Shown: positions 1 through 64,000 of the stretch, piece after piece
Layout of the letters: each line of letters begins with the position of its first letter
Numbering within the stretch: position 1 is the first letter of the stretch
Assembly: GCA_030427805.1 (NCBI GenBank)
Contig: JAUICP010000005.1
Span: forward strand, 186,001 to 250,000
DNA: 64,000 nucleotides
Reading direction: 5' to 3'
Origin: Bdellovibrionia bacterium
Lineage (GTDB): Bacteria > Bdellovibrionota > Bdellovibrionia > Bdellovibrionales > JAGQZY01
Notes under the pieces: model-generated
Told to the model about the DNA's origin: nothing
The model's input: the letters and a program-made list of their open reading frames with translations, nothing else
The model's database searches: none
Program-made: the position numbers and the translations under genes

Positions 1-742
1 TAGAAGCATTGGCCGCTGTGATCGTACCTTCTTTGTCAAAAGCAGGACGAAGGCTGGCCATTTTGTCAAAGCGTGCTTTGCCAGGCTCTTCATCTTCAGT
101 AATTGTTAAAGTTTCTTTCCGGGTTTTTACTTCGACGGCACAAATTTCATTTTCGAACCATTTTTCAGATTGCGACTTTTGCGCTCTCTCATAGGAAGTC
201 TTGGCAAACTCATCCTGTTCTTCACGGGAGAATTGATATTCTTTAACACAAAGCTCAGTGTATTTACCCATGTGTTGACCATCGAAAGGACTTAAGAGTC
301 CATCTTTGAGCATAGCATCTTCAGTGGGGATCGGACCCATTCGGTAGCCCGCTCGAGAGTTCATCATTAGATGAGGGGATAGAGTCATATTCTCCATTCC
401 ACCGGCGACAACAATCTCTGCATCACCAAGACGAATCATATCTGTAGCCAACATGACGGCTTTTAAGCCAGAACCACAAACCTTATTAATGGTCATGCAC
501 GGAACTGAATTGGGAAGACCTGCGCCGAGGGCGGCCTGTCTTGCAGGAGCCTGTCCTACGCCAGCAGTTAAAACTTGGCCCATAATAACTTCAGAAACTT
601 GATCGCCATCAACACCGGCTCGCTCAAGAGCTGATTTGATAGCCGTCGCACCGAGCTCAACGGCTGGAACGGCAGAGAGTGAGCCCTGAAAAGCTCCAAT
701 GGGCGTGCGCGCAGCACTGACTATATAGATAGTTTTCGACAT
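1..742 (-). CDS. acetyl-CoA acetyltransferase (thiolase), N-terminal part, cut by window start
   Basis: Translating the minus strand from ATG at 742 gives about 247 residues of a thiolase. The N-terminus has the family's S-A-A-R-T-P-I-G motif, and the nucleophilic cysteine sits at residue 89 in N-K-V-C-G-S-G, the usual position. A-G-G-M-E-N-M follows. A strong AGGAGG ribosome site precedes the ATG. Thiolases of this type condense or cleave acetoacetyl-CoA and longer 3-ketoacyl-CoAs in the cytoplasm. The C-terminal half with the second catalytic Cys/His lies outside the window, so biosynthetic and degradative roles cannot be told apart. The gene is divergent from the secreted protein at 898. 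Confidence 0.93.
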   Translation of the reverse strand, partial: MSKTIYIVSAARTPIGAFQGSLSAVPAVELGATAIKSALERAGVDGDQVSEVIMGQVLTAGVGQAPARQAALGAGLPNSVPCMTINKVCGSGLKAVMLATDMIRLGDAEIVVAGGMENMTLSPHLMMNSRAGYRMGPIPTEDAMLKDGLLSPFDGQHMGKYTELCVKEYQFSREEQDEFAKTSYERAQKSQSEKWFENEICAVEVKTRKETLTITEDEEPGKARFDKMASLRPAFDKEGTITAANAS

Positions 743-897
743 ATTGATTCCTCCTGGAAAAAGCGCCCTATAGGACAAAACGTCATGGTAAAAGTCAACT
801 AAGAGCTGTTGCATTTGCAGAATGTTGACGCGATACTTTATTGATTTCCTTGGGAAATCTTGGTGTGCTCAAGTAATTCTTCGATGGGAGTTTGACC

Positions 898-1944
898 ATG
901 AATCTAATGAATACAGGCCGTAATTTATCCCTTCTCACTCTGATCGTGATGGTTGGACTCAACCTTGGAGCCCAGGAAGTTCGATTTCCTAGTAAAAGCA
1001 TCGAGATTCAAAAGGGAGATCGCCTTTTGGTAAAGGCTTTTTATGGGAGTCTTTCTCTGAGAGGAATGTCCAAGGGCAACTCTATTTCAGTATCTGGAAA
1101 ACGCGTTGAGCCAAAAATCCAAAATGAGTTTTCTAAGAGCCAAGGTGCTTGGCAGCTCAATGTTTATCGCCAAGAAAAAACCATTGTCGTCGAGACGAGC
1201 CTCCCCCAAGAAAAGTCTCTCTGGCAGAAATCACTTAATAAAGAAGTTCCGCGCATTGATTTAGTCATCAGCGCTCCTGGAATTCCGACTGAAGTCGCTT
1301 TGAATAAAGGGCGTATCGACATTCTATCCTGGCAAGCGCCGGTGAATTTAGCCATGAGCCAAGGGCGAATTCAGGTGGCTGGTATGAAATCAGATCTTCG
1401 CGCCCATCTCTCTGAAGGTTCGATTCTAGTCAAAGATCACAACGGGCGAATTAGTCTGGATACCTTTAAATCGGATGTAAATATCACCAATCAAATCGGT
1501 GAACTCGATGTCAAAAACTTTAGCGGTGAGACGGTCATCACTGGTGTCGATGGAAACCTTGATTTCAAATCCTTTGATGGCAAGAGTGAAGTGAGAAAGC
1601 TCAAAGGTAACGCCACTTTTGATATCAGTCGTGGATCCTTTACCGGTAATCTTATCGATGGACGAGTTAATGGGAGTTCTGAATCGGGCCCTATTGATAT
1701 CCAACTGGCGGGGGAGAGTGCAAATGCCGTCATCAATTCTGTCGATGGTCAGGTAAAAATTAAAGCGCCCTCGAACTCCAATGCCTATGTTCGCTTGAAG
1801 ACCGAGAAGGGGAATTTGCGGGGACCGCGATCTTTGAAATTCAGTTCAAACGTGGCCGGTCGATTTCTAATAGGCCGCCTAAAAGGTAAGCACAATGGGC
1901 GAATCAGGGCGACGACTGAATCGGGCAATATTATTCTGCGTTAA
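898..1944 (+). CDS. secreted DUF4097-like beta-strand repeat protein
   Basis: 348 residues starting at ATG 898. A TTG six bases upstream is also in frame, but the GGGAG at 886-890 is better placed for the ATG. Residues 1-25 form a signal peptide (hydrophobic core, cleavage near L-G-A/Q-E). The rest is low in cysteine and made of short recurring strands such as G-R-I-x-x-x-x-x-x-G, S-x-G-x-I-x-V and N-G-x-I-R, as in DUF4097 or head-GIN putative adhesin domains that fold as beta-helices. The last strands (G-R-I-R-A-T-T-E-S-G-N-I-I-L-R) fit this. It is probably a periplasmic or surface protein. The molecular role is unknown. Confidence 0.75.
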   Translation: MNLMNTGRNLSLLTLIVMVGLNLGAQEVRFPSKSIEIQKGDRLLVKAFYGSLSLRGMSKGNSISVSGKRVEPKIQNEFSKSQGAWQLNVYRQEKTIVVETSLPQEKSLWQKSLNKEVPRIDLVISAPGIPTEVALNKGRIDILSWQAPVNLAMSQGRIQVAGMKSDLRAHLSEGSILVKDHNGRISLDTFKSDVNITNQIGELDVKNFSGETVITGVDGNLDFKSFDGKSEVRKLKGNATFDISRGSFTGNLIDGRVNGSSESGPIDIQLAGESANAVINSVDGQVKIKAPSNSNAYVRLKTEKGNLRGPRSLKFSSNVAGRFLIGRLKGKHNGRIRATTESGNIILR

Positions 1945-2015
1945 ATCGGAAAAATCTGAATAGTCTGGGAATCTTATGTTGACTGAGATCCCATTTAGGA
2001 ACAACCATAGCGCCT

Positions 2016-2846
2016 ATGGCAAAGAAGAAAAAAGCGGCTAAAAAACCAGCCAAGAAAAAAACCGTAAAGAAGACTAAAGCTAAAAAAGCAGCCAAAAAGG
2101 CTCCGGCCAAAAAGACTGCAAAAAAAACGGCCAAGAAAAAGGTTTCGAAAAAAACCAAGGCCAAAAAAGTAGCTAAGAAGGTGGCCAAAAAAGCCACTAA
2201 AAAAGTCGCCAAAAAAGTCGCTAAAAAGACTGCGAAAAAAGCGGCCGCTAAGAAGACAGCCAAGAAAGCTCCAGCTAAGAAGACGGCAAAGAAGTCTGCA
2301 AAGACGGCGCAAAAGCCAAAAGCGAAATCCAAAAAGTCAACAAAAGCCAAAGAAGAAGTCCAAGCCAAAGAAGTTGAACTTCTCGAGGACGAAGAATACG
2401 AAGAAGAGGAATACGACGAAGGTGAAGAACTTCAGGCTGAAGAAGACGGTCCTGAAGGTCACGAAGAAGTCATTCTCACCGATGCCGAAGGGCGAAGACT
2501 GTGCAAGGTTCTTAACTGTGACCAAGTGGCGGTTGTAGACGGCTTTTGTCGTTATCACTACCTTTTACTTTGGAAGCGGATTCAAATTCGTAAGAAAATT
2601 CTTTCTGAAGGAAAGCTCGAAAAGTACATCGAGGAGCTGACTTCAAGGTATCCTAATAAGTACCTCGAAGTTCTAAAGAAAGATCTTAAATCTCCCGAGG
2701 ATTTCCTGCACGCGATTCAAGAGCTTGAAATCGATGATTCTGGTCCTGATTCTGAGTACGAAGAAGATGCTCAGTCCTATATCGAAGAGGTTCGTGGGAT
2801 GCAGACAGCCGGTGGCTCTGATAATGAAGCCGAGGATGATTACTAG
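2016..2846 (+). CDS. lysine-rich histone-H1-like protein with acidic middle and Cys/His cluster
   Basis: 276 residues in distinct blocks. Residues 1-112 are almost only Lys, Ala, Thr and Pro in A-K-K repeats like the C-terminal tail of histone H1 or bacterial AlgP/Hc1-type proteins, so DNA or RNA binding is likely. Residues about 113-150 are strongly acidic (Glu/Asp). A compact domain follows with spacing C-x4-C-x9-C-x2-H around residues 163-182, suggesting a small metal site, and then a helical segment and an acidic tail. The AAG/GCC-rich coding region is low complexity and could slip during replication. No good ribosome site lies at normal distance (TAGGA is about 15 bases upstream). Probably a nucleoid-associated or RNA-associated protein; the role of the C-terminal domain is unknown. 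Confidence 0.85.
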   Translation: MAKKKKAAKKPAKKKTVKKTKAKKAAKKAPAKKTAKKTAKKKVSKKTKAKKVAKKVAKKATKKVAKKVAKKTAKKAAAKKTAKKAPAKKTAKKSAKTAQKPKAKSKKSTKAKEEVQAKEVELLEDEEYEEEEYDEGEELQAEEDGPEGHEEVILTDAEGRRLCKVLNCDQVAVVDGFCRYHYLLLWKRIQIRKKILSEGKLEKYIEELTSRYPNKYLEVLKKDLKSPEDFLHAIQELEIDDSGPDSEYEEDAQSYIEEVRGMQTAGGSDNEAEDDY

Positions 2847-2881
2847 GCGGTCCTATTTATAAAAAGATGACTTACAAAAAA

Positions 2882-2908
2882 AGCTCCTCAGATCAGGAGC
2901 TTTTTTTT
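2882..2908. terminator. bidirectional intrinsic terminator
   Basis: A 7-bp stem AGCTCCT/AGGAGCT with a 6-base loop is followed by a run of T. A run of A precedes it, so it can also serve the minus-strand gene ending at 2971. It lies 36 bases after the histone-like gene. Confidence 0.9.
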
Positions 2909-2970
2909 ATTTATTGCAGCCTTTGATGGGGCAAGAGGTTTTGCTCAATCAAATTCAGTCGAATGTTCGT

Positions 2971-3522
2971 CTAGTGGTGGTACTCACCTTTGCGAATTTT
3001 CTTTTGTATGTCTTGGGCCAGTTCCGTATCGACCGTGGCTTGTTCCATAGCATCGCCCGTGGGCTCGTGATCTTTATAGAGTTCAGAGTTATCGATTCCT
3101 AAAAGGCGATCGGCTTCAGCTTCGAGCTGGGTATTTTCGGTCGAATACATGAAGGCGTATTGAAGTTCGCCAAACTCAACCTCTTTCCATTGAATGGGGT
3201 AGTCCTCTTCGTCGGTTTTTCCGCTGAAGAAGTCGTCGAGGTAAGCCCCCATGGGGTCCATGAACTGAATAATGAGATCCCTTGCATTTTGCTTTTTCGG
3301 ATCGAACTCTACAGAAAAAAGAAAGTTATTTTGTCTGAGACGACCATTTTGTAAAAAGCCCACTTTAAAGAGAATTTCACTTTGGTAGAATCGACCGTCG
3401 ACAAAGAACTGCCCTTGGGCCTTCTGGCTCGGGTAAGTATTCTCAAAAACCTCGATAATTTTTTCAATAAATTCAGCAGGAAAGGCGGTCCATTCCAATG
3501 AGCTCTCTAAACGTGGCTTCAA
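2971..3522 (-). CDS. conserved hypothetical acidic cytoplasmic protein
   Basis: 183 residues if it starts at TTG 3522, which has AGGGAGG five bases upstream. An in-frame TTG at 3537 would itself overlap that ribosome site. There is no signal peptide or membrane segment. The sequence is rich in Phe, Glu and Asp, with F-F-V-D-G-R-F-Y-Q-S-E-I-L-F-K-V-G-F-L and a charged tail ending in K-G-E-Y-H-H. I do not recognise a family. It stands alone, convergent with the histone-like gene and divergent from miaB. Confidence 0.75.
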   Translation of the reverse strand: MKPRLESSLEWTAFPAEFIEKIIEVFENTYPSQKAQGQFFVDGRFYQSEILFKVGFLQNGRLRQNNFLFSVEFDPKKQNARDLIIQFMDPMGAYLDDFFSGKTDEEDYPIQWKEVEFGELQYAFMYSTENTQLEAEADRLLGIDNSELYKDHEPTGDAMEQATVDTELAQDIQKKIRKGEYHH

Positions 3523-3656
3523 CAAATCCTCCCTCAATAAGTTGACTTAGGCTCCGGGCCCTTCTATAACTCGGAGCGGCTTGTCTGTGGCCATTTTCAG
3601 GTGGTTTTAATGGTCTTTTTGCGTGTAGTCAAGCTTCTGGCTAGAGGATAGAAATA

Positions 3657-4994
3657 ATGGATATTTCAGCTGAAATTCAAAATAGTTCAACCAAAGGTGT
3701 GTTTATAAACACCTATGGATGTCAGATGAATGTCAACGATACCGAGAGGATGTTTAGCCTCCTCGAAATGCTCAATTATCAATCGGTTCCCAGCCCAGAA
3801 CAGGCTTCACTGATCATTATCAATTCCTGTAGTGTCCGCGAAAAACCGGTGCACAAGGTCCACTCAGAAGTGGGTCGCTATCGCCTGCTTAAAGAAAAAA
3901 ATCCTGCCCTGAGAATTGGGGTTGCCGGTTGTGTCGCTCAACAGGAGAAAAAGCGTCTTCTCAAGGATATCCCGGTTCTCGATTTCGTTTTTGGCCCGGA
4001 TAATATTGATCAGTTGCCAGAGATTGTTGGTGATCTCTACAAGAGTGATGACTCACTGATGAAAGCAAAGTTTCAACACGGTGAAGGCTATCATGTCGAA
4101 ACGATGATTCGAAATCCTGGAGTCAGCACATTTGTGAACATCACAAAAGGCTGTGATAATTTTTGTAGTTTCTGTGTCGTTCCCTTTACGCGAGGACGAG
4201 AGCGAAGTCGCCCTTTAACGGAGCTGATTAAAGACATTCAAAGTCTTGTTAAAAGGGGCGTGCGTGAAGTCACATTGCTGGGACAAAATGTAAACTCTTA
4301 CAAATCAGAGTGTGGAACAAATTTCGGCGGGTTACTAAGAGCTGTGGCAGAAGATACCGATGTGGAGCGCATTCGTTACACCACATCTCATCCGAAAGAT
4401 TTTGATCAAGAACTGGTCGATATATCACAGCAGTATCGCAGTAAAATTTGTGATTATATTCACTTGCCCGTGCAATCGGGAAACTCAGAAGTTCTTGAGC
4501 GTATGAACAGAGGTTATTCTCGTGAAGAGTACCTCGACAAAGTGAGAATGATCAAAGAAACCATTCCAGGAGTTGCTCTCTCGACCGATATTATTGTTGG
4601 TTTTCCTGGAGAGACAAGAGAACAATACGAAGATACGGCATCCTTACTTGAAGAAGTAAAATACGAAAGTATCTATGCCTTTAAATATAGTCCGCGTCCG
4701 TTTACCAAGGCGGCTCGCTGGCCCGATCAGATTACTGATGAAGAAAAGTCCGATCGCCTAAATAGGCTTTTTGATTTGCAGAAGCGAATTTCGGGCGAAC
4801 TCAGTCAAAAGTACTTGGGCCAAGTCAAAGAAGTTCTCGTAGAAAACTATGATGAGAAAAAGGGTAATAACAACGGACGTACGACAGAAAATAAATTGAC
4901 CCATTTTCCGGGCCGTAAAGATCTTGTGGGCCAATTGATTAAGGTAAAGATTACCAAGGCCTTGCCCACCATCCTCCACGGAGAAATTATTTGA
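3657..4994 (+). CDS. miaB: tRNA-2-methylthio-N6-dimethylallyladenosine synthase
   Basis: 445 residues, full length. MiaB is a radical-SAM methylthiotransferase that adds the 2-methylthio group to i6A37 of tRNAs reading UNN codons. The N-terminal UPF0004 domain has the three cluster-binding cysteines (Cys22 in T-Y-G-C-Q-M-N, Cys58 in S-C-S-V-R-E-K, Cys92 in G-C-V-A-Q-Q-E). The radical-SAM cluster motif C-x3-C-x2-C is at 166/170/173. A TRAM domain forms the last 65 or so residues. The order and the S-C-S-V-R-E-K motif distinguish it from RimO and MtaB. ATG 3657 follows AGAGGATAG. The stop overlaps the next gene's start. Confidence 0.97.
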   Translation: MDISAEIQNSSTKGVFINTYGCQMNVNDTERMFSLLEMLNYQSVPSPEQASLIIINSCSVREKPVHKVHSEVGRYRLLKEKNPALRIGVAGCVAQQEKKRLLKDIPVLDFVFGPDNIDQLPEIVGDLYKSDDSLMKAKFQHGEGYHVETMIRNPGVSTFVNITKGCDNFCSFCVVPFTRGRERSRPLTELIKDIQSLVKRGVREVTLLGQNVNSYKSECGTNFGGLLRAVAEDTDVERIRYTTSHPKDFDQELVDISQQYRSKICDYIHLPVQSGNSEVLERMNRGYSREEYLDKVRMIKETIPGVALSTDIIVGFPGETREQYEDTASLLEEVKYESIYAFKYSPRPFTKAARWPDQITDEEKSDRLNRLFDLQKRISGELSQKYLGQVKEVLVENYDEKKGNNNGRTTENKLTHFPGRKDLVGQLIKVKITKALPTILHGEII

Positions 4995-5497
4995 ATATTA
5001 AGACAGAACTCTACAGCGATAGTGAATGGATCGAGCTTAAGCCCTACGGAATAGCGGTCGGCACCCTAGAAACTCGCCCCATATTCATGCTTAAAAATGA
5101 AAGTAAGAATGTCACTCTACCGGTGTGGCTCCTTCCGCAACAAGTTGTCGATACCTTAGCTGGGGCCGAAGGCTCCCACTTTCCGAGTGGTCCCCATAAA
5201 ATCACCCAGGAAATTTTTAACTCTCTTGGACTCAAGGTAGAAAAGTGTCTTTTTGTGGAGTTGCGGGGACACCATCAATACGTCGACCTCTATTTTAAAG
5301 GGCATCCCGAGTTTAAAAAAATGCGTTTTCGCGCATCAGAAGCCATTCCGCTTTGTTTACAGATGGGAAGTGAGTTTTTCGCGCAAAGAGAATTCATTGA
5401 GTCCTGTCGACAAATGGATGCTGAAGTCTTCTCGGGCGACCCCAATATCGATAGCCATCAGTTATTAAAGCGTGTTCGCACCGATCAGCTGAACTGA
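4991..5497 (+). CDS. bifunctional nuclease (BFN/DUF151) domain protein
   Basis: 168 residues. The TTG start at 4991 overlaps the miaB stop (TTGA), with GGAG seven bases upstream, so the two genes are translationally coupled. The layout matches BFN/DUF151 proteins: a regulatory strand region (residues 18-48, ending L-P-V-W-L-L-P), a helix, H-K-I-T-Q-E-I-F-N-S-L-G-L-K-V, strand pairs, and R-A-S-E-A-I-P-L-C-L-Q-M-G in place of the usual R-P-S-D-A-I-A-L-A-L-R. Related proteins have been reported as nucleases in plants and bacteria, but biochemical roles vary. The S-D to S-E change in the signature is a visible deviation. Confidence 0.75.
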   Translation: MNIKTELYSDSEWIELKPYGIAVGTLETRPIFMLKNESKNVTLPVWLLPQQVVDTLAGAEGSHFPSGPHKITQEIFNSLGLKVEKCLFVELRGHHQYVDLYFKGHPEFKKMRFRASEAIPLCLQMGSEFFAQREFIESCRQMDAEVFSGDPNIDSHQLLKRVRTDQLN

Positions 5498-5512
5498 TAA
5501 TTGTAATTGATC

Positions 5513-5929
5513 CTACAACTTTAAAATATCTTCTGGCTTTTCTGTTCCCAAAAATTTGATGAGTAAATTAAGGGCGTCATTCATTGTGAAAATTCCCCAG
5601 GGAGTGTCCGTTGTCTCTGAAACGATGGTGCTGGAAATGCCCTTATCCTTCATGGTTTTTATCACATCTTTGAGGTCGGCATCGGGCTCTACAACATAGG
5701 GATCAAGAGACATGATGTCGCCAGCGCGAAACTCTTCGTGACGGTCCTCAACAAGGGCCTGAGCAAATTCAATGTCTCGGTAACTAATAATTCCGGTGAG
5801 AATGCCGGTCGAGAGAACGGGGAGGTGGTGGTAACCCTTCTCGATCATAAATTCCTTGGCTTCAGAAATGCCAATATCTTCTCCCACCGTATCTGGTGTG
5901 CTACTCATAAAATCTTTAATTTTTAACAT
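5513..5929 (-). CDS. CBS-domain pair protein
   Basis: 138 residues from ATG 5929, chosen because AGAGGAAACG lies directly upstream; an in-frame start at 5986 has no ribosome site. Two CBS motifs make up the whole protein: the first ends in G-Y-H-H-L-P-V-L-S-T-G-I-L-T-G-I-I-S-Y-R-D-I, the second in G-I-S-S-T-I-V-S-E-T. Such stand-alone pairs usually bind adenine nucleotides and act as sensors, but the partner cannot be inferred here. Single gene, convergent with the BFN gene. Confidence 0.88.
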   Translation of the reverse strand: MLKIKDFMSSTPDTVGEDIGISEAKEFMIEKGYHHLPVLSTGILTGIISYRDIEFAQALVEDRHEEFRAGDIMSLDPYVVEPDADLKDVIKTMKDKGISSTIVSETTDTPWGIFTMNDALNLLIKFLGTEKPEDILKL

Positions 5930-6071
5930 CGTTTCCTCTTTATTCGACATCATTGTTATACGAAATCGATACTTGAGTCCATACAATTAAAGTCGGTAGA
6001 TAAAAACTAAACTGAGCTCGTAGGACGTTTCTCGCTAATAAGTCTCATTTTAAAACAATAGGGGGGAAGAA

Positions 6072-7619
6072 ATGCAAGTCTTCGTTAAGCCGATTCGATG
6101 GATTGTGATGCTAACAGTTTTCTATTCAGCGGGTTCATTCGCTCAGAACTTTCAAAACGCGACTTCTGAAATGGAGAGTACAATAAGACTTTCTAAATAT
6201 TTTGATGGGTCCACCTGGGATAATTATCACAAATATGAGACCCACGATATGAATGGGGATGGTTATATTGACCGGGTAACTTGTCGTGGGAGCGCAAGCG
6301 GCGTCTACGTTCAGATTACAAACCTTAAGAACGGTCAAACCCACACCCTTTCTAAGCCTGCCATGTCTTTTCGTCATGGATCTTTAACTGGAGAAAGAAG
6401 AGTAACGGGGTGTTCTATTGTTGAAGTCAAAAAAGGACATCCATCAATTGTAGTTTCCAGCTTTAAAAACATGAGCAATGGTCAGCGCTGGGGAGTCGAT
6501 CAATATATGCTTTACAATAAGGGAAGAGGAAGTATTCCCCAGAGATTTCTAAAAAAGCGAATCGATGCCAATAATGGTGTTGTTAATATGGTGGGACGAG
6601 ATGTGCGGTGTACGCGCTATCCATCGGCCTTAGAAAGCCAATTTGGCGAAGGAGCCCTTTGCTTTTTTTCTGCCTATCACGGTGATGCGGTCCTAACGAA
6701 AATAGAACCTTCTGGTGACACTATTAGAGTCATCGATATCACTCCTTCTTCGGGACTAATTTGGAATATGGGGAATCGCTCGGATAGTGGAGTTCGGTAC
6801 AGTTATTATAATTATGATCGCTGTCAGAACTCAAACTGGGGAAGTTATTATACAATTGGTGGTACCTGGTTGGACTACAATCGAGATGGAAAACCAGACC
6901 TAGTAACTACTGGTCAGCATGCTCCGACCTGGGCTAATACCATGTATTTTGATACCCGTAGTACCAGTACTGAAGGAATAAAGTTCTCTCGCGCCATGAT
7001 CCACAATAACTCGGACTCCCACGTTCCGACGGAGTTTATTAGAGTGACTGCGCTTAACGAAATAGAGCCGGAACTACCGAGCTCTTGCGTGTACCTCAGC
7101 ATGGAATGGCAGGGATGTGGTGATGTCAGAGATCATTTGATGTGTTACCAGAGTGGTTCATGGGTACGCAAAGACCTTCCCCACCGGTATGTTAGTTTAT
7201 ATCGAAAACCCGCCATCAAAGGAAATGGTAAGGGTAGAGTGCTTCTTAAGACTAAACAACAGGACGGGAATACGAGAACTTATTACTACAACCACCAAGG
7301 CAGTCTCGTTGGTGAAGTCACTTCCTGGAGTCAGAATAGCAAAAATGTTTATATTCGCGGCTATGCCTGTCGCCAGAACACTCAAAAGAATATTCAAATT
7401 CGTGCAAAAAATAATGGACAGTTAGTCCTTGCAAAAAACACCAACGTTTCATTGACCGACATGCAAAAAATCAAGTGCATGCAGCCAGGTACTAAGGCTT
7501 TAGGTTTTAATATGTCCATTCCGAAATCCAAATTGAGCCGAAATAACAAGAGGCTAGAGATTCGAATACGAGATATAGATGCCAATGAGTACAAATACAT
7601 TAAGACGATCAATTACTAG
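6072..7619 (+). CDS. secreted FG-GAP/VCBS-like protein
   Basis: 515 residues with a signal peptide (residues 1-25, cleavage near S-F-A/Q-N). AGGGGGGAAGAA precedes the ATG. Two calcium-loop-like motifs, D-M-N-G-D-G-Y-I-D-R-V around residue 58 and D-Y-N-R-D-G-K-P-D-L-V around residue 269, are typical of FG-GAP/VCBS propeller repeats that bind Ca2+. The remainder is rich in Ser, Tyr and Asn with scattered cysteines. The C-terminal 100 residues resemble a strand-rich domain without a family I can name. Probably exported to the periplasm or surface; substrate unknown. Confidence 0.72.
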   Translation: MQVFVKPIRWIVMLTVFYSAGSFAQNFQNATSEMESTIRLSKYFDGSTWDNYHKYETHDMNGDGYIDRVTCRGSASGVYVQITNLKNGQTHTLSKPAMSFRHGSLTGERRVTGCSIVEVKKGHPSIVVSSFKNMSNGQRWGVDQYMLYNKGRGSIPQRFLKKRIDANNGVVNMVGRDVRCTRYPSALESQFGEGALCFFSAYHGDAVLTKIEPSGDTIRVIDITPSSGLIWNMGNRSDSGVRYSYYNYDRCQNSNWGSYYTIGGTWLDYNRDGKPDLVTTGQHAPTWANTMYFDTRSTSTEGIKFSRAMIHNNSDSHVPTEFIRVTALNEIEPELPSSCVYLSMEWQGCGDVRDHLMCYQSGSWVRKDLPHRYVSLYRKPAIKGNGKGRVLLKTKQQDGNTRTYYYNHQGSLVGEVTSWSQNSKNVYIRGYACRQNTQKNIQIRAKNNGQLVLAKNTNVSLTDMQKIKCMQPGTKALGFNMSIPKSKLSRNNKRLEIRIRDIDANEYKYIKTINY

Positions 7620-7673
7620 AAATAACCCACTCAGGCCCTAGCCTAGGGCTTGAAAATAGACGCGCTGTCCCTC

Positions 7674-7709
7674 GCTCCGCAGGTTTCGATAAATGCGGGG
7701 CACTTTTTT
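7674..7709 (+). terminator. intrinsic terminator after the FG-GAP gene
   Basis: Stem GCTCCGC/GCGGGGC (one G-T pair) with a 14-base loop is followed by ACTTTTTTAT. It separates the FG-GAP gene from the guaBA operon. Confidence 0.75.
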
Positions 7710-7728
7710 ATAAAAAAGAAGCAAATTA

Positions 7729-7758
7729 TTGGAAAAATTCGGTCATTTCATATATAAA
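7729..7758 (+). promoter_or_regulatory. putative sigma70 promoter of the gamma-CA-guaB-guaA operon
   Basis: TTGGAA at 7729 and TATAAA at 7753 (18-base spacer; TATATA at 7751 gives 16). The start site predicted about 7 bases after the -10 box falls on or next to the ATG at 7764, and no ribosome site is visible before that ATG. This fits a leaderless message but is only an inference. Confidence 0.5.
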
Positions 7759-7763
7759 CCTAT

Positions 7764-8300
7764 ATGGCTCTAATCAAAGAAGTTCGCGGAAAAACCCCCT
7801 TAATTCCAAATAGTTGCTTTATTGCGTCAAATGCCAGTCTGATTGGTGATGTGAAGCTTGGAGAAAAGGTGAGTATCTGGTTTCAAGCGATCGTTCGGGG
7901 TGATGTCATGCCCATAGAAATCGGTGATGAATCAAATATTCAGGATGCCGTAGTCATTCACGGAACCTATCAAAAAGCTGCCACAAAGATAGGCAGGAGA
8001 GTTTCGGTCGGTCATGGCGTCATACTCCATGGCTGTGAGGTTAAAGATTCGAGCCTCATTGGTATGGGGGCTGTTCTCATGGATGGCTCACAAGTGGGTG
8101 AGCGCTGTCTGATTGGTGCTCGCACTCTTATTACTGAAAACATGAAGATTCCCGATGGCCACTTGGCTGTCGGCAGTCCCGCTAAAGTGATTCGCCCCCT
8201 CAATGAAAAAGAGTTGGCATTTGTGGATCGTTCGGCGGATAACTATTTACTCTACCAGTCTTGGTACCAAGAACCCCCTCAACCGGAGACCGGAAAATGA
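7764..8300 (+). CDS. gamma-carbonic anhydrase family protein
   Basis: 178 residues of left-handed beta-helix hexapeptide repeats ([IV]-G-x4). The gamma-CA signature is present: R-G-D at residues 45-47 and three potential zinc histidines His66, His84 and His89 (G-H-G-V-I-L-H-G-C). This places it with CamH/YrdA-type proteins. Some members hydrate CO2 and others have no shown activity, so the enzyme call is tentative. Its stop overlaps the guaB start (ATGA), so it is co-translated with purine synthesis genes. No ribosome site is visible upstream of its own ATG. Confidence 0.88.
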   Translation: MALIKEVRGKTPLIPNSCFIASNASLIGDVKLGEKVSIWFQAIVRGDVMPIEIGDESNIQDAVVIHGTYQKAATKIGRRVSVGHGVILHGCEVKDSSLIGMGAVLMDGSQVGERCLIGARTLITENMKIPDGHLAVGSPAKVIRPLNEKELAFVDRSADNYLLYQSWYQEPPQPETGK

Positions 8301-9760
8301 AGATAAAGATTGAAGAAGCTTTAACCTATGACGACATTCTCTTGGTCCCACAGGCCTCAGAGGTGGTTCCCAGTCAAATCAATTGCAAAAGCTTTTTTGC
8401 CAAGGACCTTTATTTGCAGTTGCCAATTATCTCGGCTGCCATGGATACCGTCACTGAAAATAAAATGGCCCGAGTGCTCGCTCAGCAGGGTGGACTTGGA
8501 ATTATCCACAAAAACCTCAGTCTCGAAGAGCAGGCCTTTGAGGTCGAGAAGGTTAAAAAGTACGAATCGGGAATGATTATTGATCCGATTACTTTGGGGC
8601 CAAATTCTTTGGTCAGCGAAGCTCTCTCGTTAATGAGTAAGTACTCCATCAGTGGAGTTCCCATCACTGAGCAAGGGGAACTCGTCGGGATTCTTACTAA
8701 TCGTGACCTTCGATTTGAAACCAATACGAGTCAGCCAATTAAAAATTTAATGACTCACAAAGAAAAGCTAGTGACTGTTCCCCAGGGAACAACCTTAGAT
8801 GAAGCTAAAGCGATTTTGCAAAAACATCGCATTGAAAAGTTACCAGTGGTAGATTCTGCCGGTAAATTGGCAGGTCTCATAACAATCAAAGATATTGAGA
8901 AAGCGCAAAACTTTCCGGTCGCTTCAAAAGACAAACACGGCCGCCTCATCGTTGGTGCCGCCGTTGGGATCGACGAAGTATCTCGAAACCGTGTCGATGC
9001 CCTCGTTGAAAAAGGCTGTGACGTGGTTGTTGTTGATACAGCCCACGGTCATTCTCGCAACGTTCTCAAAATGGTTGAGTGGGTGCGAGGTCAGCACAAA
9101 GACGTCATCATTGTCGCAGGAAATGTTGTGACGGCTGATGCAACTAAGGATCTCATCGAAAAAGGAGCCGACGTCGTGAAAGTCGGTGTTGGTCCTGGAA
9201 GTATATGTACCACGCGCGTGGTTGCCGGAGTGGGTATGCCTCAAGTTTCGGCGATTATGGAATGTGGAGAGGTCGCAAAATCAAAAGGTAAAAGTATCAT
9301 TGCCGATGGTGGAGTTAAATATTCTGGCGATGTCGCCAAAGCATTGGCCCTTGGCGCGAATACCGTGATGATCGGTAATATGCTCGCCGGAGCTGACGAG
9401 AGTCCAGGTGAAACAATTCTCTATCAAGGACGAACCTATAAAGTTTATCGCGGCATGGGTTCCCTTGGAGCTATGAAAAAAGGTTCCAAGGATCGTTATT
9501 TCCAAGGAGATGTGGACGATGCTGAAAAGCTCGTTCCCGAAGGAATCGAAGGTAAGGTTCCTTACCGCGGTTCGGCCAGCGGGATCCTTCACCAACTCGC
9601 TGGAGGATTGCGCTCGGGAATGGGATATCTCGGCGCTACCGATATCAGTGAACTACAGGCTCGTGCAAAGTTTGTACGTATTTCAAGTGCTGGCCTGAGA
9701 GAGTCCCATGTTCACGACGTGAGTATTACTAAAGAAGCACCTAATTACCGTTTGGAGTAG
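8297..9760 (+). CDS. guaB: inosine-5'-monophosphate dehydrogenase
   Basis: 487 residues. It oxidises IMP to XMP with NAD+, the first committed step to GMP. Starts at ATG 8297, overlapping the upstream gene by 4 bases; [16 protein letters not shown] matches the family N-terminus, while an in-frame start at 8261 lies inside the previous gene. Two CBS motifs interrupt the TIM barrel (about residues 95-205). The catalytic loop G-S-I-C-T-T-R has Cys304, and the flap R-G-M-G-S-L-G-A-M is present. All key residues are intact. Confidence 0.97.
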
Positions 9761-9764
9761 CAGC

Positions 9765-11291
9765 ATGAAGGGTGGAATCGTAGTCTTAGACTTTGGATCA
9801 CAATTAACTCAACTCATCGCTCGCCGATTGCGTGAGCTTCAGGTCTATTCGGAGTTGTTGCCTTACAATACGTCTCTTGAGCGCATCAAAGAGTTAGAGC
9901 CTTCGGGAATCATTTTGAGTGGCGGGCCGCAATCCGTGGCCGATAGTGAATCTCCAAAGCGATCAGTGAAAGAGTTAGCCGAAATCGCTCCAATCCTTGG
10001 AATCTGTTACGGCATGCAACTTATTGCCAGCGAACTCGGAGGAAAAACCGAACGGGCAGAGATTAAAGAGTACGGTGCCCAGAAAATTATTTGGGATGAT
10101 GCTCTCGGGAATCTCCCCAAGGAGCAAAAAGTTTGGATGAGCCACGGTGATGTGGTGACGAAAGCTCCCGATGGGTTTCACGTAGCCGCCCATAGTCTCA
10201 ATAATCATCCGGCCGCTCTTAAGAGTGATAAAATTTGGGCTGTTCAGTTTCATCCCGAGGTAACCCATACAGAAAACGGAACTGAAATTTTACGATCCTT
10301 TGTTTTTGACCTTTGTAAAGCTGAAGCTAATTGGAAGCCAGCGGATATCGCCAAAGAACTTATGGACAATGTAAAAAAGCAAGTCCCAGAAGGCGATCAC
10401 ATTATCGTGGGTCTTAGCGGAGGCGTGGACTCCACAGTTGTGGCGACCTTGCTGACAAAAACCTTCGGTAAAGAGCGCGTTCACTGTGTCTTCGTCGACA
10501 ATGGCCTTTTACGTAAAAATGAGTACAGCAAAGTTCTCACTCGCTACGAATCAATGGGTCTTAACGTGCGTGGGGTCGATGCCTCTGATCGATTTATGAA
10601 AGAGCTCGCGGGGTTATCCGATCCCGAGAAAAAGAGAAAAACCATTGGCCGGGTTTTCATCGAGGTCTTTGACGATGCCGTTAAAGAAATCGGACAACCC
10701 ATTCAATGGCTCGCCCAGGGAACACTCTATCCCGACGTGATCGAGAGCGTATCTCCAAGAGGAGAGTCTGTAACAATAAAATCTCACCACAACGTGGGTG
10801 GTCTGCCAGAAAAAATGAACATGAAACTGGTCGAGCCACTTAGAGAATTGTTTAAAGATGAAGTTCGTGCCCTTGGTGAACAGATTGGTATTGATCGCGC
10901 CTCCTTGTGGCGCCATCCTTTTCCCGGGCCCGGTCTTGCCATTCGCGTGATGGGTGAAGTGAATAAAGAAAATCTCGATGTTTTGCGTGAGGCAGACGAT
11001 ATTTATATTTCTGAATTAGAAAAGAACGACCTCTACGGAAAGATTTGGCAGGCCTTTTGTGTGCTCTTGCCAGTGCAAACTGTAGGAGTCCAAGGGGACG
11101 CTCGAACCTATGACAAAGTTGTAGCCATTCGAGCAGTAACTTCTCACGATGGAATGACGGCAGACTGGTTTGACTTTAGTCACCAATTTTTGAGTCATGT
11201 TTCTAACCGTATTACCAACGAGGTCAACGGGGTGAATCGGGTGGTTTATGATGTGACATCTAAACCTCCAGGGACCATTGAGTGGGAATAG
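9765..11291 (+). CDS. guaA: GMP synthase (glutamine-hydrolysing)
   Basis: 508 residues, 4 bases after guaB. It aminates XMP to GMP using glutamine and ATP. The N-terminal class I glutamine amidotransferase domain has Cys81 in G-I-C-Y-G-M-Q and the His/Glu pair in F-H-P-E-V. The ATP-pyrophosphatase P-loop S-G-G-V-D-S is near residue 220. The dimerisation domain ends in the family tail K-P-P-G-T-I-E-W-E. The ribosome site is the TGGAG inside the guaB stop region. Confidence 0.97.
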   Translation: MKGGIVVLDFGSQLTQLIARRLRELQVYSELLPYNTSLERIKELEPSGIILSGGPQSVADSESPKRSVKELAEIAPILGICYGMQLIASELGGKTERAEIKEYGAQKIIWDDALGNLPKEQKVWMSHGDVVTKAPDGFHVAAHSLNNHPAALKSDKIWAVQFHPEVTHTENGTEILRSFVFDLCKAEANWKPADIAKELMDNVKKQVPEGDHIIVGLSGGVDSTVVATLLTKTFGKERVHCVFVDNGLLRKNEYSKVLTRYESMGLNVRGVDASDRFMKELAGLSDPEKKRKTIGRVFIEVFDDAVKEIGQPIQWLAQGTLYPDVIESVSPRGESVTIKSHHNVGGLPEKMNMKLVEPLRELFKDEVRALGEQIGIDRASLWRHPFPGPGLAIRVMGEVNKENLDVLREADDIYISELEKNDLYGKIWQAFCVLLPVQTVGVQGDARTYDKVVAIRAVTSHDGMTADWFDFSHQFLSHVSNRITNEVNGVNRVVYDVTSKPPGTIEWE

Positions 11292-11321
11292 TATTATAGG
11301 CTAAGGATATTTGGGGGATCC

Positions 11322-14300
11322 ATGGCATTTGTTCATTTACATAATCATTCGCAATATTCCATGCTCGAAGCGAGCTGTCGAACTAAGGAACTCGCTAAGA
11401 AGGCAGCCGAATTCGGTATGCCGGCGGTGGCTCTCACTGACAATGGCAATATGTTTGGCGCCATTGAGTTTTACTTTGCGTGTCGTGGGGCAGGAGTAAA
11501 GCCCATTATTGGTTGCGATTTTTTCTTGGCCCCCCAAGGTCGTCTTGTCAAAGGTGAAAACAAGGAAGCTGCGCAAAAACCCAATACTCGTATTGTTTTG
11601 CTCGCCATGAATTTCAAAGGTTATCAAAACCTGTGTAAGCTTTCGTCGATTGGTTACCAAGAAGGCTTTTACTATAAACCGAGAATCGACAAAGACGTAC
11701 TCAAGGAATACTCCGAGGATATTATTTGTCTATCGGGGGGAATTCGCGGGGATGTCGCATTAACTTTGCAAAACCACGGCGAAGAGGAAGCTCTCAAAGT
11801 TGCAAAAGAGCTTAAAGAAATATTTGGCGATCGTTTTTATTTAGAATTGAATCGCACCGGCCTTTCTGAGTGGAAGACCATAAATGAATTCATGCTTAAA
11901 GCCAGTCGTGAGCTCGATATCCCTGTTGTTGCTGCCAACGATGTTCACTATATGAAGCAGGGCGATCAAATCGCCCAAGAAGTTTTGATTTGTATTGGAT
12001 CAAATAAAACCTTACAGGATGAGAGTCGTTTTAGACTCGGTTCGGATCAATTTTACTTTAAGTCATCCGAGCAAATGGAAGATCTCTTTAAGGATTTGCC
12101 CGAGGCCATTGAAAACACGGTAAAGATTGCCGATCGTTGTAATATCGAATTTATTCTCGAAGATGAAAATGGGAAGCCGATTTACCACCTTCCTTCCTAT
12201 CCGACCCAAGGTGGAGTGAGTTTAAAGGATGAAATTCGCCGGGTAGCCCTCGAGGGATTAGAAAAGCGTTTTAAAGAAGCTGAAGCTCGAGATGAAACCG
12301 TTCCCGAAGATAAAAAGCCCGAGTATTTTAAGCGTCTCGATTACGAGCTCGAAGTCATTGAAGGAATGGGCTTTAATGGTTACTTCCTGATCGTACAGGA
12401 TTTCATTAATTGGGCAAAGGACCACGGCATTCCGGTTGGGCCGGGACGAGGGTCTGGAGCGGGATCTCTGGTCGCCTATTGCTTAATGATTACAGATCTC
12501 GATCCGATGCCCTACAACCTTATTTTTGAACGTTTCTTAAACCCAGAGCGGGTTTCGATGCCGGATTTTGATATTGATTTCTGTCAGGAACGACGTTCTG
12601 AGGTTATCGACTATGTGACACAAAAGTATGGTGAAGAGTCGGTTTCGCAAATTATTACCTACGGAAAACTCCAAGCCAGGGCGGCCCTCAGAGATGTGGG
12701 TCGAGTTCTTGGAATGACCTATGCCGAAGTGGACGTGGTGGCAAAATTGATTCCTGATAAACTGGGGATTACTTTAGGCGAAGCCATAGAAATGGAGCCA
12801 CGACTTCGCGAACAAATGGAAATGAATCCACAAGTGAATACCATGCTCGATCTTGCGCAAAAAGTGGAAGGTCTTGTTCGTCACGCGGGGATTCACGCAG
12901 CCGGTGTTATCATTGCCGATGGACAGCTCGTGCAGCACGCTCCACTCTACAAGGGTGTTGATGGTGAGAATGTTGTTCAATACGACATGAAGCACTCAGA
13001 AAAAATTGGCTTAATCAAGTTTGACTTCTTGGGTTTGAAAACCCTGACCCATATTCAGGATTGCTTAAATCTTATTCAGAAAAATCGTGATAAAAAAATT
13101 CTCCCCAACGAAATTCCGATGTCGGATCAAGGGATTTACGAAATCATGAGTCGGGGAGATACTTTTGGTATTTTCCAGTTCGAGTCAGAGGGTATTACCG
13201 ACACCATTAAAAAGGTAAAACCGACCTGCTTTGAAGATATCGTAGCCATTAACGCCCTCTATCGTCCGGGTCCGATGGATATGATTCCCGAGTACGCTAA
13301 GCGAAAGCACGGCGAAAAGAAGGTTCAGTATTTGTTTCCGGAACTGGAGCCGATCCTCAAGGAAACATACGGAGTTATCATTTACCAGGAGCAGGTACAG
13401 CTCATCGCCGCAACTATTGCCAATTACTCACTCGGTGAAGCCGATATGCTCCGACGCGCGATGGGTAAGAAAATTGCTGAAGAAATGGCAAAGCAAAAAA
13501 CACGATTCTTGGCAGGGGCGAAAGAAAACAATCACGACCCGAAAAAAGCCGAAGAACTTTTTGATTTGATGGCGGAGTTTGCAAAGTATGGATTTAACAA
13601 ATCCCACGCGGCCGCCTATTGTGTCATCGCCGCGCAAACCGCTTGGTTGAAGAATTACTATCCCGTCGAGTTTTACGCCGCCCTTCTATCTACGGAAATG
13701 AGCGATACTGATAAGATTGTTAAGTACGTCAAGAAGGCACGGCAATCAGGTATCGAAGTAAAGCCTCCCCATGTGAATCACTCGGATTACAAGTTTAACG
13801 TTAATGGCGATGTCCTTTATTTTAGCTTGGGTGCCATTAAGGGTGTTGGGCAAAGTGCTGTTGAAGCTATTGTCGAAGCCAGGGAAAATGCCGAAAAAGG
13901 TGAGTTTGAGAGTCTCGAACACTTTTTTGATAGTATCGATCTCCGGCGAGTGAATAAAAAGGTTATCGAATGTCTCATCAAGTCTGGTGCCCTCGACGGC
14001 TTTGGTCCGACGCGATCGCAACTTTTTGATGCCTATACCCGCTTTTTAGAGTCCGCAGAGATTAAGCAAAAAGATGCTGAAGTTGGCCAGGGTAATCTTT
14101 TTGATATGATGGATGAAGAAGAACAGTCTGAAACTAAAGTGCAGCTGCCAGACATTCCTCCATGGAGCCGAAGAACGCGCTTGGCTTACGAGAAAGAAGT
14201 TCTCGGGTTTTATTTAAGTGACCACCCCTTGAATGGTCTAGAAGAGGTTTGCAGGCTTTGGACTGATTGTACGGTCGAGGGACTTGAAAATAGAGAACAC

Positions 14301-14801
14301 AAGAAGCGAGTCATTTTGGCGGGCCTCATAGGGAGCTTTAAGGAGTTTATCACTAAAAAGGGAACCCGAATGGCCTTTGCGAGTATTGAAGATCTTACGG
14401 GTTCGGTGGAATTAATCGTCTTTCCAGATACATTTGCAGCCAGTGAGGCCGTACTAAAAAGTGATGCTCCTCTACTGGTGGCAGGAACTCTTGAAAAAGA
14501 CGAAAACTCGCAAAAGATTATTGCCGAAAAAATTAGTATTCTCGATACGGCCATGGAAAAGGTGAGTAAGGTCGTCGTAAAAATTGAACCGGGTATGGAA
14601 GCGAAGATGGCTCTTCTTGAAGAAACTCTTAAACGCTTTCCTGGGTCGACCAAAGTGAGCTTTCAAATGGATCTCGACGACATTCATAAGCGGGTCGAGA
14701 TGGATATTCTCGATCCCGAAGGAATTGCAGCTTCTGGTGAGGTCTTCGAAAGTATTCAGTCCTTACTAGGCCGCGATGATGTGATTGAAGTTCGTCGTTA
14801 G
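11322..14801 (+). CDS. dnaE: DNA polymerase III alpha subunit
   Basis: 1,159 residues, the usual length for DnaE1. It is the replicative polymerase subunit. Domains in order: PHP (starts F-V-H-L-H-N-H-S-Q-Y-S-M-L-E), palm with G-P-G-R-G-S-G-A-G-S and the catalytic aspartates in P-D-F-D-I-D-F (residues 414-420), fingers, helix-hairpin-helix, and a C-terminal OB fold (about residues 995-1075). The beta-clamp motif region around Q-G-N-L-F-D-M is visible near residue 927. GGGGGATCC precedes the ATG, 30 bases after guaA, so it may be cotranscribed. Confidence 0.97.
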   Translation: MAFVHLHNHSQYSMLEASCRTKELAKKAAEFGMPAVALTDNGNMFGAIEFYFACRGAGVKPIIGCDFFLAPQGRLVKGENKEAAQKPNTRIVLLAMNFKGYQNLCKLSSIGYQEGFYYKPRIDKDVLKEYSEDIICLSGGIRGDVALTLQNHGEEEALKVAKELKEIFGDRFYLELNRTGLSEWKTINEFMLKASRELDIPVVAANDVHYMKQGDQIAQEVLICIGSNKTLQDESRFRLGSDQFYFKSSEQMEDLFKDLPEAIENTVKIADRCNIEFILEDENGKPIYHLPSYPTQGGVSLKDEIRRVALEGLEKRFKEAEARDETVPEDKKPEYFKRLDYELEVIEGMGFNGYFLIVQDFINWAKDHGIPVGPGRGSGAGSLVAYCLMITDLDPMPYNLIFERFLNPERVSMPDFDIDFCQERRSEVIDYVTQKYGEESVSQIITYGKLQARAALRDVGRVLGMTYAEVDVVAKLIPDKLGITLGEAIEMEPRLREQMEMNPQVNTMLDLAQKVEGLVRHAGIHAAGVIIADGQLVQHAPLYKGVDGENVVQYDMKHSEKIGLIKFDFLGLKTLTHIQDCLNLIQKNRDKKILPNEIPMSDQGIYEIMSRGDTFGIFQFESEGITDTIKKVKPTCFEDIVAINALYRPGPMDMIPEYAKRKHGEKKVQYLFPELEPILKETYGVIIYQEQVQLIAATIANYSLGEADMLRRAMGKKIAEEMAKQKTRFLAGAKENNHDPKKAEELFDLMAEFAKYGFNKSHAAAYCVIAAQTAWLKNYYPVEFYAALLSTEMSDTDKIVKYVKKARQSGIEVKPPHVNHSDYKFNVNGDVLYFSLGAIKGVGQSAVEAIVEARENAEKGEFESLEHFFDSIDLRRVNKKVIECLIKSGALDGFGPTRSQLFDAYTRFLESAEIKQKDAEVGQGNLFDMMDEEEQSETKVQLPDIPPWSRRTRLAYEKEVLGFYLSDHPLNGLEEVCRLWTDCTVEGLENREHKKRVILAGLIGSFKEFITKKGTRMAFASIEDLTGSVELIVFPDTFAASEAVLKSDAPLLVAGTLEKDENSQKIIAEKISILDTAMEKVSKVVVKIEPGMEAKMALLEETLKRFPGSTKVSFQMDLDDIHKRVEMDILDPEGIAASGEVFESIQSLLGRDDVIEVRR

Positions 14802-14804
14802 TTT

Positions 14805-16541
14805 TTAAAAAACTCGAATCCTTCCAAGTTCAATCTGATTGATACCGGTTTTTTGCCGGATACGGGCCTGGAGTTCGTCTTTGTGCCCGTTGAGGACATC
14901 GATAATCTTTTGTCGATTATTACCTCGTGTAGCGATCAGGGAGTTGAGTCGGTAGTCACTGTGAAGAATATTTCCGATGAGGATGTTCTTGTATTCATCA
15001 AAACTAAACTCACTTTGTAAAATGAGGCGCATTTCTTTTTCGAGGAGTTCGCCCACCGTCGCCATTTGCGTTCTTTGCTCGGCGGGAAACCCTTCGCTAA
15101 TTGAAGAAAAGCGAATTCGATAGGGGGACCTCGTTTCTTCTGCAAAATTGTATAGTAGAAATGAGTAGACTTCTTCCCATTCATGGGGAGGGAGCTGTTC
15201 TTTGAGCCAAAGAACACAATCATCACCACTACAATAGACTTCGGAAGCATCCAGAGAAAACCGACCAGCGATCCACTCTCTTAAAAAACGGCTTAAAGAG
15301 TTTTTCTTGAGACGGATTTCTGCGGTGAGATGCTCTTCGTTTTCGCGAATTTTTACTAGAAGATCTCGATCGAGATTCATTCGCTTGGCAACAGCGAGGG
15401 CGACGACAAACCAGTTGTCCGCACCCATGCCGACGAAGTCGGCTGTAATTCCTCCGAACTCAGCTTCATTTAAATTTGCCGAGACTCTTTCTGGAATAAA
15501 CAAGGCGGGAGAGAAAAGATCGATTCCCTCAGCATAGGAGGCTAAATGAAGGAGACTTTCATCGTCCATTTCGACTTTAAAGCGGTCTTGAATTTTTTGG
15601 CGAAGACCGTCGACCGTTCTTTCTTTGCGCAAAATTTCAAAGAGGGCTTGGTTGGGAATATAGGCTTCATCTAAAGAAAAGCCCTCATCTTCGGGGAGAC
15701 GCAGGCGATGGCGATAGACTTGATCGTCTACGATCGCAAACATCGGAGCCGCTTGCTCGGGATTTGTTAAGGCCCACATTTCTAGGCGCATTCTGTTGTA
15801 TTCGATCAGTCTTAAAGACGATCGCAAACTCTCTTGAGTTTGGGGGTCGTCAAAACGAGTGTACCATCGATCGCCTGTTCTTCGGACTTCTCTTACAGCC
15901 AAATTGGCCTCATCTGCGAGGCCGCCAAAGCCTACATTCATCCACTGGGAAAAACCAATATCGTCAAAAAGACCTGAGGCAATGCCATCGAGGGTTCTAC
16001 GCATTCTTCGCATCGAAATTCGGTAGCTCCAGAACACAGCATCTTCGAACTCGGTCATTGTCTCTGGTTCGAGTTCCACTCGGGCGACTCCGCTTTCAAC
16101 TTTAAAGTCTGAATAGGAGGCCAAACTATTTGAGACTCCTCTTGGAGCGAAAAATTTGAGAGCTTGGAAGAAATAGTATTTGTGAAGGTTACTGAGGATC
16201 GTAACGACGTCTTTGTCTCCTGCGAAGATTTCGTCATTGGCTCTTTTGAGCATTGAGTTTTCGACGATGAAAAACAGATGGTCAGGTGAGCCACTTTGTG
16301 CCATGTCGATCCAGACCTGATTCTCTTCGGGGCTCGTGCTAGAGTACTTTAAATATTGAGGTCCGTATTGGTCTTTGATGGCCCGAATGCCCTCTCGATG
16401 GGCGTCTGGAATGGATAAAGGTGCTAGAGACAGGAATTTTTGCTCGCAGCTGGGTCGCGCCTGACCCGTGATCGCCATAAAAATCACCAGAGCAAATGGT
16501 GCTAAATAGGTAATCTTGTTTCGAATTTTATGCAATTTCAC
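14805..16541 (-). CDS. secreted hypothetical protein, 578 aa
   Basis: Starts at GTG 16541 with AGAGGA upstream (an ATG at 16562 has no such site). Residues about 1-29 are a signal peptide (Leu/Val/Ile core, cleavage near G-Q-A/R-P). The mature part is rich in Arg, Glu and Leu and looks mainly helical. It has three cysteines: one near the mature N-terminus and a pair in Y-C-S-G-D-D-C. I do not recognise a family and see no catalytic motif. It converges on dnaE with a 3-base gap, where only a weak GTTTTT/AAAAAC palindrome could act as terminator. Likely periplasmic. Confidence 0.72.
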   Translation of the reverse strand: MKLHKIRNKITYLAPFALVIFMAITGQARPSCEQKFLSLAPLSIPDAHREGIRAIKDQYGPQYLKYSSTSPEENQVWIDMAQSGSPDHLFFIVENSMLKRANDEIFAGDKDVVTILSNLHKYYFFQALKFFAPRGVSNSLASYSDFKVESGVARVELEPETMTEFEDAVFWSYRISMRRMRRTLDGIASGLFDDIGFSQWMNVGFGGLADEANLAVREVRRTGDRWYTRFDDPQTQESLRSSLRLIEYNRMRLEMWALTNPEQAAPMFAIVDDQVYRHRLRLPEDEGFSLDEAYIPNQALFEILRKERTVDGLRQKIQDRFKVEMDDESLLHLASYAEGIDLFSPALFIPERVSANLNEAEFGGITADFVGMGADNWFVVALAVAKRMNLDRDLLVKIRENEEHLTAEIRLKKNSLSRFLREWIAGRFSLDASEVYCSGDDCVLWLKEQLPPHEWEEVYSFLLYNFAEETRSPYRIRFSSISEGFPAEQRTQMATVGELLEKEMRLILQSEFSFDEYKNILIGNILHSDYRLNSLIATRGNNRQKIIDVLNGHKDELQARIRQKTGINQIELGRIRVF

Positions 16542-16654
16542 TGGATCCTCTTTTCTACGCAAAGAGGAATTGCAATGAAGATTCCAAAATAAATTCCGGA
16601 TGTAATCTAATTTTTTTAATTTTTGGAGAGGCCTTCGGAGGGTTATTTGGGGTG

Positions 16655-17458
16655 TTATTGGGGTTTTGTTTTCTTACCCCACCAACAACCGGCCTTGTTC
16701 AGCATATCACTGTAGCGCCTGAGATAAGGGCGGATGGAAGCCGCTCCATCGAAGTATTTATGGTAGGCCTTTTCTTTTTCAGTCGGTTGGGTCAGCATTT
16801 TAAAAAGTCCATAGTGGCCTTTTAGAATTTGAATATCAATTTTACTGACGATACGTTCCCAGTCGTGATTTTCTCCTTCGACCTGGAAGCTGCCATTGAC
16901 TTTAACCACATTGGGTAGAAGATTCTTGTAGATCTGTTCTTCGTTAGCTTGAGCTTCTTGAGCCCCCTTTTCGCCATTGTTCCAAAGATCGGTGAAGTAT
17001 TGATAACAGCGAGTCTTTTTTGTGAATTTCCCGTCTTTGTTAGTGAAGTACTTATAAGAAATTTCATAGCCCTCACGGGACGATATGTCGACGACTAACA
17101 TTTGTTCCACAGGATATTCGCTTTTTAGGTAGAGTGAAACTGGTCCGTAGATTTTCAGTGGAAAACTATCAATCTCTTTTTGTGTGTGGCGATCAGTGAT
17201 TTTTATATCTTCGGCGCGAATGGATTTAATGTCGTAGTAGTTCAATATTTTGAAGTCTGCTTGAACGGCACCAAGAACCACCTGCTGACTTTCTTCTGAG
17301 AAGAGAACGGGTTTTTCTTTGCTCGTTGTTTCGTTTTGCCCTTGCGAGGTCGTTTTCTCCATGGTCTTTTTTGAGAGATTTTCAGGAGATGATTTTTCTG
17401 ACGTGCAGGAGATGAGAAGAAAAGCCAAAGATAGAATTAAAGTAAAAGACTGGTTCAC
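16655..17458 (-). CDS. putative lipoprotein, 267 aa
   Basis: Starts at GTG 17458 with GGAGG upstream. The signal peptide ends in the lipobox L-I-S-C at residues 17-20. A Ser/Glu/Lys-rich linker of about 40 residues follows, then a globular domain rich in Tyr, Lys and Ile, ending with C-W-W-G-K-K. No family recognised. It lies head-to-head with the FlgT-like pair at 17627 and upstream of the 578-aa exported protein on the same strand. Confidence 0.72.
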   Translation of the reverse strand: MNQSFTLILSLAFLLISCTSEKSSPENLSKKTMEKTTSQGQNETTSKEKPVLFSEESQQVVLGAVQADFKILNYYDIKSIRAEDIKITDRHTQKEIDSFPLKIYGPVSLYLKSEYPVEQMLVVDISSREGYEISYKYFTNKDGKFTKKTRCYQYFTDLWNNGEKGAQEAQANEEQIYKNLLPNVVKVNGSFQVEGENHDWERIVSKIDIQILKGHYGLFKMLTQPTEKEKAYHKYFDGAASIRPYLRRYSDMLNKAGCWWGKKTKPQ

Positions 17459-17573
17459 GGATCCTCCAGAGCCCTTAATGCTGACGCGTTGCAATTTTTT
17501 ACCAAGGCCCTTCTGCAAAGAAAAGTAAAAGGAAGCAAAATTGTAAACAGATCGAAAGATCGGGTCCCTTAAG

Positions 17574-17602
17574 TTGACAGGAATTACTATTGAATATCAA
17601 AT
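17574..17602 (+). promoter_or_regulatory. putative sigma70 promoter of the FlgT-like operon
   Basis: Perfect TTGACA at 17574 and TCAAAT at 17597 with a 17-base spacer, 25 bases before the ATG at 17627. Confidence 0.6.
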
Positions 17603-17626
17603 AAAACCCATAACTTAGGTGGATTT

Positions 17627-18808
17627 ATGGGAAAACTTTTAGCCTTTATTCTGACGACGCTTTTAGCCCTTCAACTGGGAGCTGCTGAAAACATTATCGA
17701 GATGACTCTCGAAGGTCGATCCAAGCGAAGTAACTTGGCCCAGGCTCGCAATGATATCTTAGAGCAAGTTATGAAAAATGCCGCTCGACTTAAAGTGATC
17801 GAGCTCATCGGTGAAGAAAAGTACAATAAGAACAGAGCTTTTATAAACACCTTAGTTTTGAAGCAAGCTGCTAAATTTATTCCGGTGGCCACACCGAGTA
17901 AAATGAAAAGAGCCGCCGACGGTTCCTATAGTATGTCGGTGAATCTTAAACTTTCAGCGGGATCTCTGCGCTCTATATTGCAAAAAAATGGACTGCTTTA
18001 TGAAAGAGACGGGCAAGCTCGGATTTTGCCGATGATCGCCTGGGAAGACCGAATCAATTCGCAGCATTTTAGCTGGTGGACCTCCCAAGGGAGTGGAACG
18101 AATGCATTTTTGCAACAGCTCGACTCTGACTTAAATAAGAGTTTGTACAATGAGTTTGCGCAGAGGGGCTTTTACAGTTTTCAACCCTTAAGCTTTCCAC
18201 TGGCAAGTTTAATCCCGAGTAATTTTGTGAGTGAACGTCTAAGAACCAGCGACTTTCAATTTTATGGCGACCTCCTGCAGTCAGATATCGTTGCTACGGG
18301 GAGTGTAGAAATTGTTTCAAATAAGAATCTTGTAGGGGCATCGACAGTCATGATTCGCATTAGTGCCATCCAAACGGTCAACGGTCGAACGATTGCCGAA
18401 GTTTCGCGAAACTACGATACCGAAACCGGACTCTTTGAGACGACATTGAGAAATCGCATGCAAACTTCGACCAGTGAAATCGCACAGGACTTAGCAGTAC
18501 AAATTCGCGAAGCCTGGGAGAAGGGAACTTTTGGTGCTAATTTACTGCAACTCGCTTTGCGTGGAAATTTTGATTACCAATCCCTCAAGGATATTAAAGA
18601 ATTCTTAGTGGACTCCTTTAGAGAAGTGAAGACGGTCAAAGAAAGAAAATTTCTTCCCAATGAAGTGGTTTTTGAAATCGATTATAAAGGTGGGGCAGAA
18701 AAGCTGGCCAATCAGTTAAATGCGGTAGATAAAAGTCGATTTCCCTATCGAATCGAAGGACTTGAGGCCGGTAAAATTGTGCTGAGTCGTCTAGGGCGAC
18801 CGGACTAA
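17627..18808 (+). CDS. FlgT N-terminal-domain-like secreted protein
   Basis: 393 residues with a signal peptide (residues 1-20, L-G-A-A/E-N). The mature N-terminus (about 20-125) has the FlgT_N/LPP20-like pattern: E-G-R-x6-L-A-Q-A-R-N-D-I-L-E-Q-V, a helical region, then strands ending S-M-S-V-N-L-K-L. Residues 130-290 include a strand-rich part with a G-D-L-L-Q-S-D-I-V-A-T-G-S-V-E-I segment, like TolB/CsgG-type nucleotide-free domains. FlgT forms the H-ring around the flagellar basal body in sheathed-flagellum bacteria. Only this layout supports the call. The following lipoprotein looks like the other FlgT domains. Confidence 0.5.
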   Translation: MGKLLAFILTTLLALQLGAAENIIEMTLEGRSKRSNLAQARNDILEQVMKNAARLKVIELIGEEKYNKNRAFINTLVLKQAAKFIPVATPSKMKRAADGSYSMSVNLKLSAGSLRSILQKNGLLYERDGQARILPMIAWEDRINSQHFSWWTSQGSGTNAFLQQLDSDLNKSLYNEFAQRGFYSFQPLSFPLASLIPSNFVSERLRTSDFQFYGDLLQSDIVATGSVEIVSNKNLVGASTVMIRISAIQTVNGRTIAEVSRNYDTETGLFETTLRNRMQTSTSEIAQDLAVQIREAWEKGTFGANLLQLALRGNFDYQSLKDIKEFLVDSFREVKTVKERKFLPNEVVFEIDYKGGAEKLANQLNAVDKSRFPYRIEGLEAGKIVLSRLGRPD

Positions 18809-18867
18809 GGTCGCTAGAACCCACTATTTCGACTTTTCTTCTGCAGGCAACCGTCTAAAATAGAACC

Positions 18868-19812
18868 ATGTTGCGCTTTTTCTTTATTTCAACCATAGGC
18901 TTATACCTGGTCGGGTGTAGCTTATTCAATGTTCAATCGAGAAACCGGCCTGCCGTGGCTCAAGCTTCGGTCAAAGATGTTCCCTATAAAGCGCGAAGTA
19001 GCGAAACAGCCCCTTTACGAAAACGCATCGTAGTATTGCCTTTTATTAATAAAGCGCCGCGATCGAATGAGGAAGTCACTGAGCTTGCACGAAATATTTT
19101 CGTTGAAAACATCTATCGCAGCAATGAGTTCGTCTTGGTTCAACCGAATGACTTTAGCGCCAATATTGAACAATTTAAAGGCAGTGATTCTTATGACCTG
19201 GAGAGAATGGCGCAAACGGCTCGTAGCAAGGGCGTCAGTGCTGTGATTGAGGGAAAGATCATCAATATTAAAACTCGAAGAGTCGGCGATTCCGTAGGTC
19301 TATTTAGAACTGTTAAAGCGCAAACTGAAGCCCTGATTTCTTTGCGAGTCGCTTCGGCTAGAACAGGTAAGGTTATTCACGAAGAGGAGCGTTCGGCGAC
19401 GGTCGAAGCCTCAACAACTCGAGTGGCGAAGTATTCCCATACTGATCGCTTTTTAGAAACCGACCCCAATTTAGTTCGGGCGGTAGTCGCTAAAGCCTTT
19501 CAAAACTCGGTAATACCCATAGTGACCGCTGTTTCTAAAATTTCTTGGGAGGGTCGAATCGCTAACATTCAAGGCGAGAGAATCTTCGTGAATGCGGGCC
19601 GTCTGACCGGAATTCAACTGGGAGATATTCTGCGCGTAACTGAAGAGGGACGAGAAGTCTACGATCCCGAAACGGGTGAACTGATTGGAAAAGTTCCAGG
19701 GCGCATGAAAGGAACCATCGAGATTATTAGTTACTTTGGAAAAGATGGCTCGATTGCACTTGTGCACAGTGGCTCTGGGTTTCTTGAAAACGATCGTGTC
19801 GATCTCTATTAG
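18868..19812 (+). CDS. FlgT middle/C-terminal-like (CsgG-like) lipoprotein
   Basis: 314 residues. The signal peptide ends in a lipobox V-G-C (Cys17). Residues about 50-220 have the CsgG/FlgT_M pattern: R-I-V-V-L-P-F-I-N, A-R-N-I-F-V-E-N-I, E-F-V-L-V, then K-G-V-S-A-V-I-E-G-K-I. Residues 225-314 match FlgT_C: G-R-I-A-N-I-x-G-E-R-I-F-V-N-A-G, G-I-Q-L-G-D-I-L-R-V, Y-D-P-E-T-G-E-L-I-G-K and the final N-D-R-V. It follows the previous gene by 59 bases. Lipidation would anchor the ring protein to the outer membrane. Alternative: a Curli-type secretion accessory. Confidence 0.55.
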   Translation: MLRFFFISTIGLYLVGCSLFNVQSRNRPAVAQASVKDVPYKARSSETAPLRKRIVVLPFINKAPRSNEEVTELARNIFVENIYRSNEFVLVQPNDFSANIEQFKGSDSYDLERMAQTARSKGVSAVIEGKIINIKTRRVGDSVGLFRTVKAQTEALISLRVASARTGKVIHEEERSATVEASTTRVAKYSHTDRFLETDPNLVRAVVAKAFQNSVIPIVTAVSKISWEGRIANIQGERIFVNAGRLTGIQLGDILRVTEEGREVYDPETGELIGKVPGRMKGTIEIISYFGKDGSIALVHSGSGFLENDRVDLY

Positions 19813-19908
19813 TGCCCCATTGTCACCTTCATTTTGATTTGAGTTCCCATTCGTTTTTTTAATTCTATTTAAATTGACGGAGCCCAAGAGCTTCGATAGG
19901 TCGAAACT

Positions 19909-20637
19909 ATGGAATCCCATTGGCTAGGCAGCCTTTCGTTTAACGAAGGCCTCGAAAAACAACACTACTACTTTGATCGAGCTAAGAGTGAGTCTCAGAG
20001 CTTTGTATTGGGCCTAGAACATCCGAAGGTGATAAGCCTAGGGATTAGAGCCAAAGAGTCGGAAGATCTCCTTAGCGAAGATCTCGGGGGCTTTGAGGTT
20101 GTTAAAACGGATCGGGGCGGCCAAGCCATAATTCACAACCCGGGGCAGCTAGTGATCTACCCGATTATACCCCTAAGAAGTCTTGGCATCGGTGTTCGCA
20201 GTTTTATTCACCTTCTCGAAGAGACAACAATTCAGGCCCTGGCTTTATTGGGCGTAAGTAGTCGTCGCAAAATCGAGGAGCCAGGACTCATCACCGAAAA
20301 AGGTAAAATCGCGGCCTTTGGTATTCGGGTGAAAAACTCAGTGAGCTACCATGGGCTGTCCATTAACGTTTGCAATGACTTGGATTGTTTTTCACTGATT
20401 CGAAGTTGTGGTGTGAGCGGGCAAAGCCAAGATCGAGTTTCTGAGTACAATTCCCACGTGACTCCTCAGAGTTTGTTTAGCCTCTGGGTAGAGCTCTTTG
20501 AGAGCCATCTCCCTAGCCAAGATCTTGAGTTTATAGCACCCGATACGGATGGCCTCGTGGTTCAGCCCATTAAAGAATCTGAGGGCGATCGTGCTCTTCA
20601 TCCCAGCTTAGGGTCAACCGACTCAGAATCGGTTTAG
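19909..20637 (+). CDS. lipB: lipoyl(octanoyl) transferase
   Basis: 242 residues. It transfers octanoate from octanoyl-ACP to lipoyl domains, the first step of lipoate synthesis. The R-G-G-Q-x3-H-x-P-G-Q-L motif is at 69-80, the catalytic lysine is Lys133 in G-K-I-A-A-F-G-I-R, H-G-L-S-I-N-V follows, and the catalytic cysteine is Cys167 in R-S-C-G. The C-terminal 40 residues are weakly conserved. No lipA is nearby. A short inverted repeat (AACCGA/TCGGTT) lies inside the last codons and may be a terminator without a T tract. Confidence 0.92.
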   Translation: MESHWLGSLSFNEGLEKQHYYFDRAKSESQSFVLGLEHPKVISLGIRAKESEDLLSEDLGGFEVVKTDRGGQAIIHNPGQLVIYPIIPLRSLGIGVRSFIHLLEETTIQALALLGVSSRRKIEEPGLITEKGKIAAFGIRVKNSVSYHGLSINVCNDLDCFSLIRSCGVSGQSQDRVSEYNSHVTPQSLFSLWVELFESHLPSQDLEFIAPDTDGLVVQPIKESEGDRALHPSLGSTDSESV

Positions 20638-20705
20638 GGATCAGAGCACTAATAATTCTAGGGACTTAGTGCATCTGCTCCATCCGATTCTTGAGAATTA
20701 ATGGG

Positions 20706-20735
20706 TTGACTCAATGGCTGTTCAATTGTTACTTA
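20706..20735 (+). promoter_or_regulatory. putative promoter of tRNA-Val
   Basis: TTGACT at 20706 and TTACTT/TACTTA at 20729-20735 (spacer 17-18). The predicted start lies about 10 bases before the tRNA 5' end. Confidence 0.45.
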
Positions 20736-20750
20736 AATGTTTTCTTACGT

Positions 20751-20826
20751 GATCGCTTGGCGCAGTTGGTAGCGCATTTCCTTGACATGGAAAAGGTCAC
20801 TGGTTCAAGTCCAGTAGCGATCACCA
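20751..20826 (+). tRNA. tRNA-Val (GAC)
   Basis: 76 bases with a perfect 7-bp acceptor stem GATCGCT/AGCGATC, D stem GCGC/GCGC, anticodon stem TTTCC/GGAAA around loop TTGACAT (anticodon GAC, valine), 5-base variable loop, T stem ACTGG/CCAGT with loop TTCAAGT, discriminator A and encoded CCA. Confidence 0.97.
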
Positions 20827-20838
20827 ATTTTCTTTTTT

Positions 20839-20885
20839 TGGTACCGGGATCCCGGTATACCAGTTAACCGGAATACCCGGGTCCC
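20839..20885. repeat. palindromic GC-rich element downstream of tRNA
   Basis: A perfect 12-bp palindrome CCGGGATCCCGG sits inside a larger imperfect hairpin that pairs GGGATCCCGGTAT with ATACCCGGGTCCC. A T-rich stretch (TTTTCTTTTTTT) precedes it. It may be the tRNA processing/termination region or a short dispersed repeat; no second copy was seen in the window. Confidence 0.5.
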
Positions 20886-20985
20886 AGAATGTTTGCTCAA
20901 TTTCTAGTATAGAAGCCAAAGTATGGTAACCGAATGACTCGTGTACTTCCCTTGATTATTTACAGACTTCGTATGAGCATTGGCT

Positions 20986-21675
20986 ATGGTCCGAAGTGTT
21001 CTTATCGTCGAAGATGAACCCAGTATTGCCGACACATTAATATTTGCCCTCGAAAAGGAGAGCTTTTCTCCGACTCGTGTGGCGACACTCTCTGAGGCAA
21101 GAAGTGCCATTGCCGCCAGTGAATTCTCGGCGATCATTCTCGACGTAGGATTACCCGATGGTAATGGTTTTGACTTCTGTAAAGAGCTTCGAAAAGATTC
21201 GGATATTCCCGTAATTTTTCTGACAGCCAGGGGTGACGAAATCGATAAGATTGTCGGATTAGAAATCGGGGCCGATGATTATGTCACTAAGCCCTTTAGT
21301 CCCCGAGAAATCACAGCGCGCTTGCGTGCTATTTTTAGAAGACTCGATAAGTCGGGTCGTCACTCTTCTGAAGCCTCTTTTTCGAGTTTTGAAATCGATA
21401 AATGCAAAAGGCAAATCAAGTTTAAAAATCAGACCCTCGAGTTGAGTCGCTATGAGTTTGGAATTCTAGAATTGCTATTGGCCCGGCCAGGACAGGTTTT
21501 TTCAAGGCAACAGATTATGGAAAGTGTCTGGGAAGATCCGGATATGAGTCTTGAGCGAACAGTCGATACCCATGTCAAAACCTTGCGCGGGAAGTTGAGT
21601 GCGATTGAAAGCGGTGAGGAGTATTTGCTGACCCATCGAGGGGTCGGGTACTCGATTAAAGATGAAAACGACTAG
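20986..21675 (+). CDS. creB: two-component response regulator CreB
   Basis: 229 residues from ATG 20986 (an in-frame TTG at 20980 is possible; neither has a clear ribosome site). Receiver domain with the acidic pair D10/E11, phospho-acceptor Asp53 and Lys102 in T-K-P-F. A winged-helix OmpR-type output domain follows (about 130-226; E-L-S-R-Y-E-F-G-I-L-E-L-L and the R-T-V-D-T-H-V-K-T-L-R recognition region). Assigned as CreB rather than a general OmpR protein because a CreC-like kinase and CreD follow directly. Confidence 0.88.
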   Translation: MVRSVLIVEDEPSIADTLIFALEKESFSPTRVATLSEARSAIAASEFSAIILDVGLPDGNGFDFCKELRKDSDIPVIFLTARGDEIDKIVGLEIGADDYVTKPFSPREITARLRAIFRRLDKSGRHSSEASFSSFEIDKCKRQIKFKNQTLELSRYEFGILELLLARPGQVFSRQQIMESVWEDPDMSLERTVDTHVKTLRGKLSAIESGEEYLLTHRGVGYSIKDEND

Positions 21676-21713
21676 GATTTTTTAATTATCAGAAGTAGCT
21701 GGAAAAAGTAAAA

Positions 21714-23213
21714 GTGAAATATTCCTATAAGATCTTTTTAAGTATTTTAATTATTCTCGGATTAGGTTTTTGGGGTTATGGCTACTGGTTGATGAAAGAA
21801 ATCCGTGGGCAGTACTCTGAAAGTATCGAAGAGTCTCTCGTGGACTTTTCTAATATTCTAGCAGCCTATCTCTCTGCCCAAGCTGAAGGCGGGCAAGTCA
21901 AAACCGATGACTTTAATGAAGCTTTTAAAAACTTCAAGAAAAGTAGTTTTCGAGCAAATATCCACGGTGTTATTAAAGGTGATAGTCCCATTAATGCCTA
22001 TGTCACCGACGAAAAGGGTAAAGTCCTCTTTGACTCTCGCGATCCAACAAACGTCGGTAAGGACTTTTCTCAGTGGAATGATGTTTACCTGACCCTAAAG
22101 GGTCAGTATGGTGCTCGTTCAACTCGATCCAATGACAATGATCCCTTGTCTTCTGTTTTTTATGTGGCGGCACCCATCCAGTATGAGGATCGGATTATTG
22201 GCGTTGTTTCAGTCATTAAGCCCGAAAAAAGTTTGCAGGTTTTTGTGGCCCGGGGGAGACAGAAAATTATTTTTACAACCTTTCTGATCTTAATTGGAGC
22301 CACTATCATTGCTGCCATCTTTTCTTATTGGTTAACCAGGCCGATCAATGCCCTAACTCGATACGCGCAAAAGATTTCCGAAGGGGAGTCAGCCAGACCT
22401 CCAAGGTCGACGTCTACAGAATTCAATAATCTGGCTAAAGCTTTTGATGAAATGAGAATTTCATTGGAGGGCAAGAAATCAGTCGAAAACTTTGTTCAGC
22501 ATTTAACCCATGAGTTAAAAAGTCCATTGAGCGCCATCATGGGGGCCGCAGAGCTTTTAAAAGAAGATATGCCTCCTGAAAAACGGGAAAAGTTTTTAAA
22601 CAACATCGAAATTGAGTCGACCCGAGCAAAATCACAACTTGAAGATCTTTTGACATTGGCGACTCTTGAGAGTCGGAGTGAGCTGATTCAGTTTGAAAAG
22701 TTCTCCTTGTCGGATCTCCTCGAAGAACTCAAAATGTCCTATCTTCCGCTATTAGAAAACAAGGGACTCGAGTTGAAAATTAAGGTGGTGCCCCAGGATT
22801 TATTAGCTCGAGGAGAAAGAAAACTCATCGCACAGGCCATCAGTAGCATTCTGTCCAATGCGATCGACTTTTCTCCGCAAAATGGAGTGATAGAGATAAA
22901 TGGCAGACGGGCGGATCGGAATACTTGCATAGAAATTTCAGACCAAGGACCCGGCATTCCCGAGTACGCCCAAGATAGAATTTTTGAAAAATTCTACTCT
23001 TTAGAGCGCCCCGATACCGGAAAGAAAAGCACGGGCCTCGGCCTGAGCTTTGTCAAAGAGGCGATTTCACTTCACTCGGGAGAAATAAAGATCCTGTCCA
23101 GCAATTCAAAGCAAGAAAGTTCTAATGGCTCCTCGTCAGTTGAATTCGAGTCTTCTGGGGTGTCCTCAAGCTGGGATTCTGGCGCTAAGGTACTGATAAC
23201 ACTTAAGAACTAG
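21714..23213 (+). CDS. creC: sensor histidine kinase CreC
   Basis: 499 residues from GTG 21714. TM1 at about residues 7-26, a periplasmic sensor part (V-T-D-E-K-G-K-V-L-F-D-S-R is a Cache-like strand) and TM2 at about 182-204 lead into a HAMP linker. The phospho-acceptor histidine is His266 in T-H-E-L-K-S-P-L. The ATPase domain has N (S-N-A-I-D), G1 (D-Q-G-P-G-I), F (F-E-K-F-Y) and G2 (G-L-G-L-S-F) boxes. The order and the match of the sensor region fit CreC. A Ser-rich insert near residues 465-490 is unusual. It follows creB by 38 bases. Confidence 0.88.
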   Translation: MKYSYKIFLSILIILGLGFWGYGYWLMKEIRGQYSESIEESLVDFSNILAAYLSAQAEGGQVKTDDFNEAFKNFKKSSFRANIHGVIKGDSPINAYVTDEKGKVLFDSRDPTNVGKDFSQWNDVYLTLKGQYGARSTRSNDNDPLSSVFYVAAPIQYEDRIIGVVSVIKPEKSLQVFVARGRQKIIFTTFLILIGATIIAAIFSYWLTRPINALTRYAQKISEGESARPPRSTSTEFNNLAKAFDEMRISLEGKKSVENFVQHLTHELKSPLSAIMGAAELLKEDMPPEKREKFLNNIEIESTRAKSQLEDLLTLATLESRSELIQFEKFSLSDLLEELKMSYLPLLENKGLELKIKVVPQDLLARGERKLIAQAISSILSNAIDFSPQNGVIEINGRRADRNTCIEISDQGPGIPEYAQDRIFEKFYSLERPDTGKKSTGLGLSFVKEAISLHSGEIKILSSNSKQESSNGSSSVEFESSGVSSSWDSGAKVLITLKN

Positions 23214-23215
23214 AT

Positions 23216-23253
23216 TTCATAGAGAGTTCATCTAGAGTTCGCGAAGACTTCAT
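23216..23253 (+). promoter_or_regulatory. putative CreB-binding site array (cre tags)
   Basis: Four boxes TTCAT, TTCAT, TTCGC and TTCAT start at 23216, 23227, 23238 and 23249, each exactly 11 bases apart. The E. coli cre tag is TTCACnnnnnnTTCAC, with the same 11-base period. The array starts 2 bases after the creC stop and lies 82 bases before the creD ATG, as expected for CreB activation of creD. Confidence 0.75.
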
Positions 23254-23334
23254 ATTCGTTCTCCAAAATGTAAGGACCAAGGGGTTTAGGTTTAAATCCC
23301 CATTTAAAAGGTCAGTACAAAGGAGAAACTTGAA

Positions 23335-24696
23335 ATGAGCGAAGCCATCAAAGTTAAATTAAAGAGAAATATTTGGGTCAAAGTTCTACTTTCGATATTA
23401 ATCAGTCTTCTGCTAATGATTCCAGCCTGTCAGATACAGTTTTTAATAGATGAGAGAGCTCTGTATGAACAAAATGTAAAAAGAGAGGTCGCCGAAAAAT
23501 GGGCGCAACGACAAATCACCGGTGCTTTGGTTCTTTCCGTTCCAATTCTACAAAAAATAAAAACTAAAAATGATAAAGGGGAAGTAACGATCAGTGATTA
23601 CCATTCTAAAATTCATTTTCTCCCCGAAGAACTCAATATCGTTGCCGATGCAAAGACGACAGTGCGCTATCGTGGAATCTACAAAGTTCCTCTTTACGAG
23701 ACGAACCTAGTGATCTCTGGTGACTTTAATGGTGTGGACCCTAAAAAGCTGGATCTCGGTGATGCAAAAATATTTTGGCATAAAGCCATTCTCAGTCTCG
23801 GAGTGCAGGACGTACGAGGCCTAAAGAGCGTTGATATGCGTTTTAACGAGCGAAAGCTTGCCGTTGACGTGGGAGCAATGCCTGCAGGAATTTTTAATAG
23901 TGCGATTAATGGCGAAGTACTGCAAGACAATGCACTGATCGAGAAAGGTCAGGGCCAGTTCTTTATTGAGATTCAAATGCGCGGAAGTGAAGCTCTTGAA
24001 TTTTATCCTTTCGGGCAAACAACCAATGTGAAGATGACCTCCGATTGGGGCTCTCCTAGCTTTAACGGTTCCTATTTGCCAGAAAACCACGAGATCACAG
24101 AAAAGAGGTTCAGCGCCGATTGGAAGATTCTCGGGCTCACTCGAAACCTTCCAAAGTTTTGGGCGGGCACTCAAGATATTACTTCTAATCTGTACAGCAG
24201 TCGGTTTGGAGTCCACTTGCTCATTCCCTTAAAAAACTATCAACTCAACACCAGGTCCGTTAAATACTCGATCCTTTTTATACTTCTTACTTTTGTGACG
24301 ATGTTCTTTGTTGAAATTCTCTACGGTATTCGCTTTCACCCTATGCACTACGGAATGATTGGCGGAAGCTTAGTCCTCTTTTACCTGCTGTTGCTTTCTT
24401 TTTCGGAGCATCTAGGATTTAGTGCGGCTTATGCCATGGCTTCACTCACAACGGTGGCAACGATCTTTGCCTATATTTACGGAGTTACTAGAATAATCAA
24501 GAGTGCGAGTATTGTTTTAGGGCAGCTCTCGCTTCTTTATGGTTTTCTCTTTATATTGCTCAAGCAAGAAAGCTACACTCTGATTTTTGGCTCTATGGGG
24601 CTATGGGTGATTCTCGTCATACTTATGTACACCACTCGCAAAATTGATTGGTATAATTTGTCCGGAAAAGAGCCCAAGGAAGCCCTCAAGGCTTGA
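23335..24696 (+). CDS. creD: inner membrane protein CreD
   Basis: 453 residues. AAAGGAGAAACTTGAA precedes the ATG. CreD is the classic CreB-regulated target, linked to envelope integrity, beta-lactam response and colicin tolerance in other bacteria. The N-terminus has one membrane segment (about 13-32) followed by D-E-R-x2-Y-E-Q-N-V-K-R-E-V-A-E-K-W, the family start. A large periplasmic part runs to about residue 300. Six or so C-terminal membrane helices start in S-I-L-F-I-L-L-T-F-V-T-M-F-F-V-E, containing the conserved H-P-M-H-Y motif. Full length. Confidence 0.93.
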   Translation: MSEAIKVKLKRNIWVKVLLSILISLLLMIPACQIQFLIDERALYEQNVKREVAEKWAQRQITGALVLSVPILQKIKTKNDKGEVTISDYHSKIHFLPEELNIVADAKTTVRYRGIYKVPLYETNLVISGDFNGVDPKKLDLGDAKIFWHKAILSLGVQDVRGLKSVDMRFNERKLAVDVGAMPAGIFNSAINGEVLQDNALIEKGQGQFFIEIQMRGSEALEFYPFGQTTNVKMTSDWGSPSFNGSYLPENHEITEKRFSADWKILGLTRNLPKFWAGTQDITSNLYSSRFGVHLLIPLKNYQLNTRSVKYSILFILLTFVTMFFVEILYGIRFHPMHYGMIGGSLVLFYLLLLSFSEHLGFSAAYAMASLTTVATIFAYIYGVTRIIKSASIVLGQLSLLYGFLFILLKQESYTLIFGSMGLWVILVILMYTTRKIDWYNLSGKEPKEALKA

Positions 24697-24717
24697 TTTT
24701 TCACGGGGATAATTCAT

Positions 24718-24749
24718 ACTTCTCTCTCCAACAAATAGGAGAGAGAAGT
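24718..24749. repeat. strong hairpin overlapping a ribosome site
   Basis: A perfect 12-bp stem, ACTTCTCTCTCC pairing with GGAGAGAGAAGT around an 8-base A-rich loop. No T tract follows. The right arm contains the AGGAGAG ribosome site of the GTG at 24748. It could be a factor-dependent terminator of cre or a hairpin that hides the ribosome site. Confidence 0.7.
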
Positions 24750-24928
24750 GTTTAAAAGTCTCAATCATGTTATCGATGATTTCCGATGTCGATCAGATTT
24801 TCCTCAATCTTAAAGAAAAAAATGTCCCATTTTCTCTCGAACCGACACTCAGACAAGGGGAGTCAATTAAGCTGGCCGTGGCAAAGGACCCTGACGGCTT
24901 TGAAATCTGTTTTGCCCAGCGCTTGTAG
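24748..24928 (+). pseudogene. decayed VOC/glyoxalase-family gene
   Basis: A good ribosome site and GTG at 24748 start F-K-S-L-N-H-V, the usual N-terminus of a VOC (glyoxalase/bleomycin-resistance) protein, but that frame stops after 21 codons. A second frame from ATG 24767 encodes 53 residues matching only the C-terminal end of such a protein (N-V-P-F, L-R-Q-G-E-S-I-K-L-A-V-A-K-D-P-D-G-F-E-I-C-F). The central 60-70 residues are missing. An internal deletion plus frameshift explains this. The family call rests on the D-P-D-G-x-E-I strand. Confidence 0.6.
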
Positions 24929-24993
24929 AGACTTGATCTTATGATTTTTTTGGCGGATTATTCTTCTTAGTACAGCTGACAAAGGGTAGGTCG

Positions 24994-25422
24994 ATGGCGA
25001 AATTTGGGATTTTAGTGAGTAGTATCTTTTTATCATGGACTCTTCTTTCTTGTACGAGTGCACCAAAGCCTGAATATGGGTTGAAGGCTCCTACTCGCCA
25101 CGGGTGGACCGTTTTCTCCGGTCCTGCTCCTACACGGGTAACAGAGATGGATAAAAACGCTGTAGAGCGCGGTAAGAAACTCTATGGACAACACTGTGCT
25201 AAATGCCACGGTGATGATGGAAAAAAGCGAGGCCCCCTGGCGATTCAACTCGGCGTTGTGCCTACGGATCTCACTAAGTTCACTAAACTTCACAAAAATG
25301 CTTACTTTGTTTATCAGATTAACAAAGGTAATGAGGTCATGCCCCAGTGGGAAGATTACCTGACGCCGACTCAAGTTAAAGATCTCAGCGAGTTCGTAAA
25401 ATCCCTACAAGCTAAGAATTAA
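24994..25422 (+). CDS. cytochrome c lipoprotein
   Basis: 142 residues. The signal peptide ends in a lipobox L-L-S-C (Cys20). A single class I cytochrome c domain has the haem site C-A-K-C-H (Cys68, Cys71, His72) and a likely axial Met116 in N-E-V-M-P-Q-W. The sequence around it (G-K-K-L-Y-G-Q-H-C, L-T-P-T-Q-V-K-D-L-S-E-F-V) is typical. Expected to be anchored in the periplasm and carry electrons; the partner oxidase or reductase is not in the window. Confidence 0.9.
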   Translation: MAKFGILVSSIFLSWTLLSCTSAPKPEYGLKAPTRHGWTVFSGPAPTRVTEMDKNAVERGKKLYGQHCAKCHGDDGKKRGPLAIQLGVVPTDLTKFTKLHKNAYFVYQINKGNEVMPQWEDYLTPTQVKDLSEFVKSLQAKN

Positions 25423-25437
25423 AAAAGTACTTGCTAC

Positions 25438-26244
25438 CTAAAACTGGAACCAGTCGATATTGAGGCAGGCGAGGGTTTCGGATTCGCTTTCGACAACTTG
25501 TTTGGTGAGGCGGTCGATGGTTTCGACCAGTTCTTTGCGGATTTTTCCGACCAGCTCTTCTGATAATGAGTATGGCCCAGTGAAGAAGAGTTCTTTTCGC
25601 GGGTCGTATTTATTCATACGATCAAAGGATTTCAAGCGCCAATTCAAATGGTGACGACTGAGGAGGGGTGAGTCTGAACCGATATGAATTCGGGCGGGAC
25701 CCATCTGGAGTTGATTGTTTTCTTTTACGCAGAGTTTGTTCTCGATTAAAAATTGCACAACCTTTTTGACCAGGCTTAAAGGTAAATCGAGACGCCTTGA
25801 GATTTGATCAACAGTATTAACATCAGGGTGGTCGGTCGAAAGCCTGACACCACTGTAATACCAATTTGAATAGAATATGGCTCTGGTTTCTTCTGTGAGC
25901 TCTTTATCTTGTTTTAGCCGCTTTTTAAGATCCATCGACTTGCTTCGAGCTTCTTTGATTCGTTCTTCAAAATGGGCTTTTAAGCGGTAGTGACCCGCTC
26001 TATTCTTTTGAACGAGGAGGAGGAAGTACTCGGTTTCGAGGTCTGAGAAACCCAAGTACTCCGCCGTATCGTAGGCTTGTTCCATGCTGAGCTCTTTTTC
26101 ACCCCTATAGACTTGGCTGAGTACGACGTTGTGGACATTTAGGTGGGCCGCCATCTTAGTCATTTGCCCACGGCCTTTCTTAGGCATATGAGCCACCAAA
26201 TCCAAAACTAAGCTTTTATAATCGTCGTACTCAAAGAGTTCCAT
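25438..26244 (-). CDS. TIGR02147 family regulator-like protein
   Basis: 268 residues from ATG 26244 (GTG 26271 is also in frame, neither with a clear ribosome site). M-E-L-F-E-Y-D-D-Y-K-S-L-V-L-D-L matches the family N-terminus. A helix-turn-helix-like region covers about residues 28-58 (M-A-A-H-L-N-V-H-N-V-V-L-S-Q-V-Y-R-G-E-K-E-L-S). L-E-T-E-Y-F-L-L-L-V follows, and the long alpha-helical remainder includes a winged-helix-like part near 120-170. The family is abundant in Bdellovibrio and Fibrobacter. Its targets are unknown. It is divergent from the secreted protein at 26392, which may be a target. Confidence 0.82.
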   Translation of the reverse strand: MELFEYDDYKSLVLDLVAHMPKKGRGQMTKMAAHLNVHNVVLSQVYRGEKELSMEQAYDTAEYLGFSDLETEYFLLLVQKNRAGHYRLKAHFEERIKEARSKSMDLKKRLKQDKELTEETRAIFYSNWYYSGVRLSTDHPDVNTVDQISRRLDLPLSLVKKVVQFLIENKLCVKENNQLQMGPARIHIGSDSPLLSRHHLNWRLKSFDRMNKYDPRKELFFTGPYSLSEELVGKIRKELVETIDRLTKQVVESESETLACLNIDWFQF

Positions 26245-26391
26245 ACAGTAATATCGGCTACTTAGCTCCACTTATTAATTGAAAAGTTAAAAAAGTCCTA
26301 AATTTTTAATTTTAATTACCTTTTTTTGGAATGACGCTTCGAGTAATTTCAGTCTTGCCAAAGGAACCCAACTTTTTAAAGGAGAAAGAAA

Positions 26392-27036
26392 ATGCCTAAG
26401 CAAATATTAAAACAATTAACCCTATTAATGATTGTCATCGCTTTTAACAGCCCAGCATGGGGACAAGAAACCATGACGATCGAAACCCAAGCTGAGTACC
26501 AAGAAAGTGAACTCAATGAAGCCATGGATGCTCTCAACGAAAAAGGTATGAGACTTTTTGAAGAAAATGAGTCTGATAAGAACTGTCAGCTTCAGATTGT
26601 TTCAGAGTACACGATTGTCGCATGGATCATGAAGCCTCGATTTCTAAAGAAAATAAAGAAAAGAGGACAATTGGTGACTTTTACTTTCGAGCGCGTTGAG
26701 TGCACAGGAGCTGAGTGTGCCAAGTTCAAGATTAAAGGATTTTTCGACCTTGTCACTGGAGAGAAGAAGGTAGAAGAAGTTGAAGCGAGTAAGAAGAACA
26801 ATGCCCGTTTTTCACGAGTCGCTCAAGCCCTTGGGTCACTCGCCGGAAGTGGTAACTCAGACTCTCAAGCCAATGAAGACGAAGAGAAGAAAAAGCCGAT
26901 TCGTCCTGCTAAGCCAATTGGTTCTGTAGGAGCCCTCGTGAACCCAATCAACATGGACATCGTATCCCTCGAGCACGATTACAGACTCCAGGTTGTATGT
27001 AAGGACGAAGAAAAGCTTCCAATTACGAAAGACTAA
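26392..27036 (+). CDS. secreted hypothetical protein, 214 aa
   Basis: Signal peptide at residues 1-25 (cleavage near A-W-G/Q-E) and AAAGGAGAAAGAAA before the ATG. The mature part is acidic with three cysteines (N-C-Q, E-C-T-G-A-E-C) plus one near the end (V-V-C-K-D-E-E). The linker near residues 160-185 is rich in Glu, Lys and Pro. No family recognised. It lies 147 bases from the divergent TIGR02147 gene. Confidence 0.75.
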   Translation: MPKQILKQLTLLMIVIAFNSPAWGQETMTIETQAEYQESELNEAMDALNEKGMRLFEENESDKNCQLQIVSEYTIVAWIMKPRFLKKIKKRGQLVTFTFERVECTGAECAKFKIKGFFDLVTGEKKVEEVEASKKNNARFSRVAQALGSLAGSGNSDSQANEDEEKKKPIRPAKPIGSVGALVNPINMDIVSLEHDYRLQVVCKDEEKLPITKD

Positions 27037-27110
27037 TTAACCCCAAACGCAGGATTGTTAAGCAATTAGCCACTGATTTACCGATTCTGTCACTATACAT
27101 CCCCCCTCCG

Positions 27111-27136
27111 GCGGCCCACCAGGGCCGCTTCCTTTT
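27111..27136 (+). terminator. intrinsic terminator
   Basis: Stem GCGGCCC/GGGCCGC (7 bp, loop ACCA) followed by TTCCTTTT. It ends the unit started at 26392. Confidence 0.85.
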
Positions 27137-27278
27137 ACAGCGAGTTGAGCAACTAAATACGGCATAAATATAGCACCTATAAAAGTTGGATTCGGAGAGG
27201 GAATTGAAAGATAAATTATTCAACTGGTGGCAGATTTTAACCAGAGGCAAGAGCTTGAAATTCTCAGAGGATCTAAAA

Positions 27279-28691
27279 ATGAAGTATTTAAAAATCAGTT
27301 TAGTCTGGATTCTCTCAACGAGCCTTTTGGTTGCATGTAAACAAAGTACCGATCATCGAAGCCCTATCGGTTCTCAAACACCAGCAACTCTCGATCGAGA
27401 TTATACTCTTCCAGAACTTTCAACACTAGATACGACTTCAGGTGCCCACATGGGCGGAGCTGACACGGGTGGCGGTAATGGCCACTCGTCAACTCCCCAA
27501 GAGTTTCTCGAAAAACTTCACGAAGTAAAAAGAAAGGTTCTACCACGTGCCTTTTACCGCATTTCTCGAATCATCGAACCTATCATTGACGAGAATATTC
27601 ATCAGCCTCAGGAGTTGATTTCTGAAGAACTTCGCCATCTTTTCAACGATGTTGGGGCGGGCAATTCCCACAACGCTCGAGGATTTATTGAAGATGTTCG
27701 CGAAACCCGGTGGAGAGTCGTTGTCGATGGACCCTGTTTCGATCGTCAAGGTCATCCCCACGATGCTTCGGAGCAAGAAGATGGGCGTATTTGCTTTTCT
27801 TTGCCGAGGTTATTGCGGATTCCATCCCATACTCTCGAAAAAGAACTCACAGCTCTAGCTGCCCACGAGCACTTTCATCGCTATAACTACTGGGATGAAG
27901 GCGTTCTTATTCAACGCTTTTTCTTAAGAACAGAAGAGTTTGCACAGTTTCAAAACTTTGTAAATCCGGACCCGACAACGGTTGATAGCCTCATGCGTGA
28001 ATTGGCTCGGGTGAGTCTCGATGCTTCGTCATTAAATCGAACCCTTGACGGGGATGCTCCATTGCTTCCGAATAAAATTACGTCAATTAGTTTGCGTAGA
28101 GGGAGTAGTCGCGGAGATGAAGTTGCCAATGAAGACTCTCAACTCGACGAACTCGTTGAAGTTGACCTTACTGAAAACTCAGAGTCCGAAGACGGCCTCT
28201 CTCGATTCGTCGAATCAGATATGATTTCGGATACCCTCATTTGCTCCCACTTAGGACGCCTATCGGGATTGATTTCGAATCTTTACGGCTCACGAGATAC
28301 GGGTGATGATGAAGAACTCGGTGAAGGTCTCATGCTCCATCCCAATTATTGGGTCCTTTCGGGAATACTCTCACAAAGAGTGGCCGGAGCATTTACTTTT
28401 TGCGGGTTTACTGTTGATAGTGGCTACGGGCACAAAGCGGATCGCATCCACCTCGATGGCAGTTACTTCCAAAGAATTCAAACTGGTGATCGCAGTCACT
28501 TGAGGTCCGTTATGGATGAAATTCAAAGTGCAGCGGCCGAGTTCTTGAACGACACAAAGGACTACTTTTTTGCTGTGAGCAAAGGTGTAGGTCGCGACCC
28601 TGAAGATATCATGCACACGATTACCATCGAAAATAGTGAAGGTGAAACCGTTAACTTACCCGAAACTGTAGAACTAGAAGAAACTGAGTAG
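27279..28691 (+). CDS. lipoprotein with HExxH metallopeptidase-like motif
   Basis: 470 residues from ATG 27279 with AGAGGATCT upstream; an in-frame TTG at 27186 has no ribosome site. The signal peptide ends L-L-V-A-C (Cys18). Residues 196-200 are H-E-H-F-H within L-A-A-H-E-H-F-H-R-Y, a potential zinc-peptidase HExxH site. Acidic linkers flank it (a Glu/Asp-rich stretch near residues 280-300 and an acidic C-terminus). No other peptidase signature (third zinc ligand) can be placed by eye, so activity is uncertain. A Gly-rich G-G-A-D-T-G-G-G-N-G-H stretch near residue 60 is typical of secreted proteins in this group. Confidence 0.7.
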   Translation: MKYLKISLVWILSTSLLVACKQSTDHRSPIGSQTPATLDRDYTLPELSTLDTTSGAHMGGADTGGGNGHSSTPQEFLEKLHEVKRKVLPRAFYRISRIIEPIIDENIHQPQELISEELRHLFNDVGAGNSHNARGFIEDVRETRWRVVVDGPCFDRQGHPHDASEQEDGRICFSLPRLLRIPSHTLEKELTALAAHEHFHRYNYWDEGVLIQRFFLRTEEFAQFQNFVNPDPTTVDSLMRELARVSLDASSLNRTLDGDAPLLPNKITSISLRRGSSRGDEVANEDSQLDELVEVDLTENSESEDGLSRFVESDMISDTLICSHLGRLSGLISNLYGSRDTGDDEELGEGLMLHPNYWVLSGILSQRVAGAFTFCGFTVDSGYGHKADRIHLDGSYFQRIQTGDRSHLRSVMDEIQSAAAEFLNDTKDYFFAVSKGVGRDPEDIMHTITIENSEGETVNLPETVELEETE

Positions 28692-28739
28692 GAAGCAGCT
28701 TTTCCGGGGACATAACGCTCCATTTAAACGGCTTTTTTA

Positions 28740-28768
28740 TTGAGAGCTGTTGCTATCAAAAATAGGAT
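28740..28768 (+). promoter_or_regulatory. putative promoter of the acylase gene
   Basis: TTGAGA at 28740 and TAGGAT at 28763 with a 17-base spacer, 32 bases before the ATG at 28800. Confidence 0.55.
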
Positions 28769-28799
28769 AGAAACATATCAATGAATGGAGCCTCCTATT

Positions 28800-31235
28800 A
28801 TGACTTCACGTCTAATTGCAATCGTTCTGACCTTAATTTCTCTCGTGACAACATTGCTTTTAAATTCTGGTTTTGGAAATATTCCTCCAGTCGGAAAAGT
28901 TCTCGACCCTTTTTCGGGGATTTGGGAGCAGAGACTCAATAGTAATCCCTGGCCGCGCCTGGATGTCCTTAGAAATCACCTTAAAAGTAAAATGCGCATT
29001 CAGATCGATGACTACGATATTCCCCATATCTATGCGCAAAATAATGAAGACCTTTATACAGCCCAAGGCTTTGTGACCGCCGCCCATAGACTCTGGCAAA
29101 TGGATTTCACTTACCGGGTGGCCGCCAGTCGAATGTCTGAGGTCGTTGGCGAGAAGGGACTTCGATTTGACCGGCTTTTTGCAAATTTGGACATGGACCG
29201 TGGAGCTAAAAATAGTCTCAACGCTTTCATGGAAAATCCCTATTCAAAAATGGCAATCGAGAGTTTTACAAAGGGAGTTAACATCTATATCAAGAGCTTA
29301 GCTCCCGATGAATACCCCTTTGAGTTTAAACTCCTCGATTATGAACCGGAAGAGTGGAGTCCCTTAAAGACGGCATACATTTTAAAGCTCATGGCTTTTC
29401 GCCTTTCAGGTTATAGCTCTGATATAAAACTCAGCCGAACCCAGCAGAAGTTAGATCCGGATCTGTTCACGCGCTTCTTTCCTCTTTACCCGAGTGAGGG
29501 CGATACGATTATTCCCGAAGACATACAGTTCGATTTTAAACCAGATCTTCCGCAAAAGCCGACAACCCAGTTTCAAGCCGATTGGAATAAAATTAAACCC
29601 TACCCGCAACCCAATCCACGAAACGGAAGTAATAATTTTGCAGTTCAAGGAGAAAAGTCCTCGACGGGTTATCCCATTGTCGCCAACGACGTTCATCTCG
29701 CCTATCATTTACCAGCCCTGTTCTATGGAATTCATCTTCGTTCACCCAATCAAAATGTTATGGGAGGTACCATTCCAGGAGCTCCCGGTATCGTCATCGG
29801 ATTCAATGATCGCATTGCCTGGGCCGTTACAAACGGGCGAGCCGACGTTATGGATTTTTATCAAATTCAATACGCCGACGAAGAAAAGAGTGCCTATGTC
29901 TACGAAGGCGAGAACTGGCCCATCAATGTCAAAGAAAAGCTGATCAAAGTTAAGGGCGGGGACGACGTTCTTTTAAAAGTGAGAAGCACCCATCACGGGC
30001 CAATCCTTTATGAAAATTCTGAGCCCATCTCGGGGCGATTTGCCAGTGGCTTAGCCCTTAAATGGCTGGCCCACGAAGGTTCAAATGAAATTCTTACGTT
30101 TTTGAATCTCAACCGAAGTGCAAACATTGATGACTGTCGTCAGGCTTTACGAAGTTACGTTTGCCCGCAACAAAACTTCATCTGTGGAGATATTGAAAAG
30201 AATTTGGGAATCTTTCCTTTTGGAGAAATTCCCGTGCGTTGGCCGGGCATGGGGAGAACGGTGATGGACGGTACTAAGAAGGTCTACGACTGGAAGTCTT
30301 TTATTCCCCACGAACACAAACCTTATGCTCTTAATCATCCGAGTCAGTTTGTAAGTTCAGCGAATCAAACTACCTATCCCGAACATTATCCATATTATTG
30401 GAACTGGCGCTTCGATGAACCCTTTCGCGCTCTTCGGATTAAGAGTGTTTTGAGCTCACGAAAATCCCACACTCCAGAGGACCTCAAGCGACTACAGATG
30501 GATCGAAAGATGCCCTTTGCGGAAAGATTGTTGCCGACACTGCTTGAAAATCTTGATGGGGAGCGCCTCACTCCGACGCAGAAGAAGTTGATCGTGAGCA
30601 TGGAGAGTTGGGACTATGAAGCGCGGACTCAATCTATTGGGCCTGGCTTTTTCAATCGTTGGTGGAAGGCTTTGGAGTCACTCATCTGGGAAAATAAACT
30701 GGGTCCGAAATCGGACTTTGAATATCCGGCAATAGTTGAAACTCTATCTATGATCGAAAACGAACCTGAATCGCCATTGTACGACGATCCAAAAACTCAG
30801 GAAAAGATAGAGAACTTAAAAGACTTGGTAAAAAACAGTTTTATTACAGCCTTTAGTGAAATGACCAAGGAATATGGCGATGATTTTCGTCAGTGGAAGT
30901 TTCAGGTTGTTCAAGAAACGAAAATTCCCCATTTAACTCGAATTCCTGGGCTAGGAATTAGGCAGGTTTCAATGGGCGGGGAAGATATGAGTGTACTCGC
31001 CAATGCCGGGACCCATGGGCCTGCCTGGAAGCAAGTTGTTTCACTGGTACCCGGTAAGGTTGAGGCTTGGGCGGGTTACCCTGGAGGACAATCAGGACAC
31101 CCCTTTTCGAAGCACTATGATTCAATGATGACTGAATGGGCGAGTGGGGACTTGGTCAAATTGAACTTTTCGAGAGATCCCATAGAGGATGCCGAAAAGC
31201 TTGCCGTCGACTGGAAGTATAAAGGAGAAAAGTAA
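28800..31235 (+). CDS. penicillin acylase family protein (Ntn hydrolase)
   Basis: 811 residues from ATG 28800, chosen because GGAG lies 9 bases upstream; ATG 28785 has no site. The N-terminal membrane segment or signal peptide (about residues 4-25) exports it. The family precursor is cleaved to expose a Ser at the start of the beta chain: Ser277 in N-G-S-N-N-F-A-V is that residue. Other landmarks are Y-P-I-V-A-N-D-V-H-L, P-G-A-P-G-I-V-I-G-F-N-D-R-I-A-W-A, and a C-terminal G-G-Q-S-G-H-P-F-S-K-H-Y-D motif. Members cleave amides such as penicillins or acyl-homoserine lactones, but the substrate here cannot be told from sequence. Confidence 0.92.
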   Translation: MTSRLIAIVLTLISLVTTLLLNSGFGNIPPVGKVLDPFSGIWEQRLNSNPWPRLDVLRNHLKSKMRIQIDDYDIPHIYAQNNEDLYTAQGFVTAAHRLWQMDFTYRVAASRMSEVVGEKGLRFDRLFANLDMDRGAKNSLNAFMENPYSKMAIESFTKGVNIYIKSLAPDEYPFEFKLLDYEPEEWSPLKTAYILKLMAFRLSGYSSDIKLSRTQQKLDPDLFTRFFPLYPSEGDTIIPEDIQFDFKPDLPQKPTTQFQADWNKIKPYPQPNPRNGSNNFAVQGEKSSTGYPIVANDVHLAYHLPALFYGIHLRSPNQNVMGGTIPGAPGIVIGFNDRIAWAVTNGRADVMDFYQIQYADEEKSAYVYEGENWPINVKEKLIKVKGGDDVLLKVRSTHHGPILYENSEPISGRFASGLALKWLAHEGSNEILTFLNLNRSANIDDCRQALRSYVCPQQNFICGDIEKNLGIFPFGEIPVRWPGMGRTVMDGTKKVYDWKSFIPHEHKPYALNHPSQFVSSANQTTYPEHYPYYWNWRFDEPFRALRIKSVLSSRKSHTPEDLKRLQMDRKMPFAERLLPTLLENLDGERLTPTQKKLIVSMESWDYEARTQSIGPGFFNRWWKALESLIWENKLGPKSDFEYPAIVETLSMIENEPESPLYDDPKTQEKIENLKDLVKNSFITAFSEMTKEYGDDFRQWKFQVVQETKIPHLTRIPGLGIRQVSMGGEDMSVLANAGTHGPAWKQVVSLVPGKVEAWAGYPGGQSGHPFSKHYDSMMTEWASGDLVKLNFSRDPIEDAEKLAVDWKYKGEK

Positions 31236-31576
31236 TGGCTAAATGGATTTTGTTTGTTTCAGTTTTGATTCTTAGCCAGTGGTTTTTACCTTGGTACTTT
31301 CTTTGTTTTGTTTCTCTAGTTTTCGCCTTGATATTTAGTCAAGAAAAGAGAGCCTTTTTATTTGGCTTAAAAACGGGATTCACTTGTGCATTAGTTTGGG
31401 TGGGTATGGCCCTTCTGAAAGATGCCAATGCCGAGTTTCTTATATCTAAAAAACTATCATCTGTATTAGGAGTCGAGAGTTTCATGGTGTTTTTAGGAGT
31501 CGGCTTATTAGCTCTTTTTGTAGGAATGATGGCGAGTTTTTCAGGAAGCTATCTGAAAAGAGCCTTCCTCACTTAA
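31235..31576 (+). CDS. small membrane protein, 113 aa
   Basis: ATG 31235 overlaps the acylase stop by one base (TAATG), with GGAG just upstream inside the acylase end. It has three to four hydrophobic segments (about 4-20, 20-36, 47-62, 82-104) and a charged K-R tail. No family recognised. Translational coupling suggests a role with the acylase. It overlaps the end of the convergent M23 gene by 4 bases. Confidence 0.78.
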   Translation: MAKWILFVSVLILSQWFLPWYFLCFVSLVFALIFSQEKRAFLFGLKTGFTCALVWVGMALLKDANAEFLISKKLSSVLGVESFMVFLGVGLLALFVGMMASFSGSYLKRAFLT

Positions 31577-32079
31577 AACTGATTCTTAGCGAGCCTTCGA
31601 GACTGTGGCAAAAAGTCCAAAGGATTCACAGGCTTTTTATTCCTGCGGACCTCAAAGTGAAGGTGCACGCCGGTGGCATTACCAGTTTTACCCATTAAAC
31701 CAATGCGTTGCCCTTTAGCAACCCAATCGCCCTGTCTCACTTTAATTTGTGAAAAGTGAGAGTAGAGGGTCGCCCAGTTATTATTGTGCTCGATGATCAG
31801 CATTTGCCCGTAGCCAGAAAAACCTGAACCTGCGTAAATAACCTTGCCCTGTTCAGCAGAAAAAATCGGAGTGTTCTTTCTTGCCGCGAGATCGATTCCA
31901 AAGTGTTTTTTACCGCGATAATTCTTAAATTTCTGGGTGAGTTTGGCGCGATCAACGGGCCAATCCAGTTGAACGAATTGAGGATAGCCCAACTCAATGG
32001 GCTGGTAGCTTCGATGGTCCCTAGGAACACTCGAGCAAGCGATGACATTGGCTAACACAAGAAGTAGTATGAGTCGCAT
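31573..32079 (-). CDS. M23 family (LytM-like) peptidase lipoprotein
   Basis: 168 residues. The signal peptide ends in lipobox I-A-C (Cys15). The M23 peptidase motif is complete: His59-x3-Asp63, a third histidine at His108 (Y-S-H-F) and His139-x-His141 in H-L-H-F-E-V-R. It probably acts on or binds peptidoglycan in the periplasm; an active site this complete favours catalysis. ATG is directly followed by the signal peptide. Convergent with the small membrane protein. Confidence 0.92.
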   Translation of the reverse strand: MRLILLLVLANVIACSSVPRDHRSYQPIELGYPQFVQLDWPVDRAKLTQKFKNYRGKKHFGIDLAARKNTPIFSAEQGKVIYAGSGFSGYGQMLIIEHNNNWATLYSHFSQIKVRQGDWVAKGQRIGLMGKTGNATGVHLHFEVRRNKKPVNPLDFLPQSRRLAKNQF

Positions 32080-32128
32080 AGTTTAATAATATCGCAATTT
32101 GCGAATTGTCCCCATCAAATGACCACCT

Positions 32129-32174
32129 AAAGACCTGGTTCTAGCTCTATCTGAGAAAAAATCAGGTCTTTTTG
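32129..32174. terminator. terminator-like hairpin between M23 peptidase and glyA
   Basis: AAAGACCTG pairs with CAGGTCTTT (9 bp) around a 25-base loop, with T-rich sequence on the plus-strand side and A-rich loop on the minus. It probably ends the glyA transcript. Orientation is uncertain. Confidence 0.55.
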
Positions 32175-32230
32175 CCTAAATCTTTTTCACCTAAATCCGT
32201 CCCAATTAACGTCTTTTTTAACTGATCTTA

Positions 32231-33466
32231 TTAATTGCGGTAGATTGGGAATTGTTCACAAAGCTCTTTAACTTCTCCTTTAACTTTAAGAAGAGTCGCT
32301 TCATTTCCTTGAGACGCAATCACTTCATTAATCCACGCGCCGACCTTTTTCATCTCGGTGGGACCCATACCTCGAGTCGTCAAGGCCGGAGTTCCAATTC
32401 GAACTCCACTTGTAACAAAGGGGCTCAACTTTTCATTGGGTACTGTATTTTTGTTTACTGTAATACCGGCCTGATCGAGAATCGCCTCTGCTTGCTTACC
32501 AGTGACGTTTTTATTAGAGAGGTCGACGAGAACCAGGTGATTGTCTGTTCCGCCAGTGACGAGTTCAAAACCAAAAGATAAAAGCGACTCAGCGAGAACC
32601 TTAGCATTGTCGACCACGTTTTGCGCATATCCCTTAAAGTCCGGTTGTAGAGCTTCTTGAAAAGCCACAGCTTTAGCGGCAATGACATGTTCGAGTGGAC
32701 CGCCTTGGATTCCTGGAAAAATTCGTGAATTTAATTTTTTGGCCTGATCTTTTCCACAAAGAATAATTCCACCACGGGGGCCCCGTAACGTTTTGTGGGT
32801 AGTCGAAGTCACGAAGTCAGCATAGGGAACCGGGTTAGGATGAACACCACCAGCCACTAAACCAGCGAAATGAGCCATATCAACGAGGAGGGTGGCACCA
32901 ACTTCGTCTGCAATTTCTTTGAACTTGGCAAAATCAAGGGTTCGAGGGTAGGCGCTATATCCGGCAATTATTAATTTAGGCTTAGATTCTTTGGCTTGTT
33001 TTCGAATGTTATCAAAGTTAATTCGATGGGTTTTAGGGTCGATCCCATAAAAAGAGGCATTAAACAAAATACCCGAAAAATTAACCGGAGAACCGTGGGT
33101 GAGGTGGCCTCCATTTGAAAGATCCATTCCGAGAACACTGTCTCCCGCTTGAGCCGCCGCTAAGTAGACCGCCATATTGGCTTGTGAACCCGAGTGGGGT
33201 TGAACATTGGCGTGCTCAGCGCCAAATATCTTTTTTACGCGATCGATAGCGAGTTGTTCAATTTGATCAACGAATTCACATCCACCATAGTAGCGCTTAC
33301 CAGGATAGCCTTCGGCATACTTATTAGTCAGAATAGACCCTTGAGCCTCCATAACAGCCTTTGAAGCATAGTTTTCAGAAGCAATCATTTCGAGTCCGTA
33401 CTCCTGCCGATCCATTTCGTGGTGGATGTATTTTGAAATTTCAGGATCAGTTTCTTTTAAATTCAT
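32231..33466 (-). CDS. glyA: serine hydroxymethyltransferase
   Basis: 411 residues. It converts serine and tetrahydrofolate to glycine and methylene-THF in the cytoplasm. The PLP lysine is Lys225 in [13 protein letters not shown]. The substrate loops [19 protein letters not shown] and P-H-S-G-S-Q-A-N are intact. ATG has AGAGGGAAAACACA upstream. It follows rpiB by 52 bases, so the two may be an operon. Confidence 0.97.
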
Positions 33467-33518
33467 TGTGTTTTCCCTCTTTTTTGGACTGATAAAACTT
33501 TATATTATTTCGATACTT

Positions 33519-33971
33519 TTAAATTTTTGCATTGAGCTTTTCAACGCGGCCTTCATGGCGTCCGCCTTCGAATTCGGTTTGCAAAAAGCGAAGCAGTATT
33601 TTTTGCGCGAGTTCAAAAGGAATCAGACGTGAACCCATACAGAGAACATTGGCGTTATTATGGGCTCGAGAAAGCTCTGCCACTTCCTCGCTCCAGCAAA
33701 GGGCAGCCCTAATCTGGGGATAACGATTGGCCCGTATTGCCATGCCCTGGCCGGAGCCACAAACGAGCACTCCTGTCCCATCGGATTTCTCGATCAATTT
33801 TTTGCAAAGCAGGTCCGCGTAGTCGGGGTAATCGACACGACTGTCATCGCCGGGACCAAGATCATGCCATCGAATTTGGTAGTCGCCAATTTGCTCAAGG
33901 GCGGTGAGTTGGGATTTTAGAGAAAAACCGGCGTGATCGCTCGCTATGAATAAATCAATGGATTGAGCCAT
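33519..33971 (-). CDS. rpiB: ribose-5-phosphate isomerase B
   Basis: 150 residues from ATG 33971 with GGGGAGGAACC upstream (an in-frame start at 34022 has none). RpiB interconverts ribose-5-P and ribulose-5-P. The signature S-D-H-A-G-F, active-site C-G-S-G-Q-G-M-A-I-R-A-N-R and H-N-N-A-N-V-L-C-M-G-S-R are present. The N-terminus starts I-D-L-F-I-A-S-D, as in the family. Confidence 0.95.
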   Translation of the reverse strand: MAQSIDLFIASDHAGFSLKSQLTALEQIGDYQIRWHDLGPGDDSRVDYPDYADLLCKKLIEKSDGTGVLVCGSGQGMAIRANRYPQIRAALCWSEEVAELSRAHNNANVLCMGSRLIPFELAQKILLRFLQTEFEGGRHEGRVEKLNAKI

Positions 33972-34184
33972 GGTTCCTCCCCAGTGTCGAATTGCTTTTG
34001 CCGACGCGAAAAATTCTTTCATTGATTACTGGATCTGTCGAGGGAGAAACGTAGATAACACGCCTAAGAATAGGTATTTAGGCTTAGATGGGAGAGTCTC
34101 ATCGATTCCTATTCTGCAAATAGTTTCTTCTTTTAACTGACTCCCTCGTAGTTTCAAAATGACCTGAAAAAGCAGTAATTTGCC

Positions 34185-34203
34185 TTGTGAATTTCCCTCA
34201 CAA
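34185..34203. promoter_or_regulatory. TTGTGA/TCACAA inverted repeat
   Basis: TTGTGA at 34185 and TCACAA at 34198 separated by 7 bases, 41 bases before the GTG at 34244. It resembles a CRP half-site pair (TGTGA-N6-TCACA) but has one extra spacer base. Function not shown. Confidence 0.4.
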
Positions 34204-34243
34204 CTGCTAACAACGCGGTGCATTATTTAGTTTCGGAGGTCCT

Positions 34244-34945
34244 GTGTTTTTGAGAGTCAGTGTTTTACTTTTTTTATTTTTGATACCCATAGGTAGCCCT
34301 GCCATGGTTGGAGAACAAGAATCAGGTGCTAGTATGGTTGCCTGTTCCGTTTCGATCTGTAAGTACGAGGGAGTTCCCCAATACATAAACTCTGAAAACC
34401 AAATTGCTTGTGAACGGAATGACGAGACAATCTCATGGCTCACTGAAGAAATTATTGGAACGAGCGAAGCCGATGTCCTTGAGCGATTCCGTGACCTCTA
34501 CTACGAAACAAGCGGTAATGGTCGTGACTCTAGTAATTTTGATACTTTAATAAAGAAGAATTGGGCCTGTGGAGAATCACGGTTTTTTGGAGGTCCCCGA
34601 CCTCTGCATGATAATCCAGAGAGAACGGATCACATTAATCCCCATTTCACATGGGATGATTATTCCTATGATCCTGAGACCTCAATACATACGTTCATAA
34701 GAGTCGGATATAACGACGGTGCAGATTTAATAGGTTATTTGACCGCTTGGGAAAAAACAAAGGAATTTTTATGTGAGCAAATGGGTTTTCGAGAGGCGAC
34801 AGGACTGACCTACTACACCTTCACTGGAACTGGCGTTCACTATGAAAAGAATTCAAGCCGGATGGATACATGGACTGCTGATGGAGGCCATAGTCAAATG
34901 ATCAATGAATTAAAATGTCGTGGTCCTATTTTAGACGGGCAATAA
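34244..34945 (+). CDS. Cys-rich secreted protein, first of a tandem pair
   Basis: 233 residues from GTG 34244 with CGGAGG upstream. Signal peptide at residues about 1-20 (cleavage near S-P-A). The mature part has six cysteines at V-A-C-S-V-S-I-C-K, A-C-E, W-A-C-G, L-C-E and L-K-C-R, enough for three disulfides. W-L-T-E-E-I-I-G-T-S-E-A-D-V-L-x2-F-R-D-x-Y-Y is shared with the next gene. No family recognised. Expected to be periplasmic or secreted. Confidence 0.78.
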   Translation: MFLRVSVLLFLFLIPIGSPAMVGEQESGASMVACSVSICKYEGVPQYINSENQIACERNDETISWLTEEIIGTSEADVLERFRDLYYETSGNGRDSSNFDTLIKKNWACGESRFFGGPRPLHDNPERTDHINPHFTWDDYSYDPETSIHTFIRVGYNDGADLIGYLTAWEKTKEFLCEQMGFREATGLTYYTFTGTGVHYEKNSSRMDTWTADGGHSQMINELKCRGPILDGQ

Positions 34946-34956
34946 GGGATTTGAAA

Positions 34957-35691
34957 ATGAACACGCAATTGTTGTTTAAATTTTTATTGTCAACTTTGGT
35001 TTTAATATTTCCCTTAATCACTCAAGCGGTTGTTGGAGAAGTCAATGATGGCGACGTCGAGACAGTCGCCTGTAGCGTGTCGATCTGTAAGAATTGGCAA
35101 TTTAATGTCCATAGTACAAACAGTGCATATCACAAGAAATGTGAACAAAACGACTCAAGTATAAATTGGGTCACTGAAGAAATCGTTGGTACCAGTGAGA
35201 TGGATGTTCTCAATCAGTTTCGAGATATGTATTACGATGACGGTCGGGTCAATGGCGAGCCCAATACCTTCAATACTCTTGTAAAAAGAGGTTGGGCCTG
35301 TGGGGCGGATCGAAATTCAGCTTCCTCAGAGTACCAAGGCGATCTATCAACGCCCGAGAAAATTCTCGAACGAGTCAATCCACGAATGACCTGGGATAGC
35401 TATTCCTATGATGCAAGTACAGGAGTATTTCAATTTTTCAATCCGGGCTATAATGGTCCTGATTATAGCGGGTACATTTCAGTCTACGAGGTCAGAGCGA
35501 GTTTAGTTTGTACGATGATGGGTTTTCCAAGTTTCCATAGCCATTCGAAGGGTGAAGTGGAGGGCAATTATCTTTACCTGAATGGCGATGGGACCATCAA
35601 AGAGTCGACGACCAGTAGCCGAGAAGGCCTGACAAGTATCTCTTGCTATGGCGACATCACGAGAGTCTTTAGCGACTCACCTAGAAATTAG
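34957..35691 (+). CDS. Cys-rich secreted protein, second of a tandem pair
   Basis: 244 residues from ATG 34957 with AAGGGA upstream, 11 bases after the first copy. Signal peptide 1-24 (cleavage near T-Q-A). It shares the six-cysteine layout and S-V-S-I-C-K, W-V-T-E-E-I-V-G-T-S-E-M-D-V-L, F-R-D-M-Y-Y, W-A-C-G and M-T-W-D-S-Y-S-Y-D-A with its neighbour, so it is a clear tandem duplicate that has diverged. Role unknown. Convergent with fabF. Confidence 0.78.
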   Translation: MNTQLLFKFLLSTLVLIFPLITQAVVGEVNDGDVETVACSVSICKNWQFNVHSTNSAYHKKCEQNDSSINWVTEEIVGTSEMDVLNQFRDMYYDDGRVNGEPNTFNTLVKRGWACGADRNSASSEYQGDLSTPEKILERVNPRMTWDSYSYDASTGVFQFFNPGYNGPDYSGYISVYEVRASLVCTMMGFPSFHSHSKGEVEGNYLYLNGDGTIKESTTSSREGLTSISCYGDITRVFSDSPRN

Positions 35692-35703
35692 AAATATCGA
35701 GAA

Positions 35704-36978
35704 TTAGACCGGCGTGAAAATCACGCTGGCATTGGTTCCACCGAATCCGAAGCTGTTATTGAGAACGGCATCGAACTGACCCTCACGAGCGGTGTGGGGA
35801 ACGTAATCAAGATTACAGCCATCACTGACATCATCGAGATTGATGGTTGGCGGAACAACACCGTTTTTAAGAGCTAAAATCGAAAATATACTTTCGATGG
35901 CTCCGGCGGCACCGAGAGTGTGGCCAGTCATACTCTTAGTACTACTCACCCATAACTTTTTAGAGTGGTCACCGAAAAGACTTTCGATGGCTTGGGATTC
36001 GATTTCATCACCGACTGGAGTACTCGTCCCGTGGGCATTCACATAGCCAATCTGTTCGGGATTCATGCGGGCATCTTTAAGCGCGCGATCCATGGCGAGT
36101 TTAGCACCGGCTCCTCCGGGAGCGGGATTAGTCATGTGGTAGGCATCAGATGAAACTCCGTAACCAGTGACTTCCGCATAAATTTTAGCTCCACGTTTTG
36201 AGGCGTGTTCGAAGTCCTCAAGAATAAGAACACCGCAACCTTCGCTAAGAACAAATCCGTCTCTGTTTTTATCGAATGGTCTCGACGCCATTGTCGGCTG
36301 ACTATTGCGAGTTGAAAGGGCCTTCATTGATGCAAAACCACCAACGGCGAGGGGAGTGACTGTTGCTTCACTTCCTCCGGCGACCATGACGTCGCAGTGG
36401 CCATCGCGGATATACTTTGCAGCTTCTCCGATTGAGTGAGCCCCAGTGGCACAGGCAGAAGTCACAGAGTAATTGGGACCACGAAGTTTCCAATCGATAG
36501 TGACATGACCCGAAGCCATATTTGTAATGACCTGAGGGATAAAGAAAGGTGAGATTCTATGGGGACCTCGACTATCTAAAACCGCTTTAGCGGATTCAAT
36601 ACCTTGAAGGCCACCAATCCCAACTCCAATAATTGCCCCAGTTCGAAGACCTAATGCTTCATCTTCGCGAGGGTCTAAACCTGAATCTTCAAAAGCCATT
36701 TTTGTACATGCCAAAGTGAAATGGATAAAACGATCCATTTTCTTTTGTTCTTTCTTTGGAATGTACTCGTCAGTATTGAATCCTTTGACTTCACCAGCAA
36801 TTTTCACAGAGTGGTTCTCTGAATCAAAAGAAGTTATTTCACCGATGCCAGATGTTCCCTTGAGAATTTGTTCCCAAGATTCAGTGACATTGGTCCCCAC
36901 GGGAGAGACCATGCCCATTCCCGTTACGACAACTCTTCTTTGCTTTATACCCGGACGTTCAAATACTGTTTCAGCCAT
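35704..36978 (-). CDS. fabF: beta-ketoacyl-ACP synthase II
   Basis: 424 residues. It elongates acyl-ACPs with malonyl-ACP. Cys176 in V-T-S-A-C-A-T-G is the nucleophile; the two histidines are in N-A-H-G-T-S-T (about 316) and G-H-T-L-G-A-A-G (about 353). The N-terminus G-I-K-Q-R-R-V-V-V-T-G-M-G-M-V-S-P-V-G is slightly longer than in E. coli. ATG follows acpP by 25 bases. Confidence 0.97.
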   Translation of the reverse strand: MAETVFERPGIKQRRVVVTGMGMVSPVGTNVTESWEQILKGTSGIGEITSFDSENHSVKIAGEVKGFNTDEYIPKKEQKKMDRFIHFTLACTKMAFEDSGLDPREDEALGLRTGAIIGVGIGGLQGIESAKAVLDSRGPHRISPFFIPQVITNMASGHVTIDWKLRGPNYSVTSACATGAHSIGEAAKYIRDGHCDVMVAGGSEATVTPLAVGGFASMKALSTRNSQPTMASRPFDKNRDGFVLSEGCGVLILEDFEHASKRGAKIYAEVTGYGVSSDAYHMTNPAPGGAGAKLAMDRALKDARMNPEQIGYVNAHGTSTPVGDEIESQAIESLFGDHSKKLWVSSTKSMTGHTLGAAGAIESIFSILALKNGVVPPTINLDDVSDGCNLDYVPHTAREGQFDAVLNNSFGFGGTNASVIFTPV

Positions 36979-37003
36979 AGGATCCCTCGTTGAGATGGAT
37001 GGA

Positions 37004-37243
37004 TTATGCCTTACCTTTTGTTTGCAAGTAAGATGCTACATCTTGAACTGTTTTAAGCTTTTCAGCATCTTCATCAGGAATTTCAATTCCGAACTCTTCT
37101 TCCATTGCCATGACTAGCTCAACAATGTCCAAGCTATCTGCGCCTAGATCATCAATAAAAGAAGCCTCAGCCTTTACTCTCTCAGGATCAACACCGAGTT
37201 GCTCGACGATCACTTCTTTTACTTTTGCAGGTACTGCTGACAT
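37004..37243 (-). CDS. acpP: acyl carrier protein
   Basis: 79 residues, very acidic. The 4'-phosphopantetheine serine is Ser37 in [10 protein letters not shown]. Helix II ([11 protein letters not shown]) is the usual enzyme-docking surface. GAGGAAATT lies before the ATG. Standard position between fabG and fabF. Confidence 0.97.
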
Positions 37244-37255
37244 AATTTCCTCCGT

Positions 37256-37996
37256 TTACATATACAATCCACCGTTAACAGCAATTGTCTGTCCGGTGAT
37301 ATATTTTGAGTCATCACTTAATAAAAAGGCCACAGCCATGGCCACATCTTCTACATTGCCCAACTGATTCATTGGGATATTCGCAAGTATGGCTTTTTTC
37401 TGTTCGTCTGGAAGAGCATCTGTCATGTCGGTAACAATAAAACCGGGAGCGACATTGTTCACGCGAACATTGCGACTTGCGATTTCTTGGGCGACTGATT
37501 TGGCAAAAGCTTCTGTACCCGCTTTACTAGCTGCATAGTTTGACTGGCCGGCATTTCCCATCTGGCCAATGACGCTAGTGATATTTACGATGGAACCTTT
37601 TCTCGCCTTCATCATTGGCTTTGTAGCCGCTTTGGTGCACAGAAAAGTCCCCTTTAAATTTGTGTCTATAACTCGGTCAAAATCTTCGGGCTTGAGGCGC
37701 ATAAGAAGTTGGTCCGCAGTAATTCCGGCATTGTTGACCAAGCCAGTAATCGATCCCCACTTTTCGTTGATCGTTTTAAAGGCGGCATCGACTGATTCGG
37801 GATCCCCAACATTTAATTGAATCAGGAGATGTCCTTCGCCGGGAAGGGAGGCCAAGACTTTTTCAGCAGGCTCTTTTGAACTTGAATAGGTCACAGCAAC
37901 TTGAGCCCCCATATCGGCGAGAACCTTGGCGATTCCGGCTCCGATACCACGCGAACTCCCTGTCACTAATACTTTGTGATCGTTCAAATTAGTCAT
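37256..37996 (-). CDS. fabG: 3-oxoacyl-ACP reductase
   Basis: 246 residues, short-chain dehydrogenase fold. Cofactor motif T-G-S-S-R-G-I-G at 12-19, N-N-A-G at 88-91, catalytic Ser141, Tyr154 and Lys158 in Y-A-A-S-K. It reduces 3-oxoacyl-ACP with NADPH. Its start overlaps the fabD stop by 4 bases, so the two are coupled. Confidence 0.97.
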   Translation of the reverse strand: MTNLNDHKVLVTGSSRGIGAGIAKVLADMGAQVAVTYSSSKEPAEKVLASLPGEGHLLIQLNVGDPESVDAAFKTINEKWGSITGLVNNAGITADQLLMRLKPEDFDRVIDTNLKGTFLCTKAATKPMMKARKGSIVNITSVIGQMGNAGQSNYAASKAGTEAFAKSVAQEIASRNVRVNNVAPGFIVTDMTDALPDEQKKAILANIPMNQLGNVEDVAMAVAFLLSDDSKYITGQTIAVNGGLYM

Positions 37997-38970
37997 CCAG
38001 CTTCCTCTTTAATGAAGTTTTGAACAGCCCCTAAATCATCTAAAGAATTGATATTCAATGTTTTTAGACCATCACTGTCAATTTTTTTCACCAATCCAGC
38101 GAGAACCTTGCCCGGACCACATTCTATGAAAGCCTGGCAGCCTTGTACTTTCAGGGTTTCTACACACTGAGTCCAAAGAACGGCTCCGGTCACCTGGGAA
38201 ATCAAATAATTTCGCATCTCATCAGGAGAAGTAGCGACTGTCGCTTTAAGGTTTTGCACCACGGGAAATTGGGGCGCTTTGAAGGCAATTTCACCCAAAA
38301 CCTGGGCCATTCGTTCTTCGGCGGGCTTCATCATTGAGCAATGAAATGGTGCGGATACCTTGAGAGGAATCAAGCGCAACTTTCGAGGACTGGGATCAAT
38401 ATCGGTCCCTTTAATATTTTGCGCCGCCCATTCAATCGCATCTTTACTTCCGCTCACAACAATCTGCCCTGGGGCGTTGAAGTTGGCAGCTTCGATGATC
38501 CAATCTTTGTTCTGTTCTCGAGTTTTTTGCAAAAGCTGCTCGAGCTGCTGAGAGTCCAGTCCCATGACGGCAGCCATGGCCCCTTTTCCTACGGGAACGG
38601 CCTCTTGCATGGCCAGTCCGCGGGCTCTTACCGCGCGCATTCCTTCGGAAAAACTAAAGACACCAGCGCTGACGAGGGCAGAGTATTCTCCAATGGAGTG
38701 GCCTGAAGCGAGACTTGGTTTAAATCCAGCCTCATCCTTTAGAATTTTGTAGGTGGCATAGGACGTCAGAAGGAGTGCCGGCTGGGTATTTTCAGTCAAC
38801 ATGAGGTCTTCTTCAGGTCCTTCAAAGCAGAGTTTTTTAAAGTCTTGAGAAAGGGTGTCGCCCGCTTCTTCGAAAAGTTCTTTGGCGGTTTTAAAATTCT
38901 CGAATAAGAATTTTCCCATTTCAATATGTTGGCTCCCTTGTCCGGGAAAAAGTGCAGCAATTGACATCAT
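37993..38970 (-). CDS. fabD: malonyl-CoA:ACP transacylase
   Basis: 325 residues. It loads malonate on ACP. G-Q-G-S-Q at 10-14, nucleophile Ser92 in G-H-S-I-G-E-Y, Arg in V-R-A-R-G, and the active-site His in A-P-F-H-C-S-M near residue 204. Two adjacent ATGs at the start; the first overlaps the fabH stop by one base. Confidence 0.97.
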   Translation of the reverse strand: MMSIAALFPGQGSQHIEMGKFLFENFKTAKELFEEAGDTLSQDFKKLCFEGPEEDLMLTENTQPALLLTSYATYKILKDEAGFKPSLASGHSIGEYSALVSAGVFSFSEGMRAVRARGLAMQEAVPVGKGAMAAVMGLDSQQLEQLLQKTREQNKDWIIEAANFNAPGQIVVSGSKDAIEWAAQNIKGTDIDPSPRKLRLIPLKVSAPFHCSMMKPAEERMAQVLGEIAFKAPQFPVVQNLKATVATSPDEMRNYLISQVTGAVLWTQCVETLKVQGCQAFIECGPGKVLAGLVKKIDSDGLKTLNINSLDDLGAVQNFIKEEAG

Positions 38971-39971
38971 TAATACCTCAACAAAATACTTCCGCTCGTC
39001 AGTCCTGCGCCAAAGGCGGTCAGGAGAACCATGTCACCGCGCTTGATTCGACCATCTTTGACGGCGGCATCAAGAGCCATTGGAACAGTGGCTGCAGAGG
39101 TATTTCCTTTAGTTTCTAGGTCGTAAATAATTTTTTCATCGGGAATTCCGAAGTGCCTACCAACGGCTTCTATGATTCGGCGATTGGCCTGATGGGGAAT
39201 AACCCAGTCAACGTCGTCTTTTGACAGATTGTTGGCATCGAGGGCTTCCTGGCAGCACTGAGACATTGTTCTCACGGCATTCTTGAAGATCTCCTTACCT
39301 TTCATTTGCACGTACTGAAGGTCTTTATCGAGAACGTCTTGGCGAAAAGGAATTTTAGATCCACCGGCGGGGAGTACGAAAAGGTCTCCGAGGCTACCGT
39401 CGGCGTGGAGGTGCATGCTGAGAATTCCGTTTTCTTCATTTTCTTCGGCAGGACCAACAACGGCGGCTCCGGCCCCATCGCCAAAGAGAATGCAAGTGCC
39501 GCGATCTTTGTAATTGACGAGTCGGTGAAGAATTTCGGCGCCGATCACAAGGACGTTTTTGTACATCCCTGAGCGGACGAATTGTTCAGCCACCGAAAGA
39601 GAATAAACAAAACCGGTGCAAGCAGCGCTGAGATCAAAAGCCATAATGTTGCGGCATCCCAATTTATTTTGAAGCTCACAGGCAGCGCTGGGCATGACCT
39701 GGTCGGGAGAAACGGTGGCGAAGATAATCATGTCGATATCTTCTGGTGTCCTTCCTGCGGCCTCTAAGGCCCTCTGAGACGCTTTCAGTGCCAAATCACT
39801 GGTAACGACCCCATCCTCAGCAATTCGCCGGGCTTTAATACCGGTACGCTCAACAATCCATTCATCGTTGGTTTCGACCATCTTCTCGAGATCTTTATTG
39901 GTGAGCATTTTTTCTGGAAAAAAAGAACCAGTACCCAGTATTTTTGCACGGTAAGGACCAGCTAATGCCAT
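38970..39971 (-). CDS. fabH: beta-ketoacyl-ACP synthase III
   Basis: 333 residues from ATG 39971 (a GTG at 39986 is in frame with no ribosome site). FabH starts fatty-acid synthesis by condensing acyl-CoA with malonyl-ACP. Catalytic triad Cys118 (S-A-A-C-T-G), His260 (P-H-Q-A-N) and Asn290 (G-N-T-S-A-A) is complete. First gene of fabH-fabD-fabG-acpP-fabF. No plsX or rpmF is seen upstream within the window. Confidence 0.96.
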   Translation of the reverse strand: MALAGPYRAKILGTGSFFPEKMLTNKDLEKMVETNDEWIVERTGIKARRIAEDGVVTSDLALKASQRALEAAGRTPEDIDMIIFATVSPDQVMPSAACELQNKLGCRNIMAFDLSAACTGFVYSLSVAEQFVRSGMYKNVLVIGAEILHRLVNYKDRGTCILFGDGAGAAVVGPAEENEENGILSMHLHADGSLGDLFVLPAGGSKIPFRQDVLDKDLQYVQMKGKEIFKNAVRTMSQCCQEALDANNLSKDDVDWVIPHQANRRIIEAVGRHFGIPDEKIIYDLETKGNTSAATVPMALDAAVKDGRIKRGDMVLLTAFGAGLTSGSILLRY

Positions 39972-40138
39972 AATCAACAACCCCACGTTATTATGTCTAT
40001 TTCAGCTTTAAACAATATGACTCGGAACTCTTATAGAAATCTGACCTAAAAGCAACATAAATTTAGCTTTACAAGGATCTAGCCCAGTGAGCTAAAGATT
40101 TGAATTTACTTGCTATAAACACAATTTTTCCCGATTTT

Positions 40139-40167
40139 TTGACAGCTGGGTTGATTTAACGTTTACT
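40139..40167 (+). promoter_or_regulatory. putative promoter of the SH3/barrel gene
   Basis: TTGACA at 40139 and TTTACT at 40162 with a 17-base spacer, 38 bases before the GTG at 40206. Confidence 0.5.
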
Positions 40168-40205
40168 AATTTTATGAAAGTCCCAAACACCAAGAGAGTT
40201 GCCGC

Positions 40206-41156
40206 GTGAGATTAAAAAAATGGTCGCGCTTTCAGTTAGCGCTGGAGCCCTCTTTAGGTGTGTTTTTTGCCCTTGCGCTCATGTTTTTTGGGCCCCTGTC
40301 TGTGGCTCAGGATTATAAAATCAAAAAGCCTGTCGATATCTATCAAGAGCCCAGTGAAGAGTCGCGCCTGTTGATTGCTCTACCGCCCGGGTCAGTGATC
40401 AACGTGCGCAAAAGTAAGAATAAAAATTGGCTGAAGGTTGAATACCTCCTTGCCGAGGACACGGTTTCTGGTTTTGTGCACGCCAAACAGTTAAAAAAGA
40501 ATTTAATCCGCCCAGAAGAAGTAAAGGTCAAAAAAAAGCGAATACTCCCGCGCCTTAAAGACGAGCTGGAAAAAGAGTCGATGAATCATATTTCGAGTCG
40601 TTTTGCCCTGGGTTTGAATTTTTCCTATGGCAGTGCCATGCAAACCAGTCAAACCTTAATAACCGACTTTGGGCAAATTGCCGTCGATGACTTTAGTGGT
40701 AGTACCTTAAAGTACGGATTGAATTTCAATATTCCCCTTGAAGAATATACTCAGCTTCGCCTCTCAGTTTTATATTCGACCTACAGTATGAATAGCACGG
40801 CTAACTCGCTGATTTCGAGTGTCGGTAGTAGTAAGTTAGAGAGGGACCAAACATTTGTTCAGCTGGGCGCTTACTTTAAACCCTACGCCGGGGATGAGAG
40901 AAAGTACTATATCCTCGCGGGAATGGAGTTTGAGCTGGGAGTAGAGGTTAAAGTGAAGTCCACTGGTAACTCTACGAGTATTTCGAGTAGCGGGGATCTG
41001 GATTCACAAATAGGACTCGCCGTCGGCTTTGGTCGCGAGTGGACTCTTCGAAAAGATAGGGCCTACCTTTATACTGAAGGTCTCTTCAGCCTCATTTTTT
41101 CTGATCCCATTACCTATAATTTGGGCCTAGGTGTTGGATTTAGCTTTCTTTTTTAG
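40206..41156 (+). CDS. SH3b plus outer-membrane beta-barrel protein
   Basis: 316 residues from GTG 40206 (AGAGAG upstream). Signal peptide to about residue 35 (cleavage near S-V-A/Q-D). Residues about 37-95 form an SH3b-like domain (V-D-I-Y-x-E-P-S-E-E-S, L-P-P-G-S-V-I-N-V, W-L-K-V-E-Y, G-F-V-H-A). After a basic linker, residues about 115-316 are alternating strands ending in F-S-F-L-F, the C-terminal Phe signature of barrels assembled by BamA. The SH3 part may bind peptidoglycan, linking it to the outer membrane. Confidence 0.72.
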   Translation: MRLKKWSRFQLALEPSLGVFFALALMFFGPLSVAQDYKIKKPVDIYQEPSEESRLLIALPPGSVINVRKSKNKNWLKVEYLLAEDTVSGFVHAKQLKKNLIRPEEVKVKKKRILPRLKDELEKESMNHISSRFALGLNFSYGSAMQTSQTLITDFGQIAVDDFSGSTLKYGLNFNIPLEEYTQLRLSVLYSTYSMNSTANSLISSVGSSKLERDQTFVQLGAYFKPYAGDERKYYILAGMEFELGVEVKVKSTGNSTSISSSGDLDSQIGLAVGFGREWTLRKDRAYLYTEGLFSLIFSDPITYNLGLGVGFSFLF

Positions 41157-41227
41157 GCGTCAATGACTGTCATCTCCCATGTTTACAATGAATCCATAGA
41201 GCAAAACACCCATCAATGGAGACTTTA

Positions 41228-41698
41228 ATGAGCTTTTATGGAAGTAGTAATCACAAGGGTTGTGAAATGAAGTTACAAATCGTCGGAATTGATCACCCCG
41301 ATATGAACGTTGATGTTTTTGCTGGCGATCTCGATGTTTTAGCTTGGAGCTGGGGCCTGGGTGCCCATCATCACGGCCAAGTTCAAGGAGCACAACCTCC
41401 CCAGAAGCCCGAACGGCAAATGCTTTCAATCACCAAGTGGCAAGGGCTTGAGTCAGCCTACTTTTATAAAATGGTTGATGAGTCGATTGCTATTGGGACC
41501 GTTCGCTTCACCTGTAGTAGCGAATCTTTAGATACGGTTTTTGAACTCAAGCAGGCTAAAATCGAATCCATTTATACCGGTGGAAGTGGGGGTGAGCAGA
41601 GACTCACAGAAAACATCGCCCTTCGATTTGAAAGCATGAACATTGAGTACGTCGACAAAACCGGCGAGTCTAAGAAGACCTCAAAAACAACTCTGTAA
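41228..41698 (+). CDS. Hcp-like (type VI secretion tube family) protein
   Basis: 156 residues from ATG 41228 with GGAG seven bases upstream. M-K-L-Q-I-V-G-I, L-D-V-L-A-W-S-W-G and the last strand A-L-R-F-E-S-M-N-I-E-Y-V-D match the Hcp beta-barrel, and the I-T-K-W-Q-G and T-V-R-F-T-C-S segments lie in register. A His-Gly-Gln loop near 47-60 is variable in the family. No other type VI genes are in the window, so this is an orphan. It could be a tube protein of a distant cluster, or a secreted or extracellular Hcp-family protein with another role. Confidence 0.72.
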   Translation: MSFYGSSNHKGCEMKLQIVGIDHPDMNVDVFAGDLDVLAWSWGLGAHHHGQVQGAQPPQKPERQMLSITKWQGLESAYFYKMVDESIAIGTVRFTCSSESLDTVFELKQAKIESIYTGGSGGEQRLTENIALRFESMNIEYVDKTGESKKTSKTTL

Positions 41699-41806
41699 AT
41701 ACCGAGCCAGTCCATTGGGGATTGGAATGAGTTTCTCAAAATAAAATATTCATCGATGTTTCAAATCGTCATGGACAACTAATAGGCATTTAAAAAATAT
41801 TTCGAC

Positions 41807-41840
41807 AAGACTGACTCGTCACAATCGACCTGTCAGTCTT
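41807..41840. repeat. 9-bp inverted repeat upstream of the small exported paralogue
   Basis: AAGACTGAC and GTCAGTCTT separated by 16 bases, 48 bases before the ATG at 41888. There is no T tract, so it may be a regulatory hairpin rather than a terminator. Confidence 0.5.
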
Positions 41841-41887
41841 CAGTTTGGCAGTGGTTTTGCTCTATTAAAGGGTGAAAGAGGATTGTT

Positions 41888-42223
41888 ATGAAGAGAGTCA
41901 TGTCATTTTGTATTATTTTAATATCAGCAAGTCTTTTAACTCTGCCTGCAGTCGCAAAAAGAGCTTCAATTAAGAACGCTTTGAATGCCGCCCTTGAGGA
42001 CTCCCATAAAGAGGCTCGAGTGAATAAGAAGAAGGCCAACAAACGCCCAAGAGAAAGCGATATTTTGATCCGAAGCAAAAGTCATTCGCCTGAAATCGTT
42101 GATATTGATCCCAACGAGATCTCTGGAGATAAGCCAAAGAGTGAAGTCCTACAGTGGCGCGATGAGCGCAGAGAGGTGATAGAAGACGCTCCTGTGGCCC
42201 TTGATGCTGCCGACGGCGAATAG
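41888..42223 (+). CDS. small exported protein (paralogue A)
   Basis: 111 residues. AAGAGGATTGTT precedes the ATG. Signal peptide at residues 1-23 (cleavage near A-V-A/K-R). The mature protein is charged and probably extended: a helix K-N-A-L-N-A-A-L-E-D-S-H-K-E-A-R-V-N-K-K followed by an acidic tail. The helix is repeated in the gene at 42419 (N-A-L-E-N-A-L-N-D-S-I-K-E-A-R-V-N). No family recognised. Confidence 0.7.
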   Translation: MKRVMSFCIILISASLLTLPAVAKRASIKNALNAALEDSHKEARVNKKKANKRPRESDILIRSKSHSPEIVDIDPNEISGDKPKSEVLQWRDERREVIEDAPVALDAADGE

Positions 42224-42418
42224 TCTCTACTCCTATTTCTCGAATAAATACTACCAGTTCCAATAAAGCCGATGGTGAGGCTCAAGGTGTCTAATTATGT
42301 GACGCCGATCTAATTTTTAAACGCTTAGATGAGATTTCTTTTGTCTATACCCGGAATGGGTTTAGCACTTCTTAACTATGGGTAATTTAGTATTTGGTAG
42401 AAAAATAGGGGATATTTC

Positions 42419-42664
42419 GTGAAAAACATGGCTGTTTTCTGTGTTCTTATTTCGTTAACATTCGCATATTCAAATAGCGCAAAAGCCGATCGCGGCGCGA
42501 CCGTCAATGCCTTAGAGAATGCACTGAATGATTCGATTAAAGAGGCTCGAGTCAATATTGATAAGAGTGAATCCCGCGTTCGAACAGGCGAGCGGGAAAT
42601 TCTATCGACAGATGAAGAAGTTAAGGTTATTAAAATTCGCTCTAAAAAAGTGAATGTGCGCTAA
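42419..42664 (+). CDS. small exported protein (paralogue B)
   Basis: 81 residues from GTG 42419, with AGGGGATATTTC upstream. Signal peptide at residues 1-23. The mature part is one amphipathic charged region sharing A-L-x-x-A-L-x-D-S-x-K-E-A-R-V-N with the protein at 41888; 15 bases (TAAAGAGGCTCGAGT) are identical between the two genes at the same codons. Ends head-to-tail against the recombinase gene with no gap. No family recognised. Confidence 0.65.
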   Translation: MKNMAVFCVLISLTFAYSNSAKADRGATVNALENALNDSIKEARVNIDKSESRVRTGEREILSTDEEVKVIKIRSKKVNVR

Positions 42665-43258
42665 TTATAAAATAAGTTTTTTAAGTTCGTGCTGAGAGTA
42701 AACGTAGTCGGCATAAATCATGGTATTAGTGATGTTTCTGTGGCCGAGTGCCACTTGCAAAAGTCGAAGATCTTTTGTTTTTCTAAATAATCGAATAGCA
42801 AAAGTATGCCTCAGGGAATGAAACTTCTTATCGCAGGGTCGGTAATAGTCCCAAATATCTCGCAAGCGATGATAGCCAATCGGAAAAAGTCTATGTTGTC
42901 CCTTATAATCCATCGTTAATTCGTTCAAAGCCTGAAAGAGTTTCTTGCGCAAGGGGAGTTCCCGGTCGTTAGAACCCTTAATGCCATGGATAAACAGGCT
43001 TTCATCGTAGACATTCAGGTCATCCCTTGTGAGTTCGAGAAGTTCAGTCGCCCGAGCTCCAGTGCTCAGGGCTAATTCGAGCAATATGACATTTCGAGTG
43101 TCAGACTTAAAAGAAGACTTTAATAGTTTTTCGAGTTTCCAAACTTCGGGTTCAAGCAAGTATTTATTCTTGTTGAGTGCATAAACCTTTTTTCGGGCCT
43201 TGCGTTTGCCCGTGGAACTATTTTTCTGATGATTTCGCGGTTTAACAAACTCTTCCAT
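42665..43258 (-). CDS. compact tyrosine recombinase
   Basis: 197 residues from ATG 43258 (the frame stays open upstream to 43363, so the exact start is unsure; no strong ribosome site). Only the catalytic domain is present: Arg69 in S-T-G-A-R-A-T-E-L-L, beta-hairpin Lys94, His147-x2-Arg150 in H-S-L-R-H-T-F-A, His173 in L-G-H-R-N and nucleophile Tyr182 in N-T-M-I-Y-A-D-Y. All six are intact. The usual N-terminal core-binding domain is missing or replaced by a basic 27-residue segment, unlike XerC/D or phage integrases. Alternatively, it pairs with another protein for site binding. Confidence 0.85.
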   Translation of the reverse strand: MEEFVKPRNHQKNSSTGKRKARKKVYALNKNKYLLEPEVWKLEKLLKSSFKSDTRNVILLELALSTGARATELLELTRDDLNVYDESLFIHGIKGSNDRELPLRKKLFQALNELTMDYKGQHRLFPIGYHRLRDIWDYYRPCDKKFHSLRHTFAIRLFRKTKDLRLLQVALGHRNITNTMIYADYVYSQHELKKLIL

Positions 43259-43333
43259 GACTTCTATCGAGTTTATAAAGATTTCGGTGAACTCACAAGA
43301 AAACATTTTTAAAATAAGTTTGGAGAAGCCCCT

Positions 43334-44260
43334 ATGAATCTTGAAGAACTCAGCGCTATTCACCTTGTGTTATTGGGCATTGCCTTTATTTTGCTCGTAT
43401 TGATCTTTAACTTTGTAGGCGACAAGTACCACTCATCAAAAAAGAAAAAGCTTCTCAAGCAGCACAAGTCTTTCTTTTACCAAATGGGTAAGTATCGAAG
43501 CGAGAGACCTCCAGAAAAATACAATTGGCTTCCTCTTGATGCCCTCCATGAGTCGATTCGCATCGAACAGGTCGAAGATGTTTTCCAAAGGCGAATCGCA
43601 GATCACCTGGTCATGTTCTTTGAAACTAAGTTGCGGATTGATTCGTCACCATTAGCGATTCGTTATGACCACTTCATTGATAATGGTTTTTTTCTGCATT
43701 TTCCTGAAACGAAATTACAATCTAAAAATGTACTACTGTGTCCACCACTACGCATCCCCGGGAATATGAGTCTCTTTATCGTATATGTCTTGTCATCCGT
43801 CGGTCTTTACTATTATGTGCGCGATGAATCGGGCCTTAACTTGTTCTTGTGCTTTGCGGGGCACACAGCGCTCTTTTATTTCGCAAACATTATCACCTCG
43901 GGATTGAGTAAATTTAAGTCGGGTCGTTTTGCTCTAAGACGGCTGAAGCATTTGCTTCGGCGGCCTGTCCAGGAGCGATTTTCGAAGTACAGCCTGGTAG
44001 ACTCAGAAAGTAACACGGTCTCTGCGCGATGGCTCGAGGCCCTTTACTCTCTCGATCAAAAATCACCTTTAAAAGGGGTGGAATACTTTGTCTGGGTTAA
44101 AAATGGCAAGCTGACCCTCGGTTTATTTTCGAAATATGACTTTTTTAGTGAAGATCGATTGGAGCAAGGTCATGCGCGGAGGAGCCTCGAAAACGAGCTG
44201 CGCTTTATAGAGAACCTGGCCGCAAATTCCTTGCGCGAAATTCAGGGAAAGCGCCTCTAG
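43334..44260 (+). CDS. membrane protein of unknown function, 308 aa
   Basis: GGAGA lies before the ATG. One N-terminal membrane helix (about 9-28), a basic cytoplasmic stretch (K-K-K-K-L-L-K-Q-H-K), and two helices at about 144-160 and 172-190 separate two soluble parts. The C-terminal part (about 195-308) is basic and charged. No family or motif recognised. Divergent from the recombinase if that starts at 43258. Confidence 0.72.
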   Translation: MNLEELSAIHLVLLGIAFILLVLIFNFVGDKYHSSKKKKLLKQHKSFFYQMGKYRSERPPEKYNWLPLDALHESIRIEQVEDVFQRRIADHLVMFFETKLRIDSSPLAIRYDHFIDNGFFLHFPETKLQSKNVLLCPPLRIPGNMSLFIVYVLSSVGLYYYVRDESGLNLFLCFAGHTALFYFANIITSGLSKFKSGRFALRRLKHLLRRPVQERFSKYSLVDSESNTVSARWLEALYSLDQKSPLKGVEYFVWVKNGKLTLGLFSKYDFFSEDRLEQGHARRSLENELRFIENLAANSLREIQGKRL

Positions 44261-44302
44261 TCGCGCTTTCATGTCAATTTATGATTGATTCCAATAGTGA
44301 AG

Positions 44303-44725
44303 TTAATGGAGCTTGAGCTTACTTTTTACGAGCTGACGATATTCAATTTCATCTTCAAAAAGATCTTCTCCGCCGAGATCGATCGCATTAGCAAATTGAA
44401 TTTTTGCTTCATCTTTCTTTCCGAGTTCAAAGAGATTAGCACCAATTCTGAATTGAATAAACGGGTTGCTATCATCGAGTTCAGCTGCACGCTGAAACTG
44501 CTCAAGGGATTTTTCGTAGAGTTCTCCCTCAAAATAGGCTTCGCCAATGGAGCCGTAAAGCCAAAGACAGGCTTCCCAGTCTTCTTTAGGCTCGGGAAGG
44601 AGAGAAAGGGCTTCTTCCCAGACTCGAATGGCTTCTTGCCAATTAGACTCCTCATCAAGAAAATGGTTTCCTCGCTCGGAAAGTACTTCGATTTTTTCTG
44701 CGATCCCATCTGGAAGTTCAGCCAT
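44303..44725 (-). CDS. TPR-repeat protein, 140 aa
   Basis: AGGAC lies five bases before the ATG. About three TPR helical pairs: W-Q-E-A-I-R-V-W-E-E-A-L-S-L-L-P-E-P (near 28-45), Y-G-S-I-G-E-A-Y-F-E-G-E-L-Y-E-K-S-L-E-Q-F-Q-R-A-A-E-L-D-D-S (58-86) and F-R-I-G-A-N-L-F-E-L-G-K-K-D-E-A (92-107). It is acidic, cytoplasmic, and like small TPR proteins that sit beside toxins or secretion genes, but no such partner is nearby. Confidence 0.8.
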   Translation of the reverse strand: MAELPDGIAEKIEVLSERGNHFLDEESNWQEAIRVWEEALSLLPEPKEDWEACLWLYGSIGEAYFEGELYEKSLEQFQRAAELDDSNPFIQFRIGANLFELGKKDEAKIQFANAIDLGGEDLFEDEIEYRQLVKSKLKLH

Positions 44726-45247
44726 AAAAAGTCCTCGATTATGTTTTAAAAATTTGCTGGGGCTAGGCCCTGTTTTAGAGTCAGAAAATCTGCCATACCT
44801 TCCATATATCCAATGAAGGGTTAAGGCTAGGTAATTTCAATTTCGCGAAAAATCAGAGGCCTAAAAATAGAGGTTATTAAAAGACCAATTGGTTCCGATG
44901 ACTAGGAGAGTGCTTTGAGTGGGTTGTCTAGCCCTTAAGCATCTCGGATTTGAAATTGCCTAAGCCTTGATATTCGCTCGCCTGATAGCTGCTCCAGATG
45001 GCCCTGTGAACCAATCTCTCGAAAAAATCAATTCAATCGTAAAATAGCCTAGTAATTACATTAATATAGCAGTCTCACTTATAACTATAAGTGAGATACG
45101 CGGTGCATTTGAGGTGCTGAACGGGGAGCTTTGCCTTAAAAAGATAAAAATCTCTCGTAATTTCAATAACTTAAACCGCGAGCAGCCGATCACCTAGACC
45201 TATATATTGTGAAATACAACTAGTTATATTTTATTTTGCCATAGTAA
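44726..45247. other. 522-base non-coding gap upstream of the membrane-anchored regulator
   Basis: No credible gene found in any frame. Besides the two elements listed separately (a palindrome at 45073 and direct repeats at 45207/45251), I see no further structure. Confidence 0.6.
45073..45096. promoter_or_regulatory. operator-like palindrome
   Basis: TCTCACTTATA and TATAAGTGAGA are perfect inverted 11-base arms around a 2-base centre. The symmetry and length fit a protein-binding operator. Confidence 0.6.
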
Positions 45248-45263
45248 ATGTTGCGAAATACAA
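45207..45263 (+). promoter_or_regulatory. direct repeats TTG(T/C)GAAATACAA around the regulator start
   Basis: 13-base repeats at 45207-45219 and 45251-45263, 44 bases apart. The first overlaps a possible -35 (TTGTGA, with TTTATT at 45230), the second covers the first codons of the regulator gene. A pair placed like this suggests autoregulation. Confidence 0.5.
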
Positions 45264-45982
45264 TACAAATTATGGAGCCTACAAATACAGATAAATACAC
45301 CGAAGATTCACGCCAGGTATTTAAAGATCGTTCAAAGAGCCCTTTAAGACTCAAATATGAGGCAGAAGTTCAGGTCATTAAGAATAAGCTCGGAGATCTT
45401 GAAGAAATCCGGCAGAAATTGGGCTTATCCCAACGAAAAATTTGCCAACTTTTAATGGTTGATCCATCGGCTTGGACCCGGTGGACAAAAAACCATGCAG
45501 AAGCCCCTCCCCATATTTATCGATCACTCCAGTGGTATATGGCACTCAATGAAAAGTACCCCGATCTGAATAAGGCCTATTGGTTGCAGTCTGTGGCCCG
45601 GGTTCATAGCTCTGAAAGTCCCACCCATAGCTGGAATATCGAAAAGCATCTTTTGAAAAAGCAAGTCATCGAAGAGCTCGAAAAACACTACGAATTTACG
45701 CCAAAAAACCAAGAAAATAGTGGCTCTTTTGATGAAGTTACTACTGATCAGCAAGAATTGAAAAAACCGCGGGAAACTTTTGCGGTAAAAATTCAAGATA
45801 AAGAATTTATCTCTTTAGAGGCCGATGAAACTCATCTCGAAACCGAGTCGGTCGATCCCGAACACGAAGAAATTAAAAACCGATTCCGAAAACTTTTTGA
45901 CCAGGATTTTATCTCCGGCGCCGTTTTTGTGGGATTTATCTTACTTTCGCTATTCATTCTTCTTTATCGCCATATTTTCTAA
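45248..45982 (+). CDS. HTH DNA-binding protein with C-terminal membrane anchor
   Basis: 244 residues from ATG 45248 (ATG 45272 also in frame; neither has a ribosome site). Helix-turn-helix at about residues 51-80 (L-E-E-I-R-Q-K-L-G-L-S-Q-R-K-I-C-Q-L-L-M), XRE-like. A charged acidic middle (about 150-220) ends in one C-terminal membrane helix (about 222-240: G-A-V-F-V-G-F-I-L-L-S-L-F-I-L-L). This is a cytoplasmic regulator tethered to the inner membrane, as with RodZ or ToxR-type proteins, though the order matches neither. Possible target: its own gene and the lipoprotein gene downstream. Confidence 0.72.
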   Translation: MLRNTIQIMEPTNTDKYTEDSRQVFKDRSKSPLRLKYEAEVQVIKNKLGDLEEIRQKLGLSQRKICQLLMVDPSAWTRWTKNHAEAPPHIYRSLQWYMALNEKYPDLNKAYWLQSVARVHSSESPTHSWNIEKHLLKKQVIEELEKHYEFTPKNQENSGSFDEVTTDQQELKKPRETFAVKIQDKEFISLEADETHLETESVDPEHEEIKNRFRKLFDQDFISGAVFVGFILLSLFILLYRHIF

Positions 45983-46137
45983 GTGATTCGTTCTGAATCA
46001 CCCTTTTAAACGGCATTTGTTAAGTTCTCTTATGAAAGGTCTAGTCTTTTGAGATGAGCGTATAACTATGGGACCTCATATTGAGAAGCTCTCTAAAAAG
46101 CCGAAAATAAAGAGAGAATCCGAAAAAGGTTGGACGT

Positions 46138-49100
46138 ATGAGCTCATTAATATTCGATCGATTAAGATTGGCTTTATTTATTTCTTTGGCCCTTGTCATG
46201 ACGGCCTGTAGTCAATCAAAGCAGTCTGAGACTTCAAGTATCTCTTTTAAACTTCCTAAGAAGATTAGTTATTCTGGGCAAGCGATTCAAGAAAAGTCCG
46301 GTGATGTCTCTTCGCAATCTTTGGTGGCTGGTTATGAAATTCAAAGAGTTATTTTCAATATTCGCGGTCCTGGCATTAAAAACGGCATTTTAAATCGTTG
46401 TTGGGATGATGAGGGATCAGATTGCTTGCGCCTTCCTTCGGATGACATTTACCGCATCAGAGAGCTTGGCACGAACAACGATGGTCACTTAGTGCAAATT
46501 CTCGTAGCCGCTGGAAAATCTGAGACCGTAGACCCTACTACGGGTGTTGCCGTTCAAGTACCTGGTCCCGATATGATTATTTATTATGGCGATAACACCG
46601 GTCGTTTGACGAAACTCAGTGGTGGTGACATTCCGGTTCGTATTAATGTATCTCCGACTTCAGTTTCCCAAGGGGAAGCTTTGATCAAAGGCCGTTATCT
46701 CGATGCTTCTGGAACTGGTCCCACGGGAATACTCGACATGATGTACAACCCCGGAAATGGCAAGCCTCTGATGCGAATTGCCGAGTCGGCGATATTTGCA
46801 GGGTGGTTCAATGTCTTTTCACTTTACGATCAATCTTTCACCTATCAGCTCAGAAGAACTGGCGACATTTTAATCGACGGCATTCAGATGGCTCCATCCA
46901 TAAACCCTCTTGTCATCGCCGATCCCCAACAGCGACTCCTTCTTGAAATACCACAACACTATGACAGGTACACAGATGATCAAGGAAACCCAGTTGCAGA
47001 AGTAGAATCACCGGAGAGACTAATCATGGGTTTCTTTGGGCCGGGTAGCAGTTCGACGTCTTTATACGCGTGCGCCGAAGACAATGGAGATTCAGCGCCA
47101 GGACCCATGAATGATTTTTATCAAGCCGCAACGGGCGCTGCCGTTTTACAGTGGGATTTAACTCAAGCTCCATCAAGTACTCGAGTTGGACGACCTAAGG
47201 GTGGCGTTTTAACGTCGAGCTACGCCAGTCAGTGTGACCCGGCACGGACTATCGCAGGCGGTGTCTCTGCACTTTTTAATGAGTTTCTTTTTCTGAGTAA
47301 AAACATGGTCGAAGACGATCTTCATATGGCTGGTGGATTTTATGGCCCTCTAGGGGTGTTTCCTGTCGGTGCGGACATGGAGTTTTTAGATATTGGCGAT
47401 TCCGGAAATGCCGCAGGCGACTTAAAAATTCAGTGGAGTTATTTGCCGGGAGTTTTTGGACAAAGTGATAGTATCGATGGATTTGAATTTTTCTATCGAA
47501 CCGTCACTGCCGCCGATGAAGAATTTATCAAAGATCACTTTAGGGGCGGTCCAGAAGGCCCTCCTTGCGGGAAGCGAGCTCGAGATATCGGAATGGGCTC
47601 TGTCGGACGCACCAGCGGGCAAAGCCAAACGGATATCATTTTTTCAGGAATCCACCACCAGAATCGCGACTTTGTAATGACCATGTGTCCCTATCGAATT
47701 TCACAAGACGGAAAGACACAGTATTTTTCTGGTGGAGCCATTCCAATTACTCCAGATGAAGGCAATCAAGGTTGTGAGACCTGTGACCAACATGAATTAA
47801 AATTAGCTCTAGGAAGACAGGGTGATAGTAACCCTCGTTTTGAGTGGAGTACGATTCTCGATAAGGAAATGTATTTTCCCAAGTCTGTAATGACCGACTC
47901 ATTTGTTCAGACTAGCTGGATGATTTACCCTGTTGTTGGGCGAGTAGGGGATTTTTGGTCCGATGGAATTTCAGCATCTGATATTGATGAAGTCGCCTAT
48001 GCCGTTAATGGGTCTACCGCCTATACATCAATTCCTGTTGGGAACTTAAATACGAGTGAAATGATTCACGGTAAGTCTGTTCTAGGGATATCGGGCGGAG
48101 CGATTTATAACGATATGGGAGCGGCGGCTTTTACAACGGTGACGGAAGTTCAGATTCGATTTAAGGTTAAACCAAATATCGTTAGTCAATACAACTTAGT
48201 TAGCGATACCTTTACTTCGCCGAAAATTGGACTCAACGCTGTTTGTACCCCAGGTTCTAATAGTTGGGCCATGCAAGTCACAAATCTTGATAACACAAAC
48301 CAGTTCCCGAATGGCATTGAAGACACTGCGGGGGTCAGTGATCAAGAGGTGAATTTACGCATGGAATTCACAGAAACATCTTGTATTGCGCAAACGATTG
48401 ATATTCCAGTGCGGGGGATCTACGTACAAGGACCACCTTGTGTTAGCGGTGAAGACTTTGTAGCAAATCCTGAAGCCACACGGGCTTTTGACTTTCATTT
48501 TTCTTCATTAGATCGTTCTGGTAGAGATTGTAACTTGAGCTCTCCCGGTCACAATTTTGTTTTTGAATCGATATGGACCTATTCAGGAAGTTTTATTCCT
48601 GTGAGCCAAACCTATTCAGGCCTTGCCGGAAGTATTCTTCACTCGACCAACCAGCACACTGTTGCACCATTTTTGACGACCGCTGGAGCCACCTCTCAGG
48701 GCTATTTCTCAGTCCTCCTCGAAGCGGCTCACCTGGGTAATGGGGTCAACGTCAATATTGCTGGTTTTCCGGTGAACTCCGATTTTAGACCCTTAGGCAG
48801 TGCCACTACAAATGGTGGTGGAGAACCGGTTTGGGCCGAAAAAGATGCGACTCAATTTGATTCTTCAATCAGTAGTTTTAATGGAAGTGATGTATTTTCT
48901 GCAGCATCGACAGACCCAGGTGATAATGTCGGTGCTCAGTTTTATACTCTCAAGAAAGATGGCGGTGCCGTTAATGAATTTAAATGGGCCATGCGCGCTA
49001 AAGATCTCGACCAAAAGTTTTTTAGAATGTCTGAAAACTTCTCAGAAGGCGGTTCTCCGCTCATACTAGGAATAGAAGAGTCTACACCCACACGATTGAG

Positions 49101-50304
49101 AATTTGGCATTGGCCACAGGCATTTAATGAATACGGAAACTACGAAAATAGAGACTTGGTCAATTTAACAAGCGGATATGGCTCTGGCTTTGTGGCCTAT
49201 TCGAGTGCTGCCGATGTTAAAGAAACAGCCTATATTGCGACCTATCGACCGAATAACTCTAACGGGCGCGAGCATTTTGTATTGAGTATTGGTCACCGGC
49301 TTCTCTTTGGTGCCTTTGCCAATGACGGCTCTGTAAAGTACTCCTCTCCTGTGGCGGTCACCCATTCCGTAGACTCCTTTGGAATGAGAATTCGAGGTAT
49401 GGAGTACGTTGACGATGGTGGCAGTAAATACCTTGTTTTCTTCGCCCATTCATCGACGCAAAATGATGGTCGAATTTTTAAAATCACGCAAGCGAACATG
49501 CCTTACCTGAACCAATCCGATGTTTGGCAAAATGTACCCGGGGGACTCAATGAAGGCGCAGCTTTTAGCGGAGACTATACCTCTGGAGCCGCGAATTCCT
49601 TTAATGACTCCGGCATTATTGGCTTAAGATCGTGCCCCCAAGGTCAAAACGGGGGAGGCAAGCTCGCACTTATTGGGCTTCATGGGACTGGTACGAATGT
49701 CATGCTGGTAAAGACCCTTGATAATGCGGCAGCTCCTCAAGACAACTTTTTGTCAGCTGCAAGTCAGTGGGATTCAGACTTTAATGATGCCTCTTGCTTT
49801 ATTGCCAACAAGGGTGGAGACCAAGGGCTGATGGTCATTCCGTTTTCTAATAGCGTTGCTATATCAAATTATGCACCGAGCTTGATGCTTCATGTTTGGG
49901 ATATAACAAATGGCTTTTGTACTGGAGCCACTAATGGTGGTGCACACTTGTTTCAAGCTTTTCCCTATAATGGAGACTTCTTTTCGGGAGCGGTTTTCTC
50001 TGATTCACTGACAAGCCCGGGCTCTGTACGTCTTATCCACGGGGGATCGGGAACTGGATCAACTGAAATTGAAGAAATACAAATAGCGAGCTGTGACGAT
50101 CCTTTAGGTACTCCTTCATTGAGTTGGTCGGGCTTTAACAACATCGCTGAACTTCCGGTGGGAACGAGTAGCTCAGACACGATAGTCGGTATGTTTTATT
50201 CACGCCACGAACACGGCTTACCGAGTGGGCCGGGACAGCGCTTGTTTATCATGGGACAGAAGAGCCAAATATACCAAACCAACGCCATGGAATCCGCCCC
50301 TTAG
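46138..50304 (+). CDS. giant lipoprotein, 1388 aa (copy 1)
   Basis: Signal peptide with lipobox M-T-A-C (Cys24), then an extended linker and a long strand-rich protein without an obvious catalytic motif. Conserved blocks shared with the next gene run along the whole length: I-I-Y-Y-G-D, G-P-T-G-x-L-D, M-R-I-x-E-x-x-I-F-x-G-W-F, S-P-E-R-x2-x-G-x-F-G-P-G-S, V-G-R-P-x-G-G, F-L-P/Y-L-P-G-V-F, L-L-E-A-A-H-L-G, F-F-R, E-G-G-S-P-L, W-H-W, and the end I-M-G-x-x-S-Q-I-Y-Q-T-N. Many aspartate and asparagine pairs suggest Ca2+-binding beta folds. Probably anchored on the outer membrane. No family recognised. Confidence 0.85.
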   Translation: MSSLIFDRLRLALFISLALVMTACSQSKQSETSSISFKLPKKISYSGQAIQEKSGDVSSQSLVAGYEIQRVIFNIRGPGIKNGILNRCWDDEGSDCLRLPSDDIYRIRELGTNNDGHLVQILVAAGKSETVDPTTGVAVQVPGPDMIIYYGDNTGRLTKLSGGDIPVRINVSPTSVSQGEALIKGRYLDASGTGPTGILDMMYNPGNGKPLMRIAESAIFAGWFNVFSLYDQSFTYQLRRTGDILIDGIQMAPSINPLVIADPQQRLLLEIPQHYDRYTDDQGNPVAEVESPERLIMGFFGPGSSSTSLYACAEDNGDSAPGPMNDFYQAATGAAVLQWDLTQAPSSTRVGRPKGGVLTSSYASQCDPARTIAGGVSALFNEFLFLSKNMVEDDLHMAGGFYGPLGVFPVGADMEFLDIGDSGNAAGDLKIQWSYLPGVFGQSDSIDGFEFFYRTVTAADEEFIKDHFRGGPEGPPCGKRARDIGMGSVGRTSGQSQTDIIFSGIHHQNRDFVMTMCPYRISQDGKTQYFSGGAIPITPDEGNQGCETCDQHELKLALGRQGDSNPRFEWSTILDKEMYFPKSVMTDSFVQTSWMIYPVVGRVGDFWSDGISASDIDEVAYAVNGSTAYTSIPVGNLNTSEMIHGKSVLGISGGAIYNDMGAAAFTTVTEVQIRFKVKPNIVSQYNLVSDTFTSPKIGLNAVCTPGSNSWAMQVTNLDNTNQFPNGIEDTAGVSDQEVNLRMEFTETSCIAQTIDIPVRGIYVQGPPCVSGEDFVANPEATRAFDFHFSSLDRSGRDCNLSSPGHNFVFESIWTYSGSFIPVSQTYSGLAGSILHSTNQHTVAPFLTTAGATSQGYFSVLLEAAHLGNGVNVNIAGFPVNSDFRPLGSATTNGGGEPVWAEKDATQFDSSISSFNGSDVFSAASTDPGDNVGAQFYTLKKDGGAVNEFKWAMRAKDLDQKFFRMSENFSEGGSPLILGIEESTPTRLRIWHWPQAFNEYGNYENRDLVNLTSGYGSGFVAYSSAADVKETAYIATYRPNNSNGREHFVLSIGHRLLFGAFANDGSVKYSSPVAVTHSVDSFGMRIRGMEYVDDGGSKYLVFFAHSSTQNDGRIFKITQANMPYLNQSDVWQNVPGGLNEGAAFSGDYTSGAANSFNDSGIIGLRSCPQGQNGGGKLALIGLHGTGTNVMLVKTLDNAAAPQDNFLSAASQWDSDFNDASCFIANKGGDQGLMVIPFSNSVAISNYAPSLMLHVWDITNGFCTGATNGGAHLFQAFPYNGDFFSGAVFSDSLTSPGSVRLIHGGSGTGSTEIEEIQIASCDDPLGTPSLSWSGFNNIAELPVGTSSSDTIVGMFYSRHEHGLPSGPGQRLFIMGQKSQIYQTNAMESAP

Positions 50305-50337
50305 GTAGATGTATTCTTTGGATTAGAATGAGAAATG

Positions 50338-50392
50338 AGGACCATAAACACTTGGGAATTGTTAAGTTCCCTTAGTAATGGTCCTGTTTTTT
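50338..50392 (+). terminator. terminator after giant lipoprotein copy 1
   Basis: AGGACCAT pairs with ATGGTCCT, with an inner GGGAA/TTCCC stem, followed by GTTTTTT. A similar GGGACCA/TGGTCCC hairpin follows copy 2. Confidence 0.75.
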
Positions 50393-50501
50393 GAGCTGAG
50401 CGTATCTGTCTGAGACCCCAACTCCAGATTTCGACCTAAATCCCGAAAAGTATTAAGTAAAAGCATTTTTCTAGGGTCTGTTAAGACAAGGTAGTACGTT
50501 T

Positions 50502-53500
50502 ATGAAAAAGTTTACGCAATACTCGGTGATTGTTTTACTTAGTTTCTTTTTTGTTTCTTGTTCTCTTGAAAAACAAAAGACGACATCGACACTCAATATT
50601 TCGCTTCCTTCAAAAGAAAAACTTAAAGCAGCCTACCACCAGTCAAAAGGTGTGAGTGCCCAATCCCAAGAGCCTGCTAACGGATTCGTTGTGAGTCGGG
50701 TGATTCTCAATGTTCGTGGTGAAGGTATAAACGGGATTTTCTCTCGCTGCTGGAGCGTTGACGGAGACCAGGAATGTCATCATTTAGCTGGTAAAGACAG
50801 TCTCTTCGTTCCGGATCTTCCAACGGGGCAGAAGTTAGTTCAGTTGGTAATCATTGCGGACGAAGAGCTTTCAAATGGAGATCGAGGCGATCGCTTTTTA
50901 ATTTACTATGGTGACAAGGATCAAAAATTTGAACCCGGTGTCGTTCGAGCTTTGCTCACTGTTAAGCTTTTTTCAGAAGAGGATGGCCAGGGTGTCGTAA
51001 AGGGTCGATTTTTAGGGACCGGCGGTAAAGGGCCGACTGGAAAACTCGATGCCTATATTGTTCCACCGACAGGTCGACCTGCCATGCGTATTACGGAGAC
51101 AGAGATATTCGACGGATGGTTTACTGCTTTTTCACTTTACGAGAAGAGCTTCCGTTACGTTCACCGCGACAGTGGAACCGTAATCATCGCTGAAAACTCC
51201 CTCGAGCCCGGTGCTACAGATAGTTTTGTTAAAACAGCAACCACTAAAGAGCGTCTTATTGTTCAGATTCCAGAAAGTTGGGATCAAGAACAAGATGATA
51301 ATGGCAATCCGATATACGAAAGAAACTCTCCGGAGCGGGGAGTGCTCGGTTATTTTGGCCCTGGCTCTGCTGGCAAGATGGTTTGTATTATCGATTTTGA
51401 CGAATCGGGCCCTGGGGATTTCAACGATCTTTATGCGGATGACCAAGGGATTTCGAAACTTTATTGGGATCCTACGGATACGGCTCCGAATCCGACAACG
51501 GTCGGGCGCCCTTTTGGTGGCGAGCTGGCCTCTGTCGAAGGTGGCACTATTTGCAATGAAACTAATGTCTTTTCAAATGCGCTCGTCATGCACAAGGATA
51601 TGATCGAACGAGATCTCTACTCGATGGGCTGGTTTTATGGTCCTTTTCGTCCCATCGACCTTGATGTGGGAGATTTTCTCGATGGAACGCCTTCAGTAGA
51701 TGGTACCTCCGTTCAATTGCAATGGAAATTCTTACCAGGTGTATTTGATGGACCGAGTCCGATTCAAGGAATTAAGGCCTATGTCAGAGGCGGAATTACT
51801 GACATGAATCAATTTTCCCAGCAATTCGATGGCGGAGACGGTCTACCTTGCGACCACGATAAAGCTCTGAGCTATGGATTTTATTTAGCGGGACAAACCA
51901 GTGCGGGCCAAGAATCAATGACTATTACGGGGCTTAATATGCAAGCTCCAGACGATACCGCAGTTATGCTTTGTCCATTTCGCGACAATCAAAACTTCGA
52001 CTTTGGATTGTCGAACTTTAGAGGGCCTGGGAATGATAACAACAACAATAATGGTAACCAGGGACCTACTAACAAATTGGTTCTCAGTTTTAATAATGGT
52101 GGTGGAAACGCCCAAGATTATAACTTCGGATTTCTAGATTCTGCCACTTCTGTTAAGCTTGCCAAGGATACTATCACTCATGGTGCCGCTGGTTTTAGTC
52201 AAAGTTGGTATTTGGGATTCGCTTCAAAGAATGAAAACGGCCCCAATTTTGACCTAATTGATCCAGCTGACATTGAAAGTCTCGAGTTTTCAATCGATGG
52301 CGGAGCTTTTTCTAATGTTGATATAACCACAGTTGCTGGAAAGCCTGCTCCCTTTGGAAGTACTGTTGCGGCGATTCGCGGAGATCAAATCGATGTTGAA
52401 GCCGGAACGGCCTTTTCTGGCGATGTTAACGGAGATACGTCTCTGAAAATTCGATTTACTGTCACTCAAGACTATGCAGACAATCACAATATTAGCAATC
52501 GTACTTTCGAAAGTGGTGATCTCGATTTTATCGGTCGTACCACATGTGATATTTCTGGGGGACAAAACCTTCAATTGGTGAACGAGGCTACCTCAGGGGT
52601 CGACTTTACTTCGATTTTAAATGCTGGTGAATCACAATTAAGTGACAATACCTACACTCAAGCCCTTTACTGGAGTCCGGCAGGGTGCCAAACAAATAAA
52701 GTCATTGCGCCCATTAAATCCGCTAATCATTCGGGGCAGATTTGCTTCGATTCCTATCGCGATTACAAGCCAGTAGATTCTGGTCTTGGGGTTATATTAG
52801 ATTGGCGAGATCCCTACGGAAGAGATTGTGACCTTAACGGTGATTCTATTACTTTCGATTCTATTTATTTTAACGGAGCCTCAGTCAGTGATACCTATAA
52901 CTTTTTCTCCGGAGATGTGCTTTTCCACTCACAAGCAGTGCATCAGTTTGCTCCATACCTTTCTGACGACATAGGCGCCGCTGGAGATAAGTCAGTCCTT
53001 CTTGAAGCGGCCCACCTTGGGCCAGGAGTGACAGTGGCTTGGCGAACTCATATGGTTAACACCGATTACAAAATGATCGATAGTACAAATGATGTTTCTA
53101 ACGACAAGTGGAATGCTCCCGCAGATATGTGGAATAGCGCAACAGCCGATCAAGACCTCGGTGGACTTTTTAATAAAACGACTGTCGCGCCGAGCTCTGA
53201 TACTGGCGCGAAGCTTCACACGGTCAGAGACGCTGGCGACGTCCATTCCGATTTTGAATTTCGGGTACAAGTCAAAGACATCGATCAAGTCTTTTTCCGC
53301 TCTTCATCGAAGTTTTTTGAAGGTGGGTCACCATTATTTATCGGGTACAGTGCGACGAATCCAAACGAGGCACGACTCTGGCACTGGGGAGATGCACTTG
53401 TTCAATATGGCTCCTATGAAGGTGAGAGTTTAAGTAACCTTACTCCGACGGCCAGCTTTATCGATTTGGGTAACAATGCTCTCTTAAGAGAATCAGTCCA

Positions 53501-54572
53501 TGTGGAGTCCTTTAGACCATACAATGGTGATGACAACGATACCATTGTTCTCGCAGCCGGTGACCGAATTATGTTTGGTATGCGCGATGATAATAGTGGT
53601 GGCTTCACTTGGTCCAATCAAATTCTTTTTGAACATTCAGATACAACAACACTGATTATTATGGGACTTCACGTTTTATATAATGGGTCTCAACCTGACC
53701 TTTATATTCTAGCAAGAAAGCAAGATAACTCGGGAATGTTCCTCTACAAATTTACGGGACCGGCACTTCCTTACTTCGACGGTTCGAGTTGGACTAATTA
53801 TCCGGGAGCTGGAAGTCCCATTGATGAAACAGCTTTTGGTGCCACCTATGGAACCATTGGCGGAAATGTAATTGGTTCTGGTGCGTTTAGTTCCCCTGGA
53901 GAAATTTATGGCTTTAAAAAGTGTGGTGGCGGTGATATCGCGGTAGTCGCCGGTAAAGACAATGATGGCGGAGGTAGTAATTTCCTCAACATTTGGTCCA
54001 TAGGACCAGCTGGGGATAATACCCGTGTCGGTGGCGCTAACTCCTACGATCCGAACCACAATAGTTTTGCCTGTTATTCGAATTTTCTCGCAGGAGAAAT
54101 GATCCTTCTGACCTTCGTGCAAGGTGCGGCCACCGGGGCTAATACTCCTAAAATTAATATTTGGAACGACTCAGGTAGCCCTACTCCTTGTGGTTCAAAC
54201 GGAAACGGGGGGCACGTGATGCAGCCGTGGGGTGGTCTACTCGGAAGTTCCGATGTCGGAGGTGGAGTATTCATTCGCAGAGATAAAACCAATACCAATG
54301 CTTGGGATATAATTACCGTTGCCGGTGGCCCTTCAAAAAGTTTGATCCTGAATAAACCGATTGCTACGTGCGGAACGAACCCTTCAGGGCCTGCCGCCAT
54401 TGAACACGGGAATTTACCAGCGACTCTTAGCGCGAACACCATTTTTGGTTTGAGCGCGGTCGACACTCACCATCACGGAAACGAGCTCTACACAAAAGAT
54501 GGACAGAGAGTCTTTATCATGGGTGAAAATTCGCAAATTTACCAAACGAATTTTCAATTCCCAGCTCCATAG
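50502..54572 (+). CDS. giant lipoprotein, 1356 aa (copy 2)
   Basis: Signal peptide with lipobox F-V-S-C (Cys20). Paralogous to the gene at 46138 over its whole length (same conserved blocks in the same order). It differs in a poly-Asn linker (D-N-N-N-N-N-G-N-Q) near residue 510, where copy 1 has E-G-N-Q-G-C-E-T-C. The C-terminus I-M-G-E-N-S-Q-I-Y-Q-T-N matches copy 1, so the C-terminal domain is the best conserved. No family recognised. Own start region with a 197-base spacer after copy 1, so it may be expressed on its own. Confidence 0.85.
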   Translation: MKKFTQYSVIVLLSFFFVSCSLEKQKTTSTLNISLPSKEKLKAAYHQSKGVSAQSQEPANGFVVSRVILNVRGEGINGIFSRCWSVDGDQECHHLAGKDSLFVPDLPTGQKLVQLVIIADEELSNGDRGDRFLIYYGDKDQKFEPGVVRALLTVKLFSEEDGQGVVKGRFLGTGGKGPTGKLDAYIVPPTGRPAMRITETEIFDGWFTAFSLYEKSFRYVHRDSGTVIIAENSLEPGATDSFVKTATTKERLIVQIPESWDQEQDDNGNPIYERNSPERGVLGYFGPGSAGKMVCIIDFDESGPGDFNDLYADDQGISKLYWDPTDTAPNPTTVGRPFGGELASVEGGTICNETNVFSNALVMHKDMIERDLYSMGWFYGPFRPIDLDVGDFLDGTPSVDGTSVQLQWKFLPGVFDGPSPIQGIKAYVRGGITDMNQFSQQFDGGDGLPCDHDKALSYGFYLAGQTSAGQESMTITGLNMQAPDDTAVMLCPFRDNQNFDFGLSNFRGPGNDNNNNNGNQGPTNKLVLSFNNGGGNAQDYNFGFLDSATSVKLAKDTITHGAAGFSQSWYLGFASKNENGPNFDLIDPADIESLEFSIDGGAFSNVDITTVAGKPAPFGSTVAAIRGDQIDVEAGTAFSGDVNGDTSLKIRFTVTQDYADNHNISNRTFESGDLDFIGRTTCDISGGQNLQLVNEATSGVDFTSILNAGESQLSDNTYTQALYWSPAGCQTNKVIAPIKSANHSGQICFDSYRDYKPVDSGLGVILDWRDPYGRDCDLNGDSITFDSIYFNGASVSDTYNFFSGDVLFHSQAVHQFAPYLSDDIGAAGDKSVLLEAAHLGPGVTVAWRTHMVNTDYKMIDSTNDVSNDKWNAPADMWNSATADQDLGGLFNKTTVAPSSDTGAKLHTVRDAGDVHSDFEFRVQVKDIDQVFFRSSSKFFEGGSPLFIGYSATNPNEARLWHWGDALVQYGSYEGESLSNLTPTASFIDLGNNALLRESVHVESFRPYNGDDNDTIVLAAGDRIMFGMRDDNSGGFTWSNQILFEHSDTTTLIIMGLHVLYNGSQPDLYILARKQDNSGMFLYKFTGPALPYFDGSSWTNYPGAGSPIDETAFGATYGTIGGNVIGSGAFSSPGEIYGFKKCGGGDIAVVAGKDNDGGGSNFLNIWSIGPAGDNTRVGGANSYDPNHNSFACYSNFLAGEMILLTFVQGAATGANTPKINIWNDSGSPTPCGSNGNGGHVMQPWGGLLGSSDVGGGVFIRRDKTNTNAWDIITVAGGPSKSLILNKPIATCGTNPSGPAAIEHGNLPATLSANTIFGLSAVDTHHHGNELYTKDGQRVFIMGENSQIYQTNFQFPAP

Positions 54573-54577
54573 GTGGT

Positions 54578-54607
54578 GGGACCAGATGGAGCTTCTACCT
54601 TGGTCCC
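54578..54607 (+). terminator. hairpin after giant lipoprotein copy 2
   Basis: GGGACCA/TGGTCCC stem with a 16-base loop, 6 bases after the stop codon. No T tract, so weaker than the copy 1 terminator. The shared GGACCA/TGGTCC core suggests that the duplication included this end. Confidence 0.5.
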
Positions 54608-54670
54608 AATACTAGGCATTCAACATATTCTGTTTTGTAGAAGGAATGGGCTTTGTTAATATCGTGTGTA

Positions 54671-54722
54671 GGATAATTGCGAAATTATCCCGTCCGGCCC
54701 AGCAGCAATGCTGGGCTTATCC
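54671..54722. ncRNA. possible structured RNA: two perfect hairpins with GNRA loops
   Basis: GGATAATT/AATTATCC closes a GCGA loop (54671-54690), and GCCCAGCA/TGCTGGGC closes a GCAA loop (54697-54716), with six bases between. TTATCC after the second could instead pair with the GGATAA that starts the first, giving an alternative fold. It lies in the 418-base gap before leucine dehydrogenase. Whether it is transcribed is not known. Confidence 0.4.
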
Positions 54723-54990
54723 ATTTCTAAGTCTGACAAATTCCTGAAATTAGGTTGTTTTATAAATTACGCGGGCCGCATTGTCCGGATAAACCCATTA
54801 GAAAAATTGATCTGTCCCTATCAAAGTCTTCATTTTTTGTTGTGCACTCGCAAATAAATTTTTCCAAAAAACCGAATAAAAATGACAGGTTGGCGCGGGA
54901 ATTGGCACTTTTCCCTTGCGCAAAATCCCCTGAATACCTATTCTCGTGCGGCTAGTCTGTCTATTAATTCTAACTCGGAGGACGCCACTC

Positions 54991-56103
54991 ATGGTTTTTG
55001 ACATTATCGAAGAACATGGTTCCCATGAACAGATCGTTGTTTGCCACAATAAAGATATCGGCCTCAAAGCTTATATCGCCATCCACAACACAACTTTGGG
55101 CCCCGCCCTCGGTGGAACACGTATGTGGACATACAACAACGATGAGGAAGCTCTCGTCGACGTTCTTCGTTTATCAAAGGGCATGACCTATAAAGCCGCA
55201 GCAGCCGGTCTCAATTTGGGAGGCGGTAAGGCCGTTATTATAGGCGATCCTAAAAAAGACAAAACGGAAGCCATGTTTCGAGCCTTTGGTCGTTTCGTAA
55301 ACTCACTCAATGGTAAGTACATCACTGCCGAAGACGTTGGAACGACAGTTAAAGATATGGAATACGTTTTTATGGAAACTCCTTACGTAACGGGAATTCC
55401 TAAAGACTTTGGTGGATCCGGTGATCCTTCGCCCTATACTGCCCACGGTGTTCTCATGGGAATTAAAGCTTCTTGTAAAGAAAAGTTTGGAACCGACGAA
55501 CTTAAAGGTGTTCGCGTCACTGTTCAGGGTCTCGGAAACGTGGGCCACAATCTTTGTGAGTATCTCCACCAAGAAGGGGCTATTCTCACGGTGGCCGATA
55601 TCGATAAAGAGCGCGTAAAAAGAGTTCAAGAAAAGCTTGGCGCGAAGGTTACAGATCCAAATACAATTGTCACAGAAGAAACCGATGTCTTCGCTCCATG
55701 TGCCCTTGGCGCCGTCGTCAATGACGATACTATTGGAAACTTAAAGTGTAAGGTCATCGCAGGTGGTGCTAACAACATTCTAAAAGAACATCGCCATGGT
55801 GACGCTCTTATGGAAATGGGAATTCTTTACGCTCCAGATTACGTGGCTAATGCCGGTGGCCTCATGAATGTCTTTGTTGAACTCGAAGGTTATTCACCGG
55901 ATCGAGCTTTTGAAAAAACGCGCCAAGTTTACCACAACCTTCTCAAGGTTTTTGAAATTGCAAAAAGAGACAACATTCCAACTTATAAAGCGGCTGACCG
56001 TCTTGCTGAAGAGCGAATCCACACCATTGGTCGCCTCAACCAGCAACACAATGGTAAGTCGACTCGACCTTATACGACTTTAAGAGAAGTACTTAAAAGG
56101 TAG
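54991..56103 (+). CDS. leucine dehydrogenase (Glu/Leu/Phe/Val dehydrogenase)
   Basis: 370 residues from ATG 54991 with CGGAGGA upstream (an in-frame start at 54946 has none). It oxidatively deaminates branched amino acids with NAD+. Substrate and catalytic lysines are Lys68 (M-T-Y-K) and Lys80 (G-G-G-K-A-V-I), the numbering known for Bacillus leucine dehydrogenase. The Rossmann motif G-L-G-N-V-G lies near residue 182. G-P-A-L-G-G-T-R is also typical. Leu versus Val or Phe specificity cannot be proven by eye. Confidence 0.9.
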
Positions 56104-56656
56104 AGACGAGATCGGCGTCTCGATTATCCGAAATTTTCAAAGGATCTCCAATAGGAGGTCCTTTTTTTATGGGTCGGATGAGGTCGTAAAATAGAGCAAC
56201 CGCAAGGGGTTGAGTCTGCTTCTTGGTTTGCACGTCTCTTGCCCGCACAAAGATTCCACGCAATTTATTGCGACTATTAAATCCCTGCTGAAACCCTATA
56301 TATGATCCCGATTGGGGAGTGTATAAATCGACTTTTAAGAAGTAAACGTTCTCAGTTTTTGGTAAGGCGGGGAGTTGCTCCCAAGTTTCACCGCCATTGA
56401 AGCTCACTTCAAAGTCATTTAAAGCTCGATTGGAATGAATCTTTAAGTGAACTCTTTGATCAAAGGGACTAATCACTTTTGGATAGACTTCTGAGTGAAC
56501 AAGACTTTTTGGTTTTGATTGCCAAAGTAACTCCGATGTTTCCACAGAGATTTGACTAGAGAGAAAGGAAAGGTAGGCATAGCCAAACAGAAATCCCCCT
56601 AAAACGATTTTAATGAGTTTATTTCGGTGTATCGTCAAACAGCTTAGTCCATCCAT
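56093..56656 (-). CDS. membrane-anchored hypothetical protein, 187 aa
   Basis: One N-terminal membrane helix (about residues 14-32: [18 protein letters not shown]), then a soluble periplasmic part resembling an Ig/Fn3-like strand fold ([23 protein letters not shown]). Its last 11 bases overlap the end of leucine dehydrogenase, and the terminator of that gene lies inside this coding sequence. No family recognised. ATG 56656 without a clear ribosome site. Confidence 0.62.
56141..56168 (+). terminator. leucine dehydrogenase terminator inside a convergent gene
   Basis: AGGATCTCC pairs with GGAGGTCCT (9 bp, one G-T pair) around loop AATA and is followed by seven T. It lies about 38 bases after the dehydrogenase stop. 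Confidence 0.85.
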
Positions 56657-56797
56657 ACAACTAGTTTAAGCAGTCTGTTTTGGGAAATCGAGAAACCTAA
56701 CAAGTTATTGGAATATTTAATAATTATGAGATTTTAATAGCATTATAGTGTCGAAATCTTAGGCTCTATTTAGAAGTCTCTTCAAAGTGTCCAACTT

Positions 56798-58714
56798 CTA
56801 AACTGCGGTTTTCTCATCAAAATTACTCAGTGGGAAGTCGTTGTAAACCTTAATTTCTTCGCCCTTTTCGTTAACGTAGCCAATGATCTCGTAAAGCGAA
56901 AGAACTTCAGCTTTACCAGCAAGTTGAACATCTGTGATCTTCTCGGATACAAATCGATTATTGGTCATTTTAAGTACTGAGTCCGACACAAGAAGATCGA
57001 CTTTTTGCATTTTAGTAGCCGTTTCGATTCGACTTGCGGTGTTCACTGCATCACCAATGACGGTATATTCCATTCGATCCTCTGAACCAATGGTACCGGC
57101 AATTACGAAACCGGCGTGGAGCCCCATACCTGTGTAAACGGGTTCTTTACCCTCTTCTTCGCGCCGTTTATTAAGGCGATTGAAGGCGATTCGTAATTCT
57201 AAACAAGCTCGAATCGCTCGTTCAGCAATATTTCCTTCGTCGTCTAATCCCCAAACGCCCATAACGGAGTCGCCAATAAATTTATCCACAATACCACCAT
57301 TGCGATCGATGACCTTCACGATGATATCAAAGTACTCATTGAGCAAATCGACCACTTCTTCGGGAGAGCGGAGCTCACTAAACTGCGTAAAGTTTCGAAT
57401 GTCACTAAAGAAAATTATGACTTCTTTGCGCTCACCACCCAGTTCCAGCTTTGAGCGAACGAGTTTTTCGGCAATATCAGAGCCGTGGAACTTATGGAGA
57501 ACACTTTCCATTTTTTGCCTCTCGGCAAGTCCCTTTGTCATTTTATCAAATGCGAGAGCGAGTTGTCCGACCTCATCATGGGAATTGATATGCCTTCTCG
57601 CACGCACCGAAAAATCACCCTTTGCAACCAACTCGGTCAGTCGAAAAAGTTTTTCAATAGGGTTGGTGAGAGTAATCGCAAATACAAATATGAAAAAGAA
57701 GGCAACACAGAACACAAGCCCGGTCATAAAGACGGCACTTCGTTTGGCCTTGCGGATGGGCTTGGTGATTACAGACTCTGGCACTTGCGAAATGGCAAGA
57801 ATTCCAAGACTGTTTCGCGCGAAATCACCGATAAACATTTCGCCTTTTCCTGTTTTGTAGTCTTGATAAACCGCTTGAGCCTCACCCTCAATAGAGCTGA
57901 GCGCTTTTTTGACGAGAACGTGGGCGTCACTTAAATCCTCGGGATTAACCATCCGATTTTCTTCGGCGTCGACGAGGATCTTTCCGTCATTGTCGACCAA
58001 AAAGAGTTTGCGGTTTTTATCGTTGTTTTGCACGATCTTTATAAGGCGATCGGGCTGGATATAGCTAATGGCGATGTGAGTAATGCGATTGGATGAATCT
58101 TTCTTAACGGGCGCGGCCACAAGAAGCATCAAGTGATCTTCTAGAAAACTCACATTTTTAACCTGAATTTCGCCCGAGAAGGTTGATTCGATTTCAAAAA
58201 TATTTTGCGCTAGAACCTCGTCAGTCAAGTTATAGGCATACTTCAGTTTTTTCGGCAGCCGATTCCGGTTGATATCGAGCATGGGGTAGGCGCTGTAAAT
58301 TTTCTTTCCGTGATTCAGAATGTGATCGACTTTTCGAAAGGGTTTTGAGCCAAAGGCCCTGCGCTCCCACACCTCCACGGCGGTAATCTCCCGGCTTCCT
58401 TCAAAAGTCAGACGGTTGAGTTTATCAAAATTACTCGGATCGATATCGTTGAGTTCAATGAGCATTCCACCAATGAGTTTGGTCTTGTCGACATACTGCC
58501 AAATGATTCGTTCGGCCTTTTCAGCGAGCCCTATGGCACTAGAACGGTTAAATTGTTTTTCGCGCGTACTTGATGCCAATTCATATTCACGAGCATTTTC
58601 GAGGAAGGTCGGTACTGTCGCAGTAAAAAGAAGAACAAGTGTAAATAGACCCAGCTTAACCGCAATGGGAAACGTCACCCTTGAACTATCGTATTTAGAA
58701 TCCTTGCTCATCAA
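56798..58714 (-). CDS. receptor-type class III adenylate cyclase
   Basis: 638 residues. TM1 (about 18-37), an extracytoplasmic Cache-like sensor, TM2 (about 330-353), HAMP (about 353-410) and a class III cyclase domain (about 440-605). Metal-binding aspartates lie in F-F-S-D-I-R-N-F-T and F-I-G-D-S-V. The adenine-selecting Lys is in V-D-K-F, and the transition-state Asn and Arg are in D-A-V-N-T-A-S-R-I. All catalytic residues are present, so it should make cAMP. Divergent from the FecR gene by 190 bases. Confidence 0.92.
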   Translation of the reverse strand: MMSKDSKYDSSRVTFPIAVKLGLFTLVLLFTATVPTFLENAREYELASSTREKQFNRSSAIGLAEKAERIIWQYVDKTKLIGGMLIELNDIDPSNFDKLNRLTFEGSREITAVEVWERRAFGSKPFRKVDHILNHGKKIYSAYPMLDINRNRLPKKLKYAYNLTDEVLAQNIFEIESTFSGEIQVKNVSFLEDHLMLLVAAPVKKDSSNRITHIAISYIQPDRLIKIVQNNDKNRKLFLVDNDGKILVDAEENRMVNPEDLSDAHVLVKKALSSIEGEAQAVYQDYKTGKGEMFIGDFARNSLGILAISQVPESVITKPIRKAKRSAVFMTGLVFCVAFFFIFVFAITLTNPIEKLFRLTELVAKGDFSVRARRHINSHDEVGQLALAFDKMTKGLAERQKMESVLHKFHGSDIAEKLVRSKLELGGERKEVIIFFSDIRNFTQFSELRSPEEVVDLLNEYFDIIVKVIDRNGGIVDKFIGDSVMGVWGLDDEGNIAERAIRACLELRIAFNRLNKRREEEGKEPVYTGMGLHAGFVIAGTIGSEDRMEYTVIGDAVNTASRIETATKMQKVDLLVSDSVLKMTNNRFVSEKITDVQLAGKAEVLSLYEIIGYVNEKGEEIKVYNDFPLSNFDEKTAV

Positions 58715-58869
58715 TATAGTATCGACAAAAAGGCTCCTGGATTTGAAAGTAAGCCTCTAAAATAACTTCATTTTCGAAAAGAATAGACCATAGTCGAGTA
58801 AGACCTTTGTAAAAAGGCTTCCTTCTCGTTTTTATCTGAGACAGCAAAAAGATTTTTCTGAATCGTTCT

Positions 58870-58903
58870 CAGTATTTAGTCGGCAATTTCCGATTAAATA
58901 CTG
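58870..58903. promoter_or_regulatory. 14-bp hairpin/operator directly before the FecR gene start
   Basis: CAGTATTTAGTCGG pairs with CCGATTAAATACTG around a 6-base loop; one pair is G-T. It ends one base before the ATG at 58905, and no ribosome site is visible in between. It could be a repressor operator or a translation-blocking hairpin. Confidence 0.7.
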
Positions 58904-58904
58904 T

Positions 58905-60602
58905 ATGAGTACGGTTATTAAAAAGCTCATTTTTCCATTTATTTTTTCAATGAGTGGAATCGTGGGACTAACATCATGGTATTACTTGCTCGAGCCCACA
59001 GAAGAAGTGGTTTTGCCGAGGAAGACAGTCGCTTATCTTATTGAACGTGACAATGAGGTTTCGATCCGTACTGCCAATACAAATGTTTCAGAAACAAGTC
59101 TCACCATTGGAGAAAAAATCTACCGTGGTGATCTTGTTTCGACAAAAAATGACTCTAGTGCGACGATCCGATTGGTGGCTTCTTCGGTTCTCGATGTCGA
59201 CGAAAACTCAACAATTCTGTTTGATATGAATGACAATGCGATTGATTTGCGATTAACACGGGGAGGACTTTACTACCGTGGAGCGAACGAAAACAAAAAA
59301 GATGTTTACCTGAGCATTGGTCAATACAAACAATACCTGATTGAACTCAATGATGCTGAGTTTAGTCTCTCGCAAATCAATCGGGGAGAATACCTTCTAA
59401 ACGTTAATAGCGATAATTTCTTCATGTGGGTCGGTAATAAGAGCATGCCGGTTGCCAAAGGAAGTAGCCGAGTCATTACTGCCAGAGAGTTTAAAGAACT
59501 TGAAAATCAGATTTCTGTAAAAACCCTCGACCGCTATTTCTATCTTAAAGAAAATGAGCCACTGACACTTCGCTGGGAGCCACTCAGAGGAAATTACAAT
59601 TACATTCTCGAAACCGAAAATAAAAATGGCCAATTCGTAGTGACTAAAAACTTTTCGGGAAGCAATGTTGGTAGTGTTAAATTCTTTCCGCCACAAAAAA
59701 CCTTTAAGTGGCGACTCAAAGCTCTTCCTACGCAAAAAGGGCAGCAACAAAGGGTGAGCCAAACTTTTAGGGTCAGCATTGACAAAATCGTCAATCCCAA
59801 TGGAATTTCGCCAATTGTAGGTCAGCCTATTTACCTTTCTGATGGAAAAAGCACTCGTTTTAGGGTGGATAATTTTCAGCTTTTGCAAAAACCTCGAATT
59901 GAAATTGCCAACGATCCAAGTTTTAACAGTAAAGTTGCTAGCCTGAAAATCAATGAACGTAAATTTGCCGATTATAATTTTACGCGAACAGGACGCTACT
60001 TCTGGAGAGTCATTGGATACTTTAAACAGAAACGAACTTACCTAAAGAGTCCAACCTACAATGTCAGCGTACTGACGAGTAAACCTAATATCCGACGAGT
60101 CGAGCTTAAATTTCCCTATGAAAATGAACGAATCCCCTATCGGGATGCCAGTAAACGAGGAATTATTCTCGGCTGGGATCATGTCGGCGGAGCAAAAGCC
60201 TATGAAATCAATGTCGCCGGCTGGTACAACCCTGAAAATAAGCGCAGGGGACAGGAGTCTGACTGGGTTTTAAATACCACCTCCTCCAATGGAGGCACCA
60301 ACTATGTCCTAACAAACCTTCGCCCTGGACTTTATACCTGGCAGATTACAGCTATGAATGGCACTAGAAAATTACTCAACTCTGAAGAAAGACTTTTCTT
60401 AGTCAACCCTCCGCGCAAACGCGGAAGGGTAAAGATAACACGGACCAAAGCCAGGCCCAATGGCAGAAGGACCGCATCCACAAAAGCCAGTTCAAAATCT
60501 TTGAATAAAAACAATAAAAAGGCTAATCTAAAAGCAAGTAAAGAGGCTGATAAGAAGAAGAAAATCAAGGCTCCGAAAATCCTAATTAAGGTGGGAGATT
60601 AA
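58905..60602 (+). CDS. FecR-domain protein with Fn3-like repeats
   Basis: 565 residues. One N-terminal membrane segment (about 8-28). FecR-like domain at about 45-150 (I-Y-R-G-D-L-V-S-T-K-N-D-S-S-A-T-I-R-L, then L-D-V-D-E-N-S-T-I-L-F-D). Later parts hold Fn3-like modules recognised by W-x4-G-A/N-x2-Y (L-R-W-E-P-L-R-G-N-Y-N-Y, L-G-W-D-H-V-G-G-A-K-A-Y). The last 65 residues are lysine-rich. FecR domains sense signals in the periplasm and often occur beside class III cyclases. It may pass an envelope signal. No sigma factor is nearby. Confidence 0.8.
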   Translation: MSTVIKKLIFPFIFSMSGIVGLTSWYYLLEPTEEVVLPRKTVAYLIERDNEVSIRTANTNVSETSLTIGEKIYRGDLVSTKNDSSATIRLVASSVLDVDENSTILFDMNDNAIDLRLTRGGLYYRGANENKKDVYLSIGQYKQYLIELNDAEFSLSQINRGEYLLNVNSDNFFMWVGNKSMPVAKGSSRVITAREFKELENQISVKTLDRYFYLKENEPLTLRWEPLRGNYNYILETENKNGQFVVTKNFSGSNVGSVKFFPPQKTFKWRLKALPTQKGQQQRVSQTFRVSIDKIVNPNGISPIVGQPIYLSDGKSTRFRVDNFQLLQKPRIEIANDPSFNSKVASLKINERKFADYNFTRTGRYFWRVIGYFKQKRTYLKSPTYNVSVLTSKPNIRRVELKFPYENERIPYRDASKRGIILGWDHVGGAKAYEINVAGWYNPENKRRGQESDWVLNTTSSNGGTNYVLTNLRPGLYTWQITAMNGTRKLLNSEERLFLVNPPRKRGRVKITRTKARPNGRRTASTKASSKSLNKNNKKANLKASKEADKKKKIKAPKILIKVGD

Positions 60603-60608
60603 GAGCTG

Positions 60609-60634
60609 AGGTGAGATAAATAGAAATTTCACCT
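60609..60634 (+). terminator. weak hairpin between FecR and barrel genes
   Basis: AGGTGA/TCACCT stem (6 bp, 14-base loop) followed by TTAT. It may attenuate rather than end transcription into the next gene. Confidence 0.35.
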
Positions 60635-60689
60635 TTATAGGATCAGTAGAACGCGCAAATGAGTTCGCGGTAAATTTCAAGGTTGAAGA

Positions 60690-62366
60690 GTGCTACTTAG
60701 ATTACTGACATCATCCATTTGTTTTTTTTCAATTTTGAGTTTAGGCCTCACTTTTACTCCTTTGGCATCGGCCCAAAACTTTACGCGAAAAATTAATCTT
60801 GGGTGGGAAGAAATTCCTGGAGCGGTTTCTTACGAATTCGAAATTACTCGGCTTTACCCCCTAACTCCGCCATTTAAAACTCTTATCAAAGTGAAGAAGA
60901 CAACCTATGAAATGCAATTAGAACCAGGACGCTATCAAATGCGGACCCGCTCTGTCGAAAAAAATGGTACCAAGGGTGCTTTCAGTGAGGCCGTTGAATT
61001 TGTAATTAAATTCCCAGCCATTAAAACTATTTATCCCGCCCCAGGGCAAGAGGTTACGCCAACAGGTACTTCTAAAAATGCACCGGTTGAGTTTCAATGG
61101 GAACCCGATAAAAATTTCGATTTCTACGAGTGGACTGTTTATAGTCCAAAGGGCAAAAAACTCGCATCGAAGAAAACAAAAAACTCACGCATTAAGGTGA
61201 ATCTCGTAGTTAACCGTTCTTACAAATGGACATTAACAGGATTCGCAGAGGGTCAACAGTATACGGAAGAGCAAAAAAAGCCCGAGTTAAAGTTTTCAAT
61301 ATCAGGCTTTCAACTGACGGGTCCTCGATCTATAAAACTTGTTGGTGACCCAGTACGAGGTATTCAATGGAAACGGGTTCGTCAGGCGCAAAAATACAAT
61401 ATTGTCATTTCAAAAAAGATAAAAAAGGGTGAATGGGACCCTCTTTTAAAGAAAAATACTCGACGGTCGTCCTTTCTCTTTCGCAATCGCTTCCCAGTCG
61501 GCGAGTACAAGGTTGACGTCCGATCTATGGCAAAGGGCTCTGACCGTTCTAAAGCTTCAACCATCTTTTTTAAAATTGGTAAAAAGAAAAAGACGATCAT
61601 AAAAAAGGTCGTTGCGCCGAGTCCTCCCGGGCAAAAAGATTTTGTGCCCACGGGTCCGGTCGAAGCACTCGACCATTGGAACCTGGGATTGGGAGCTTCA
61701 ATTCTACAAATCGAAGAAGTAACTCCTGTGCTCGACGAGAAAGGAAAGGCCTTTTCATTGGGAGGCAGCCTTCTTATATCGGGGCTTCCGCAGTTTGGAA
61801 AATCGAACTTCTTTGGTGAAATCAGCTTCGACCTCCAAACATATAAGATCAATAATGAAGCAGAGATATTCTATCGCGGCCTTCTCGGCGGCGGCTACAT
61901 GATCGATATGGGTCGCTTTAATATCTACCTTTCGATGGGCTACTTCAGCTGGCAGTTTCCCCAGGTCAATTCTCCGTCTACCAATATCGTCGATGTTAAT
62001 GGCAGTGTTTTAACGAACCCGAGCATGGCGGGCCCCTATTTTGGAGGCCGATTTGAGAGCGCTCTAGGCAGCAAGTGGTCCATTGGGGCTCTTGCCTACT
62101 ATCACGGTGCTAGTGTTACCACAGGGGCCTTTGGCGACGCTGAATTGAGCCTCGGAGTTGTTCTCGATCTTGGCGTCGAAACCCTCGTCCAATGGAGCAA
62201 GAACTCAAGGGTCTATTTTCGAATCTCTAGGCAGTCCATCGTCGCTGATAAAACTTCCACAATCTACTTTGTCGATGAAACCGCGACCCTTCAGGAGACT
62301 ACGGGGGATTCTGAATTTGATTCTGAGAACTGGCAGCTTTCATTTGGACTTTCTTATAAGTTTTAA
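60690..62366 (+). CDS. Fn3-repeat plus outer-membrane beta-barrel protein
   Basis: 558 residues from GTG 60690 (AAGG nine bases upstream). Signal peptide to about residue 28 (A-S-A/Q-N). The N-terminal 300 residues hold Fn3-like modules (L-G-W-E-E-I-P-G-A-V-S-Y-E-F-E-I, W-E-P-D, W-K-R-V-R-Q-A-Q-K-Y-N-I-V-I). From about residue 330 an alternating strand pattern ends in S-F-G-L-S-Y-K-F, a barrel C-terminus. The Fn3 modules resemble those of the FecR protein, so the two probably interact across the periplasm. Confidence 0.72.
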   Translation: MLLRLLTSSICFFSILSLGLTFTPLASAQNFTRKINLGWEEIPGAVSYEFEITRLYPLTPPFKTLIKVKKTTYEMQLEPGRYQMRTRSVEKNGTKGAFSEAVEFVIKFPAIKTIYPAPGQEVTPTGTSKNAPVEFQWEPDKNFDFYEWTVYSPKGKKLASKKTKNSRIKVNLVVNRSYKWTLTGFAEGQQYTEEQKKPELKFSISGFQLTGPRSIKLVGDPVRGIQWKRVRQAQKYNIVISKKIKKGEWDPLLKKNTRRSSFLFRNRFPVGEYKVDVRSMAKGSDRSKASTIFFKIGKKKKTIIKKVVAPSPPGQKDFVPTGPVEALDHWNLGLGASILQIEEVTPVLDEKGKAFSLGGSLLISGLPQFGKSNFFGEISFDLQTYKINNEAEIFYRGLLGGGYMIDMGRFNIYLSMGYFSWQFPQVNSPSTNIVDVNGSVLTNPSMAGPYFGGRFESALGSKWSIGALAYYHGASVTTGAFGDAELSLGVVLDLGVETLVQWSKNSRVYFRISRQSIVADKTSTIYFVDETATLQETTGDSEFDSENWQLSFGLSYKF

Positions 62367-62423
62367 ATGTCTAAAAGTTTGTCAGGACTTTGTATTAAAC
62401 TGAGAACTCCCTACTTTTGACCC

Positions 62424-62446
62424 CGAAATTGAGGCGATCAATTTCG
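62424..62446. promoter_or_regulatory. 9-bp palindrome upstream of the LamG lipoprotein gene
   Basis: CGAAATTGA and TCAATTTCG flank a 5-base centre, 57 bases before the ATG at 62503. An operator or small hairpin; no T tract. Confidence 0.5.
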
Positions 62447-62502
62447 AGATTTAGTAGACTATTAGAAGGGGAATGGATCATTCGTGGGGAGAATGCAAGG
62501 GT

Positions 62503-63672
62503 ATGAATATCAGTAAAATGTTTCCAACATTATTGGTCGCACTTTTTGGTGTCCTCCTTATATCTTTCCAAAACTGTTCAAATACAGAAATTTCATCGGT
62601 CTCGAATCGAGCGAGCTTATTAGATCCGGGCCTTCCTGAGCCCGACCCCAATCCAACACCTGATTTAGGCAATCAATCGGGAGGTATTACCTCTCCTGAC
62701 AACGTCCCAGCTTTAATGACTGGTTATGCGAGTTTTCCGGGCCTTGTTGACCCTGCTGGCGATTCACTTTTCTATGCCGAACGCAGTGGTTCTGGTTTTG
62801 AGATTTCAAATGGTGGAAGCGCAAAACAGTGGAGTTACTCCACTTATGTTTTCGTTGAAGAAGATGCCTTCTCGGCAAAACCTGAAATGACATTAATAAG
62901 TGCTTCAGCTCCAACATGGTTTTTTAGCCCTGGAGTTAACATATATCAACTCACTGAGGCTGCCATTCGCATCACATCGCAAGGTAAATTAGCCGTTAAT
63001 TTACGAGATGCCGACCTGACCTATCCAACAGCACTTCAATCTGAAACGAGTCGGGTCGATGCCGAGACGACCAATTCGGTCATAACTAATTTGGGCTGGT
63101 ATCATGTTCATGTTATTTACGACAGCAGTAACGCCGTTCAAAATCAACGGCTGAGAGTGTACATAAATGGTGGTGCCCTCGAGCCGATGACTTACTTAGC
63201 GACGGGTCGCTCTGAAATCGAACTCGACGCGGAAACGGCCTTTACCCACAGTAGGGCCAATCTTTGCTTGGGTATGCGCTGTGAATACAAGACAACCTAT
63301 CCGGATCAACCGACTTGGGAAGATGCCGTTACCAACGGACTTATTAAAAATGAACTCAATCCCGGTGGCATCCCGATTGACAACAGTTACTACGCTGTCG
63401 ACATGACTCTTTCTGAACAGTTTTATGGAGGCATGGGCTATACAACTCTTGCAACGGGCCACATAGTTGGTTGGACCGACTTTTTTAGCACGGTTAGCGG
63501 CGAAACGAGCCTGGTTTTGGGTGCGAGTGTTGACTCTGAAGAATCGGGTTTTAGCCTCGAGCTTCTTGACGCAGTGGACGTTAACAATGCCGTAGACACT
63601 TTCGAAAACTACACGGGAGGCGATAATTTTAGCCTCATCGGAAGCATCGTACCCACAGCCGTTGATCCCTAG
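62503..63672 (+). CDS. LamG-like lipoprotein
   Basis: 389 residues from ATG 62503 (an in-frame ATG at 62473 is too close to its own AAGGGG; GGGGAG lies 11 bases from 62503). The signal peptide ends S-F-Q-N-C, an atypical lipobox seen often in Bdellovibrionota. After a Pro-rich linker, residues about 75-210 resemble a LamG/concanavalin-like fold (W-S-Y-S-T-Y-V-F, L-G-W-Y-H-V-H-V-I-Y-D, L-R-V-Y-I-N-G). Two later strand-rich parts follow. Probably binds sugars or other surface ligands. Confidence 0.72.
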   Translation: MNISKMFPTLLVALFGVLLISFQNCSNTEISSVSNRASLLDPGLPEPDPNPTPDLGNQSGGITSPDNVPALMTGYASFPGLVDPAGDSLFYAERSGSGFEISNGGSAKQWSYSTYVFVEEDAFSAKPEMTLISASAPTWFFSPGVNIYQLTEAAIRITSQGKLAVNLRDADLTYPTALQSETSRVDAETTNSVITNLGWYHVHVIYDSSNAVQNQRLRVYINGGALEPMTYLATGRSEIELDAETAFTHSRANLCLGMRCEYKTTYPDQPTWEDAVTNGLIKNELNPGGIPIDNSYYAVDMTLSEQFYGGMGYTTLATGHIVGWTDFFSTVSGETSLVLGASVDSEESGFSLELLDAVDVNNAVDTFENYTGGDNFSLIGSIVPTAVDP

Positions 63673-63755
63673 TATCTCCTTTTTTCTCTTTAGAAAAATC
63701 CAAGTAAAATTAAACTAATAATGCAGCGCTCTTTTGCCGAGAATCGAGCTCAATA

Positions 63756-63784
63756 TTGACTTTGATTCAGGCCTTTAGGACTAT
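63756..63784 (+). promoter_or_regulatory. weak candidate promoter of the last gene
   Basis: TTGACT at 63756 with GACTAT at 63779 (17-base spacer). The -10 is poor. Confidence 0.3.
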
Positions 63785-63821
63785 TTGCCTATTGTCATTT
63801 CGGTAATTTAAGGAGTGCCTC

Positions 63822-64000
63822 GTGAGCCAAGAAGAAAAAGAAAATTCAAGCTATAAACCTCAAACTTCAGTTCTAGAAAAGAACCTCAAACTAATTATCG
63901 GATTGGTGATTGTTGGTTTGCTCGTGGGCGGTGGAATTACTGTTAAAATCAAAATGGAACGAGATAAAGAGCTCAAAGCCTTTTCTCAATTAGCTCCCAT
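63822..64000 (+). CDS. single-pass membrane protein, N-terminal part, cut by window end
   Basis: GTG 63822 follows AAGGAG at normal distance. The 59 visible residues start with a polar, Glu/Lys-rich cytoplasmic stretch, then one membrane helix (about 27-45: L-I-I-G-L-V-I-V-G-L-L-V-G-G-G-I) and a charged helix M-E-R-D-K-E-L-K-A-F-S-Q-L. The layout resembles YfgM-like TPR proteins that attach to the inner membrane, but the TPR part lies outside the window. Confidence 0.65.
   Translation, partial: MSQEEKENSSYKPQTSVLEKNLKLIIGLVIVGLLVGGGITVKIKMERDKELKAFSQLAP

Follow-up and report, generated by a model that had tools for sequence, protein, structure and literature searches.

A predicted four-box CreB operator upstream of creD in a Bdellovibrio-like bacterium, with counterparts in Desulfobacteria

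The CreBC two-component system has been described in Escherichia coli, Aeromonas, Pseudomonas and Stenotrophomonas. It does not respond to the same signals in these bacteria, and little is understood of what CreD does. A short sequence of two boxes, the cre/blr tag TTCACN6TTCAC, is found upstream of creD and of Aeromonas beta-lactamase genes and is read by CreB/BlrA (PMC4689548, PMC3660660). In Stenotrophomonas maltophilia, the tag TTCACACTCGCTTCAA is located in the creC-creD intergenic region (PMC4689548). Activation of CreBC was described elsewhere upon loss of PBP4 or in response to metabolic signals (PMC4689548, PMC2654508). In a neighboring case, the pho boxes of PhoB are direct repeats for which a strict spacing between the box and the core promoter elements has been reported (PMC10294691). 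We analysed a window of 64,000 nucleotides from a Bdellovibrionia bacterium, in which the initial annotation had described an array of CreB-like boxes with an exact 11-base period directly upstream of creD. The features of this locus are given below, with the box letters of a genome of the same genus (G001) and of a genome from another family (G047).

20986..21675, forward strand: creB, response regulator (NCBIfam NF008296 CreB, 306 bits, cut-off 273)
21714..23213, forward strand: creC, sensor histidine kinase (NCBIfam NF008312 CreC, 538 bits, cut-off 356)
23216..23220, forward strand: box 1, TTCAT, from the sequence; conserved in G001 and G047
23227..23231, forward strand: box 2, TTCAT, from the sequence; TTCAC in G047
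23238..23242, forward strand: box 3, TTCGC, from the sequence; TTCGC in G047 too
23249..23253, forward strand: box 4, TTCAT, from the sequence; TTCAA in G047
23264..23269, forward strand: putative -10-like hexamer CAAAAT, deduced from the spacing rule described below; 10 nt after box 4
23320..23325, forward strand: AAGGAG, likely creD ribosome binding site, read from the sequence
23335..24696, forward strand: creD, inner membrane protein (Pfam PF06123, E 1e-131; NCBIfam NF008712, 428 bits, cut-off 275)

The gene names creB, creC and creD were confirmed, all three being above the curated NCBIfam equivalog cut-offs; the ATG of creB is at 20986, while the listed open reading frame begins at a TTG at 20980. 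The recognition-helix segment of CreB, RTVDTHVKTLRGKL, compared with RTVDTHIKTLRAKL in E. coli CreB, corresponds to nearly the same DNA-reading helix. As this helix is conserved across the wider PhoB family, the similarity alone is no proof of CreB specificity. The announced period is borne out by the coordinates: positions 23214-23269 read AT TTCAT AGAGAG TTCAT CTAGAG TTCGC GAAGAC TTCAT ATTCGTTCTC CAAAAT, the four boxes starting at 23216, 23227, 23238 and 23249, i.e., exactly every 11 bp. The array lies within the 121-bp gap between the creC stop codon (23211-23213) and the creD ATG (23335), its first box 2 bp past the stop codon and its last box ending 81 bp before the ATG, and creD is likely the gene that it regulates. 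No fifth in-register box was found on either side of the array.

Compared with the cre/blr tag, the locus presents the same TTCA-pyrimidine boxes, the same 11-bp period, an orthologous regulator and the same place directly upstream of creD beside creBC, in the order creB-creC-array-creD. The resemblance to the enterobacterial geometry TTCAC-N6-TTCAC, proposed from the start, is thereby supported (PMC3660660, PMC4689548), and this geometry is encountered four times in register, with T or G variants. The differences are the number of boxes, four instead of exactly two, the C or T at position 5, the fixed distance of 10 nt to a -10-like hexamer and, in Desulfobacteria, the target, which is an exosortase K operon. 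Having two boxes is how gammaproteobacterial promoters have been described and not a functional requirement, and the array was therefore counted as a variant of the tag. As judged by sequence comparison, it is a real, conserved multi-box variant, of which an earlier report with more than two boxes may exist in the tag literature. In S. maltophilia, the tag occupies the same place in a short creC-creD gap (81 bp vs. 121 bp here), but it consists of two boxes and the regulation is more complex, creD rising on creBC inactivation (PMC4689548). In E. coli, creD is preceded by TTCACCGTCACTTCAC and then by a TTCAA one base out of register (L175:3100-3150); with CATAGT following 10 nt further on, this TTCAA recalls the spacing rule of the longer arrays. 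The pho boxes are also direct repeats bound by an OmpR/PhoB-family regulator, with a strict box-promoter spacing on the PhoB side, but their core sequence and their regulator differ: the regulator adjacent to the array is CreB (306 bits), which scores 197 bits against TIGR02154 PhoB, below the cut-off of 296.

The probability of a fortuitous array was evaluated with a first-order model derived from the window, an array being defined as at least 19 of 20 TTCAY letters at period 11. Such an array has a chance of 2.2e-9 per position, i.e., 2e-7 in the gap, 0.0003 in the window and 0.02 in the 4.5-Mb genome. For periods 8 to 15 other than 11, nothing above 17/20 was found in the window. When the whole genome was searched for four TTCRY boxes separated by N6, the sole match with zero mismatch was the window array, the runners-up having two mismatches. 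Three near-arrays of the same genome were rejected as chance occurrences: C8:288586 and C6:725924 because they are inside open reading frames, and C3:220300 because it runs over the beginning of a frame on the opposite strand and faces a second frame on that strand. By contrast with the four-box array, a two-box pair alone is not informative, as illustrated by one pair observed in the window vs. 0.95 expected. The genome scan for box pairs proposed earlier would be swamped by chance matches (78 pairs in the genome vs. 41 for a reversed control). Besides, no array that could account for autoregulation was found upstream of creB in the window, and an exact four-box scan of viral contigs gave only scattered, uninformative hits among the matches listed.

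Conservation upstream of creD in related genomes, on which the initial annotation had staked its proposal, was observed in G001, in G047 and in loci of two further Bdellovibrionota families (f8 and f10). The array is kept in G001; the congeneric locus L008 stands at 98% for CreD. In G047, whose CreD and CreB are 56 and 70% identical to those of the window, it reads TTCAT/TTCAC/TTCGC/TTCAA at the same place after creC, odd third box included. According to a manual count on the alignment, 18/20 box letters are identical between the window and G047, compared with about 7/18 spacer letters. In families f8 and f10, creD is upstream of creBC and the array, mostly of TTCAC boxes, precedes creD, the majority of loci having three to four boxes. 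Two creBC-linked loci of the phylum depart from this pattern, one without array (G348, L116), in which creD and creBC are divergent, and one with a partial array only (G030, L112). The window, G001 and G047 share the order creB-creC-creD, whereas other Bdellovibrionota families (L114, L115, L117, L118, L173) have creD-creB-creC. creD is also rare in the phylum (11/369 genomes searched), and its patchy distribution suggests repeated loss or transfer.

Then, creD upstream regions were sorted according to the presence of adjacent creBC, an array being scored at 17/20 or more over four boxes. As expected for a tag conserved in relatives keeping creBC, 15 of the 17 creBC-linked creD genes outside gammaproteobacteria carried the four-box array, vs. 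none of the 27 without creBC nearby (Fisher p 6e-10, with loci that are not fully independent, the window and G001 belonging to one genus). None of the 13 creBC-linked gammaproteobacterial creD genes had it, at most two good boxes being present in these promoters. Among 25 loci of the Desulfobacteria class chosen by CreB similarity alone, an array of at least 18/20 was present in 21, and three of the four misses were loci cut by contig ends. As the array accompanies both creBC-linked creD and a Desulfobacteria operon other than creD, it follows CreB and is, from this comparison, a predicted property of the promoters that CreB controls and not of creD. Its distribution covers Bdellovibrionota, Desulfobacteria and one unclassified MAG (L009). 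The emphasis initially put on four boxes rather than two was justified, since four are what the loci sampled outside gammaproteobacteria usually have; the two-box version of E. coli and its kin is, in this sample of sequences, not the general form. When a CreB tree was rooted with paralogues, the loci carrying an array formed one clade with moderate support (SH-aLRT 91, not starred), gammaproteobacterial CreBs formed a grade near the root, and the array trait needed three changes; an ancestral four-box form is not supported by this topology. The Bacteroidota creD genes (L018, L020-L023) have neither creBC nor array, and the frame just upstream of them resembles a small winged-helix regulator, so that in these bacteria the control of creD may be of a different type.

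The arrays of creBC loci obey a strict grammar. At period 11, 34 arrays of at least 18/20 were found in 28 of 39 creBC loci (402 kb), vs. 0-1 for each of the other periods from 6 to 20. A hexamer with at least four of six letters of TATAAT is located 10 nt after the last box (N10) in 20/28 arrays, any other offset accounting for at most 6/28. In the window, CAAAAT is only a 4/6 match to TATAAT; if it is the -10 element, transcription would start near 23276. No sigma-70-type hexamer pair was found at the creD promoter site, the -35 element being absent, and because box 4 ends 10 nt before CAAAAT, the position expected for such an element has boxes 3 and 4 on either side. The predicted layout is that of an activator-dependent promoter. 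Regarding the letters themselves, T makes up 58% and C 35% of position 5 in a set of 110 boxes taken from Bdellovibrionota and Desulfobacteria. In the creD leader, TTCTCC (23259-23264) could pair with GGAGAA (23322-23327) of the creD ribosome binding site in creBC read-through transcripts. TTCTCC would be absent from a transcript started near 23276, and the pairing, kept in G001 and not evident in G047, could silence read-through translation. In L008, the part of the creD leader that separates the array from the ribosome binding site contains, at about 2320-2380, a 30-bp insertion of AAAGGCCAG-like repeats.

In most Desulfobacteria loci, the array stands about 3 kb ahead of creB and is followed by genes for a VIT/VWA protein and exosortase K. 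The order in L158 (2863-7978) is four-box array, VIT/VWA protein, exosortase K, creB, creC, with equivalent stretches in L151-L156, L159-L162, L164, L165 and L168-L170. The second gene was above the TIGR04287 cut-off for exosortase K in 11/11 cases tested, L158 among them, and the VIT/VWA protein is related to the marine sortase target TIGR03788 with a score below cut-off. In this class, creBC is the predicted two-component system of the exosortase K operon, which resembles dedicated sortase systems, but with CreBC. A search for exosortase K in the genome of the window organism gave zero matches, but so did the control genomes, and this result does not establish its absence.

From these comparisons, we consider the four boxes as the operator of a creD promoter activated by CreB and a multi-box variant of the cre/blr tag, with a probability of about 0.88. 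This function is deduced from strong comparative evidence. It is improbable that the array is instead read mainly by another regulator of the OmpR/PhoB family recognizing 11-bp direct repeats: this family commonly binds such repeats (PhoB: PMC10294691) and creBC genomes encode many CreB paralogues, but in several groups and before different target genes the array goes along with creBC, the CreB/BlrA tag as published consists of the same core, TTCAY-N6-TTCAY (PMC3660660), and the array is absent from the 27 creBC-less creD promoters while OmpR-family paralogues are present in the genomes tested. Slightly less probable still is a plain two-box tag in which two adjacent boxes matter (e.g., 3 and 4 at the promoter), the others being relics or weak auxiliary sites. 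The limit of two good boxes in gammaproteobacteria and the departure of box 3 (TTCGC) from TTCAY would fit such a tag, but all four positions are kept in G047, TTCGC included, and four near-perfect boxes occur in 21/25 Desulfobacteria loci, whereas relics would lose register. Finally, a chance repeat or a structured RNA leader of creD that does not involve CreB can practically be dismissed: the creC-creD gap does fold better than its shuffles (z -2.7), but the genome scan, the period test, the chance model and the creBC linkage exclude chance, the predicted pairing is mostly downstream of the array in sequence not common to G047, no Rfam family matches the gap, and arrays with a constant spacing to a -10-like hexamer are encountered in more than one phylum.

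In the operator model favored here, CreC would sense a stress signal and CreB would be phosphorylated as a result, by analogy with known CreBC systems. Phosphorylated CreB would then occupy the 11-bp direct repeats in a head-to-tail arrangement, each TTCAY box receiving one winged helix and the four boxes probably two dimers side by side, and would recruit RNA polymerase to creD much as PhoB does. The interpretation initially given to these boxes stands for the CreB/CreC/CreD orthologues, the tag geometry, the conservation and the number of boxes; the T at position 5 as a lineage-specific form does not, given the 35% of C and the mostly TTCAC boxes of f8 and f10.

On balance, we lean toward a broader view, in which the standard operator of a whole clade of CreB proteins (Bdellovibrionota, Desulfobacteria and others) would be an in-register series of about four boxes at a constant 10 nt from the -10 element and would differ from the two-box tag of gammaproteobacteria, the same module steering CreBC to different envelope targets, i.e., creD here and the exosortase K/VIT-VWA surface-protein operon in Desulfobacteria. 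If so, four bound CreB subunits would provide a steeper switch than the two-box form, and the natural series of two, three, four and five boxes would be suitable for testing box number against switch behavior. The strict four-box, N10 grammar across phyla would make direct CreB targets readable from sequence alone; it singles out creD as the one clear target in the genome of the window organism and, in Desulfobacteria, indicates exosortase K. The extension of the known Cre logic to a Bdellovibrio-like organism thus appears to hold in its main idea by comparative evidence, and CreBC would be tied to envelope biogenesis beyond the beta-lactam response.
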